From Lachnospiraceae bacterium (GTDB taxonomy: Bacteria > Bacillota > Clostridia > Lachnospirales > Lachnospiraceae): a DNA stretch of 44,458 nucleotides. The translations under genes were made by a program, and so were the position numbers. Shown one piece after another: positions 1 through 44,458 of this stretch. Position 1 is the stretch's first letter. Every line of letters begins with the position of its first letter. The notes under the pieces were generated by a model that did not search any database, was not told where the DNA came from, and worked only from the letters and a program-made list of their open reading frames with translations. The stretch is taken from the NCBI GenBank assembly GCA_017441825.1, contig JAFRVD010000042.1, forward strand, positions 1-44,458, given 5' to 3'.

Positions 1-25
1 ACGGGGGCGGCTCCCGTGTTTTTAC
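1..25 (+). terminator. Possible rho-independent terminator at the window edge
   Basis: A 7-bp stem (positions 1-7 with 11-17, one G-T wobble) closes a 3-base loop and is followed by five T on the plus strand. It would end a plus-strand gene lying to the left of the window and converging on the phosphatase gene. The edge cuts the view, so it could also be bidirectional. Confidence 0.45.
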
Positions 26-31
26 AAGCCT

Positions 32-826
32 TTATATCAAATACAGTTCACTGAACCTTTCCCGCATCTCACGGTCCACTCCCATGGCTTCCCTTAAGAA
101 CCCGTCAAAGTCCCCGTACTGCCGTTCCGCTTCCCTGTAAAACGCGAGAATATATTCTTTCTCCGCGCCGAACATGATCCTGAGCGCCGGGACCGACTTT
201 TCCCGGTCCACGTCCGACCTTGACGCGATCATCTGCACCAGTCGCTCGGTCACCTCCGCGTTTCCGATGTTCGTCAGGAGATAGTCCGTAACGATCACTT
301 CTCTCGGGACTCCCAGGATCTCTTCCACTATAGCCGCGAAGATCCCCGTCCTGTCCTTTCCGGCCGTACAATGCCAGAGCACGCCTTTCTCCAGAGGCTC
401 CGCGAGCCTTTCCACAAGCTTTTTCTGCTGCGAAAGCGCGAAGGCGCTTAACGCCAGATGCTCATAGGTCTTCACCATGTAGTTCAGCGCAATATCCGGC
501 TTGTCAATGAAATACTCGAAGGAATGCCTGTCCGCATCCTTTTCCCGGGAGACGCCCTCGGTAATGGTCTCGAGCACCGGCAGGTGCCAGTTTTCCACGC
601 CGGGGATCTCGGGATCCGGCTTTTCAAGGAGCTCGCCCTCCGTCCGGAAATCGACGGCAAGGCCGATCATGCCGGAGAGCTTTTCGATATCTGCGTCACT
701 CGCGCCGTTTATGTTCCCGCCGCGGATGAGCTTCCCGGGAACGATCCGGCGGCCGTCCTTCGTGGGAAGGCCGCCCAAGTCCCGGTAATTCACGAGCTTT
801 TCAAATGTGATCCATCGGTCTGTCAT
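32..826 (-). CDS. Tyrosine-protein phosphatase (Y_phosphatase3 type)
   Basis: Protein of 264 residues with the CX5R phosphatase signature HCTAGKDRTG, giving catalytic Cys153 and Arg159. The N-terminal NYRDLGG and IRGGNI motifs are typical of the bacterial tyrosine/dual-specificity or phosphoinositide phosphatase family that includes LipA-like proteins. No signal peptide or membrane segment is seen, so it is probably cytosolic. The ATG follows AGGAAAG and lies 6 bp after the stop of the TldE-like gene, so it is probably the last gene of the tldD-tldE unit. The substrate (phosphotyrosine protein or phosphoinositide) cannot be read from the sequence. Family is certain, physiological role is not. 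Confidence 0.88.
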   Translation of the reverse strand: MTDRWITFEKLVNYRDLGGLPTKDGRRIVPGKLIRGGNINGASDADIEKLSGMIGLAVDFRTEGELLEKPDPEIPGVENWHLPVLETITEGVSREKDADRHSFEYFIDKPDIALNYMVKTYEHLALSAFALSQQKKLVERLAEPLEKGVLWHCTAGKDRTGIFAAIVEEILGVPREVIVTDYLLTNIGNAEVTERLVQMIASRSDVDREKSVPALRIMFGAEKEYILAFYREAERQYGDFDGFLREAMGVDREMRERFSELYLI

Positions 827-832
827 AAAAGC

Positions 833-2179
833 TTACTTTCCTGATACTGAAAGCTCTCTAACGAGCACTGAAGGCGATGCGAAGGCAGTCGATGACAGCG
901 GCATGGGGAGCTTTATGTTGCTGCCGATGGCGGTCACGTCCTTCAGCATGTCGAAGAAATTCCCGGCCACGGTGAACGACTTCACGGGCTCGCCCTTTTT
1001 GCCGTCCGTAATCATGAAGCCAGAGCTCATGAGAGAGAAGTCGCCGGTGATCTGGTTCGCACCCGCGTGCAGGCCGCCCAGGCTCGTAATATACACGCCG
1101 TTTCCGGCCTTTTCAAACAGCTCCTCCTCCGTGAATTCACCCGGTACGAGGTACATGGTGAACGGGCTGATCACGACCGGCGAGTCATAGCCCGCCCGGT
1201 GCGCGTTGCCGGTGGTCTCGCGCCCCGCCGCGTGGGCTGTTTTCAGGTTGTAGAGCAGCGTCTCGAGCTTTCCGTTCGAGATCACGGCTTTCTTGTGCGC
1301 CGGCGAACCCTCCGCGTCAAAATTGATGCGCGCCGGGTTGTCCGGGTAGAACGGATCGTCGATGACCGTCACGATATCCGCAGCGATCACTTCGCCTTCT
1401 TTGCCCTTCAGGACGCTTAGCCCCTTGGCCGCGTTGTCCGAAGAGAACGAGGACGAGAACACCTGCAGGAAGCTCGTAAACGCTTCCGGAGAGAATACGA
1501 CCGGGAAGCTCCCCGTGGGGGCCGTGCCGGCGCCCAGCATCGAGACAGCCTTGTCCGTTGCTTTCTTTGCGATGTCGTTGAGATCGAGGTCCTTCGGCTC
1601 CCCGAGCTTCAGCTCGTACTCGTTATTGTCTTCCGTTCCGTTCGAGACGACCGCCTCGAGGAACAGGTAATCCATGCTGCCTCTGTACTTCAGATCCACT
1701 CCGTTGGAATTCATGAGGTACATTTCCTGCACGGTCGCGCCGCCGCTCGCGGAACATCCGTCCGTTACCTTCTCATCAGCGGCTTTCAGTGCCTCAAGGC
1801 CGGACAGCACGGTATTCACGAGCTCTTCCGGGGCTGCCTGAGCCATGTTCGCGGGCTCGTAGTCTTCATAGTCTCCGCCGCCCTCGCTGAAGTATTCAGT
1901 CTCCTCGCTTTCGATCACGGAAGCGTTATCGGCGGCACGGAGCACGAGAGACCGTGCGGAGGAATCGGACAGGTCCTGCGTATACGCGAGGCCCATATGG
2001 CCGTCCACTATGCAGCGGAAGCAGACGCCGCCCGTGATGCCGGCGGTAAAGTCCGCGATCTGTCCGCCGAACGCGCTCACGGAGACACTGTCGTTCGTCA
2101 TGTAAAGCAGTTCGTACTGGGAAATGCCGGCAGCTGCCGCCTCTTCCCTGATCTTCTCTTTAAAAGCTGTAAAATCCAT
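833..2179 (-). CDS. TldD/PmbA family protein, TldE-like subunit
   Basis: A 448-residue member of the TldD/PmbA (U62) family. It lacks the HExxxH zinc motif present in the neighbouring TldD-like protein, which is the known signature of the TldE/PmbA partner. In the E. coli TldD/TldE complex only TldD carries the metal and the active site, and both form a heterodimeric chamber that cleaves unfolded peptides. The ATG lies 9 bp after the tldD stop with an AGGAGG-like site, so the two subunits are translated together. The C-terminal glycine-rich segment (LGGLHAGANQITGDFSLMSS) is a conserved family signature. Substrate unknown; in other bacteria the pair acts on peptide antibiotics or modified peptides. 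Confidence 0.92.
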   Translation of the reverse strand: MDFTAFKEKIREEAAAAGISQYELLYMTNDSVSVSAFGGQIADFTAGITGGVCFRCIVDGHMGLAYTQDLSDSSARSLVLRAADNASVIESEETEYFSEGGGDYEDYEPANMAQAAPEELVNTVLSGLEALKAADEKVTDGCSASGGATVQEMYLMNSNGVDLKYRGSMDYLFLEAVVSNGTEDNNEYELKLGEPKDLDLNDIAKKATDKAVSMLGAGTAPTGSFPVVFSPEAFTSFLQVFSSSFSSDNAAKGLSVLKGKEGEVIAADIVTVIDDPFYPDNPARINFDAEGSPAHKKAVISNGKLETLLYNLKTAHAAGRETTGNAHRAGYDSPVVISPFTMYLVPGEFTEEELFEKAGNGVYITSLGGLHAGANQITGDFSLMSSGFMITDGKKGEPVKSFTVAGNFFDMLKDVTAIGSNIKLPMPLSSTAFASPSVLVRELSVSGK

Positions 2180-2188
2180 AACGCCTCC

Positions 2189-3571
2189 TTATCTTCCGCC
2201 CACGGTGATGGACGAAACACGGATCATCGGCTGGCCCACGTTCGTGGGGATACTGCCGGATGAAGACCCGCACATGCCCTGCGCAAGCAGGAGCTCGGAC
2301 CCGACCATATCGATGTTTTTAATGATCTCGCTGCCCTTTCCGACAAGGCTCGCGCCGCGTACGGGCTCGCAGATCTTTCCGTTCCGGATCATGTAGCCCT
2401 CGTTCACGGCAAAATTGAATTCGCCGGTCACGGGGTTCACGGAGCCGCCGCCCATCTGCGCCGCATAGAGGCCGAAGTCGATGGATGCGATAATGTCCTC
2501 GTTCGAATCCGTGCCTGCCGCGATGTACGTATTGGTCATGCGGGACGTGGGCACGTACATGAAGCTCTCGCGCCTGGCGCTTCCGGTGCTTTCCATGCCC
2601 ATCCTGCGGCCGTTGAATTTATCGATCATATACATTTTCAGGACGCCGTTTTCGATGAGGACGCGCTTCTGTGACGGCGTACCTTCGTCGTCCACGTTCA
2701 CGGAACCCCAGCCGTTCGGGATCGTTCCGTCGTCGATGGCCGTCACCTTCTCGTTCGCGATCTGCTCGCCCAGCTTCCCGGTAAACTGCGAAAGCCCGTA
2801 CGCAACGGACGTCGCCTCCAGGGAATGGCCGCAGGCCTCGTGGAAGATCACGCCGCCGAAGCCGTTGTCTATGGCTACAGGCATGGTGCCGCCCGGGCAG
2901 TAGCCCGCGTCGGCCATCACGACTGCCTGGCGCGCCGCTTCGCGACCCGCCGCTGCCGCGTCCACTTCTCCGTCAAACATTTCAAGGCCCATTCTGCGCC
3001 CCGGGCTGCACGTGCCGGTCTGGCTGCCCTTCCCGGTATCCGCCACCGCGGTCACCATCAGCCTTGTACGGATCTGCCGGTCCTCCGCGTACACGCCGTC
3101 CGTGTTCGCGATCAGGATCTTATGATCCACGTCTAAAAGCCTTCCGGTGGTCTGAACGATGCTCTTTGAGTAATCCGCCGCAGCACTGCAGCCGGTCCTT
3201 AAGATCTCGATCTTTTCGCGGTTCCCGACTGCGGAAGGAACCACCTTGATGGGGTGGATATCGCCGAACAGGCGCTCCCGGAGGACAAAAGAGATCTCCG
3301 CGGTCCCTTCGCCCAAGGCTTCCGCCGCGCGCGCCGCGCACCGGAGAAGGCCTTCCTCGCTCGTGTCGATGGTGGTCGCCATCACGCTTCGGAGTCCCTT
3401 GTAGACACGGACAGCCGCACCGGCTGTCACGCCGTCGTTGATATTGTCCACCTTCCCGGAGATCATGCTGATCAGATGATCTACCGTGTTCTCCGCAAAA
3501 ATCTCTGCGTAATCCGCGCCGGTCGCTGTGGCCCTTTCAAGGACCTTCCGGCAGGTTTCCATAGGGATCAT
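2189..3571 (-). CDS. tldD: Metalloprotease TldD
   Basis: A 460-residue zinc protease subunit. The motif HEACGH at residues 244-249 fits the HExxxH metal site of TldD. The C-terminal region has the family glycine-rich signature (AAQMGGGSVNPVTGEFNF). The reading frame is open further upstream to 3646, but I chose the ATG at 3571 because AAAGGAGG sits 7 nt before it and upstream codons pass through a terminator hairpin. It forms a pair with the downstream TldE-like subunit. Odd: a complete rho-independent terminator (3590-3635) ends only a few bases before the ribosome binding site, leaving no room for a promoter between them. Expression may depend on read-through from glyS or on an attenuation-like device. 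Confidence 0.93.
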   Translation of the reverse strand: MIPMETCRKVLERATATGADYAEIFAENTVDHLISMISGKVDNINDGVTAGAAVRVYKGLRSVMATTIDTSEEGLLRCAARAAEALGEGTAEISFVLRERLFGDIHPIKVVPSAVGNREKIEILRTGCSAAADYSKSIVQTTGRLLDVDHKILIANTDGVYAEDRQIRTRLMVTAVADTGKGSQTGTCSPGRRMGLEMFDGEVDAAAAGREAARQAVVMADAGYCPGGTMPVAIDNGFGGVIFHEACGHSLEATSVAYGLSQFTGKLGEQIANEKVTAIDDGTIPNGWGSVNVDDEGTPSQKRVLIENGVLKMYMIDKFNGRRMGMESTGSARRESFMYVPTSRMTNTYIAAGTDSNEDIIASIDFGLYAAQMGGGSVNPVTGEFNFAVNEGYMIRNGKICEPVRGASLVGKGSEIIKNIDMVGSELLLAQGMCGSSSGSIPTNVGQPMIRVSSITVGGR

Positions 3572-3589
3572 AACTGTTACCTCCTTTGC

Positions 3590-3635
3590 AAAAAACGGGG
3601 CGCCGAAGGGGACCTGGTCCTTCTTCAGCACCCCG
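3590..3635 (-). terminator. Rho-independent terminator between glyS and tldD
   Basis: Positions 3635-3623 pair with 3608-3596 over 13 bp with two G-U pairs, and GGACC/GGTCC extends the stem inside. Six T follow on the minus strand (3595-3590). It is the strongest terminator in the window. It ends the lipoprotein-glyS transcript, yet lies directly against the tldD ribosome binding site. Confidence 0.9.
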
Positions 3636-3670
3636 TATTGTCTCATTCAAAAAGCTTCGGCAGGAACGTC

Positions 3671-5059
3671 TTACCACTCCAGCTTCTTCTCGAAATAGCT
3701 TACAAGGTCTTCGATCTTCACACGCTCCTGCTCCATGGTGTCGCGGTCGCGAACGGTCACACAGCCGTCGTTTTCAGATTCGAAATCATAGGTCACGCAC
3801 CACGGCGTACCGATCTCGTCCTGTCTCCTGTACCGTTTGCCGATGGAGCCTCTGTCGTCAAATTCACAGTTGAACTTCTTCGAAAGCATCTGGTACAGCT
3901 TTTCCGCGCTGTCGTTCAGCTTCTTCGACAGCGGCAGCACGCCCACCTTTACGGGCGCAAGCGCCGGATGGAAATGGAGCACCGTACGGACGTCGCCTTC
4001 CGCGATCTCCTCTTCATCATATGCGGAGCAAAGGAACGCAAGCACTACGCGGTCCGCGCCCAGAGACGGCTCTACCACGTACGGAATGTACGCCTGGTTC
4101 TTCGCTTCGTCAAAGTACGTGAGGTCCTGTCCGGACGTCTCCTGATGGCGGGAAAGGTCGTAATCCGTCCGGTCCGCAATACCCCAGAGCTCGCCCCAGC
4201 CGAACGGGAACAGGAACTCAAGGTCCGTGGTCGCCTTGGAATAGAAGCTCAGCTCTTCCGGCTCATGGTCGCGGGTGCGAAGCTCATCGTCCTTCATGCC
4301 GAGCTTTTTCAGCCAGTCGATGCAGAACTGGCGCCAGTACGAGAACCATTCAAGGTCCGTGTCGGGCTCGCAGAAGAACTCGAGCTCCATCTGCTCGAAC
4401 TCACGCGTACGGAACGTAAAGTTGCCGGGCGTGATCTCGTTCCTAAACGACTTGCCGATCTGGCCGATGCCGAACGGCAGCTTCTTCCTGGAAGTACGCT
4501 GGACGTTCTTGAAGTTTACGAAAATACCCTGCGCGGTCTCCGGGCGGAGGTACACGGTGTTCTTCGCGTCCTCAGTCACGCCCTGGAAGGTCTTGAACAT
4601 CAGGTTGAACTGGCGGATCTCGGTAAAATTGTGCTTGCCGCAGGAGGGGCAGGGAACCTGCTCCTTTTCAATGAAATCCTGCATCTCTTCCTTGGTCCAG
4701 CCGTCCAGGCCCTTCTCCGGGACGATGCCCTTTTCCTGCATGTAGGCTTCGATCAGCTGGTCCACACGGAAGCGCTCCTTGCACTCACGGCAGTCCATTA
4801 AAGGATCCGAGAAGCCGCCCAGATGGCCTGACGCGACCCACGTCTGCGGGTTCATCAGGATGGCGCAGTCCACGCCCACGTTGTACGGGGACTCCTGGAT
4901 GAACTTCTGCCACCAGGCCCTCTTCACGTTGTTCTTGAGTTCAACGCCTAAGTTTCCGTAGTCCCATGTATTCGCAAGGCCGCCGTAGATCTCCGAGCCC
5001 GGGAAAATAAAACCGCGGCTCTTGCATAACGCGACCATCTTGTCCATCGTCTTTTCCAT
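3671..5059 (-). CDS. glyS: Glycyl-tRNA synthetase, alpha2 (GRS1) type
   Basis: A 462-residue class II synthetase that charges tRNA-Gly. It is the single-chain homodimeric kind, not the GlyQ/GlyS tetramer. Motif 2 is visible as [20 protein letters not shown], and motif 3 around EPSLGADR. The C-terminal anticodon-binding domain begins near [17 protein letters not shown]. Two ATGs lie close together (5065 and 5059). I prefer the second because GAGGAG then sits 9 nt upstream, whereas the first abuts it; an alternative start adds two residues. The gene follows the Cys-rich lipoprotein by about 20 bp and appears co-transcribed from the promoter at 5896-5924. No T-box leader is visible, although synthetase genes in Firmicutes are often T-box controlled. 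Confidence 0.96.
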
Positions 5060-5086
5060 GATCATCCTCTCCTCAATTTATCCGTC

Positions 5087-5827
5087 TTATTCTCCGTCCG
5101 AGCCCGCAAAAATGACAGTTACACGCTGTCCTGCGGGTACGTTCACGCAGTTGCCCTTGGGGTCGTAGCTGCCGTTCGTCGTATAGCCCACGATGTCCCC
5201 TTCTCCGTACAGCACCGCTTCAAAATCACAGGTCACATACCGGTACTCCGGCGCTCTCCTGGATTTCAGAAGATCGCTGAAATCGACCGCCTCGCCTTCC
5301 GTATTGACGTACGAAAGGGAAAGGAGCGCCGCACTGTCCTGCGTCATGACGCCGGATTCCAGAACGGTCCCGCCGCGTTTCGTGATCTCTTCCGCGTTGT
5401 AGTTCACATAGTCCTTTACCGTGCCGTACATGAGCCGGATGGTGATCTCGTTGTTCTTCGAGCTGCAGCGTTCGATCGTGATGGCCTTCGTCAGCGTATT
5501 GGTGGGCACCTGGTTTCCGTCCTTGTCCAGATAGACCGGGCAGACGTACGGATGATCCTTGTTGTATTCTTCTATGTCCGCTTCAAGATATCCCGCGAAT
5601 TCCGCGGCATCGTAGCGGGACTCGTCAAATTCGGAAATGAACACGTCCTGCAGATGCCTGTCCGCGTAATAGTAGATCCCGTTCGTGACGTTGCCGAAGG
5701 TCTGGACCTTCAGGCCCTTGTTGCAGGCAGAGCAGCTGCAGCCGGAGAACAATGCGCATCCGTCACAGCCTCCCAGTGTGATCGCGAGAAGGACCATTAA
5801 AATAAATGCCGGGAATTTGCGTCTCAT
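5087..5827 (-). CDS. Cysteine-rich lipoprotein of unknown function
   Basis: A 246-residue predicted lipoprotein. The start MRRKFPAF leads into a hydrophobic stretch and lipobox LGGC with Cys21 as lipidation site. The mature N terminus is unusually rich in cysteine: C21, C24, C30, C32 and C35 lie within 15 residues, followed by no recognised domain. I chose the ATG at 5827 because TGAGGT lies 6 nt upstream; ATG 5839 and TTG 5845 are in-frame alternatives. I do not recognise the mature domain (about 210 residues, probably beta-rich). It is the first gene after a clear promoter and is followed by glyS. The cysteines could be further modified, bind metal or form disulfides; none of this can be decided here. 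Confidence 0.75.
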   Translation of the reverse strand: MRRKFPAFILMVLLAITLGGCDGCALFSGCSCSACNKGLKVQTFGNVTNGIYYYADRHLQDVFISEFDESRYDAAEFAGYLEADIEEYNKDHPYVCPVYLDKDGNQVPTNTLTKAITIERCSSKNNEITIRLMYGTVKDYVNYNAEEITKRGGTVLESGVMTQDSAALLSLSYVNTEGEAVDFSDLLKSRRAPEYRYVTCDFEAVLYGEGDIVGYTTNGSYDPKGNCVNVPAGQRVTVIFAGSDGE

Positions 5828-5860
5828 ACAGTACCTCATTAACAAATATCCAAAGGAAAT

Positions 5861-5878
5861 CGGGAAACAGGTTTCCCG
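5861..5878 (-). other. Perfect hairpin in the lipoprotein mRNA leader
   Basis: CGGGAAAC and GTTTCCCG form an 8-bp palindrome separated by two bases, about 15-20 nt downstream of the expected transcription start and upstream of the lipoprotein start codon. No strong U-run follows on the minus strand, so it is not a convincing terminator. It may stabilise the transcript 5' end or act as a weak terminator of recO read-through. Confidence 0.5.
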
Positions 5879-5895
5879 TTACATATCGAAAATAT

Positions 5896-5924
5896 ATTAT
5901 ATCTCATCACAGTCTGTTTTTCAA
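5896..5924 (-). promoter_or_regulatory. Sigma-A-like promoter for lipoprotein-glyS
   Basis: On the minus strand, -35 TTGAAA (5924-5919) and -10 TATAAT (5901-5896) are separated by exactly 17 bp. The -35 box is only 3 bp past the recO stop, which separates this transcript from the era-recO run. Confidence 0.85.
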
Positions 5925-5927
5925 GCC

Positions 5928-6689
5928 TTAGTTATGCCCGGAGGTCTCAGAGCCGAGAACCGAAAGAAGCTCGAGCGACTTCGGCTCACGGTCGAGATTC
6001 ATGTCAAGAAGCGCGTCCGCGGTATCCGAAAGCTCCTTCATGGGCGCTTCAGAAAGTGTGAACGAAAAGAGCTTTTCCGCGGGCGTCCCCGAAATGAACC
6101 GGAGCGCGTAAAGCGCGGACCTGGACAACGGGATCCCGGCAGGCTCCGGGAGGCACTCCGTACAGACGGCCTGCATCCGGCTCTTCAGGAAGTGTCCCGC
6201 GAAATACGGCTTCCCGCAGTCCGAACAGACTGAGAAATCCGGCAGCACACCGTTTTCGTGAAGGACGGAAAGCTCAAAAACGCGGCGGATAAGCGCCGGC
6301 GGCATCTTGCCCCGGGACAGCGCCCGGAGGGCAGAATAAAGGAGTGAAAGGACCGCCCTCCCGTCCGCGTTCTCCCGCGAAAAAAGGCCGGAAAGCTCCG
6401 CAAAATAGCAGCCGTAGGCCGTCCTTTCGACGTCCCCGACGATCTCCTCAAAGTAGTCGCGGACGTCCGCCTTCCCGAGCGTATATGAATTCCTCCCCGT
6501 GAACACCGTGAACTTCCCGAACGCGAACGTCCGGGTCGCGGAGACCAGGGAGCTTGTGGGCTTTCTCGCGCCGCGCGCAAACGCGGAGATCCTGCCGAGC
6601 TCCGCTGTTAAAAGAACCACCCTTCTGTCCGCTTCGCCTACAGGCATGGAGGACAGCACCATGCCGGTCACTTCCGTCCCGTCCTGCAT
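5928..6689 (-). CDS. recO: DNA repair protein RecO
   Basis: A 253-residue recombination mediator that works with RecR and RecF to load RecA on SSB-coated single-stranded DNA. The N-terminal part fits the OB-fold (VTGMVLSSMPVGEADRRVV). A zinc finger of two CxxC pairs is visible at Cys155/158 and Cys176/179, a feature of many but not all RecO proteins. Length is normal for the family. The gene starts 9 bp after era stops; the era-recO pair is a common arrangement in Firmicutes and supports the call. It ends the long housekeeping run, with a new promoter starting directly after it. Confidence 0.95.
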   Translation of the reverse strand: MQDGTEVTGMVLSSMPVGEADRRVVLLTAELGRISAFARGARKPTSSLVSATRTFAFGKFTVFTGRNSYTLGKADVRDYFEEIVGDVERTAYGCYFAELSGLFSRENADGRAVLSLLYSALRALSRGKMPPALIRRVFELSVLHENGVLPDFSVCSDCGKPYFAGHFLKSRMQAVCTECLPEPAGIPLSRSALYALRFISGTPAEKLFSFTLSEAPMKELSDTADALLDMNLDREPKSLELLSVLGSETSGHN

Positions 6690-6698
6690 CGCCGCTCC

Positions 6699-7601
6699 TT
6701 ACAGTTCATTGTTCTCGTGATACCCGAAATTCTTCATGTAGAGATCGCTGTCGCGCCAGTTTTCGCGCACTTTGACCCACAGCTTCAGGTTGACCTGATC
6801 CTCCAGCATCTTTTCGATGTCCTGACGCGCCTGGATGCCGATCTTCTTCAGCATCTGTCCGCCTTTGCCGATGATGATGCCCTTATGGGACTCACGCTCG
6901 CAGATCACGGAGGCGTCGATGTCCCAGATGAGGTCCTTCCTCTGCTTCATTTTATCGATGGTGACCGCAACGCCGTGCGGGATCTCGTCAGACAGGAGGC
7001 GCAGCGCCTTCTCGCGGATGATCTCCGCCGCGATCTGCCGCATCGGCTGGTCCGTAACGGTGTCCTCGTCATAGTAGAACGGGCCTTCGGGGAGGTATTC
7101 GAAGATCCGGTCCAGCACGTCCTTCGCGCCGGTGCCGCGGAGTGCGCAGACCCTCATGACAGCAGTGTAGTCCATGACCTTCCGGTAGGCTTCCTCGGCC
7201 TCTGCCGCCTGTTCTTTCGTGACCGTATCGATCTTGTTGATCACGAGGATCACGGGCTGCTTCGCCTTTTTCAGCGACTCGGAAATGATCATTTCGCCCT
7301 GCCCGATGTACGTGGTAGGCTCTACGATCCAGAGGATCACATCAGCCTCATAGACCGCCTTTTCGGCAGTCTCCACCATGTATTCCCCGAGCTTGTTCTT
7401 CGCCTTGTGGATGCCGGGCGTGTCCAGAAAGACGATCTGCCCGCGGCTGTCCGTGTAGACCGTGCGGATCCTGGTCCGGGTGGTCTGCGGCTTGTTTGAG
7501 GTGATCGCGATCTTCTGCCCGATCAGATGATTCATCAACGTGGATTTCCCCACGTTCGGCCGTCCGATGATGGACACAAAGCCGGATTTTTTATTCTCCA
7601 T
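6699..7601 (-). CDS. era: GTPase Era
   Basis: A 300-residue essential GTPase that helps mature the 16S rRNA 3' end and 30S subunits. G1 is GRPNVGKST (residues 13-21), switch I contains KPQTTRTRIRTV, G3 is DTPG, and G4 is NKID. The C-terminal KH domain with GIIIGKGGQMLKKIG binds the 16S 3' region. Length matches the family. The ATG overlaps the last 11 bp of the M16 protease gene and recO follows 9 bp later, so translation is probably coupled within the run. Confidence 0.98.
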   Translation of the reverse strand: MENKKSGFVSIIGRPNVGKSTLMNHLIGQKIAITSNKPQTTRTRIRTVYTDSRGQIVFLDTPGIHKAKNKLGEYMVETAEKAVYEADVILWIVEPTTYIGQGEMIISESLKKAKQPVILVINKIDTVTKEQAAEAEEAYRKVMDYTAVMRVCALRGTGAKDVLDRIFEYLPEGPFYYDEDTVTDQPMRQIAAEIIREKALRLLSDEIPHGVAVTIDKMKQRKDLIWDIDASVICERESHKGIIIGKGGQMLKKIGIQARQDIEKMLEDQVNLKLWVKVRENWRDSDLYMKNFGYHENNEL

Positions 7602-10548
7602 CCTGTTCCCCCGAAAACGGTCCTGCGCCTTCAGGTTCCCCCGAAAGCGGTTCTGTGCTTCCGAATAATTCTTCGCAGCTCCGGATCATGTCCGTGCCGC
7701 CCACAACGGTATAGAGCTCGTCCGAAAGGACCGCGCGAAGCGGTACGGCGAGCGCTTTAATATCTTCAAGTGTACATGAAAGGACTTCTTCCCGGTCCTT
7801 TCTGATATCGTCGTCCGTAACGCCCGTAAGATACGCGTTCAGGGACCGCCGTCCGAGTACCGAGGGGGTCGTGGGCGCGTCCGATTCGCTGAGCGTTCCG
7901 ATGATATATCGTTCGATCTCCTCTTCCGGAAGGCTTAACGCTTCAAGATACGCCGGGATGCCGCGGAAAACGTCGAGCGTCTCCCTGATGAGCGGGTCCC
8001 GGTAGGAAACAAAGGCCGTTTCCCCGTTTCTGTTGAAATAGGACATGCAGCCGTACGCGTTCTGCTTCGTGCGGATGTTGACCCACAGGTAATCATAGCC
8101 GAGGAGCGTCCTGAGCACCCGGTACGCGCCGGAATACGCATAGCCCTTCTCCGTAAAGCTTCCGCCCATGGCCACGTACTGGACCATGGAGGAGGTCATG
8201 AAGCCCTCGTTTTTCCTTGCGGGGACGAGGGTACGCGGAACGGCCGGGAGCTTTTCCTCAGGCATTTCGGGAAGAAGCCCGGAGATCGTTTCCTGAAGCG
8301 CCAGGCACCCGTCCTCTTCCGCGGTCAGGCTCACGAGGAGCTGCCCTTTCCGGAAGATTCGGAGGGAGAGCCCGCGAAGCGCCTTCACAAGGGCGTCCTT
8401 CCGCTCGTCAAAGTGTTCGGCGAGGTCCTCGATATACCTGTAGAAGTCCACACCGTTCACCTGCTCGTCAAGGAGCGCCTCCTGTGAGGCGTAGGAAAGC
8501 ATGCGCTTCATGGCCGTGGAGTGGCCGGAGCTCACCATGCTGTCCCTGTACTGGGTCCGAATCTCGGAGACGATCTCACGGAGACGCACGGTATCGCTGA
8601 AGTCCGTATGGAAGATCACTTCCCTGAAGAGCCTTACAAGCTCCTCTGTATTTTCCGTCACGGCCTTCCCGCGAACCGCGAATTTTGCGCCGATGCCGGG
8701 CTTTCCGGCCCGCACACGGTAAATCGACATATCGGAGCCGATCCCGCCCGTATAGAGACCGATCTCATCGTTCAGGTCCTGGTACGTGTAATGCTCCGTA
8801 TCCATCTGAGTGAGGAGGCTCCTCATAAGAGAAACGAGCGGATAATCCTCATCCGGAATGCCGGAAAGGTCAAACAGGAGGTCCACGTAGCTGATGCCTG
8901 AGGTGTTCATCCTGTGCAGGAGCCCCGGGACACCCGAAAAGTCCATCAGCTCGTTTTTAAGCGGGTCCGCATCCTTTCTGATGTCCGAAAGGCTCAGGTG
9001 CGGGATGGACGAAAGCGCTTCCTCGCTTTCCGGCGCCTCCTGCCAGAGCCTTAATTCCTCCGTATCCTTCACGATCCAGTCAAGAGCTTCGGGACTGAGC
9101 GAGTTCTTCAGCGCAAGAAGCCTTTCGGAAAGCTCCCGGTCCTCACGGTCGGCCATCCCGCGCTCCGGGGTGAGGCAGATCCGCACGCCGTGGGTGTTCA
9201 GTAGGATCCGGTCCCGGATGAGGCCGGTATAGTACGGTGTCCCGACCATTTCCTTAAGGAACCGGAAGGATTCGTTGTAGGTTAAGTGAAGCATGGGCGA
9301 GCGTTCGTCGTAGATCCAGGTGTCGAAGGCCTGGAAGCCGTACGCAAGCCCCTTCGGGAACCGGCCGAAGTCCGCTTCCCTGACTAAAAACTCCAGGCTG
9401 TTGATGCCCGCAAGAAGCGTTTTTTCAGGGATCCCGCCCTCCGCGGCTTTCCCGAGTTCTGCTTCGATGATCTCAATAAAGCGCCCGAAACCGGCACTTT
9501 TCGCGTCTCTTGCGGTCACTGAGAAGACCGGCACACGGAACGAGCTGTCATAGCCGCCGTAGATCTCCGTGCCGATCCCTGCAGTCTGCAGTGCCTTCCG
9601 AAGAGGCGCGCCGGGCGCGTTCAGAAGGGCGTAGGCGATCACGTCGAACGCAAGGAGCTCGTGAGGATCCATGAGCCCGCCCACAGCCTTCGCATAAGAA
9701 AAGATCGCGAGGGAATCGTCCTCGTCTTCCGAAATTCCGTAAGTGCCGGTGACGTCCCGGACCTCAGTAAACGGCTCCTGTTCAGGGAACAGGGACTCGG
9801 GGTCGATCTTTTCGTAATGGCAGAGATATTCTTTGTCCAGCCAGTCGAGCCGCTCGTAAAAGTCCATCTTCCCGTAGAGGTAGACGTATGCGTTCGAGGG
9901 GTGGTAATAGCGGCTGTGGAACGCACATAGCCGCTTATAGTCAAGCTCCGGGATCGCGTCCGGAAGTCCGCCGGAATCGTACACGTAAGGCGTGTCAGGG
10001 AACAGCGACCTTTTGATGTAGCGGTCGAGCACACTGTCCGGGTCCGAAAACGCGCCGCGCATCTCATTGTACACGACGCCGGAGAGCCTGAGCTCCTGGT
10101 CCGGCGCGGCCATCTCATAGTGCCAGCCCTCCTGGCGGAAGATCTTATCGTTCCGGAGGATATTCGGGCGGAACACCGCGTCCGTGTAAACGGACATCAG
10201 GTTCTCGAAATCCCGGTCGTTTACGCTCGCGATGGGATACACTGTCTTCTCCGCATAGGTCATCGCGTTCATGAAGGTGTTCATCGACCCCTTCTCAAGC
10301 TCCACAAAGGGATCCCTTACCGGGTACTTTTCCGATCCGCAGAGGACGGAATGCTCGAGAATGTGAGGGATGCCGCAATCATCCGAAGGCGGCGTCCTGA
10401 AGCCGATGTCATAGACCTTGTTCGTGTCCTCGTTCTCAAGAAGGAACACGTGGGCGCCGGTCTTTTTATGGGTGAGAACTGCTCCGTGCGCGGACAGCTC
10501 TTCGACGTCCTTTTCAAGGATCAGCTCATAGCTTTCGGGAAAATTCAT
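7591..10548 (-). CDS. M16C family metalloprotease (PreP/falcilysin-like)
   Basis: A 985-residue zinc peptidase. The inverted zinc motif HxxEH is present as HILEH (His62, Glu65, His66), followed by CGSEKYPVRDPF and SMNTFMNAMTYAEKTVYPI, which are typical of the presequence-protease subfamily. Such enzymes fold as a closed two-half chamber that degrades short unfolded peptides in the cytosol. No signal peptide is seen. I chose the ATG at 10548: it makes an ATGA overlap with the upstream U32 stop and has GGAG 6 nt before it. A TTG at 10560 would add four residues. Length fits the one-chain M16C group. Peptide substrates are unknown. Confidence 0.94.
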   Translation of the reverse strand: MNFPESYELILEKDVEELSAHGAVLTHKKTGAHVFLLENEDTNKVYDIGFRTPPSDDCGIPHILEHSVLCGSEKYPVRDPFVELEKGSMNTFMNAMTYAEKTVYPIASVNDRDFENLMSVYTDAVFRPNILRNDKIFRQEGWHYEMAAPDQELRLSGVVYNEMRGAFSDPDSVLDRYIKRSLFPDTPYVYDSGGLPDAIPELDYKRLCAFHSRYYHPSNAYVYLYGKMDFYERLDWLDKEYLCHYEKIDPESLFPEQEPFTEVRDVTGTYGISEDEDDSLAIFSYAKAVGGLMDPHELLAFDVIAYALLNAPGAPLRKALQTAGIGTEIYGGYDSSFRVPVFSVTARDAKSAGFGRFIEIIEAELGKAAEGGIPEKTLLAGINSLEFLVREADFGRFPKGLAYGFQAFDTWIYDERSPMLHLTYNESFRFLKEMVGTPYYTGLIRDRILLNTHGVRICLTPERGMADREDRELSERLLALKNSLSPEALDWIVKDTEELRLWQEAPESEEALSSIPHLSLSDIRKDADPLKNELMDFSGVPGLLHRMNTSGISYVDLLFDLSGIPDEDYPLVSLMRSLLTQMDTEHYTYQDLNDEIGLYTGGIGSDMSIYRVRAGKPGIGAKFAVRGKAVTENTEELVRLFREVIFHTDFSDTVRLREIVSEIRTQYRDSMVSSGHSTAMKRMLSYASQEALLDEQVNGVDFYRYIEDLAEHFDERKDALVKALRGLSLRIFRKGQLLVSLTAEEDGCLALQETISGLLPEMPEEKLPAVPRTLVPARKNEGFMTSSMVQYVAMGGSFTEKGYAYSGAYRVLRTLLGYDYLWVNIRTKQNAYGCMSYFNRNGETAFVSYRDPLIRETLDVFRGIPAYLEALSLPEEEIERYIIGTLSESDAPTTPSVLGRRSLNAYLTGVTDDDIRKDREEVLSCTLEDIKALAVPLRAVLSDELYTVVGGTDMIRSCEELFGSTEPLSGEPEGAGPFSGEQDGE

Positions 10549-11798
10549 CCGTTGCTCCAATCTGTCTCATTATCAGGGGTGCGGACGCGGAGAATGTCGT
10601 ACTCCTCCGGCATCACGCTGAACAGGACGTGAAGCTCCTGCCGCGCGTGCGGTGCGCTTTCCTGAGGCTTTCCGTCCCTGTCCGATATCGCGAGAACCTC
10701 CGTCGTAAGATTTCTGCCGTCAGGCTTCATGATCTCAATGAGGTCGCCCACAGAAAACTTGTTCTTCTGCTCAAGCACTACCCGGCCGTTTTCATCGCAG
10801 GGCCCGGCGGTCCCGAGGTAGGTGTAGTTCTTCACATATGTGCTGTTTCCGTAGATCTGCGCGTCAGAACCGGGCTTTCCGAAGAAGAAGCCGGTGGTGA
10901 ATTCACGGTAGGTGCACTTTCCGATCTCCTCCTTGTACCATTCGAGATTCCTTCTGTAGAGCTCGGGGTCCTTCATAAAGTCGTCGATGGCTCTTCTGTA
11001 CGTCCGGGTCACCGCAGCCACGTAAAGCGCCGTCTTCATCCGCCCCTCGATCTTTAAGGAATCGATCCCCGCTTCAAGCATTTCCGGGAGGTGTCCGATC
11101 ATGCAGAGGTCCTTCGAGTTGAAGATGAACGTCCCGCGCTCGTTTTCAAACACAGGCATGTATTCTCCGGGACGGGTCTCCTCCGTCACGTAGTAGTTCC
11201 ATCGGCACGGGTGCGTGCACTCGCCGCGGTTCGCGTCGCGGCCCGTAAGGTAATTCGAAAGAAGGCAGCGGCCCGAATAGGAGATGCACATCGCGCCGTG
11301 CACGAACGCTTCAAGTTCCATGCCGTCCGGAAGCCTTTTTTTGATCTCGGAGAGCTCGGAAAGCGACAGCTCTCGGCCGGCAACGACCCGCTTTGCGCCA
11401 AGGGAATGCCAGAACAGGAACGTCCCGTAATTCGTATTGTTGGATTGGGTGGAGATGTGGATATCGATCTCCGGCATCTCCTCCTTCGCGATCATAAACA
11501 CGCCGGGGTCAGAGATCAGGACCGCGTCCGGGCGGATCTCCCGGAGCTCCCGGAAGTACGTGCGGACGCCGGGCAGGTCCTCGTTGTGGGCATAGATATT
11601 CGCCGTCACATAGACCTTCCTGCCGTATTCATGCGCGAAGGATATCCCCTCCCGCATTTCCTCGTTCGTGAAATTCTTCGCATTCGCGCGGAGGCCGAAG
11701 GCCTCGCCGCCTATGTATACCGCGTCCGCGCCGTAACGGACGGCTTCCTTTAAGACGTCAAGGCCCGACGCAGGCGCTAAAAGTTCAGGTTTTTTCAT
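10545..11798 (-). CDS. U32 family protein, TrhP-like tRNA U34 hydroxylation factor
   Basis: A 417-residue U32 protein. The N terminus (KKPELLAPASGLDVLKEAV) and the cysteine cluster in GAMCISYSGRCLLSNYLTGR and GECTHPCRW are characteristic; these cysteines hold an Fe-S cluster in characterised members. Family members once called collagenases are now known to hydroxylate RNA: TrhP (formerly YrrN/YrrO in Bacillus) makes 5-hydroxyuridine at tRNA wobble U34 using prephenate, and RlhA acts on 23S rRNA. The length and the position right after the TrmR-like methyltransferase favour the TrhP2/YrrO role. The TAATG overlap shows translational coupling. Only one U32 gene is present where Bacillus has two. 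Confidence 0.88.
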   Translation of the reverse strand: MKKPELLAPASGLDVLKEAVRYGADAVYIGGEAFGLRANAKNFTNEEMREGISFAHEYGRKVYVTANIYAHNEDLPGVRTYFRELREIRPDAVLISDPGVFMIAKEEMPEIDIHISTQSNNTNYGTFLFWHSLGAKRVVAGRELSLSELSEIKKRLPDGMELEAFVHGAMCISYSGRCLLSNYLTGRDANRGECTHPCRWNYYVTEETRPGEYMPVFENERGTFIFNSKDLCMIGHLPEMLEAGIDSLKIEGRMKTALYVAAVTRTYRRAIDDFMKDPELYRRNLEWYKEEIGKCTYREFTTGFFFGKPGSDAQIYGNSTYVKNYTYLGTAGPCDENGRVVLEQKNKFSVGDLIEIMKPDGRNLTTEVLAISDRDGKPQESAPHARQELHVLFSVMPEEYDILRVRTPDNETDWSNG

Positions 11799-12466
11799 TA
11801 CAGTTCTCCAAAGGGTGCTTTTTCACCCCGCCATGTGGTCACAGAAACACCGTCTCCTAAGGGAAGGACCATCGTCGAAAGGTCTTCCCGGTGCTTAAGT
11901 TCATGAAGGTACGCGCGCATCCTCTTGTGGATCGTACGGTTCCGCCGTACAACAGCGTACCGCGAACGTATGACCTCCCCGTCCTGAAGGACGTTGTCGC
12001 TTATGAGGACGCCGTGCGGTGCAAGAAGCCGGAGGACGTCCGGAAGCCAGACGATGTACTGACCCTTTGCCGCGTCCATGAAGATCAGGTCGTACGAGCC
12101 TTCGAGTGTTTTCAGGATCTCTCCCGCATCGCCCGGGATCAGCGTGATCCGGTCCTGCCGTCCCGCCTTTTCAAAATTCCGAAGCGCCTTCGGGATCCTC
12201 GGCGCATAGTTTTCTATGGTCGTAAGCGTCCCGCCTTCGGGCTGCCTCATGTTCATGACGAGCGCGGAGTAGCCGACGGCGGAGCCCACCTCGAGGATCC
12301 GCATCGGGCGGAGCAGGTCCGTAAAAAAAGAAAGGAGCGCTTCGGTTTCCTTTCTCACTACCGGGACGTTTTCCGCCTGCGCTTCCTCTCTGATATCAGC
12401 AAGAACCGGGTCCTCCGGTCCTTCCAGTGATCGAATAAATGCCGCGATCCGCTCTTCCGTGATCAT
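11798..12466 (-). CDS. O-methyltransferase, probable TrmR (tRNA 5-hydroxyuridine methylation)
   Basis: A 222-residue class I SAM-dependent O-methyltransferase. The SAM-binding motif ILEVGSAVGYSALVM is at about residues 57-71, and the metal-site region contains DLIFMDAAKGQY, as in catechol-type enzymes. The frame is open upstream to 12760, but the added 98 residues overlap the MltG-like gene and look non-protein-like. I place the start at 12466, where ATG overlaps the preceding TGA (ATGA). In Bacillus the gene in this place, yrrM, is TrmR, which converts ho5U34 to mo5U34 after TrhP has acted. The adjacent TrhP-like gene makes that reading likely. Activity assignment is by gene order plus family, not by a specific motif. 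Confidence 0.88.
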   Translation of the reverse strand: MITEERIAAFIRSLEGPEDPVLADIREEAQAENVPVVRKETEALLSFFTDLLRPMRILEVGSAVGYSALVMNMRQPEGGTLTTIENYAPRIPKALRNFEKAGRQDRITLIPGDAGEILKTLEGSYDLIFMDAAKGQYIVWLPDVLRLLAPHGVLISDNVLQDGEVIRSRYAVVRRNRTIHKRMRAYLHELKHREDLSTMVLPLGDGVSVTTWRGEKAPFGEL

Positions 12467-12879
12467 TCCCCGCTTCCCTTCAGTCTGTAGGTACTGTTCA
12501 GCTGCTTCGCGATATCCATGGAGCTCGTTCTGGAATTCACGAGGTAGTCTCCGGGCTCGATAATACATTTGAACAGCTTGGTCTGGACCCAGAAAACCAT
12601 GGGATTCCTGATGATCCCTGCTTTTTTGAGCTCCCTTCCGACCGTGAGCGTACTCTCGCCCTTTTCGATGTGGATGGTGTATTCTGTGTACTCGGCGCGG
12701 GTCTGGCTCACGCCGCTCGTATTGAACAGCTCGCGTCCGAAGAAATAGCCAAGATAGCACAGCACAATAACGGCCACCAGGATGATGACCGTAGCGAAGA
12801 TCTTGACGTAATGGAGCATATCCTCGCGGCGCGAGGAATGTTCCTGCTCTTCAGCTGCTTCTTCGGACTGCATGCCCAT
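12463..12879 (-). CDS. Miniature MltG/YceG-like membrane protein without catalytic domain
   Basis: A 138-residue protein with an acidic cytoplasmic tail (residues 1-20), one membrane helix at about 25-48 (YVKIFATVIILVAVIVLCYL), and an extracytoplasmic domain. The segment YTIHIEKGESTLTVGRELKKAGII resembles the LysM-like N-terminal domain of the endolytic murein transglycosylase MltG. Full MltG is about 330-390 residues, and its catalytic Glu lies in the missing part. The gene occupies exactly the place of yrrL (mltG) in Bacillus, between the ruvX/DUF1292 genes and trmR. It starts 3 bp after RNase J, whose last codons carry its GGAGG site. It is probably a surviving domain with a structural or regulatory role in wall synthesis; no frameshifted remainder of MltG is seen nearby. 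Confidence 0.78.
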   Translation of the reverse strand: MGMQSEEAAEEQEHSSRREDMLHYVKIFATVIILVAVIVLCYLGYFFGRELFNTSGVSQTRAEYTEYTIHIEKGESTLTVGRELKKAGIIRNPMVFWVQTKLFKCIIEPGDYLVNSRTSSMDIAKQLNSTYRLKGSGE

Positions 12880-12882
12880 GTG

Positions 12883-14568
12883 TTAAACCTCCAGGATGAC
12901 CGGCAGGATGACCGGGCTTCTCTTCATCTGTCTCCAGAAAAAGCTGCCCAGGCTGTCCCGGACCTCGTTCTTGATCCTGGTCCATTCGATGTATTTCCCG
13001 TCGGTGGTGCGCGCCACGGCGTCCGTCACGATCTGCCGCGCCTCGTCCATCAGAGTCTCGGATTCCCTCATATAGACGAAGCCCCTCGAGATGATCTCCG
13101 GTCCTGCAAGGATCCGCCCGGAGCCCTGCTCCAGCGTGATGGCAATTACGATGATGCCATCCTTAGACAGGTTCTGGCGGTCGCGGAGTACGATGGAGCC
13201 GACGTCGCCCACGCCAAGGCCGTCCACCATGATGCCGCCGTGCTGCACCATGCCGGTCACCGCGCCTCTGTCCTTCGAAAGCTCGAGGACGTCCCCGGAA
13301 TTCAGCATGAAGATATTCTCTTTCGGGACCCGCATCTCTTCGGCGATGAGCGCGTTCTCCTTCCTGTGGCGGAACTCGCCGTGGACGGGGATCGCGTACT
13401 GCGGCCTTGTGAGCGCGTAGATCAGCTTCAGCTCTTCCTGGCAGGCGTGGCCCGACACATGAGTCATCTGGTTGATGATGGTCGCGCCCTGCTTGTACAG
13501 CTCATTGATGAGCCTTGACACAGCCTTTTCATTCCCCGGGATGGGCGTCGATGAAAAGACGACCACGTCGTTCTTCGTGATCTGGATCTTCCGGTGCTGA
13601 CCGTTCGCGACGCGGGAAAGCGCAGCCATGGCCTCGCCCTGGCTTCCGGTCATCAGGATGACCAGCTTTTCGTCCGGGTAGTCCCGGATACTGTCGATAT
13701 CCACAAGCACGCCGTCCGGAATGCTGAGATACCCGAGCTCCTTCGCAAGGTTCACTACAGTGACCATGCTGAGCCCTTCGATCGCGACCTTCCGGCCCAC
13801 TCGCGCGGCTGTGTTCACGATCTGCTGCACGCGGTCTACGTTCGACGCGAAGGTCGCTACCAGCACGCGGCTTCCCGTATATTCCGAAAAAGTGCTTTCA
13901 AACGTCTCAATGACCCGCTGCTCCGAAGGCGTAAACCCCGGCTTTGTTGCGTTCGTGGAGTCTGAAAGGAGTGCGAGCACACCCTGATCCCCAAGCTTTG
14001 CGAGCCGCTGCAGGTCGATCATGTCCCCGCTGATGGGGGTGTAGTCCACCTTGAAGTCCCCGGTGTGGACGATGGTGCCCGCACCGGTGAAAATGGCGAG
14101 CGCCGCGGAGTCCGCTATGCTGTGGTTGGTCCGGATAAATTCCACCCGGAAATCCCCGGCCTGCACGACGTCTCCGTACTTCACGACGTTTTTCTTCACC
14201 ATGCCGTTCATGCCGTGTTCCTCGAGCTTGTCTTCAATGATGGCCATGGTGAGCCGTGTCGCGTAAAGCGGCACGTTCAGGGTATCAAGGACGTACGGCA
14301 GCGCGCCGATGTGGTCCTCATGCCCGTGAGTGATGAACATGCCCCGCACCTTTTCGATGTTATCCGTGAGATACGAGACGTCCGGGACCACAAGATCTAC
14401 GCCCGGCATGTCCTCTCCCGGAAATGCCAGGCCGCAGTCCACCACTATGATGCTGTTTCCGTATTCAAAGGCTGTGATATTCAGCCCGATCTGCTCAAGA
14501 CCTCCCAGCGGAATGATCTTCACACTGCCACCGGAGGTCTGGATATATGTTCTGTTTTTCTTCGACAA
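12883..14568 (-). CDS. rnj: Ribonuclease J
   Basis: A 561-residue beta-CASP metallo-beta-lactamase nuclease with 5'-3' exonuclease and endonuclease activity in mRNA decay and rRNA maturation. The zinc motif HGHEDHIGALPY begins at His81 (His81, His83, Asp85, His86). The beta-CASP part follows with SDSTNA and MTGSQGE, and the C-terminal domain contains HVSGHACQEEL and VHGEFRH. The start codon is TTG, supported by GGAGG 5 nt upstream. It lies within the Bacillus-like ireB-ruvX-DUF1292...trmR cluster, where Bacillus has no nuclease gene. It could be J1 or J2; the sequence alone does not separate them. Confidence 0.96.
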   Translation of the reverse strand: MSKKNRTYIQTSGGSVKIIPLGGLEQIGLNITAFEYGNSIIVVDCGLAFPGEDMPGVDLVVPDVSYLTDNIEKVRGMFITHGHEDHIGALPYVLDTLNVPLYATRLTMAIIEDKLEEHGMNGMVKKNVVKYGDVVQAGDFRVEFIRTNHSIADSAALAIFTGAGTIVHTGDFKVDYTPISGDMIDLQRLAKLGDQGVLALLSDSTNATKPGFTPSEQRVIETFESTFSEYTGSRVLVATFASNVDRVQQIVNTAARVGRKVAIEGLSMVTVVNLAKELGYLSIPDGVLVDIDSIRDYPDEKLVILMTGSQGEAMAALSRVANGQHRKIQITKNDVVVFSSTPIPGNEKAVSRLINELYKQGATIINQMTHVSGHACQEELKLIYALTRPQYAIPVHGEFRHRKENALIAEEMRVPKENIFMLNSGDVLELSKDRGAVTGMVQHGGIMVDGLGVGDVGSIVLRDRQNLSKDGIIVIAITLEQGSGRILAGPEIISRGFVYMRESETLMDEARQIVTDAVARTTDGKYIEWTRIKNEVRDSLGSFFWRQMKRSPVILPVILEV

Positions 14569-14583
14569 ATTTACCTCCGTCTT

Positions 14584-14838
14584 TTACTCCCCGGAGTCAT
14601 CGAGAAGCTCCTGAAACAATTTCAGGAGTGCATCCAGCTGCGCTTCGTCCTCTACCATTTCATACACCGCCTCTTTCTCTTCCGCACCCGATGTATCCTT
14701 CATGATATAGCACTCCGCGTCTTCATCGTCGGATTCCGCGACCAGGATGTAATTCACTCCTCCGACCCGGGCTTCACTGAGGACGTAAAAAAGCACTTCT
14801 CCTTCATCTGTCTGAAAAGCGATCTGTTCAAATGCCAT
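14584..14838 (-). CDS. DUF1292 domain protein (YrzB family)
   Basis: An 84-residue, very acidic protein of the DUF1292 family. It has the typical opening with a beta-rich stretch (GEVLFYVLSEARVGGVNYILV), then an acidic middle with DEDAECYIM, and a final helix ending LLKLFQELL. Function is not established. The family is nearly always found beside ireB and ruvX in Firmicutes, as here: ruvX ends 13 bp before it and RNase J follows 15 bp after. No membrane segment. The name rests on both sequence pattern and context. Confidence 0.9.
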   Translation of the reverse strand: MAFEQIAFQTDEGEVLFYVLSEARVGGVNYILVAESDDEDAECYIMKDTSGAEEKEAVYEMVEDEAQLDALLKLFQELLDDSGE

Positions 14839-14851
14839 CTTCCGTCCTCCC

Positions 14852-15280
14852 TTACTGTTTCTTCTTTATCTCGTTCAGGTAGTCCTCCAGGATGAGTCCT
14901 GCGGCTACGCTGTCTATGACCTTTTTTCTGTCTTTTTTGGGGACCCCGGACCCTGCCAGGATCTCATCCGCGGCAAACGTTGTGAGGCGCTCGTCCTGAA
15001 GGATCACGGGAAGCCCTGTCCTTTTTTCAAGCATCTCCTTGAATTCCAGCGTTTTTTCCGCGCGTTCGGAAACGGACCCGTCCATATTGAGGGGCAGGCC
15101 CAGTACGATCTGTTCCGCGTGATACTCCGCGATCAGCGCTTCGATCTCCCGAAGCGTCTTCCGGAGCTTGTTTTCTTCCTTCCGTTCAATGGTCGAGAGC
15201 GCCTGCGCGGTCAGGCCGAGCCCGTCAGAGACCGCGGTGCCCACGGTCTTCGAACCGTAATCCAGCCCGAGGATCCTCAT
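14852..15280 (-). CDS. ruvX: Holliday junction resolvase-like RuvX (YqgF)
   Basis: A 142-residue RNase H-fold protein. The first conserved acid is in MRILGLDYGSKTVGTAVSD (Asp7), then VLGLPLNMDGS, then LQDERLTT, then DSVAAGLILEDYL, the four blocks expected for YqgF/RuvX. The E. coli protein processes the 5' end of pre-16S rRNA, and a Holliday junction role has been proposed from structure. The ATG overlaps the ireB stop (ATGA). Length is standard. Confidence 0.95.
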   Translation of the reverse strand: MRILGLDYGSKTVGTAVSDGLGLTAQALSTIERKEENKLRKTLREIEALIAEYHAEQIVLGLPLNMDGSVSERAEKTLEFKEMLEKRTGLPVILQDERLTTFAADEILAGSGVPKKDRKKVIDSVAAGLILEDYLNEIKKKQ

Positions 15281-15546
15281 AATGCAGTGTTAATGTAATG
15301 CTCGACCAGTACCGTGAGGAGCTCGTCCCGCTCCACCTTCATCACAAGGCTTCTCGCATTCTGATGATTCGTAATGTACGTCGGGTCTCCGGACATGATG
15401 TATCCGACGATCTGCGACACCGGATTGTAGCCCTTCTCGCGAAGTGCTGCGTACACCTTGTCAAGCACTTCCTCGGCATCCATCTCCTCGGTCTGCCTCG
15501 GAAGCCGGAGGAACTGAGTCTCCTGCGGGTAAGTTCTGTTCTCCAT
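15277..15546 (-). CDS. ireB: IreB family regulatory phosphoprotein (UPF0297, YrzL)
   Basis: An 89-residue protein with the family hallmark GYNPVSQIVGYIMSGDPTYI followed by NARS. In Enterococcus faecalis, IreB is phosphorylated near its N terminus by the PASTA kinase IreK and restrains cephalosporin resistance. The present protein has threonines at 5 and 10 that could serve; that is inference. It is the first gene of a long minus-strand run with its own promoter (15639-15668). AAGGGG lies about 11 nt before the ATG, a somewhat long spacing. The kinase and phosphatase genes are not in this window. Confidence 0.94.
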   Translation of the reverse strand: MENRTYPQETQFLRLPRQTEEMDAEEVLDKVYAALREKGYNPVSQIVGYIMSGDPTYITNHQNARSLVMKVERDELLTVLVEHYINTAL

Positions 15547-15638
15547 ATATTTCCGTACCCCTTAAAACTATCCCAAAAAACGATCAATAAAGGACTTCAT
15601 CGGGACACACCGGAGTCTCCGGCACACCCTGACATTTT

Positions 15639-15668
15639 ATTATACACCATTCCTGCACATTTGTTCAA
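15639..15668 (-). promoter_or_regulatory. Sigma-A-like promoter of the ireB-recO run
   Basis: On the minus strand, -35 TTGAAC (15668-15663) and a perfect -10 TATAAT (15644-15639) are separated by 18 bp. It starts 6 bp past the mtaB stop, and no terminator separates mtaB from it. The leader of about 90 nt contains a short CCGGAG/CTCCGG palindrome at 15611-15623 with no U-run. Confidence 0.85.
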
Positions 15669-15673
15669 GTGGT

Positions 15674-16993
15674 TCACTGTACTTCAGGCTCAAATATCAC
15701 GGTCTCCTCATCAGAAAAGCCCGTCATTCTCCCCCTGACCACCGCGTTCGCGCCGTAAGATGCAGGCAGGAGCGCCCGGATATAGGTCCTTGTGTACCCT
15801 GCCATGTATGTGCCACCACGGAATTCCACGGCTTCCTCCGTGAGGACTTCCTCTTCTGTCCCGAGTGCTTCCTCCCGGTATTTTTTCGACATCTCCTTCG
15901 CGAGTGCGAGAAGCCGCGCGCTCCGTTCGGTCTTCACGTCCTCCGGCACCTGTTCAGGCATCCGATCCGCCGCTGTTCCCTTCCTCCGGGAATACTTGAA
16001 TACGTGCATTTCGTAGAACCCGACGGCTTCGGCAAAACGGTACGACTCCTTGAAGTCTTCTTCAGTCTCCCCCGGGAAGCCGGCGATGATGTCGGTCGTA
16101 ACGGCAGGTTTCCCGAAAGCCTTCCGAAGGAGACGGACGCTTTCCATATACTCTTCCGGCGTATAGTGCCGGTTCATGCGCTTAAGAGTCCTCTCACACC
16201 CGCTCTGAAGAGACAGGTGGAAATGCGGGCAGAGCTTGTCCGCGGCTTTGATCCCTGAGACAAACTCCTCCGTGATGACACGGGGCTCGAGCGACCCTAA
16301 GCGGATCCTGCGGATCCCGGGGATGGCGTTGACCGCGAGGATCAGGCGGAGGAGCGTGTCATCGCCGGAAAGATCCCTTCCGTAGGCGCTCAGGTGGATC
16401 CCCGTCAGGACCACCTCGCGGATACCGTTTTCAGAAAGGACGGTGATCTCCCGGACCGCGTCCTCAACGGTCTTGCTCCGGATCCTGCCGCGTGCAAAGG
16501 GGATCGCACAGTACGTACAGTACTCCTGGCAGCCGTCCTGGACCTTCACGTCCGCGCGGCTGTGTTCATGCGTCCTTGAAAGGCCCATGCGTTCGATCTC
16601 CCGGAATTCACGGATGGGGGTCCGCACAGGGCAGAGGCCCTTTTCAAGATACTGTTCGAGCGCTTCCGCAATGCATGCCTTTTCATTGTTCCCGAGGACG
16701 AGGTCCACTCCCTCCTTTTTCAGGACTTCCTCGTCCGCAAGCTCCGTGTAGCAGCCCGTGGCAGCGAGTACCGCGTCCGGGTTCAGCTTTTTCGCGCGGT
16801 GGATCATCTGCCGGGACTTCCTGTCCGCGATATTGGTCACGGTGCAGGTGTTGATCACGTAAATATCCGCGGGGGAATCAAAGGGGACGATCGTGACGCC
16901 GCACTCCCTGAGCTTCTCCTCCATCACCTCGGACTCGTAGATATTCACTTTGCACCCCAGCGTGTGGAATGCGGCGCGAAGTCCTTTCAGCAT
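15674..16993 (-). CDS. mtaB: tRNA t6A37 methylthiotransferase MtaB
   Basis: A 439-residue radical-SAM methylthiotransferase that turns t6A37 into ms2t6A37 in tRNAs reading ANN codons. The N-terminal UPF0004 domain has its three cluster cysteines (Cys14 in HTLGCKVN, Cys50, Cys81). The radical-SAM triad CxxxCxxC is Cys145, Cys149 and Cys152 in DGCQEYCTYC. A TRAM-like RNA-binding domain ends the protein. HTLGCKVNIYE distinguishes MtaB from MiaB and RimO. The frame is open 24 codons upstream, but the ATG at 16993 has GAGGAG 5 nt before it. It is divergent from the HPr-like gene, whose promoter lies just upstream. I could not identify a convincing mtaB promoter. Confidence 0.96.
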   Translation of the reverse strand: MLKGLRAAFHTLGCKVNIYESEVMEEKLRECGVTIVPFDSPADIYVINTCTVTNIADRKSRQMIHRAKKLNPDAVLAATGCYTELADEEVLKKEGVDLVLGNNEKACIAEALEQYLEKGLCPVRTPIREFREIERMGLSRTHEHSRADVKVQDGCQEYCTYCAIPFARGRIRSKTVEDAVREITVLSENGIREVVLTGIHLSAYGRDLSGDDTLLRLILAVNAIPGIRRIRLGSLEPRVITEEFVSGIKAADKLCPHFHLSLQSGCERTLKRMNRHYTPEEYMESVRLLRKAFGKPAVTTDIIAGFPGETEEDFKESYRFAEAVGFYEMHVFKYSRRKGTAADRMPEQVPEDVKTERSARLLALAKEMSKKYREEALGTEEEVLTEEAVEFRGGTYMAGYTRTYIRALLPASYGANAVVRGRMTGFSDEETVIFEPEVQ

Positions 16994-17008
16994 ATGTGCT
17001 CCTCTATC

Positions 17009-17037
17009 TTGACAATCATGAAAAATCCTATTAAAAT
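17009..17037 (+). promoter_or_regulatory. Promoter of the HPr-like gene
   Basis: -35 TTGACA (17009-17014, perfect consensus) and -10 TAAAAT (17032-17037) with 17 bp between. It lies in the short divergent region shared with mtaB. Confidence 0.87.
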
Positions 17038-17069
17038 ATGGACTGTAAAAGCAAAGGAGGTACATTCCA

Positions 17070-17300
17070 TTGAAAACAGTTCAGATTTCGTTGAATTCCA
17101 TTGATAAAGTAAAATCGTTCGTAAATGACCTGTCCAAATTCGATTCGGATTTTGATCTGGTGTCGGGTCGTTACGTGATCGACGCAAAGTCCATCATGGG
17201 CATCTTCTCTCTCGACCTGTCCAAGCCCATCGACCTCAACATCCATGCTGAGGACAACGTGGACACCATCCTGGAGACCCTGCGTCCCTACATCATCTGA
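17070..17300 (+). CDS. HPr-like protein lacking the phosphorylatable histidine
   Basis: A 76-residue HPr-fold protein. AKSIMGIFSLDLSKPIDLNI matches the HPr region around regulatory Ser46, which is Ser41 here. By the same offset the PTS His15 position holds Ser10 and the conserved Arg17 and Pro18 are absent, so it cannot pass phosphate from enzyme I in the usual way. In Bacillus the comparable protein Crh (Gln at position 15) serves only as a Ser46-phosphorylated co-regulator of CcpA. Short His-less HPr-like proteins occur in Clostridia, with unknown role. It starts with TTG, 9 nt after AGGAGG (17055-17060). It has its own promoter and terminator and faces away from mtaB. Confidence 0.85.
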   Translation: MKTVQISLNSIDKVKSFVNDLSKFDSDFDLVSGRYVIDAKSIMGIFSLDLSKPIDLNIHAEDNVDTILETLRPYII

Positions 17301-17340
17301 TCCCGTCCCCGGAATCCCGGGTCATGAAGAGTTTACCGGA

Positions 17341-17366
17341 AAGGCACAGCACTGCTGTGCCTTTTT
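17341..17366 (+). terminator. Rho-independent terminator of the HPr-like gene
   Basis: An 11-bp near-perfect palindrome (AAGGCACAGCA at 17341-17351, TGCTGTGCCTT at 17353-17363) runs into TTTTT at 17362-17366. It lies 40 bp past the stop codon. On the minus strand the trailing U-run is poor, so it serves mainly the plus strand. Confidence 0.92.
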
Positions 17367-17427
17367 CGTGTCTTCAGAGAATGGAGGGCCGCACCGGGAG
17401 CACCTTCACAAGGGCCTGTGAAGTTCC

Positions 17428-18624
17428 TTACGGCCGGTCGAACGAACACAGGATGACTTCGTCTGACGCGAAGGCCTGCTCCATGAGCGGGCCGATGACG
17501 TCCGAAAGCGCCTCCTCGGACTTCCGGATCACGGAAACTCTGGGCTTTGTGACCGGGTGCTTCGCGACAAAGATCGTGCAGCAGTCCTCGTAGGGCAGAA
17601 TGGACGTCTCATAGGTGCCAAGCATCTCAGAGATCGAAATGATGTCCTGCTTGTCAAAGGCGATCACGGGCCGGTACACGGGCATCGTGCAGACGTCGTT
17701 CGTGGCGGCCAGGGACTGCATGGTCTGGGACGCGACCTGGCCGATGGATTCGCCCGTGATGAGCCCGAGACATTCGTTCTCCTCAGCAAGCTTTTCCGCA
17801 ATGCGCATCATATAGCGCCGCATGATGATGGTCAGTTCGTCGTGCGGGCACTTCTCATAGATCGCGAGCTGGATGTCCGTGAAATTGATCACGTGGAGCA
17901 TGATGGGCCCGGTGTACTTTGAAATAATGCGGGCGAGGTCAATGACTTACTGCTTCGCGCGCTCGGACGTGTACGGCGGCGCGTGGAAATACACTGCATC
18001 TATGAACACGCCGCGCTTCGCGATCATATAGCCGGCTACAGGCGAGTCGATGCCGCCGGACAAAAGCAGCATCGCCTTCCCGCTGGTGCCTAAGGGCATG
18101 CCGCCGGCACCCTTGATCTTCCGCGAGTAGATGTTGATGTCCTCGTTCCGGACCTCCACTTTTAAAAGCACGTCAGGCTGATGGACGTTGACGGAAAGCG
18201 TCGGGAACGCCTCGAGGATCCTGTGCCCGAGCTCCTGGTTCATCTCCTGGGAGGTCACCGGGTAGTTCTTCCTTGCCCGCTTCGCTTCCACCTTGAAGGT
18301 GAAGTTCTTTTCCGGATAGTCCTCGTCGATGTATTTCAGCACCTGCGCGGCAAGATCTTCGAAGCCCAGGTCCGGGATCTGAATGACCGGGCACACCCAG
18401 AGAATGCCGAATACGTGCGTCAATGCATCCACGGTCTCGTCATAGTCATATTCGGAGAGTGCCTCCACGTACACACGCCCGGAGGTCTTAGAGACCCGGA
18501 ACGTCCCCGGGACCCGCTTCAGGGCGTGGCGGATGCGCTGGACCAGCGCGTCCTCAAACACATAGCGGTTGTTGCCCTTGAGAGCGATCTCCGCGTATTT
18601 AATGAGAAAAGACTGATAATTCAT
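17428..18624 (-). pseudogene. thiI: thiI (tRNA 4-thiouridine synthase) broken by an in-frame TAA
   Basis: Two minus-strand reading frames, 17947-18624 (225 residues) and 17428-17901 (157 residues from its first ATG), are in the same frame and together form a 398-codon ThiI. They are parted only by TAA at 17947-17949, codon 226, right after TSERAKQ, where ThiI proteins normally continue with Lys. The next 15 codons (VIDLARIISKYTGPI) remain coding. The first part has the ferredoxin-like/THUMP region and the PP-loop SGGIDS (179-184). The second part has GLITGESIGQVASQTMQSL and the region with the catalytic cysteine (YEDCC). A single A-to-T change in AAA would explain it. The start overlaps the cysteine desulfurase stop (ATGA). 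A sequencing error or recent mutation is more likely than recoding. A 7-bp hairpin (17404-17423) lies past the stop but has no U-run. Confidence 0.88.
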
Positions 18625-19775
18625 CTTCTTACGAACCTCCGGAGCATGGGCAGGATCTCACGAAGCGCGTCCAGTACATAGGCCGCTTCTTCCCGTGTGT
18701 TAGCCTCGTTGAATGAAAAACGTATGGTTCCCTCCTGGCGCTCCTTCGGGAGCCCGATCCCCAAGAGCGTGTTGATCTCGGACGGGTGCGACGATGCGCA
18801 CGCGGACCCCGAGGAAACGCAGACACCGCGCTCCTCCAGGGCGTGGAGCAGCACCTCGGAGCGGACGTTATCAAAGCTCGCGCTCAGGATATGCGGCGCG
18901 CTCGTTTCGTCCGTTCTGCCGTTTAAATGCGTCCCGGGGATCCCGGAAAGTCCCCGGATCATATAATCCTTCACTTCCCTCATTTGCGCCGTATTCCGGT
19001 CGAGATCCCGGTACGCCTTCTCCGCCGCAAGACCGAGCCCGGCGTCTCCCGGAACGTTTTCCGTGCCGGACCTGAGTCCCTTCTGCTGCCCGCCGCCGTA
19101 AATAAGCGGCCGGATCTTCGTCCGGTCGGAAATATACAGGAAGCCGGTGCCCTTGGGCCCGTGGAGCTTATGTCCGCTCACGGACAGGAGGTCTATATTC
19201 ATCCTTTTCGGATAGATCCTGTATTTGCCGTACGCCTGGATCGCGTCCGTGTGGAACAGGACGTCCGGGCGGGTCCTTTTCAGCATCTCCCCGATCTCCG
19301 CGATGGGCTCGACGGCCCCGATCTCGTTGTTCACATACATGACGGAGACCAGGATCGTGTCCGGGCGGAGCGCGTTCTTTACGTCCTCCGCGGTCACAAG
19401 GCCGTTTTCGTCCACAGGGAGCCAGGTCACGGAAAAACCGTTCTCCTCAAGGAATTTCATCGTGTTTTTGACGCTCGGATGCTCTATGAGCGTTGTGACG
19501 AGGTGCGTCCCGGCGCGCCGGTTTGCGTACGCAGTGCCAATGAGAGCCCAGTTATTGGACTCCGTCCCGCCGGACGTGAAATAGATCTCCTTCGTATCGC
19601 ACTTGAGTGTAGCTGCGATCTGCTCCTTTGCGGCGCGGATGTACCGCTCCGCCTCCACTCCCTTTTTATGAAGGCTTGCGGCGTTCCCGTAATCCTCAAG
19701 CATCACGCGCGACATGAGCGCAAGTACATCGGGATCCAGGACCGTGGTCGCGGAATTGTCAAAATATACTTCCAT
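18621..19775 (-). CDS. Cysteine desulfurase, NifS/IscS type (partner of ThiI)
   Basis: A 384-residue PLP enzyme that takes sulfur from cysteine. The PLP lysine is Lys203 in SVSGHKLHGPKGTG, and the persulfide-forming cysteine is Cys326 in SSGSACASSHPSE. The N terminus MEVYFDNSATT is typical. It overlaps thiI by 4 bp, the same pairing as NifZ-ThiI in Bacillus, where the desulfurase feeds sulfur specifically to ThiI for tRNA s4U8. No scaffold gene (iscU, sufU) is adjacent, which favours the tRNA role. GGAG precedes the ATG by about 10 nt, and rsmE ends 3 bp upstream. Confidence 0.95.
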   Translation of the reverse strand: MEVYFDNSATTVLDPDVLALMSRVMLEDYGNAASLHKKGVEAERYIRAAKEQIAATLKCDTKEIYFTSGGTESNNWALIGTAYANRRAGTHLVTTLIEHPSVKNTMKFLEENGFSVTWLPVDENGLVTAEDVKNALRPDTILVSVMYVNNEIGAVEPIAEIGEMLKRTRPDVLFHTDAIQAYGKYRIYPKRMNIDLLSVSGHKLHGPKGTGFLYISDRTKIRPLIYGGGQQKGLRSGTENVPGDAGLGLAAEKAYRDLDRNTAQMREVKDYMIRGLSGIPGTHLNGRTDETSAPHILSASFDNVRSEVLLHALEERGVCVSSGSACASSHPSEINTLLGIGLPKERQEGTIRFSFNEANTREEAAYVLDALREILPMLRRFVRR

Positions 19776-19778
19776 GCT

Positions 19779-20528
19779 TCAATTGCTCCGAGTGTCTTCT
19801 TCCAGTAAAAACGTCAGGACCGACAGTATGGCCATGCCTGCCGTCTCCGTCCGGAGGATCCTTTTTCCAAGCGTGACGGCTTTTCCGCCGGCCGCAAGGA
19901 TCTCCTCCGCTTCTTCAGGGGTAAAGCCGCCCTCCGGCCCGATCAGGATGCCAACGGATTCTCCCGGACGGATCGCACGCACGGTCTCCCGGCTTCCTTC
20001 GATCCCTTCTTGAAGCTCATAAGGCATCAGGATGTGGTCAAGCGCTTTCGCCTCTTTGAGCGCCTCAGAAAGACTCACGCACTGGAGCACCTCCGGGATA
20101 ACGTCCCGCCCGGACTGCTCTGCCGCGGCCTTTGCGATCGCGCGGTACCGCGTGAGCTTCGCTTCCGCCTTTTTCACGTCCCATTTCGCGATCGACCGCT
20201 TCATTGCGACCGGAACGACTGCCGCAGCACCCAGCTCGACCGCCTTCTGGATGATCGTTTCAAGCTTGTCGCCTTTCGGCAGCCCCTGGAACAGGACAAG
20301 ACGCGAAGAAAGCTCGTGGGACGGGAGATCTTCGAGGATCTCCAGCACCGCCTCGTCCTTTTCATAGGAGAGAATGCGGCACAAGGAAACGCGCCCGCTG
20401 CCGTCGCTTACGGAAAGCTGCTCGCCCGGGCGCATTCTGAGGACATTTTTGATGTGGGAAAGGTCCGCGCTTCGGACCGTGACCCTGCCGTCCCGGAACG
20501 CTTCCGGGGCCACAAAAAGCCTTGTCAT
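19779..20528 (-). CDS. rsmE: 16S rRNA (uracil1498-N3)-methyltransferase RsmE
   Basis: A 249-residue SPOUT-class methyltransferase for m3U1498 of 16S rRNA. The C-terminal SAM knot shows GILIGPEGGFTPEEAEEI and VTLGKRILRTETAGMAIL, which are nearly invariant in RsmE. The N-terminal PUA-like part begins MTRLFVAPEAF. I chose the ATG at 20528, which overlaps the prmA stop as ATGA and has CAGGAG 6 nt upstream, over a start ten codons earlier. The prmA-rsmE pairing is common in Firmicutes. Confidence 0.96.
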   Translation of the reverse strand: MTRLFVAPEAFRDGRVTVRSADLSHIKNVLRMRPGEQLSVSDGSGRVSLCRILSYEKDEAVLEILEDLPSHELSSRLVLFQGLPKGDKLETIIQKAVELGAAAVVPVAMKRSIAKWDVKKAEAKLTRYRAIAKAAAEQSGRDVIPEVLQCVSLSEALKEAKALDHILMPYELQEGIEGSRETVRAIRPGESVGILIGPEGGFTPEEAEEILAAGGKAVTLGKRILRTETAGMAILSVLTFLLEEDTRSN

Positions 20529-21487
20529 GAAATTCTCCTGCAGGTAAAGGATACCCACTCCCCCTGATACGAAGTCTCAAGGATCGCGAGGTGCGGATTC
20601 ATAAGGACCGCCTCCCGGACAGCCTCTTCCTTAAGGTCGATGATGCCTGAGAAGACAAGCAGCCCGCCCGGCTTCACCATCTGATAAACCACCTTCTGAA
20701 GCGGGATGATGATATCCGCGAGTATATTTGCGACGCAGACGTCGTAAGCCTCAAAACCGGCCGTTTTCTGCGTTTCGGGGTCGTCTATGATGTTCCCGAG
20801 GACCGCCGTAAACTGCCCTTCCGGAATACCGTTCAGCGCGGCGTTTTCACGCGCCGTGTCAACTGCCATTTCATCGATGTCCGTCCCGAAGACATAAGAC
20901 GCGCCAAGCTTTAACGCGATGATCCCGAGGATCCCCGAGCCCGTTCCGACGTCGAGTACGGAGTCGCCGGGCTTTAAGTACTTCCGGAGCGCGCGGATCA
21001 CAAGCTGGGTCGTCTCATGGGAACCCGTACCGAAAGCCGTGCCCGGGTCGATCCGGACCGAAACGGCCGCTTCTGCTTCAAGAAGAGGATCCTCGTCCCA
21101 GGTCGGGGCGATCAGGATGTCGTCGATCCGGAAGGCCTTGAAATGCTCCTTCCAGTTGTTGACCCAGTCCTGGTCCTCCGTCTCGTCCTCGGTGATCTCT
21201 CCCGTGCCGACGTCCATGAACTCCCGAAGCTCGCGAAGCCCTTCGCGGACTTTAGAAAGATACGGCGCGGCGTCCTCGTCCTCGTCAAGGTAAAAGACGA
21301 TCTCCGCGAGACCGTCGTCAGCTTCCTGGCGCGGCATGACCTCTTCAAAAAGCTGCTGCTCTTCGTCCGTCAGGACCTGCGTACGGTCGCGGATCTCCGC
21401 GCCCGTTATGCCGATCGAAAGAAGGAGGTCCGCTATGAGGTCCTCCGCTTCCGGTTTCGTCTGTATGGTAAACCGTTTCCACTTCAT
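20525..21487 (-). CDS. prmA: Ribosomal protein L11 methyltransferase PrmA
   Basis: A 320-residue SAM-dependent enzyme that trimethylates ribosomal protein L11. The N-terminal L11-recognition domain begins MKWKRFTIQT. The catalytic domain shows GTAFGTGSHETTQL and the SAM motif VLDVGTGSGILGI, then CVANILADII. The acidic insert around residues 60-115 (FYLDEDEDAAPYL, EITEDETEDQDWVNNW) is somewhat long but usual in Clostridia. GGAG lies close before the ATG, and the D,D-carboxypeptidase gene ends 19 bp upstream. Confidence 0.96.
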   Translation of the reverse strand: MKWKRFTIQTKPEAEDLIADLLLSIGITGAEIRDRTQVLTDEEQQLFEEVMPRQEADDGLAEIVFYLDEDEDAAPYLSKVREGLRELREFMDVGTGEITEDETEDQDWVNNWKEHFKAFRIDDILIAPTWDEDPLLEAEAAVSVRIDPGTAFGTGSHETTQLVIRALRKYLKPGDSVLDVGTGSGILGIIALKLGASYVFGTDIDEMAVDTARENAALNGIPEGQFTAVLGNIIDDPETQKTAGFEAYDVCVANILADIIIPLQKVVYQMVKPGGLLVFSGIIDLKEEAVREAVLMNPHLAILETSYQGEWVSFTCRRIS

Positions 21488-21506
21488 GCTCCGGTCTCTC
21501 TTCCTG

Positions 21507-23135
21507 TTACTCCGTAAGAATACCGCCGTCCGTAAACGTATGGACTTCTCCGTCGATGACGATCCGGCCCGTAGCCATCCGTCCGTCCGGCTGGAAGTAG
21601 TATTTCCCGCCGGTGAAGTCCTGCCAGCCCGTTAACAGCTTGCCGTCCGGACCCGCGAAATAGCCGCCGTACGTGATGGTATCCTTGAGGATGCATCCGT
21701 TCGCGTCCGTGCAGTATGTGCCGAAGGTCATCTCCGGCTCGCCCACCTTCATGAGCCCGTTCTCATCGATCACGTAATTCTGCCCCTGCCAGGTCGCAAC
21801 GCCCGTCGTCATGGAGCTCCCCGTATAGAGGACGTAGACCATGATGCCTTTTTCAACGCCGGACCCGTTTTTGCTGAACAGCTGGACCGCGTAGGTGCCT
21901 GCCTCCGGGAAAGCGAAACGGACCTCGTTTACTCCGTGCAGCTCGCCGAATTCCGCGAACGAGGCCGCGGCAGTTCCGAGCTTCGTGTTCCACCAGGCCG
22001 TACGGCTTGCCGCGTTTGCGTTGTCCACGGAGAACCGGATGACGACACCCTCCGCATCCGCGTTCACGATAGACACGTCGTGAGTGAGCGGTATGGAGTC
22101 ATAGATCTCTCCGTTGAACTGGGCATACACGGAGTTCGCAAGATTTGCGGTGTCCACGTAGTGCATGCCCTCGTCGGAATTCATGGTGCAGATATAGAAA
22201 TTTTTACCGTTTCTTGAGAAAGCGGTAAGGAGGGTGGCACGCGCGTCCACCGTCCAGCCGGGCTTTCCGGAAATGGCGCCGCTGCACGGAAAATCTCCGT
22301 TCAGCATGCTGTGCCCTGCGGACAGCACGCGCTCCCCGGCATAGTCCGTTGCCGGCACCGTATATGAAATGGCACTGAGCATCTGGGCGATCTCAGGCAC
22401 GCTCATTGCGTTCCGGAGTATGACCGCCATATCGTAGGCGCAGCTGTAATGGTCGTCCGCGTCCAGCCCGTGCGGGTTCGCGAAATGCGAATGGGTGAGG
22501 CCGAGCGACGCGCATTTTTTGTTCATGAGCTCCGCGAAGGCTTCGTTGGACCCTGCCACAGCGTCCGCAAGCACGTTGCCCGCGGTATTCGTGGATTCCA
22601 GGATCAGCATGAACAGGAGGTCTCTTACAGTGAACTGTTCCCCTGCGCGGAGCGAGGGCCGTACGCCGGAGCTCATGACGATAATATCGCGGGAAAGCTC
22701 CTCCTCCGTAACGGTGACAGTCTTGTCGAGAGAGACGTTTTCATAAACGATGAGCGCCGTGAGCACCTTCGTGATGCTGGCAGGCGCTTTCCTGTCCAGC
22801 ATGTTCTTCGCGGCATAGACCTGCTCCGTGTCGTCGATGACACAGTAGGCAGTGCTGTCCGTCGTGACGGACAGGTTCGGGTAGGCGACGGTATAGTCCC
22901 TGCTCGATTCCTCTTCTTCGGAAGGAGAGGTCTCCGTCCCGTCCCCGCTGTCGATCTCTACGTTGATCCCGCCGGACGGGTCCGTCTCCTCAGTCGCCTG
23001 GATCTCACCGGAGGAAGCGCTTTCCTCCCCGGGGATAAAGGATTCATGGAGACCGTCGCTCCGGGTGCGGCTGCACGAGACGAGCACACAGGCACACAGC
23101 AGAAAAGCCGCCAGAATACAGCCTCTTTTCATCAT
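21507..23135 (-). CDS. D-alanyl-D-alanine carboxypeptidase lipoprotein with C-terminal cell-wall-binding repeats
   Basis: A 542-residue low-molecular-weight PBP (S11 family) that trims pentapeptide stems outside the membrane. The N terminus is a lipoprotein signal with lipobox LVSC (Cys21), followed by a Ser/Glu-rich linker to about residue 80. Catalytic motifs are SITK (Ser120, Lys123) and STN (181-183). The third motif, normally KTG, reads KPG at 291-293 (SGKPGWT). After the catalytic part, residues about 440-540 form short aromatic/glycine repeats such as LLTGWQDFTGGKYYFQPDG, of the choline/wall-binding type. AGGAGG precedes the ATG by 5 nt. Its message must come through or start within the tRNA-Arg terminator region, because I see no promoter in the short gap. 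Confidence 0.9.
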   Translation of the reverse strand: MMKRGCILAAFLLCACVLVSCSRTRSDGLHESFIPGEESASSGEIQATEETDPSGGINVEIDSGDGTETSPSEEEESSRDYTVAYPNLSVTTDSTAYCVIDDTEQVYAAKNMLDRKAPASITKVLTALIVYENVSLDKTVTVTEEELSRDIIVMSSGVRPSLRAGEQFTVRDLLFMLILESTNTAGNVLADAVAGSNEAFAELMNKKCASLGLTHSHFANPHGLDADDHYSCAYDMAVILRNAMSVPEIAQMLSAISYTVPATDYAGERVLSAGHSMLNGDFPCSGAISGKPGWTVDARATLLTAFSRNGKNFYICTMNSDEGMHYVDTANLANSVYAQFNGEIYDSIPLTHDVSIVNADAEGVVIRFSVDNANAASRTAWWNTKLGTAAASFAEFGELHGVNEVRFAFPEAGTYAVQLFSKNGSGVEKGIMVYVLYTGSSMTTGVATWQGQNYVIDENGLMKVGEPEMTFGTYCTDANGCILKDTITYGGYFAGPDGKLLTGWQDFTGGKYYFQPDGRMATGRIVIDGEVHTFTDGGILTE

Positions 23136-23162
23136 GTTGTCCTCCTATTTCCGTAGCCCATA

Positions 23163-23210
23163 AAAAACACAAATGAAAACAGGGATTTCCAAATGAATCA
23201 GAAATCCCTG
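23163..23210 (-). terminator. Terminator of tRNA-Arg
   Basis: CAGGGATTTC and GAAATCCCTG (23201-23210 with 23180-23189) form a perfect 10-bp stem with an 11-base loop, and the minus strand then has TTTT and a second T-rich run to 23163. It lies 6 bp past the tRNA 3' end and about 20 bp before the carboxypeptidase ribosome site. Confidence 0.9.
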
Positions 23211-23216
23211 GTGAAC

Positions 23217-23290
<74 letters not shown>

Positions 23291-23311
23291 ATGCCTTCTC
23301 AACAATAGTGT

Positions 23312-23340
23312 ATTATAGACGCTCAGCCGGTATTTGTCAA
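23312..23340 (-). promoter_or_regulatory. Perfect consensus promoter of tRNA-Arg
   Basis: On the minus strand, TTGACA (23340-23335), exactly 17 bp, then TATAAT (23317-23312). Both hexamers match the sigma-A/sigma-70 consensus completely, as expected for a stable RNA gene. The mature 5' end is at 23290, so the start leaves a short leader. Confidence 0.93.
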
Positions 23341-23375
23341 CTGGTTTTGTTTTATTCAGGAAGCCCTTTATATGA

Positions 23376-23418
23376 GGGCGGTCAGGCCGGAAAATATGCA
23401 TACCGGCCTGATCGGCCC
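23376..23418. other. Inverted repeat past the alpha-galactosidase gene
   Basis: TCAGGCCGG and CCGGCCTGA (23382-23390 and 23403-23411) form a perfect 9-bp stem around a 12-base A/T-rich loop, and GGGC/GCCC outside it can pair across a small bulge. TTTT follows on the plus strand; the minus strand has no good U-run. It may stop or stabilise the alpha-galactosidase transcript, which ends about 20 bp away. Confidence 0.5.
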
Positions 23419-23436
23419 GTTTTGAAAAGGAGGCTT

Positions 23437-25554
23437 TTACTCCTTCTCCGTAAGCTCGTAAAGCCGCGCGGAAAGTCCCTCTTTAAGCTTCACGGTGAGC
23501 TGTCCGGATGCCGGGCTCCACGCGCACGGCGTGTCTTCGTATGAAGGGTAGATACAGCGTACGTCACAGTCGGTCCCAAGGAGGTGGTCCACAGGAAGGC
23601 TCACCGTATCCTCGTGGCTGTTCCGCCGCCAGACGGCTATATAGTTTTTCTTCCCGGCGCGGAGCCCGAGAGAGACCCACTCGTCCTTAAAGCCTGAAAG
23701 GCCGAGCGGCCAGAACGGGACGGCCTCCCTGATATCCGAACGGATCTCCTTATAGAGGTCCAGCGCTTCCCTGACGAGCGCCTTCCGCTCCGGGCTGATC
23801 TCGGCCAGATGCCCGCTCTGGTGGATCCTGAGAAGCAGCGCGTTCACCATGTTGAACACGACCTCCTCGCGGTCGCCGGTCCGTAAGGGGTAGCTCCACA
23901 CCGCCGCCTGCTCCGGCGTGAGGACGGACGGGGCGTTCGCGGCGATGGACGCGTAATTCCAGTAATACGTGTTGTCCGAGGTCGACTGGATACTGTGGCG
24001 CGAAAGCATCGCGTAGTCGATCCGCATGCTGCCGGAGCTGCAGTTTTCAATGATGAGCTCCGGATAGCGCGCGAATACGCCGTCGAGCCACTGAAGATAG
24101 GCCCGCTCATGCTGAAGGAGCCCGTCGCCGAAGGAGTCCGCATCGGTCTCTGTGCCGATCCCCGGCTCAATGTTATAGTCCATCTTGATGTAGCCCACTC
24201 CGTAGTCCTTAACGAGCCGGTCGATGACCTCATTGGCATGTGCAACAACTGCCGAGCTTCTGAAATCGAGCTGGTACCGGGACCGCTCCTGAACGCGCTT
24301 ACCGTGCCGCATGAAATACCAGCTGTCGTCCGTCTCCGAGACCTTCGGGCAGTGGATGCCCATGACCTCGATCTCAAGCCACAGTCCGGGGATCATTCCC
24401 TTGTCGCGGATATACTGAAGGACCTTAGGGAGGCCCTCCGGGAAGCGCTTTTCGCTGGGAAGCCACTCACCCACGCTGTCCCACCAGTGCCCTTCCGCGT
24501 ACCAGCCGGCGTCAATGCAGTAGTACTCGCAGCCCATCTCCGCAGCGGCGTCTATGAGCGGGTACTCCTTCTCCGAGGTCGGGTCCGCGAACAGGCAGTT
24601 CATGTAGTCGTTGAAGATGACCGCAAGCTTTTCGTTGTCCGTGTTCGGGCGGCGGATCCTTCTCCTGTAATTCGTGAAGACGCCCATCGCACCGTCAAGG
24701 CCGGTAGTGGTGCTCCCGACCGCTGCGGGGACCGACACGAACCGTTCGCCCGGTGCGAGATTTTTCCAGAAATGATGGTAGATCTCGTTCGGTCCGGAAA
24801 GCGCGAGGTACAGCTGCCCGGGGTGGTCCGCGATCTCCCAGTGCCAGGAGCCGTTGTGTTCGATCTGAAAGAACAGATTGTTACCGACCTCCGTGTTTTC
24901 AATGTAGCCGACCGGCAGGTATTCCTTGCTGGACCAGTTGCCGGTGTTCGTGAACCGTGCGGCCTTCGATGACCTGGATTCGCTGATCTCCATCGTCTGA
25001 AGGAGCCCTAAGGACTCCGCGTCGTATTCGGTCCACTGCATCTCGCGGAACCACGAATTGTGCGGGACAGTCACGTACAGCTTTTCATCGTAGGGCTTCA
25101 CACCCTCCTTCATGATGCCGCAGTAATTAAAGGACGAAACATATTCGAGGCCCTGGTCTTCGGTTCCCCGGTTTACAACCTCCGTCCACGAACGGATGAC
25201 CGGAAGACCGTCGAAGAACTGGATGTGGCTCACAGTCTCAACCAGAGATTCCGGATCCCGCTGCGTTACAGTGAGCTTCCGCCCGTACGCGTTCCGCTCA
25301 TCCGTATGGCTTACATAGACCATGCGGTTCCCCGGCGCCGTGATCTCGAACTTATTGCCGAAACGTTCGCCCGGGCGGTCGTTTCCGGAGAGCTGGAGCT
25401 CGACCAGGGTAAAATAGGAAAAGCCGAAGGCTTCGTGGGCGACGTATCTCTCCTCAAATGGCACGGACGAAAAATGCATGAGGTGAACCTTTCCGTCGTC
25501 CGTCTTTTCGATCACAAGGTACAGCCCGTTTTCATGGATATCGAATAATCTCAT
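23437..25554 (-). CDS. Alpha-galactosidase, GH36
   Basis: A 705-residue glycoside hydrolase that removes alpha-1,6-linked galactose from raffinose-type sugars or galactomannan. An N-terminal beta-sandwich (about 1-310) precedes the TIM barrel. The nucleophile is Asp459 in YIKMDYN and the acid/base is Asp513 in NCSSGSMRIDYAM, both in GH36 contexts. CIDAGWY and LWLEIEVM mark the substrate loops. No signal peptide, so it is intracellular and needs an imported substrate. I chose ATG 25554, with AAGGAGG 5 nt upstream, over an earlier in-frame start. It is third in a unit with the GH31 enzyme and a DMT-type transporter. Linkage is inferred from the family. Confidence 0.93.
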   Translation of the reverse strand: MRLFDIHENGLYLVIEKTDDGKVHLMHFSSVPFEERYVAHEAFGFSYFTLVELQLSGNDRPGERFGNKFEITAPGNRMVYVSHTDERNAYGRKLTVTQRDPESLVETVSHIQFFDGLPVIRSWTEVVNRGTEDQGLEYVSSFNYCGIMKEGVKPYDEKLYVTVPHNSWFREMQWTEYDAESLGLLQTMEISESRSSKAARFTNTGNWSSKEYLPVGYIENTEVGNNLFFQIEHNGSWHWEIADHPGQLYLALSGPNEIYHHFWKNLAPGERFVSVPAAVGSTTTGLDGAMGVFTNYRRRIRRPNTDNEKLAVIFNDYMNCLFADPTSEKEYPLIDAAAEMGCEYYCIDAGWYAEGHWWDSVGEWLPSEKRFPEGLPKVLQYIRDKGMIPGLWLEIEVMGIHCPKVSETDDSWYFMRHGKRVQERSRYQLDFRSSAVVAHANEVIDRLVKDYGVGYIKMDYNIEPGIGTETDADSFGDGLLQHERAYLQWLDGVFARYPELIIENCSSGSMRIDYAMLSRHSIQSTSDNTYYWNYASIAANAPSVLTPEQAAVWSYPLRTGDREEVVFNMVNALLLRIHQSGHLAEISPERKALVREALDLYKEIRSDIREAVPFWPLGLSGFKDEWVSLGLRAGKKNYIAVWRRNSHEDTVSLPVDHLLGTDCDVRCIYPSYEDTPCAWSPASGQLTVKLKEGLSARLYELTEKE

Positions 25555-25616
25555 ACAGTCCTCCTTACGGAACAGGCAGTCCGGACGTTCCGCACTGCCT
25601 GTCATAAAACACTGTT

Positions 25617-26606
25617 CTAATTGAGAAGGGCGACCTCAGCCGCTTCCTCCGCGGCGCCGAGCCCCTCCGAAATGCCAAGCATCACGATTCCGATTATTAC
25701 GGCTGCGATGCAGATATACTGCGTATACTTCAGCTTCTCCTTTAAAAGGATGCGCGAAAGGATGCAGGAAATGATACAGTAGGACGCGACCATCGGCGCA
25801 GCCAGCATGGGCTTCTCAGCCATCGCGTATACGTAAAATACCTGGCCGAATTCTTCGGCAAGCGCCGCGCACGCCTTGGGCCATTCCGTTTTCGCGAAGG
25901 GGTTGTAGAACTTCCCGGTCTTTACGCGGAGAACGACCCAGGCGATGATGCCGGCTAAAAAGAAAGTCAGCCCGTAAAGGATCAGGACGTCGATCTCGGA
26001 AAGTCCGAGACCGGTCTCTTCGTTCAGGATGATGCCGTCCGCCGCCGTGCCGATCGTGTCGAACACGCAGTAGAGGATCGGAAACAGAAGCGCGAGCGCC
26101 CCAAAGCGGTACTTCCGGGCTTCATCGGTCCCTTCCGCATTTCTCGAAAGCCTCTGCTCCACAATGCCAAGTGCAATCACGCCGGCCACGATAAAGACCG
26201 TTCCGGTCATTTCAAGCGCAGAAAATTCATCGCCGATATCCGTCACCTGCCCGGCCAGGATAAACCAGACCAGCATGACCACGGTAGAAAAAGCGCCGGA
26301 CGCGTTCTGTACCGGAGATACGATCGATAGCTCGAGATACCGAAGCCCTGCGTAGCCGATCACCATGGAAATAATGTAGCATAGGGAAGCCGGTGCGTAC
26401 CGGACCGCGTTCACAAGAAGCGTTCCGGGCGTCATCTTCTCCTCGGTGAAAAACATCAGAATAAATGCCGCCGCCCCCATCACAAGACCGACCCAGACGG
26501 CGATCTTTAAGTGAGAATAACGGTCGTTCTCATCCGTCCCTTTCTTATAGAACAGGTCTGCGAGACCCCATCCCAGGGTACAGACAAGAGCAAAAATAAA
26601 CCACAT
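25617..26606 (-). CDS. DMT-superfamily (EamA-like) membrane transporter
   Basis: A 329-residue membrane protein with about ten hydrophobic segments arranged as two halves, as in EamA/drug-metabolite transporters. The first helix is MWFIFALVCTLGWGLADLFY, and the second half contains MAEKPMLAAPMVASYCIISCILSRILL. The substrate cannot be told from sequence; family members carry amino acids, sugars, nucleotide sugars or cofactors. The ATG at 26606 is 2 bp past the GH31 stop, with GAGG about 10 nt upstream. Lying between two intracellular glycosidases, it may bring in or release their sugars. That is inference, since no ABC or MFS sugar importer is present in the window. Confidence 0.82.
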   Translation of the reverse strand: MWFIFALVCTLGWGLADLFYKKGTDENDRYSHLKIAVWVGLVMGAAAFILMFFTEEKMTPGTLLVNAVRYAPASLCYIISMVIGYAGLRYLELSIVSPVQNASGAFSTVVMLVWFILAGQVTDIGDEFSALEMTGTVFIVAGVIALGIVEQRLSRNAEGTDEARKYRFGALALLFPILYCVFDTIGTAADGIILNEETGLGLSEIDVLILYGLTFFLAGIIAWVVLRVKTGKFYNPFAKTEWPKACAALAEEFGQVFYVYAMAEKPMLAAPMVASYCIISCILSRILLKEKLKYTQYICIAAVIIGIVMLGISEGLGAAEEAAEVALLN

Positions 26607-26608
26607 GA

Positions 26609-28684
26609 TCAATAAACCTCAACTTTACTGCCTTCTCTTAAAAATACGGGTATTACCGGGAGCGGTGCGTACGCATCCACGTACTGCCCGCCGGAATACG
26701 TCTTTCCGGTCGCGCTCTCGACCCAGTCTGCTCCCTTCGGAAGATAGACCCGCCACGAAGAGACGCCGGGCGCGGTCACGGGCGACACAAGGACGTCCGG
26801 GCCGAACATGTGCGTATTCTCCACGTTCCAGGCTTCCGGATCGTCCGGGAAGTCGTAGAACAGCGGCCGGATCACGGGAGACCCGTTTTCCGAGATCTCC
26901 TTCATGACGCGACGGATGTACGGGCGCATTTTTTCACGGATCATGAGGAAATTCTTCATGATCTCATAGTTTTCCTCACCGTAGCTCCAGATCTCGTTGT
27001 CCGCACCGGACCCGAGCACCTGGCGCCCGGTCTCCTTATTGATGGTAACTTCCGCTACGTCCCACGGAGAGCGTTCGCCGTGGAGGCGGAAGACCGGCAG
27101 GAAGCAGCCCCACGCAAACCAGCGCGCGATGAGCTCCCTGAATTCAGGCGACGTGGGATCGCCGCCGATGAAGCCGCCCAGGTCGCAGGTCCACCACGGG
27201 ATGCCTGCCATGCCCATGGACAGGCCGCACTGCACCTGCTCGCTGAAGCTTCTCCAGGACGAGTGGATATCGCCGGACCAGGTCAGCGCACCGTACTTTT
27301 GTGACCCTGCCCAGGCACAGCGGACCAGGGACATGATATCAGTTTCGCCGGCTTCACGAAGGCCTTCGTAGAAGCCCTTCGCGTATTCCTTCGGGTAAAG
27401 GTTCGCGATCTGCTTTCCGGGCCCCGCGTAGTAGCGGAGGTTGTCGTACTGGTAATTGCCGAACTCAGGCTCCGCTTCATCGAGCCAGAAGATCCGGATG
27501 CCCTTGTCGTAATAATTCTTTTTCGCGATGTCCCAGACGTACTTTTGGCAGCCCGGGTTGGTCGCGTCGTAATACGTGATGGCGCCCATCCAACCGGAGC
27601 CGTAGATTGGGCTGCCGCGGTCCGTGCGGATCAGGTACCCGCGGTCCTGCATGATGCGGTAGTTTGGCGAGCGCTCGTCCACCGTGGGCCAGATGGAGAC
27701 CACAGTCTCCACTCCCATATCGCGGAGCTCTTTCACCATAGCCTCCGGGTCCGGGAAGCAGTCCGGGTCGAACTGCCAGGTGCCCTGAAGCGGCCAGTGG
27801 AAGAAATCGACCACGATCACGTCAAGAGGCAGGCCGCGCTTTTTATACTCCCGTGCGACGGTGAGGACCTGGTCCTGCGTCTTGTACCGGAGCTTGCACT
27901 GCCAGAAGCCCATGCCGTATTCAGGCATCATGGGCGAACGGCCGGTGACTGCGGAATAATTGAATTCGATCTCCGCCGGAGTATCCCCGGCGGTAATGTA
28001 ATAATCCAGCTTCTTTGTGGAAGCCGCGTACCACTCTGTCCGGTTCTTCGCGAACGAAACACGTCCGTTGGCCGGGTTGTTCCAGAAGAAGCCGTAGCCT
28101 AAGCTCGATACGTAGAACGGGATGCTCGACTGGGAGTTCTTGTGCTCGAGGTCGAGGATGGTCCCCTTCTTGTCAAGACCCGCGATCTGGTACTGACCCA
28201 TGCCGAAGATCTTCTCCGTATCGTTTGCTTCAAAACGCATGAAAAGCTCGTAGTCCGTGGTTCCCGGGATCGGGCGGAGCTCCCTTGCGGGCTGTCCGAT
28301 CGGGACGCTGTACCGGGACACGCGGTTCCGGTTCCGCCAGCATTCGGAAAGGAGCACCTTTCCGTTCTGGTTCAGGAAGCTGAGCCAGCCTTCCTCATTG
28401 AGCCGTGCGGTGATCTTGCCGTTTATAAGCGAATAGACCGTGCCGGTCCTGTGGTACCTCGCGTACTCTTCGGTCCTGTACCAGGGGTCGGTCATATCGA
28501 CCTCCTCCGTGGCGATCACGGCGTCCGTCTCCGGTACCGGCTCCGTGAGTGCAAAGTCCCTCAGATCCATCTCCGCTTCATTTGTCATCCGCACGCGGAT
28601 GCCATCGGGGCCCCAGGGCTCGATCCATAAAAGATCCATGCCCCGCTTCAGAACGATCCTTTTCCCCTCTGTAAGCACTTCCAT
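26609..28684 (-). CDS. GH31 glycoside hydrolase (alpha-xylosidase/alpha-glucosidase group)
   Basis: A 691-residue GH31 enzyme. An N-terminal beta domain precedes a TIM barrel containing PLDVIVVDFFHW. The nucleophile is Asp402 in FWLDEAEPEFG and the acid/base is Asp472 in LTWSGDIHSSW. The barrel is followed by a region with GMAGIPWWTCDLGGFIGG. No signal peptide, so it is cytoplasmic. The sequence pattern is closer to YicI-like alpha-xylosidases than to maltases, but the specificity is not certain. AGGAGG lies 7 nt before the ATG. It starts the GH31-transporter-GH36 unit; I could not find a promoter in the short gap after the M48 gene. Confidence 0.9.
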   Translation of the reverse strand: MEVLTEGKRIVLKRGMDLLWIEPWGPDGIRVRMTNEAEMDLRDFALTEPVPETDAVIATEEVDMTDPWYRTEEYARYHRTGTVYSLINGKITARLNEEGWLSFLNQNGKVLLSECWRNRNRVSRYSVPIGQPARELRPIPGTTDYELFMRFEANDTEKIFGMGQYQIAGLDKKGTILDLEHKNSQSSIPFYVSSLGYGFFWNNPANGRVSFAKNRTEWYAASTKKLDYYITAGDTPAEIEFNYSAVTGRSPMMPEYGMGFWQCKLRYKTQDQVLTVAREYKKRGLPLDVIVVDFFHWPLQGTWQFDPDCFPDPEAMVKELRDMGVETVVSIWPTVDERSPNYRIMQDRGYLIRTDRGSPIYGSGWMGAITYYDATNPGCQKYVWDIAKKNYYDKGIRIFWLDEAEPEFGNYQYDNLRYYAGPGKQIANLYPKEYAKGFYEGLREAGETDIMSLVRCAWAGSQKYGALTWSGDIHSSWRSFSEQVQCGLSMGMAGIPWWTCDLGGFIGGDPTSPEFRELIARWFAWGCFLPVFRLHGERSPWDVAEVTINKETGRQVLGSGADNEIWSYGEENYEIMKNFLMIREKMRPYIRRVMKEISENGSPVIRPLFYDFPDDPEAWNVENTHMFGPDVLVSPVTAPGVSSWRVYLPKGADWVESATGKTYSGGQYVDAYAPLPVIPVFLREGSKVEVY

Positions 28685-28732
28685 TTTGTGTCCTCCTGTA
28701 TAAGAATCATGTGTACGGCGTCAGGCTATATA

Positions 28733-30394
28733 TCAGACGAAGGCAATGATGCCGGTGAGAAGCGCAAAGGTAAGCGCTGCGGTCAGGATCAGCACGATCC
28801 AGCGCCAGATCCAGCCGAAGCCGTAAGTGAAGACCTTCTTCGTCTTGCCGTTGACTTCCATGGTGTAGATCTCGACGTAGGGAATCGGGGCCCTTCTGTA
28901 CCAGCCCTTCACGACCGCATACCGGTCGATGTTTTCCTTGGACTTGAACAGCGCGAAGATCTTGTTGATGATGAATAACGGCTGGTTGTAATCGAGGAAC
29001 ATGATGCCGGTCTCGTCCTGGATCACGTAGTCTTCATTGAAGATGCAGCCCGGGTCGCCGCGGCCGATGACTGTACCCTTCAGCTCGCACGGGATGCTCC
29101 GGATGCCGGAGACCTTGGGCTCGCCTAAAAGGCCCGCCACGTTCGCTTCTGCGTATTCCCTGTTCGGATGTGTGAACAGGTACTTCAGCATGGACAGGAC
29201 GGCCGCCAGCACGAGAAGCGCTGCGGAGATCCAGAACTTGTCATAGGTCTCGTTAATCAGGAAAATAAACCCGGTCACAACGGCGGCGATCACCGAACAG
29301 CCCGGCAGGATGCTGATGCCGATCTCGCGGGCGAAGTCGTCCAGATAGGACTCGGGCTTAACAAGGTCGAAGTTCACGAACGGAGCCCTGCCGAATTCCG
29401 GCGCGAGCTTGTCGATCGCCTCTAAACGTTTCGAAATAAGCGGGTGGGTCGAGTTCAGCTCGTACCACTTTGCCCAGGTGTTCCAAAGCTCCCACTTCAT
29501 GGCATTCTTGATGTGGGCCTTGTTGATCTCACCGTCCTCGTAGCAGCTCACCACAAGAGACTTGGACGCCTTCGTGTCAAAGATGCCCATCGCATTCGTG
29601 GACGTGACGGAAAGGGAACGGTTCTTGTTCTTCTGATCGGAAGCCGCCCGCGTATCCGCATGCGTGCTCAGGCCGAAGCCGATCTGGATCAGGGCGCGGG
29701 AAAGCGCTTCCGGATCGCGCGTCGCCCTTACCGCGAATTCATCGGCAAAGTATTCACGCGTTCTGGAAAACCACAGAACGATATACTGTGTCAGGATGTA
29801 CAGGATGTAAGCAATGGCGGCGATGGCGCCTTCCACGAGCGCGGCCTTGTTGTCGTCGTTCTTGCTGTCCGTGACGCGCATGGCTTCCGTCATCGCGCGG
29901 AAAACAGCATACATGACAAGCGGGACCAGGTTGGCCATCGTCATCAGGATCATGTCATAGTGCGCGGCGTGACCGAGCTCGTGCGCCACAACAGACTTCA
30001 CTTCATCCTCGGTGAGAAGCTCGAAAATACCGCGCGTCAATACAACGCGGGCATTGTTCTTGGTGTGGCCGTAGGTAAACGCGTTGGGCGCGCCGTCGTT
30101 GATGATGCCGATCTTCGGATATTTCATATTGTTCTCACGGCAGACGTCCTCGATGAACACACGGAGGTAGTCTGGCACCTGTACGCCAAACTGGGTCTTA
30201 TAGAACCAGCGCTGCGTGAGGTCCGTTAAGAACGGCGAAATCAGGAACTGAAGGACGATCACCACCGCGGTGATGATGACCGCGGTGACAAGCGGCACAT
30301 TCGTGAAGTGGAACACGATCAGCAGGATCAGTGCCAGAAGCCCGTATAACAGGGCAAAGGTTCCGGCGGAAACGCCAAACAGGATTTTTTTCAT
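28733..30394 (-). CDS. M48 family membrane metalloprotease
   Basis: A 553-residue zinc protease. Two hydrophobic segments at about residues 5-30 and 35-56 are followed by a cytoplasmic catalytic part with HELGH (His138, Glu139, His142) and the likely third ligand in YFADEFAVRA. Two further membrane stretches lie near residue 360-400, a soluble domain follows (VNGKTKKVFTYGFG), and a C-terminal helix ends the chain. Longer than HtpX (about 290), it belongs to the larger M48 forms of Clostridia and has no defined role; membrane protein quality control is the usual inference. GAGGT precedes the ATG by 5 nt. A GGGAC/GTCCC hairpin lies in the gap to the upstream AI-2E gene, without a U-run. Confidence 0.88.
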   Translation of the reverse strand: MKKILFGVSAGTFALLYGLLALILLIVFHFTNVPLVTAVIITAVVIVLQFLISPFLTDLTQRWFYKTQFGVQVPDYLRVFIEDVCRENNMKYPKIGIINDGAPNAFTYGHTKNNARVVLTRGIFELLTEDEVKSVVAHELGHAAHYDMILMTMANLVPLVMYAVFRAMTEAMRVTDSKNDDNKAALVEGAIAAIAYILYILTQYIVLWFSRTREYFADEFAVRATRDPEALSRALIQIGFGLSTHADTRAASDQKNKNRSLSVTSTNAMGIFDTKASKSLVVSCYEDGEINKAHIKNAMKWELWNTWAKWYELNSTHPLISKRLEAIDKLAPEFGRAPFVNFDLVKPESYLDDFAREIGISILPGCSVIAAVVTGFIFLINETYDKFWISAALLVLAAVLSMLKYLFTHPNREYAEANVAGLLGEPKVSGIRSIPCELKGTVIGRGDPGCIFNEDYVIQDETGIMFLDYNQPLFIINKIFALFKSKENIDRYAVVKGWYRRAPIPYVEIYTMEVNGKTKKVFTYGFGWIWRWIVLILTAALTFALLTGIIAFV

Positions 30395-30459
30395 ACATTA
30401 CCTCACTGAAATAGATTGTGACAGTTTATGGAGACGGGACGCAGGTCCCGGTCTGTCCG

Positions 30460-31758
30460 TTACGTTATATCTTCGTCCTGAGGCAGGCCTTCCCCGCTCT
30501 CTTCAGACGGGCCCTCCCCGCTCTCTTCAGCAGGGTCTTTCCCGCTCTCTTCAGCAGGTGCTTCTTCGCCGCCTTCCATGCTTTCCGGGATGTCATCGGC
30601 AGCCTCTTCCGTACCGTCCGGCACTTCTGTCCCGTCCTTCGCTTCCCTCCGGCGTTCGAGCCGGGGCAGGAAGATCTCCCGGTAGACGTAATCCAGGATC
30701 GCGATGCCGGGAACCGCAAGAAGGATCCCGAGGATACCAAAGATCCGGCCGCCGATGATCACGCCGATCATGATCCAGAGTCCGGAAACGCCCAGGGAGC
30801 TTTCAAACAGCTTCGGCTTGATGATGTACGCGTCCACGATCTGAAGGACGACAGTGAAGATCAGGAAAAGGAACGCAAACCAGGGCTTGACCAGAAGGAG
30901 CAGGAACACGCCTATTGCAGCGCCGATGATCGGCCCGAAGGTCGGGATCAGATTCGCAAGCGCTATCGTAAAGGATACAAGACCTACATAAGGCATGCCG
31001 CAGATCAGCATGAACGCCGCATTCAGAAGGCCAACGATCAGGCAGTCGATCACATTGAATACAATATAGCGGCTCAGGATCTCGTCACAGCGGGTAATGA
31101 AGACCGCCCAGCGCGTATGACGCTTCTCTCCCATGAGAGAATGCGAAAGACGCGCGATCCCGGCCCTTAAGGTATTCTTCTCCGCAAGCAGGTAGACGGA
31201 AAGAATAAAGCCGAGCAGGAACGTTACGATTCCTTTTCCTGCGCCTACGGTCGCGTCCAGGACGTCGTTGATGTTCTCGGTCAGATATTCACCGACGTTC
31301 TTCATGATATCTTCAGTCGAAGTGATGAACTGGGAGCTGTCGATCCCAAGCTTCTTTAATAATCCCCATCGTCCAAGCACGTCTTCGAGGGTCTTTATGT
31401 AGCCTTCAAGGTTGCCTACAAAATCCGTGATGCTCGCGATGAGCTGCGGCAGCGTGATGAATAACAGCGAAGCAAGACCGACAAAGACGGTTACAAACGC
31501 GAGCGCATTGGACGTCTTCTCTTTCTTCTTCTCATTCTTCATTCTCCGGCAGATCGAACGCTGGTAAAGCCGGGAAAGCGGATTCACAAGATAAGCGATG
31601 GCTAAGCCGAGCAGCAGCGGATTGAAATAGCGGATGAACGCCGCAAGATGTTCTTTTACGGATCCGAACCGCGTGAGTACCACATAAAGCACTACGGCTA
31701 TACAGGCCGCGACCGCGCCAGGATACCATGGCTTTGACTTGAGCTTTCTGTCTTTCAT
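30460..31758 (-). CDS. AI-2E family (PerM-like) membrane permease
   Basis: A 432-residue member of the AI-2E transporter family, with about eight membrane segments and conserved ANLIPTFGPIIGA and GLWIMIGVIIGGRIFGILGI in the C-terminal half. Characterised members export AI-2 or act as Na+/H+ antiporters, so the substrate is open. I chose ATG 31758 (GGGAG 7 nt upstream) because the promoter lies between it and the far upstream start. The last about 50 residues form an acidic tail with three 8-residue repeats (AEESGKDP, AEESGEGP, SEESGEGL) unlike the rest of the protein. Confidence 0.9.
   Translation of the reverse strand: MKDRKLKSKPWYPGAVAACIAVVLYVVLTRFGSVKEHLAAFIRYFNPLLLGLAIAYLVNPLSRLYQRSICRRMKNEKKKEKTSNALAFVTVFVGLASLLFITLPQLIASITDFVGNLEGYIKTLEDVLGRWGLLKKLGIDSSQFITSTEDIMKNVGEYLTENINDVLDATVGAGKGIVTFLLGFILSVYLLAEKNTLRAGIARLSHSLMGEKRHTRWAVFITRCDEILSRYIVFNVIDCLIVGLLNAAFMLICGMPYVGLVSFTIALANLIPTFGPIIGAAIGVFLLLLVKPWFAFLFLIFTVVLQIVDAYIIKPKLFESSLGVSGLWIMIGVIIGGRIFGILGILLAVPGIAILDYVYREIFLPRLERRREAKDGTEVPDGTEEAADDIPESMEGGEEAPAEESGKDPAEESGEGPSEESGEGLPQDEDIT
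30492..30554. repeat. 24-bp tandem repeat, three copies, in the AI-2E gene tail
   Basis: CCCGCTCTCTTCAG recurs with starts 24 bp apart (at 30493, 30517 and 30541), encoding an EESG-centred 8-residue unit on the minus strand. Being a multiple of three, copy number can change without breaking the frame. Confidence 0.85.
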
Positions 31759-31788
31759 TTCAAGACTCCCGTTACAGCAGTTTTTGTT

Positions 31789-31817
31789 ATCATACAATAG
31801 AATTATCCTTCGTGCAA
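31789..31817 (-). promoter_or_regulatory. Promoter of the AI-2E family gene
   Basis: On the minus strand, -35 TTGCAC (31817-31812), 17 bp, -10 TATGAT (31794-31789). It lies about 30 bp before the chosen start and just past the GH172 stop. Confidence 0.75.
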
Positions 31818-31850
31818 GCCTGATTCTGCGGCCGGAGCCGCGCCCGGAAC

Positions 31851-32876
31851 TCACTTCATGACAAGCTCATCTTCGGAGGGAAGAGGGGCGAGCGGACTGC
31901 CCGGAAGCGTCTGGTACCAGTATGCGACGGAGGTGTAGTCATCGTAGCGGGAGCCGGTCCAGCCTAGATTGTCCAGGGTCATCCGGAAGCCTTCCCGGAA
32001 GTGGATCGGGTCCTTCAGGTGGAAACGGTACAGAAGGAAGCGCTGCTGTCCCTCGTACCAGGCGTCATTGTCGCCCATGATGGCAAAGAGCCCGCTGTAC
32101 AGTCCCTTATAGGTCTGGTAGTGCCTGATCAGGATGTCGTTTCCGAAGCCGTAGGAGCCGCAGAAATAATCTTCCGTCCCGGTGTAGTGCATGGACGGCG
32201 CGTCTTCACCGTCCAGGAACATCCGGGCTTCGCCCTCGACCCAGCAGGTGTTCGTCCCGTTCATGCCCGCAGCCAGCGTCACACCCACGAACTGGCCCTG
32301 TCCGCGGATGCCGTCGATGACCGTATAGGTCCGGCCCTTTTCGATCGGATGCGCCTGCCGGTAGGAAGCGTGGAAATACCCGGTATTCTCCGGGAGCGGC
32401 ATCCGGCAGCCGGTGATCATGTAATAGAGCCACTGATCTTCCTTCCCGCGGTTCTCCACGGTGATCCGGCAGTGCTTCCGGAAGGGCATTTCAAAATAGG
32501 AATTATAGCCTTTGCCCGGCGCGATCATCATGACCGGCGTGCTGAACGTTGGATACTGCCCTTTTTCATCCTTGTAGTTTTCGTCATAGGCGTTCCCGAA
32601 AAAAGCAGAGACCGGCGCCTCTACGGACGGATACTCCTGCCCGTCCCAGTAGATCCTTAAGATGAAGGAATGGCCGACGTAGCCGGTGAACCAGATGTGC
32701 TGGATCATGCCCGGGCCGTCCAGATCCGCGAGCACCGCGGTCTCCCCCGGAGCGATCCTGATATTGGGACGGAGCTTAACGTTTTCACCGGGGATCCCGC
32801 CGCCGCGGGCGCCCGTCGGATTCTCCGCGGAAAACGCGAAGGTTTCTGTATCCGTAATCAGCATGTAAGGTTTCAT
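31851..32876 (-). CDS. DUF2961 / GH172 family glycoside hydrolase
   Basis: A 341-residue protein of the DUF2961 family, now GH172, whose characterised members act on fructo- or arabinofuranosyl linkages (difructose dianhydride I synthase/hydrolase and alpha-D-arabinofuranosidases). The conserved blocks are visible: GPGMIQHIWFT, YYMITGCRMP, WVEGEARMFLDGED and HYTGTEDYFCGSYGFG, the last containing a conserved acidic pair. No signal peptide, so it is probably cytoplasmic; members assemble as trimers or hexamers. The ATG at 32876 has GGAGG 7 nt upstream and its own promoter. Substrate cannot be assigned; the neighbourhood (AI-2E permease, HAD phosphatase) gives no help. Confidence 0.87.
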   Translation of the reverse strand: MKPYMLITDTETFAFSAENPTGARGGGIPGENVKLRPNIRIAPGETAVLADLDGPGMIQHIWFTGYVGHSFILRIYWDGQEYPSVEAPVSAFFGNAYDENYKDEKGQYPTFSTPVMMIAPGKGYNSYFEMPFRKHCRITVENRGKEDQWLYYMITGCRMPLPENTGYFHASYRQAHPIEKGRTYTVIDGIRGQGQFVGVTLAAGMNGTNTCWVEGEARMFLDGEDAPSMHYTGTEDYFCGSYGFGNDILIRHYQTYKGLYSGLFAIMGDNDAWYEGQQRFLLYRFHLKDPIHFREGFRMTLDNLGWTGSRYDDYTSVAYWYQTLPGSPLAPLPSEDELVMK

Positions 32877-32901
32877 TTCATATCCTCCGTCATTTTGTAC
32901 C

Positions 32902-32929
32902 AGTATATCATCTTTTACTCTCATTTCAA
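32902..32929 (-). promoter_or_regulatory. Promoter of the GH172 gene
   Basis: On the minus strand, -35 TTGAAA (32929-32924), 16 bp, -10 TATACT (32907-32902), in the 63-bp gap between the HAD gene and the GH172 start. Confidence 0.7.
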
Positions 32930-32939
32930 TGCGGTACTT

Positions 32940-33620
32940 TCATATCATTGAGAGGTCCAGGCCATCCGCCGTATCCGGATCCCTAAGAAAATCGTACAGC
33001 TGGCCCGGGGTCCTGTAGCACAGGCCTTGCCAGCCCAGGATCAGCGCAGCCGCGATATTCGCCGGCGAATCATCGATAAACAGGGTCCTTTCCGGATCCA
33101 GCCGGTAGCGGCCGGTGAGCGTGCGGTAAATACCCTGGTCCGGCTTCATCTGGTGCTCCATTGCGGACACGACGTATCCGTCAAACAGCGAAAAGAAATC
33201 ATACTCATTCACATTTCTCAGGAAATGCCTTTCCGGATAATTGCTGAGCACATACAGTTTTTTCCCATGCGCCTTGCAGATCCTGACTGCGTCTTCCCCT
33301 TCCTTCACAACATACCGGTCATCCGGCCAGTCATACATCAGGTGGAAGATCGGCTCTATCAGATCTGTCTCATCCCCCGCCATGGCTTCCGCGCATTCTC
33401 TTTCTGTAATATAGCCGTAATCGAAAATATGCCAGAAGGGAGAAGACGTCGCTTTCCTGATCGCGCAGGAGATCAGTTCGTGATTCCCCGGATAAAACCG
33501 CGACAGCGTCTTTTCCATATCCAGGTCCACCAGAACGTCTCCTACGTCAAAAACAACATTGTCGATCAGATCCCATGGCATCGTCTGATACTTGTGGTTG
33601 ATCACGTCGTTCATCATCAT
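32940..33620 (-). CDS. HAD-superfamily phosphatase (YihX-like)
   Basis: A protein of about 226 residues with all four HAD motifs: NVVFDVGDVLVD (nucleophile Asp), YVLSNYPE, Lys in HQMKPDQGIYR, and TLFIDDSPANI. The cap region fits subfamily IA (YihX, an alpha-glucose-1-phosphatase, is a relative), but the substrate is unknown. Three consecutive ATGs (33620, 33617, 33614) follow AAAGGA; the first makes an ATGA overlap with the CDF transporter stop, while the third has the best spacing. The overlap means it is translated together with the metal transporter and is under the same metal riboswitch. Why a phosphatase is in that unit is unclear. Confidence 0.86.
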   Translation of the reverse strand: MMMNDVINHKYQTMPWDLIDNVVFDVGDVLVDLDMEKTLSRFYPGNHELISCAIRKATSSPFWHIFDYGYITERECAEAMAGDETDLIEPIFHLMYDWPDDRYVVKEGEDAVRICKAHGKKLYVLSNYPERHFLRNVNEYDFFSLFDGYVVSAMEHQMKPDQGIYRTLTGRYRLDPERTLFIDDSPANIAAALILGWQGLCYRTPGQLYDFLRDPDTADGLDLSMI

Positions 33621-34507
33621 ACTTCCTTTTCTTTGATCTGTCCCGGATTCACATGCACCATCACATGCTTCACGTCCGGGAAACACTGCTCTACTTTGTC
33701 ATGCACCCGCTCCGCAACACCGTGCGCGTGAAGGAGCGAACTGTTCCGGTCCACCGCGATCTCCACGTCGATGTAGACCTTGTTGCCGAACATCCTCGTA
33801 CTTAAGAGATCGATCCCCTCGACCTCCGGGTCGGACAGGATCACATCCCGCACCTCCTGCTCGTATTCCGGGCTGCAGGCGGTGTCCAGCATCTGCCGGA
33901 ACGCGCCTAAGAGGATATCGCAGGCCACCTTCAGAATAAAGAAACAGATGACGATGGACGCCGCAGGATCCATCCAGGGAAGGCCCAGCCGCGCACCGGC
34001 AATACCGATAAGCGAGCCGATGGATGAAAATGCGTCCGAGCGGTGATGCCAGGCATCGGCCTTGAAGGCTTCCGAATCCAGGATCTTCGCGTAGTGCATG
34101 GTATAGTGATACATGGCTTCCTTCACGAGGATCGACACAATTGCGGCAGCGAGCGGCAGTAGGGTCGGGATCTCCATCGCAGCCGGATCATAATGGATAA
34201 GCTTTTCAACACCGCTCCAGCCGATCCCGATGCCTGTCCCCGCCAGGATCAGACCGAGGAAGATGGACGCCACGCTCTCAAAGCGCTCGTGTCCGTACGG
34301 ATGCCGGGTATCCGCTTTCCGTCCGGCCAGGCGGACGCCCATCGTTGCGATCACGGTTGCAAAAACGTCGGACAGCGAGTGCACGGCGTCGGACACCATC
34401 GCGCCGGAATGTCCCAGAAAGCCCGCGGCGAGCTTAAACGCGGACAGAAGGACGTTCCCCGTGATCCCCACATGTGCCAGTTTATTTATGATTTTCTGTT
34501 CATCCAT
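33617..34507 (-). CDS. Cation diffusion facilitator (CDF) metal exporter
   Basis: A 296-residue CDF transporter that exchanges cytosolic divalent metal for protons. The first membrane metal-site half is in SDAVHSLSDVFAT, the second in ADAWHHRSDAFSS, and HPYGHERFESV follows the loop. The C-terminal cytosolic ferredoxin-like domain (about 210-296) includes MFGNKVYIDVEIAVDRNS and ends in HVMVHVNPGQ. About six membrane helices. The ATG at 34507 has AGAGGA 6 nt upstream. The leader carries a NiCo-type riboswitch with a terminator, so the metal is likely Co2+, Ni2+ or possibly Fe2+ rather than Zn2+. This metal assignment is inferred from the riboswitch class. Confidence 0.95.
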   Translation of the reverse strand: MDEQKIINKLAHVGITGNVLLSAFKLAAGFLGHSGAMVSDAVHSLSDVFATVIATMGVRLAGRKADTRHPYGHERFESVASIFLGLILAGTGIGIGWSGVEKLIHYDPAAMEIPTLLPLAAAIVSILVKEAMYHYTMHYAKILDSEAFKADAWHHRSDAFSSIGSLIGIAGARLGLPWMDPAASIVICFFILKVACDILLGAFRQMLDTACSPEYEQEVRDVILSDPEVEGIDLLSTRMFGNKVYIDVEIAVDRNSSLLHAHGVAERVHDKVEQCFPDVKHVMVHVNPGQIKEKEV

Positions 34508-34519
34508 ATCCGGTCCTCT

Positions 34520-34564
34520 AAAAAAGCACACCTGCAGAACAAAAGACTGTCCCGCAGATGTGCT
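34520..34564 (-). terminator. Riboswitch expression-platform terminator
   Basis: On the minus strand AGCACATCTGC (34564-34554) pairs with GCAGGTGTGCT (34535-34525) over 11 bp with one U-G pair, followed by six U (34525-34520). The 5' arm contains the 3' strand of the aptamer helix P4, and the loop contains the P1 strand, so metal-bound aptamer and terminator exclude each other. It sits just ahead of the CDF ribosome site. Confidence 0.9.
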
Positions 34565-34640
34565 GATCTACATACTATGATCCATGCTGATTCTTTCTGC
34601 TGCCCGTAAAAGGCCCGGCATATACTGCCTGTTCAAAGGC
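34542..34640 (-). promoter_or_regulatory. NiCo (czcD) riboswitch aptamer
   Basis: Reading down the minus strand, the junction segments of the NiCo class appear in order: CAGGCA (34631-34626), GCCGGGC (34619-34613), GGCAGCAGA (34604-34596) and CTGCGGGACAGT (34557-34546). P2 is a short GGCA/TGCC hairpin, P3 is GCC/GGC around a small loop, and P4 is GCAGA/TCTGC with an extended apical part. P1 pairs weakly around CAG. The known class folds as a four-way junction binding Co2+ or Ni2+, and a later report argues for Fe2+. It precedes a CDF exporter and overlaps a terminator, so metal should turn the gene on. The match is from memory of the motif, not a covariance-model score. Confidence 0.83.
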
Positions 34641-34652
34641 ATTCTACACTAT

Positions 34653-34955
34653 TTACGCCTCAAAGTCCATACATAAACGGATATCGACGTTTGGCCGGAC
34701 TTTTCCGTTCGCAACGGCCACATGCGCGGGATGCGTCTTGTATCCCTTGTATGTGGCTTCGTCCGTAAAGGTGCTGTCGAGCATGAGGTCTGCCGTAGAG
34801 GATGCAAGCCCTTCCGTAATGACACGGATCTCCACGAGTCCCGGGATCTTTCCCTCTAAGCCCTCGAGTCCTTCCTTGATGCCCCGCTTCACCTCTGCCT
34901 TTTCCTCTTCGGAAAACGTATCCTTTAAAGTCCAAACGATGATGTGCCTGACCAT
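34653..34955 (-). CDS. Dabb (stress-responsive A/B barrel) domain protein
   Basis: A 100-residue ferredoxin-like fold protein of the Dabb family. The opening MVRHIIVWTLKD, the KIPGLVEIRV strand and the ending YKTHPAHVAVANGKVRPNV are typical. Members form dimers and include heme- or small-molecule-binding enzymes as well as unknowns. No signal or membrane segment. It starts 21 bp after the last ABC gene, so it is probably the tail of the exporter operon, and ends 13 bp before the riboswitch leader. Function is not predictable. Confidence 0.87.
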   Translation of the reverse strand: MVRHIIVWTLKDTFSEEEKAEVKRGIKEGLEGLEGKIPGLVEIRVITEGLASSTADLMLDSTFTDEATYKGYKTHPAHVAVANGKVRPNVDIRLCMDFEA

Positions 34956-34976
34956 ATATGCCTTCCTTCCACCGCC

Positions 34977-35870
34977 TTACAACGGTCTTGTAATGATGAC
35001 CTGCCCGTCCTTCACTTCCATCCGGACCCGGTTCCCGTCCACGCCGATGTTCTCGAGTACCTCCCGCGGGATCTGCACCCGCCCCGCGCGGTCCAGGATC
35101 GCGTATTCGTCCTGCACCTCGCTCTGCTCCGTGAACGCGTTTACCTCGGACAGGCGGTCCAGCATTTCCTTCTTTAAATACATTTCCGAGCTGATCTTCC
35201 CGTCCCGGATGGCCGCCACACGGTTCACCTTCTTTGAAAGCGCGCGGTCGTGGGTGACGATCACGATGGTCAGCCCCATCTCCTGGTTGAGCCTCTTAAA
35301 CAGGTCCAGGATGTATTCGCCGGTCTTCACGTCAACGGAGCCCGTGGGCTCGTCGGCAAGGAGTACCTTCGGCCGGTTCGCAAGCGCGATGGCAATGGCT
35401 ACACGCTGCTGTTCGCCGCCGGACATCTGGCTTAAGCGGCTGTTCTTTTTGGAAGACAGGCCGACCAGATCCAGAAGCTCGAGCGCGCGCTCCTTCCGCT
35501 TTCCTTCACTCTCGAACAGCATGGGCATTTCGATGTTCTGCCACGCGGTCATGTACGGAAGCAGGTTTCTCGCGATATTCTGCCAGACAAACCCGACCGT
35601 GTTCTTTTTGTATTCCACGAGCTCCCGTTCATTCATCTTGAACAGGTTCTTCCCGTCCACTATGAGCTTCCCGGCAGACGGACGGTCCAGCCCGCCGATC
35701 ATGTTGAGGAACGTGGATTTGCCGGAGCCGCTGTTGCCGATAATGGCCATGAGCTCCCCTTCGTCGATCTGAATGTCCAGGCCCTGCAGCGCCAGTACCT
35801 CCAGATCCTCCGTCTTATAGATCTTGACCAGGTTGTCGCATTCAATGATCGGATTCACTGACCAGTTCAC
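34977..35870 (-). CDS. ABC transporter ATPase with C-terminal AbrB-like domain
   Basis: A 297-residue MacB/LolD-class ATPase. Walker A is GNSGSGKST, the signature is MSGGEQQRVAIA, Walker B is KVLLADEPTGSVD, and the H-loop is in IVTHDRA. After the usual about 225 residues and a linker, residues 255-297 (AILDRAGRVQIPREVLENIG, then VDGNRVRMEV) resemble an AbrB/SpoVT swapped-hairpin domain, which in transcription factors dimerises and binds DNA. The start is GTG at 35870 inside the last 29 bp of the other ATPase gene; a GTG at 35858 is an alternative. It likely pairs with that ATPase under the single FtsX-type permease. Whether the extra domain binds DNA or only dimerises is unknown. Confidence 0.9.
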   Translation of the reverse strand: MNWSVNPIIECDNLVKIYKTEDLEVLALQGLDIQIDEGELMAIIGNSGSGKSTFLNMIGGLDRPSAGKLIVDGKNLFKMNERELVEYKKNTVGFVWQNIARNLLPYMTAWQNIEMPMLFESEGKRKERALELLDLVGLSSKKNSRLSQMSGGEQQRVAIAIALANRPKVLLADEPTGSVDVKTGEYILDLFKRLNQEMGLTIVIVTHDRALSKKVNRVAAIRDGKISSEMYLKKEMLDRLSEVNAFTEQSEVQDEYAILDRAGRVQIPREVLENIGVDGNRVRMEVKDGQVIITRPL

Positions 35871-36522
35871 CGCCTTCCAGTTCGTATACCTTGTCGCCCA
35901 GCTGCATGAGCCCCACGTCGTGGGTCGTCATGATGATGGTGACGCCTTCCTTTTCCGTCAGATCCTTGAAGATCTTCACAACGGACAGACCGCTTGCAGT
36001 ATCCAGCGCCGCCGTCGGCTCATCCGCGAAGATGACCTTCGGGTGGTGGGCGATCGCCCGTGCGATCGCGATACGCTGCTGTTCGCCGCCGGAGAGCTCC
36101 TCCGGCATGTGCCCGGCACGCTGTGAAAGGCCTACAAGGTGCAGGCATTCCATCACCCGCTCCTTGTAATCGCCCTCGTACTGCACCATTCTGAGCGCGA
36201 ATTCCACGTTCTCATAAGCACTCATCATCGGGATGAGCGCCACGGACTGGAACACGTACCCGATCTCGGTCCTGCGGATCTTCGTCCGTTCGCCCTCGCT
36301 CATCTTTGTGATGTCCCGCCCGTTGAACAGGACGGTCCCTTCCGTCGGCATGTCGAGCGCGCTGATGATATTGACGAGAGTGGTCTTGCCGGAGCCGGAG
36401 CGCCCGCGTAAGATCGTGAGCTTCCCCTCCGGCATCTCCGTATTGATGTTCTTCAGTGCGTAAAAATCGCCGGCAAGCGATCTGAAAACCCGGCTCACGC
36501 CTTGTGTTACGATCATGTTCAT
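35842..36522 (-). CDS. ABC transporter ATPase, MacB/LolD class
   Basis: A 226-residue ATPase. Walker A is GRSGSGKTT, the signature is LSGGEQQRIAIARA, Walker B is KVIFADEPTAALD, and the H-loop is in IMTTHDV. Standard length with no extra domain. The class energises mechanotransmission permeases of the FtsX/MacB type rather than solute import. The ATG at 36522 is 44 bp past the permease stop, with a weak AGAG site. The second ATPase gene overlaps its end. Two unlike ATPases with one permease suggest a heterodimeric motor. Confidence 0.94.
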   Translation of the reverse strand: MNMIVTQGVSRVFRSLAGDFYALKNINTEMPEGKLTILRGRSGSGKTTLVNIISALDMPTEGTVLFNGRDITKMSEGERTKIRRTEIGYVFQSVALIPMMSAYENVEFALRMVQYEGDYKERVMECLHLVGLSQRAGHMPEELSGGEQQRIAIARAIAHHPKVIFADEPTAALDTASGLSVVKIFKDLTEKEGVTIIMTTHDVGLMQLGDKVYELEGGELVSESDH

Positions 36523-36566
36523 AGTCTGTATCTCTTTCTTTCAGTGTCCGGAAAGACAGTAGCGCT

Positions 36567-39377
36567 TTAATCTTCGCCAAGCTTCAGCGCCTGGGCGATC
36601 TTCATCTTCCTGATAATGGCCGCCAGGATCATGAGGCAGACAAAGATCATGAGGCCGATGATGATGCCGAGCCTGATAAAGTCGCCGGGGTCGTTGATGA
36701 TCCTGAGCGGGATCGAGTAGTCCGAGGACGAGTACGCGATCATGATGAGCGGGATGAACAGCCGTGCGGTCAGAACGCCCGTCACGACGCCGGCCAGGAT
36801 GGCACCTCCTGAGATGAACAGGTGCTCGTTGACCAGCATGTGGATGATATCGCCCATGGACATGCCCATCGCCCGGAAAATACCGAACTGGAGCTCACGC
36901 GACCTGACGGACAGGATCCAGTAGATCAGGAAGCCGACCGTACAGAGGACCAGCGCGACGATGAATCCGACTGTAAAAATACCGTTCGTGCCCTGAAGCA
37001 CCGCGTCGTTCTTCCGCTTCACGAGCTCCTGGGCGGTATCCGTGAAGGTCTTGAAGCTTGCGTCGGTCTCCTCCGCGAATTCATAGATGTACGTGCTGTT
37101 CGTCTTGTTCTTCATCCAGATCTGGTACGGAAGCACGCCCCAGTTTGCCTGAAGATAGTTCAGGTTGGCGACCACAAGGAAGTTTTCACGTTCCCTCATG
37201 ATACCGTCCGTATCCTTTTCATATGTAGCGGGCGGCCAGGACGGCCAGTAGTCCACGAACCCGTAGACCGTGACGAAAACCGTGCTCCCGCTGCCAGACT
37301 TCAGCGTCACAAGATCGCCCACGCGGAAGCCGTAGTTCTTGAAATTCGAGGACATCAGGATGGAGTTCGACCGCTGCGACAGCACGTTCAGGTAGTTGTA
37401 CCAGTGGATGGGCATGAGCGACGTGTCGAAGTTCGCCGTTTCGCCGAACTTTTTGGTCTCTATGCCCATGACCTCCACGTTCGAGACCTTGCCGCTTGAC
37501 ACGTTTACCGTGCCCTTTTTGTCGATATAGACCTTTGTCAGGGATTCCGCGCCTTCGAGGTCCTCATAGCGCAGGAAGCTCGGCTCGATATAGGCCGTCT
37601 TCCCGCCGGTGACCATTCCGGTCTGCATGTCCGTGGTACCGCCCTCCTGGATGATCGTCCAGTTCTCCTGGACCACCACGTCTGCGCCGGTCGTGTAGCG
37701 GAGGTTGTCCTCATCGTTGTTGTTGATGGTCCGCGCCGCCGATGCGTTGAAGATGCCGAGCGCGATGGTCATGACCAGGAACACCGTGATGGCGCCCTGC
37801 TGCTTCCTTGTGCGGAGGATCCGCACGAAGGAGGTGTACACCGCCGGGCTCCACTGCTTCTTGAAGAGGTTGAAGATCAGCTTCACGAACATCGGCAGGA
37901 TCCTCAGGATAAAGAGGCCCGCGCCCAGCATGAAGAGGGACGAGCTCAGGAACAGGAGCGGGTCCAGGGATTCTCCGGAAAGCACGCGCTCGGAGAGATA
38001 CGCCTTTTCATTGTTGAACGTATACAGGCCGTAGATGGATACGCCGAGGATCACGAGGTCGACGAAGTACCGCTGCCAGAACGGCACGTCGGTATTCCGG
38101 TGCTTCTTCTGCTTCTGGTTCACAATGGTCATCCGGGAATACTTGAACACCGGGACAGTCATCGCGAGTGCGGAAACGAGCGCCGCGATCCCCGCGTAGA
38201 TCAGAGCCGTATTATTGAGGATGATCTCCACATTTCTTCGCCGGACGAATTCCAGGAACGCGTTCGCGGAGAACAGGACCCTGGTCAGCCACAGCGCGAG
38301 CGGAATACCCGCCGCAAGGGACGAAGCCTCCAGCATCAGGCTCTGCAGGACGTAGATTCCAATGACCTGCCGTCTGCCGGCGCCGCGGCTCTTTAAGACC
38401 GCGATCTCGCCCTGCTCCATGCCAAGCAGCTGATTCGCGACCATCAGGATGAATGCCGCAAGAAGCGCGAAGATGGGCACCTGCAGCACAAGGAAGGTCG
38501 TACGGACCTTTTTCTCCGTCTTGAGGAAATTCCCGAGCGTATCCGTGTAGTTGTTATACGCCTTCATGCCGCCCTTGCCGCTGATCAGGCGGTTGGTCTC
38601 CTCCGTTGAAGTCAGGATCTGCTGGACGCCCTCGACCTTCAGATTTGAATAATCGTACATCGCGTACCAGGCCGCGCTGCACGCACGGTTGTCCGGCGTC
38701 AGGAACAGTGAAGCGAACAGTTCGCTGTCCATGAACAGCGTATAGGTGTAGCTGGACGGTGAATTGACCCAGTAGGTGTCCTCCCGGTCGGAATATGTAA
38801 AGATGCCGGCCACGCGGACCTTGACGGGGCTCCCGTCCGCATAGCTGTATTTGGTGTAGGTGATGGTCTCCCCGAGGATCAGCTTGGACTCCCGGAGGCA
38901 CGCCTCGGAAACGATCACGTCGACTACGCCGTTCTCATCGCGCTCCTTTGTCATCCCCGAGCCCTCGATAATGCTGACGTGGTCGGCAAGATCCGAGAGC
39001 GACCCTAAGTAGAACGTCGTGCTCTTGTCAGTTCGTTCAAGATCCGTTTCCGTTTCCGACCGGTACAGCGTGTAGTACTTTACGAGGTCCTTCAAGGGCA
39101 GCCCCACTGTCTCCGGCGTGGCTTCGATCTGCTTCTCCATCGCATAGAGGTCCTCGGAGTCGTTCATCAGGCTGGTGGAACGGACAGTGTACACCAGAGG
39201 ATAGCGGTTATTCTTCTCCACATAGTTCGAAAGAGAGGATTCCAGCGTCCTTTGCAGTACGGTCTCCGTGTAGATGGGGTTTGCGGCCGCAATTGCGATC
39301 AGCAGGATATTGCCGATGAGAAGCGACAGCACCATCCACTTCTTATTAAGCATTTTCCGAAATACAAAACGAAACAT
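36567..39377 (-). CDS. FtsX/MacB-type ABC permease, ten-helix
   Basis: A 936-residue permease. Helix 1 (about 13-35) precedes a large outer domain (about 36-290). Three helices then form the first FtsX core, with GEIAVLKSRGAGRRQVIG as the coupling segment. Two linker helices surround KQQGAITVFLVMTIALGI, and a second large outer domain (about 540-790) follows. Three final helices include the second coupling segment ELQFGIFRAMGMSMGDI. Both cores are present in one chain, so one copy can form a full transporter. It starts 10 bp past the third adaptor with AAGGGA upstream. Cargo is not readable; antimicrobial peptides or lipoproteins are usual for the class. Confidence 0.93.
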   Translation of the reverse strand: MFRFVFRKMLNKKWMVLSLLIGNILLIAIAAANPIYTETVLQRTLESSLSNYVEKNNRYPLVYTVRSTSLMNDSEDLYAMEKQIEATPETVGLPLKDLVKYYTLYRSETETDLERTDKSTTFYLGSLSDLADHVSIIEGSGMTKERDENGVVDVIVSEACLRESKLILGETITYTKYSYADGSPVKVRVAGIFTYSDREDTYWVNSPSSYTYTLFMDSELFASLFLTPDNRACSAAWYAMYDYSNLKVEGVQQILTSTEETNRLISGKGGMKAYNNYTDTLGNFLKTEKKVRTTFLVLQVPIFALLAAFILMVANQLLGMEQGEIAVLKSRGAGRRQVIGIYVLQSLMLEASSLAAGIPLALWLTRVLFSANAFLEFVRRRNVEIILNNTALIYAGIAALVSALAMTVPVFKYSRMTIVNQKQKKHRNTDVPFWQRYFVDLVILGVSIYGLYTFNNEKAYLSERVLSGESLDPLLFLSSSLFMLGAGLFILRILPMFVKLIFNLFKKQWSPAVYTSFVRILRTRKQQGAITVFLVMTIALGIFNASAARTINNNDEDNLRYTTGADVVVQENWTIIQEGGTTDMQTGMVTGGKTAYIEPSFLRYEDLEGAESLTKVYIDKKGTVNVSSGKVSNVEVMGIETKKFGETANFDTSLMPIHWYNYLNVLSQRSNSILMSSNFKNYGFRVGDLVTLKSGSGSTVFVTVYGFVDYWPSWPPATYEKDTDGIMRERENFLVVANLNYLQANWGVLPYQIWMKNKTNSTYIYEFAEETDASFKTFTDTAQELVKRKNDAVLQGTNGIFTVGFIVALVLCTVGFLIYWILSVRSRELQFGIFRAMGMSMGDIIHMLVNEHLFISGGAILAGVVTGVLTARLFIPLIMIAYSSSDYSIPLRIINDPGDFIRLGIIIGLMIFVCLMILAAIIRKMKIAQALKLGED

Positions 39378-39387
39378 TTGATCCCTT

Positions 39388-40503
39388 TCAGTTCAGTATG
39401 ACTACGTCGCCCTCTTGAAGCCCCTCAAGGATCCAGGAGTAATACCGGTTCGAATAAGCTATGATGACGGGACGCCGATGTACATTATTATTCTCATCCA
39501 GGAGACTCACGTACACCTCCTGCCCGGAGGTCTCCTTCGCGTCGAGCGGAAGCAGAAGCACCTCTGCCACCCGGCTCGTTTCAGCATTGACGGAGAGCCG
39601 GAGCGCCATGTACTGGTTTCCGCTGAAGGCCTCCACCAGATTTTCGAGCTCCTTCGGGATCTCCACCCGGATGAGTACGTTATTTTTATTGACGCCCTTG
39701 ATATCGGCAGCGCTCACCACCACCTTGCCGGGAAGGCTGTATTCATTGCCGCGGACGGAGGCCTTAACGGTGACATCGGTCCCGTAATGGAATGTGCTGG
39801 ATTCTGCGGACACATAGAAAACGCTGGTATCCGTGATCCTGAAGAGGGTGTCGCCGGGATTGACGTAATCCCCGTTCTGGAAGTACTTCAGATCCGTGAT
39901 CTTCCCGCCTATGGGCGCCGTCACGTACGTGACAGCGTTGTCCTCGCGGAGCTTAGTAAGCTCTTCCTCCTGGCGCGCGATCTCCCTTTCTGTCTGTGCA
40001 ATATACTGCTGAAGCGCGACCTCTCTGCGCTCGATCGTCAGATTGGCTTTCTGGATGGCGTAGGAGTCCGTAAGCGAATTCCTGTCCAGATTCAGGTTGG
40101 AGATCTCCGTACGGCGCTCCTTGAGGCCGGCTTCATACGTGGTCCGGGCCCGGGAAAGCTTAAGCTCCATCTCGCGGATGGCCGCCTCGTCTTTTTCGAC
40201 CTCCACCTTAAGAAGCTCCTGGCCGGCTTCCACGAATTCCCCGAATTCCACAAGCGTCTCCACGTAAAGTGCCCGGAGGCCGTCATAAAGTACGTAGGTC
40301 ACGTTCGGGTAGTACGGCACGCCGGAGGTCGTTTCCGTTTTGGCAAAGGTACCGTAGCCGATCTCTTCTGTTTTATAGCGGACGACGTCTGCCTTGATGC
40401 TCTCCTGCGGGATGATGTCGAGATCTTCTGCGAAGATATTGTGCGGAAGCAGGAGGATGGCTGATGCCAGCAGCACGAACAGGACTTTCTTAATCCGGGA
40501 CAT
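39388..40503 (-). CDS. HlyD-like efflux adaptor 3, secreted or membrane-anchored
   Basis: A 371-residue membrane-fusion type adaptor. The N-terminal hydrophobic stretch (VLFVLLASAILLLPHNIFA) is a signal peptide or anchor without a lipobox. A biotinyl-lipoyl half (VEFGEFVEAGQELLKVEVEK), a coiled-coil hairpin (about 115-190, rich in Glu/Arg/Leu), the second lipoyl half (VTYVTAPIGGKITDLKYFQNGDYVNPGDTL, shown only in part) and beta-barrel domains follow. The start ATG 40503 has AAGGAG 9 nt upstream and overlaps the end of adaptor 2. A longer frame to 40599 is out-of-frame overlap. In a Gram-positive it would link the permease to cargo or wall rather than to an outer-membrane channel. Confidence 0.9.
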   Translation of the reverse strand: MSRIKKVLFVLLASAILLLPHNIFAEDLDIIPQESIKADVVRYKTEEIGYGTFAKTETTSGVPYYPNVTYVLYDGLRALYVETLVEFGEFVEAGQELLKVEVEKDEAAIREMELKLSRARTTYEAGLKERRTEISNLNLDRNSLTDSYAIQKANLTIERREVALQQYIAQTEREIARQEEELTKLREDNAVTYVTAPIGGKITDLKYFQNGDYVNPGDTLFRITDTSVFYVSAESSTFHYGTDVTVKASVRGNEYSLPGKVVVSAADIKGVNKNNVLIRVEIPKELENLVEAFSGNQYMALRLSVNAETSRVAEVLLLPLDAKETSGQEVYVSLLDENNNVHRRPVIIAYSNRYYSWILEGLQEGDVVILN

Positions 40504-41575
40504 AAACCGTTTCTCCTTCCGTGAGTTCAGAACGGATCTCCGTGAACGCGTTGTTCGTGCGTCCGGTCTCGATATAGCGCTTCGTTCTGGTGCCGTCATC
40601 GTTGATGACGTAGATGTATTTGCCGCCGTCGTCGTTCAGGATGGCGTTTTTCGGCAGGATGAGGACGTCCTTCACGTGGAGATATTCGATGTACAGAGCA
40701 CCCATATCTCCGCAGACGAGGTCCTTTCCGTCTTTAATGTAAAATTCGCTCTGGAGGGATTCTCCCGCAAGCTGGGCCGCACGGAGTTCATCCTCTTCAG
40801 GGATGATGAGCTCCACTTCATACTCTTTTCCGTTGATATAGGCGAACATCGGGAACCGCTCGTAATCATACTCGGAAACATAGCCTTCCGTAATGAACCG
40901 CGCGTCCGAAGGGTCCATTAAGTACATGACAGTCCCGCCGTCGTGCACCGGGGAGCCCTCGGAAAGGGAGTCGTCAAAATAGATGTAGCCGCTGTGAGGC
41001 GCACAGAGCTCCTTCTGTTCGATCTTTTTGTCAAGCGCGGCTTTTACGGTCTCTAAGGCCTCCACTTCAGCTTCATGGTCTTCAACGGCGTGCTCTTTTT
41101 TCTGGTTCGCCTGCTGAAGCTCCACGCTTTTTGCGGCGTACGCGGCGCTGCCGGTCCCCTGCCTTGCGGCGATCTCATTCAGCTCCACCATAACGTAGTT
41201 GATGTCCAGATTATAGAGCTGGAGCTCGTATTCCCACTGCTCCTTCATGCTCTCAAGCTGTTCCTCAAGCGCTTCATCCTGTTCGATGATGTCGTCTACG
41301 TCCAGCGTGATCAGGACTTCACCCTCTTCCACGTACTTGCCCGAATAGACCGGAACGCTTTTTACGATGCCGTCCGTTTTGAAGTACAGCTTGGTGGTGC
41401 CGGGGATCATCCGGCCGTACTGTACGTTGCGGTTGACGATATCGCCGATCTCCGCCGTACAGGTATCTATAGAGACGCCCACGGGCTCCAGAAGCTCCGG
41501 AGCAGCCTCCGACGAGCTCCTTCCGCACCCGGCCAGCATCAACAGTATGCAAAGAATTATCAGCGTCTTTTTCAT
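40490..41575 (-). CDS. HlyD-like efflux adaptor 2, lipoprotein
   Basis: A 361-residue adaptor with lipobox LAGC (Cys17). After about residue 60 a lipoyl half (SGKYVEEGEVLITLDVDD) precedes a coiled coil (about 95-180, LEEQLESMKEQWEYEL to VEALETVKAALDKK), then APHSGYIYFDD as the second lipoyl half, and beta domains ending LTEGETVYVPD. The C terminus overlaps the start of adaptor 3, and adaptor 1 ends 12 bp upstream. The coiled coil is of a different length from its neighbours, so this is not a recent duplicate. Confidence 0.9.
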   Translation of the reverse strand: MKKTLIILCILLMLAGCGRSSSEAAPELLEPVGVSIDTCTAEIGDIVNRNVQYGRMIPGTTKLYFKTDGIVKSVPVYSGKYVEEGEVLITLDVDDIIEQDEALEEQLESMKEQWEYELQLYNLDINYVMVELNEIAARQGTGSAAYAAKSVELQQANQKKEHAVEDHEAEVEALETVKAALDKKIEQKELCAPHSGYIYFDDSLSEGSPVHDGGTVMYLMDPSDARFITEGYVSEYDYERFPMFAYINGKEYEVELIIPEEDELRAAQLAGESLQSEFYIKDGKDLVCGDMGALYIEYLHVKDVLILPKNAILNDDGGKYIYVINDDGTRTKRYIETGRTNNAFTEIRSELTEGETVYVPD

Positions 41576-41587
41576 CGTATTCCTCCG

Positions 41588-42682
41588 TCATCGGATGATG
41601 ACAGGATCTCCTTCCTCCAGTCCGGAAATGACCTCTACATAGCTTCCGTCGTTGAGACCGGTCACGATCTCCTTATACGTCCGGAGTCCGAATTCGTCCG
41701 GATAATAGACGACGGTCTTCCCGTTGATCTCTGAAACAGCTTTCTTGGGGACGCACAGCACGTTGGATTTTTTTGCCTCTGTCAGGGTGACCGACCCGCT
41801 TGCGCTGTCGCTCAGAGTATATACCGTCTCGCGAAGCGCAAGGTAAATGGTTCCCGACTTGCCTTCTACATGGGCTGTCTCCGGAATACCGAGCTCTTCC
41901 TCCGAGCACACCACGGCGTCATATTCCACATTTCCGGATACGACCGTGCATTCGAGCCCGGGCTCAAACAGAGAGAAATATTCCGTACTGCCCTTGAACA
42001 GTGAAAGCGACGAGTCCGCGATGGTCACCACACGCTTTGACGCCTGCGAGACCGCGTCCGGGTCCGGAGAGATCACATAGGTGATCACGCCGTCGAACGG
42101 TGCGTAGATCTGGCGCTTCCTGATGTCCTCCTCATAAGCCTCGACCCGTATCCTGGAGACCTCGTTCGCATCCGCAAGCGTCCCGATCTGGAGGTCGTAT
42201 CTGCTGTTGATCTGTTCAACGTTCTGGACGTACTTCGCGTAGGTCATGGAGGACGCGCGGTATTCCATCATCCTGAGCTCCAGCGTACGGTCCTCCTCAA
42301 GCTGGCGCATTCTGCGCTCGTTCGCTTCGATGGACTTCTCTTCCTTCTCCACGTTTTCAAGCAGCTGCTCCGTGTCGAGCTCGATCAGCAGGTCGCCCTC
42401 ATGGACCGACTGGCCCGCCTCCGCATAGATGTTTCCGTACTTGACGCCGCCCACGTCAAACGACATGGAGACGGTCTGGAGCGGTACGTATTTCACGGAG
42501 ACCTTGACCTTCACCTCGAGATCCATCCGGATACACTCGGAAAGGACGTAGTCCTCGCTCTCATAGTCTCCCACGTACGGGACGTCCTGGAATGTCTCTT
42601 CTTCCGGGATCAGCCCGCAGGACGTGGTGGCTGCCGCAGCCAGAGCAAGCAGCGTGATTTTCAATTTCTTTAAGACTCTCAT
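41588..42682 (-). CDS. HlyD-like efflux adaptor 1, lipoprotein, first gene of the operon
   Basis: A 364-residue adaptor with lipobox TTSC (Cys22). The lipoyl half AGQSVHEGDLLIELDTEQLL precedes a coiled coil (about 110-185), the second half YAPFDGVITYVISPDPDAV, and a C-terminal domain ending SGLEEGDPVIIR. AGGGA lies 8 nt before the ATG. The leader of about 108 nt runs from a strong promoter and can form a GC-rich CGGGC/GCCCG-type hairpin around 42705-42720. Together with adaptors 2 and 3 it precedes the permease and both ATPases. Confidence 0.9.
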   Translation of the reverse strand: MRVLKKLKITLLALAAAATTSCGLIPEEETFQDVPYVGDYESEDYVLSECIRMDLEVKVKVSVKYVPLQTVSMSFDVGGVKYGNIYAEAGQSVHEGDLLIELDTEQLLENVEKEEKSIEANERRMRQLEEDRTLELRMMEYRASSMTYAKYVQNVEQINSRYDLQIGTLADANEVSRIRVEAYEEDIRKRQIYAPFDGVITYVISPDPDAVSQASKRVVTIADSSLSLFKGSTEYFSLFEPGLECTVVSGNVEYDAVVCSEEELGIPETAHVEGKSGTIYLALRETVYTLSDSASGSVTLTEAKKSNVLCVPKKAVSEINGKTVVYYPDEFGLRTYKEIVTGLNDGSYVEVISGLEEGDPVIIR

Positions 42683-42796
42683 CGTGTCATTCCCTGTGTG
42701 ATTGATCCGGGCCGGAGCCCGTATTGCTGCTCCCGGCGATGCCCTCCCCGGCGCCGTCCGGGATCATTTATGTACGACAAAACCATAATCTGAATC

Positions 42797-42825
42797 ATTA
42801 TACTAAGAAACAAATCGAAAATCAA
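42797..42825 (-). promoter_or_regulatory. Promoter of the ABC exporter operon
   Basis: On the minus strand, -35 TTGATT (42825-42820), 17 bp, perfect -10 TATAAT (42802-42797). It is the only good promoter I see for the run from adaptor 1 to the Dabb gene. The 309-bp gap 42683-42991 holds this promoter, the leader hairpin and the divergent MATE promoter, and no gene. Confidence 0.83.
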
Positions 42826-42915
42826 TCCAAACAGGCACACATGTATTCAGGAAAAGTAACTTTTTGCAAAAATCTCCTGTCAGCCCGTACGATTATCCTA
42901 TTGCTTCTGCGCTGA

Positions 42916-42945
42916 TTGACATCCTCCCATCCTCTATTATAGAAT
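42916..42945 (+). promoter_or_regulatory. Promoter of the MATE gene
   Basis: -35 TTGACA (42916-42921, perfect). The -10 is TATAGA (42938-42943, 16-bp spacer) or the overlapping TAGAAT (42940-42945, 18-bp spacer). It is divergent from the ABC exporter promoter about 100 bp away. Confidence 0.75.
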
Positions 42946-42991
42946 GGTCCTGCACTCAACTCTATTGAATACAGCAGGCAAAGGAGACCCG

Positions 42992-44380
42992 ATGAGCATT
43001 TTCAGATCAAGAAACATCAACATGACCGAAGGGAAGCCGCTTAAGCTCATGCTGGCTTTTTCGGTGCCGCTCATGTTCGGAAACGTCTTCCAGCAGTTCT
43101 ATACGGTCACGGATACGGCCATCATCGGCCAGGGCGTGGGGATCGCCGCGCTCGCGGCCCTGGGCGCCGTGGACTGGCTCGCGTGGCTTCCGTTCTGCAT
43201 TCCGCAGGGCTTCACCCAGGGATTCTCGGTCATGGCTTCACAGAAATTCGGCGAAGGGGATCTCCCGGGCCTCAGGAAGGTAGTGGGCCAGAGCTTCCGG
43301 ATCTCCGTGATCCTTGCACTCGTCTGTACAGCGGTGAGCCTTGTGCTGGTCCCGTGGTTCATGGACGTCCTGAACGTCCGCCCTGAGCTCGCGCCGCTCG
43401 CCTCCTCCTACCTCTACATCCTGTTCGGCGGCTTTGCCGCCGCGGTCTTCTATAACTTCGCAGCGTCGATGCTTCGGGCGGTGGGCGACAGCAAGACGCC
43501 GCTCATGGCCATGGTCATCTCCTCCGTCATCAACATTTCCCTGGACGCGCTGACTGTTTTCGTGTTCAAATGGGGGATCGTAGGCGCAGCCGGCGCGACC
43601 GTGTTTTCGCAGGTCATCGCAGGGTCCATCTGCATGGTCCGGATGCTCCGGATGCCGGAGCTTAAATTTTCGAGGGAGGATCTCCGCCGGGACGCGCGGC
43701 TTTCAGTGAGGCTCGTGCGGCTCGGTGCGCCGATGTGCCTCATGAACGTCATCATCTGCATCGGCGGCCTCGTGCTCCTGTCGGTAGTGAACCGGTTCTC
43801 CGTAGGCTTTATTGCGGGCTATACCGCAACGAACAAGCTCTACGGTATCCTCGAGATCGCATGTGTTTCCTACAGCTACGCCGTCACGACGTTTGTCGGC
43901 CAGAACTACGGCGCGGGCAACAAGACGCGCATCCGGAAGGGCGTGGTCACGGCGCTGTACCTTTCCGTTGCCACGGCGCTCCTAATCGGGTTCCTTCTGT
44001 TCGTCTTCGGGAAGCAGCTGACCGGCATCTTCATCTCGAAGGAGGACATGTCCCTTTATGAGGTGGCCTCCGGAACGGCATACCAATACCTTCAGTACAT
44101 GGCGGGCATGCTCCCGATCCTCTACATTCTCTACGTATACCGCTCCGCCCTCCAGGGCATGGGCGACATGGTGGTGCCGATGATCTCCGGGATCATCGAG
44201 TTCTGTCTCCGTGTGGGCATCGCCCTCTACGTGGGCGTCCACGGGCCTGAGAGCGGCGTCTTCCTCGCGGAGGTCTCCGCGTGGGCCGGGGCCGCGGTCT
44301 TCCTCTGCATCATGTACTACGTGAAGCGTGAGAAGCTCATGACCTTCCCGGAGCACGAGGGCCCGGACGCGGCGGCCTAG
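42992..44380 (+). CDS. MATE family multidrug/metabolite exporter
   Basis: A 462-residue membrane protein of twelve predicted helices in two six-helix halves. MLAFSVPLMFGNVFQQFYTVTDTAIIG (given in part) opens the first MatE domain, and LVRLGAPMCLMNVIICIGG opens the second. Typical MATE glycine and proline positions are kept. Such proteins export cationic drugs or metabolites with Na+ or H+. AAAGGAG lies 5 nt before ATG 42992, which rules out the ATG 16 codons earlier. It is the only plus-strand gene of the right half. The next 78 bases to the window end hold no coding signal I can support. Confidence 0.94.
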   Translation: MSIFRSRNINMTEGKPLKLMLAFSVPLMFGNVFQQFYTVTDTAIIGQGVGIAALAALGAVDWLAWLPFCIPQGFTQGFSVMASQKFGEGDLPGLRKVVGQSFRISVILALVCTAVSLVLVPWFMDVLNVRPELAPLASSYLYILFGGFAAAVFYNFAASMLRAVGDSKTPLMAMVISSVINISLDALTVFVFKWGIVGAAGATVFSQVIAGSICMVRMLRMPELKFSREDLRRDARLSVRLVRLGAPMCLMNVIICIGGLVLLSVVNRFSVGFIAGYTATNKLYGILEIACVSYSYAVTTFVGQNYGAGNKTRIRKGVVTALYLSVATALLIGFLLFVFGKQLTGIFISKEDMSLYEVASGTAYQYLQYMAGMLPILYILYVYRSALQGMGDMVVPMISGIIEFCLRVGIALYVGVHGPESGVFLAEVSAWAGAAVFLCIMYYVKREKLMTFPEHEGPDAAA

Positions 44381-44458
44381 GGCCGACGGCGGGCGAGCCC
44401 TGCCGGACGGCGGGCCGCTGCGTCCGTACCGTCACATATAAAGAGACCCGCCCGGGAC

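Follow-up and report, generated by a model that had tools for sequence, protein, structure and literature searches.

A MacB-type operon encoding three unlike adaptors, one permease and two ATPases

The question raised by this locus is whether three adaptors encoded side by side act together on a single permease. Known MacA-type adaptor rings are homohexamers, with the two-adaptor TriABC pump as the mixed case in reviews, and MacB combines its ATPase and permease in one chain. MacAB-TolC resembles the operon in having an FtsX-fold permease with an extracytoplasmic domain and a MacA-type adaptor, and differs in its single adaptor type; the operon has three, and its two ATPases are separate from its one double permease. 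MacAB-TolC of E. coli has one MacA hexamer per MacB dimer (PMC5985334). The Gram-positive MacAB-like systems Spr0693-0695 and YknWXYZ have separate genes for adaptor, ATPase, and permease, as here, but one type of adaptor and one of ATPase rather than three and two; Spr0693 is described as a hexameric tube (PMC5768738) and Spr0694-0695 as a dimer (PMC5768738; PMC8277102). TriABC-OpmH of Pseudomonas aeruginosa requires the unlike adaptors TriA and TriB, which is taken there as evidence for mixed adaptor oligomers (PMC4338810). It is like the operon in using unlike adaptors in one pump; however, it is an RND pump with an outer-membrane channel and two adaptors, whereas the operon is of the FtsX/ABC type with three. 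Among the open-licence papers listed by the literature searches, none showed a description of a triple-adaptor system or of an AbrB-tailed ABC ATPase, in agreement with an earlier suggestion that the system is undescribed; the "three membrane fusion proteins" of PMC8963506 are upregulated adaptors of Geobacter metal RND pumps, not of a single pump.

Our reading, which we consider rather probable, is that the operon encodes a six-part ABC exporter or mechanotransmitter of the MacB type (FtsX-fold), in which the permease P bears a joint assembly of the adaptors A, B, and C.

Genes and signals of the operon

The window, which is the whole stretch of 44,458 nucleotides that was analysed, comes from a gut-type bacterium and carries the operon on its minus strand. 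A preliminary description had proposed three distinct adaptors, two of them lipoproteins and one with a plain signal or anchor, with one permease and two ATPases, and the minus-strand genes and their profile matches confirmed this content. Adaptors A (41588–42682; 364 aa) and B (40490–41575; 361 aa) are MacA/HlyD-type lipoproteins. The lipobox cysteine of A (C22) was invariant in 19 of 19 aligned family members, and that of B (C17) was present in at least 90% of 20 family members. Adaptor C (39388–40503) has a plain, Sec-type signal without a lipobox in the window; its frame is open up to 40599, and its likely start is at 40503 (MSRIKKVLFVLL...FAED), giving a 14-base overlap with the end of B. 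These are followed by P (36567–39377; 936 aa), which is of the FtsX/MacB type with two FtsX domains in a single chain, and by the ATPases N1 (35842–36522; 226 aa; ABC_tran, E = 1.8e-36) and N2 (34977–35870; 297 aa; ABC_tran, E = 7e-33). N2 ends in an AbrB-like domain (34980–35120), identified by PF04014 and by a tail-profile match to AbrB. The final gene of the run, a seventh that lay within the range of the preliminary description and was left unmentioned there, encodes a Dabb-domain protein (34653–34955; 100 aa; PF07876, E = 6.8e-20). It adjoins the operon only in the window and in one other locus of the first locus set (L032).

A promoter-like site (42797–42825; TTGATT-17-TATAAT, matching 10 of 12 consensus positions) lies upstream of the operon on the same strand, although the consensus scan found no excess of such sites (5 observed vs. 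5.2 in shuffled sequences). The sole terminator-like site found on the minus strand from 33500 to 44458 is an 18-pair stem with a T run (34525–34564), 3' of the Dabb gene. A single transcript is likely. At Rfam gathering scores, nothing was found in the whole window except a tRNA (23217–23290).

Each adaptor matched the NCBIfam model RND_mfp (E = 5e-24 to 2e-21) while scoring under the model's curated cut-off (A, 5.2e-24; B, 2.8e-22; C, 1.6e-21); C also matched HlyD_3 (E = 4.1e-12). The family profiles of all three aligned nearly full length to MacA of known structure: A to MacA structures with E of about 1e-37, and B and C to the putative MacA 4dk0 with E of 1.5e-30 and 3.3e-26, respectively. 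These alignments and the hairpin spans fit the layout of MacA/HlyD proteins, with lipoyl halves flanking a coiled-coil hairpin, a beta-barrel, and membrane-proximal parts. Among the top profile matches was PDB chain 6vej_P, a 695-residue RND membrane-fusion chain, which we take to be from TriABC. In the genome to which the window belongs (82% complete), no other frame matched RND_mfp over its full length; a single 162-aa frame contained two partial matches, both short.

Inheritance of the three adaptors

Related loci were chosen by permease similarity, and two (L035 and L039) were removed as copies of L044 and L047. In the first set, three adaptor units in the order A-B-C were present in 57 of 60 related loci, the other three being cut by contig ends, and B and C were fused into a single protein in 25 of the 60. 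With the window included (n = 61), 33 loci had three separate adaptors and 25 had B and C fused; the remaining three were L061, in which a profile search found B and C, and L034 and L049, which are cut by contig ends. Thinning at 65% identity left 42 triple, 22 fused, and 30 single loci. The adaptor tree (102 units) used 19 triple loci, 8 of them hand-picked and the rest random, together with 9 fused and 18 single loci. This tree resolved four clades, one each for A, B, and C and one for the single adaptors found in distant relatives, all with 100% bootstrap support; A, B, and C were each monophyletic across 28 loci. In the permease tree (96 of 123 sequences), a single branch (support 100) separated one-adaptor from three-adaptor loci. 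Because of these four clades and this one dividing branch, we conclude from the trees that A, B, and C are the products of a single old adaptor triplication held in order, not casual duplicates. The preliminary description had named independent duplicates without a conserved order as the outcome that would count against it; that outcome was looked for and not found. The adaptor and permease trees ruled out independent adaptor duplication.

The B-C fusion required at least four changes on the permease tree. When HMMs built only from unfused B and C were applied to the fused proteins, the first half was scored as B in 25 of 25; the second half was scored as C in 23 of 25, while of the other two one was a tie and one leaned slightly towards B. 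Distant relatives have one adaptor, not three. Missed adaptors were sought in the one-adaptor loci by a full-sensitivity search of 136 flanking frames from 36 loci, and the only strong matches were in four loci of family f63 (L124, L126, L129, and L130), in which the extra adaptor is part of a second module; L128, also of f63, has the same layout. Around one permease the family forms a graded series, from a single adaptor through three separate ones to three of which two are fused, which offers a direct way to ask why adaptor rings turn asymmetric and what each position does. The family also bears on the role of adaptors in bacteria without an outer membrane.

The permease and the two ATPases

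P matched FtsX (PF02687) in two stretches (E = 2.1e-18). In the mean hydropathy of 24 homologues, nine transmembrane peaks were clear and one more, at 1.29, fell just under the line of 1.3, which fits the ten helices proposed earlier. Long extracytoplasmic stretches follow the first and seventh helices; peaks occurred at 20–29 and 297–313 and at 533–542 and 801–818, with none between the members of either pair. By hydropathy, each half of P has the large extracytoplasmic domain between helices 1 and 2 expected of the MacB type. P also matched the profiles of LolC, LolF, PsdB, and BceB over part of its length, and the permeases of LolCDE/LolDF and BceAB share its FtsX fold. According to PMC5985334, BceB has ten helices and BceAB lacks an adaptor; BceB has one large extracellular domain, whereas P has two extracytoplasmic domains and three adaptors.

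The Walker A, Q loop, signature, Walker B glutamate, and H loop motifs were kept in 96–99 of 99 relatives for N1 and in 97–98 of 98 for N2; these totals of 99 and 98 span both locus sets and count one locus twice, since L104 and L038 are a single contig stretch. Each of 14 genomes searched had one N2 (in two pieces in one of them), even without an N2 at the permease locus, and N1 adjoined N2 in most of the 14. As judged from their sequences, N1 and N2 behave as an obligate unlike pair with intact catalytic motifs. Of the asymmetric motor in the preliminary description, the pairing of two unlike ATPases that are kept together was supported; such a motor would not be of the kind with one dead site.

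The AbrB-like domain was present at the C-terminus of N2 in 98 of 98 examined, a new observation; it was missed by the preliminary description, as were the repeated B-C fusion and the one-adaptor state of distant relatives. The isolated C-terminus matched PF04014 with E = 0.0013, under the Pfam cut-off. A profile of 32 N2 tails had AbrB chains as its three best PDB matches (E = 8.8e-6 to 1.2e-5), followed by SRP chains (1e-4 over 25 residues). By profile alignment the tail is homologous to the AbrB/MazE swapped-hairpin domain, from which it differs in being fused to an ABC ATPase. An ABC ATPase always ending in such a domain is a second testable part of the system.

A candidate assembly and its alternatives

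The inheritance of the same three adaptors together across many relatives suggests that they form a mixed assembly of a type that has yet to be described. P would provide both halves of a MacB dimer in one chain, the unlike obligate pair N1 and N2 would power it, and cytoplasmic ATP use would move a substrate on the envelope side. Outside the membrane, A, B, and C would assemble together on P, and the simplest arrangement would be a ring of six, A-B-C-A-B-C, with two copies of each adaptor and with B and C as direct neighbours. The N2 tail most likely would pair two N2 chains, joining two motors or fixing their geometry, rather than bind DNA. We infer this physical assembly, its stoichiometry, the role of the tail, and an export activity from sequence, the activity in particular from the family membership of the machine. 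A, B, and C could instead act in turn rather than in one ring. We advance only tentatively, as somewhat short of an even chance, a more specific version: an obligate A2B2C2 ring on a single-chain pseudo-dimeric P, driven by a heterodimer of N1 and N2, with the AbrB-like tails joining two motors. Such a system would have arisen a single time from a pump with one adaptor and been frozen by repeated B-C fusion. If true, the A2B2C2 ring would be the first known to combine three unlike adaptors.

FtsX-fold machines may also be signalling or release devices. It is possible, though unlikely, that the operon encodes a mechanotransmitter and not an exporter, working on the surface or on lipoproteins, for example in the handover of glycans or lipoproteins between membrane and wall, tied to sugar uptake. 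Consistent with this, the best curated match of N2 was LolD, and the first half of P matched LolC; however, Lol systems are not known to have a membrane-fusion adaptor, and LolCDE has two identical LolD ATPases, whereas the operon has adaptors and the unlike N1 and N2. The neighbour scan took in 61 of the 68 genes downstream and 64 of the 80 genes upstream. A solute-binding protein (PF01547) was directly downstream in 7 of the 61 scanned, and sugar-type permeases, NHL proteins, and glycosidases were recurrent neighbours; however, most of the scanned loci had no gene of the sugar-uptake type immediately adjacent, and the five nearest further genes in the window were of other kinds (MatE, cation-efflux, HAD, DUF2961, and AI-2E-type). 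No fixed cargo gene was seen among the scanned neighbours, which were varied.

In the window, the hairpin spans 92 residues in A, 101 in B, and 96 in C. The lengths were correlated with rho of 0.41 for A-B, −0.25 for A-C, and 0.06 for B-C, and no joint variation of the three as a set was found. Adaptor A lacked its hairpin in 5 of 64 loci, in which B and C retained theirs, so that a distal tube cannot be even in those loci. Because the hairpins do not covary and that of A can be lost, a tube through the wall that is both mixed and even is no general rule, and the tube across the wall proposed earlier was not supported in that form. The lengths did not bear out the idea that equal hairpins would prove a mixed tube. 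Unequal hairpin lengths, together with the strong divergence of the adaptors (end branches with a median of 1.11 changes per column), speak for another reading, in which A, B, and C each form rings of their own, from which P picks by cargo or condition. We regard such alternative adaptors as improbable: all three are retained in a fixed order, and the repeated fusion fixes B and C at 1:1 on a single chain, a poor fit to homomeric rings.

The proposed pairing role of the N2 tail has its own competitor, in which N2, by virtue of its AbrB-like domain, senses its own state of assembly and regulates transcription. Homology to a DNA-binding domain speaks for this, and the arginine of the GR motif is kept in 97 of 98 tails. 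However, the adjacent arginines of AbrB (ELRR), presumably its DNA contacts, are mostly replaced, by leucine (78 of 98) and by glutamate or aspartate (72 of 98), and we doubt that N2 has such a function.

It is very improbable that the operon encodes an ordinary MacAB-like exporter that needs one adaptor and carries two redundant duplicates. One adaptor suffices in distant relatives, which speaks for this reading; against it, all three stem from one old triplication and were kept in every first-set locus with readable flanks. A plasmid search yielded one full-length relative, in Paenibacillus cellulosilyticus, with the gene order N1-A-P-N2-solute-binding protein, and one partial relative.

Gene Set and Its Conservation

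Six genes on the minus strand of the window run from 42682 to 34977 in the order A, B, C, P, N1, N2, where A, B, and C are MacA/HlyD-type adaptors, P is an FtsX/MacB-type permease, and N1 and N2 are ABC ATPases. The preliminary description, which gave three adaptors, one permease, and two ATPases, was accurate as to gene content. The intergenic gaps are short or negative (12, an overlap, 10, 44, −29, and 21 bases, computed with the long frame of C). A Dabb-domain (stress-responsive A/B barrel) gene (34653–34955, minus strand) is the last in the run, and the sole minus-strand terminator-like site of the scanned stretch lies 3′ of it. A promoter-like site is well positioned, yet such sites were not commoner than in shuffled sequence. 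Because the Dabb gene adjoins the operon in only two loci of the first set, the window and its near relative L032, we conclude that it does not belong to the system. The further genes encode MatE, cation-efflux, HAD hydrolase, DUF2961 (31851–32924; PF11175, E 1.4e-76; three genes behind the Dabb gene), and an AI-2E-type transporter. The single Rfam match in the window at gathering scores was a tRNA gene (23217–23290).

Within the family, 47 of the 397 genomes searched with P had homologues (E ≤ 1e-20), and a search of a named genome collection gave 12 loci. The first set comprised 61 loci including the window, after two copies were taken out. Three separate adaptors precede P in 33 of the 61, counting L054, in which the B frame is broken into two pieces; in 25 others B and C form a single protein of 622 to 860 aa. 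The first scan recognized A ahead of the fused protein in 23 of these 25, and a profile search recovered it in L081; the locus L078 stops at a contig edge. One of the three remaining loci, L034, lies on a 4.3-kb contig; L049 retains a fragment of B where its contig stops; and in L061 A came from the first scan and B and C from profile search. All three adaptor units were present in 57 of the 60 relatives, the other three (L034, L049, and L078) being cut by contig ends, and no locus with only one or two units was seen among relatives with readable flanks. The three-adaptor set is more than chance, and the alternative raised in the preliminary description, independent adaptor duplicates lacking a conserved order, was not found.

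The published accounts consulted (PMC8277102, PMC5985334, PMC5768738, PMC4338810) describe pumps of the MacB type with a single adaptor and an RND pump with two, TriABC-OpmH. No three-adaptor pump was found among the papers listed in our literature search; one near miss (PMC8963506) concerned upregulated adaptors of metal RND pumps in Geobacter.

Origin and Shape of the Adaptors

A maximum likelihood tree was made from 102 adaptor units drawn from 19 loci with three adaptor genes, 9 with a fusion, and 18 one-adaptor rows. Four clades resulted, one each for A, B, C, and the single adaptors, each with 100% ultrafast bootstrap and all monophyletic in the 200 bootstrap trees examined, in a tree with many long end branches and variable letter composition. 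HMMs trained on unfused B and unfused C only were applied to the 25 fused proteins; the first half was B in all 25, and the second half was C in 23, with one tie and one slightly B. The three-adaptor set has one origin.

In profile searches at E ≤ 1e-30, P turned up in 48 of 392 genomes at the level of the order, in 58 of 391 at that of the class, and in 13 of 398 at that of the phylum, a few genomes being common to several sets. The 60 loci read from these made up the second set, in which L104 repeats L038. Outside the order there is mostly a single adaptor, as A-P-N1-N2 or, in other classes, N1-A-P-N2, the arrangement of Paenibacillus cellulosilyticus. Three-adaptor loci occur beyond the order (L104, L105, and L118), and L145 has one adaptor though inside it. 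In the permease tree, which is unrooted (no outgroup), a single branch with support 100 separates one-adaptor from three-adaptor loci, and the B–C fusion requires at least four changes. Because one adaptor is found in distant classes, it is probably the older state. The family f63 (L124, L126, L128, L129, and L130) is an exception, with a second module carrying further adaptors behind A-P-N1-N2, and is a different route to more adaptors. This module has its own permease next, where the stretch reaches far enough.

The coiled-coil hairpins, with lengths derived from an alignment, span about 92 (A), 101 (B), and 96 (C) residues in the window. Across 64 loci these lengths did not move jointly except for A and B (rho A–B 0.41, A–C −0.25, B–C 0.06); the longest were 232 (B) and 188 (C), and A was practically without a hairpin in L047, L085, L086, L087, and L090. 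The unequal hairpins, and their absence from A in five loci, speak against an even tube as the rule for the mixed tube across the wall proposed in the preliminary description; a mixed ring at its base is not opposed. The first 75 residues were scanned for a permissive lipobox pattern, which was present in 62 of 73 A and 37 of 47 B proteins, in 34 of 47 C proteins, and in 24 of 28 fusions.

In MacB-type machines, according to one account, cytoplasmic ATP use moves parts outside the membrane (mechanotransmission; PMC5985334). Here the single chain P would stand in for the MacB dimer, N1-N2 for a pair of equal ATPases, and the three adaptors for the MacA homohexamer; six ring places and three adaptor kinds would give two of each. 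We infer these steps from gene set to adaptor ring.

The ATPase Pair and the N2 Tail

The Walker A, Q loop, signature, Walker B glutamate, and H loop are kept almost throughout in N1 (n = 99) and N2 (n = 98), counts that hold one locus twice. No ATPase lies directly behind P in ten one-adaptor and six three-adaptor loci, from 14 genomes. Thirteen of these and the window's own genome were searched with N2 (E ≤ 1e-60), and each has one N2, which in G613 is split between the ends of two contigs. In 11 of these 13 genomes N1 adjoins N2. In G750 N1 is placed ahead of A, and in G622 it was not seen in the short stretch covered. In G856, the fourteenth genome, a second locus (L120) carries both ATPases. 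Because genomes with such P loci keep one N2, mostly beside N1, the pair is the unit, and one pair can, on this distribution, serve more than one permease. Genomes with P loci lacking adjoining ATPases include G782, G833, G938, G851, G968, G809, G973, G422, G491, G613, and G622; the N2 is kept elsewhere, as a rule beside N1.

The C-terminal 47 residues of N2 resemble AbrB. The isolated C-terminus matched PF04014 with E 0.0013, below the curated cut-off, and a profile of 32 tails against the PDB gave AbrB chains as its top three matches (E 8.8e-6 to 1.2e-5). Next came chains of the signal recognition particle (E 1e-4 over 25 residues), a match taken as chance, and MazE (0.002) and MraZ (0.04) lay lower. 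The tail was present in all 98 N2, distant classes included, with the Asp in 98 and the Arg in 97, and also in the N2 of Paenibacillus. In five genomes N2 was the sole strong match to the tail profile (68 to 87 bits; next ≤ 28). The AbrB fold is a swapped dimer. Because N1 is not long enough to carry a tail of this kind, pairing would be between two N2 chains and would thus link two motors. The arginines of the AbrB motif ELRR are not conserved in the tail, so DNA binding looks less likely from its sequence. No AbrB-tailed ABC ATPase was found among the papers listed in our literature search.

Neighboring Genes

No constant neighbor was seen among the genes scanned beside the loci. The 61 downstream genes included seven PF01547 solute-binding proteins, three GH43, and three cyclophilins. 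In the window's genome and nine others with such loci, PF01547 proteins number 5 to 60 per genome, so that on informal comparison direct adjacency looks commoner than chance. In P. cellulosilyticus a solute-binding protein (L154:11789–13351) directly follows N1-A-P-N2; the same was observed in L094–L096, from three genomes of one distant family. Paired sugar-type ABC permeases, a solute-binding protein of ~1000 aa, and an NHL-repeat protein recur near some loci. The permease pairs lie downstream in L063, L073, L122, L152, and L153 and upstream in L069, L070, L072, L135, and L149, and in several loci the other two proteins accompany them. Some loci, for example L080 (3625–5031), have one to several copies of a DUF6034 protein upstream of A; this cluster comprised 17 proteins in seven loci and accounted for 5 of the 64 upstream genes scanned.
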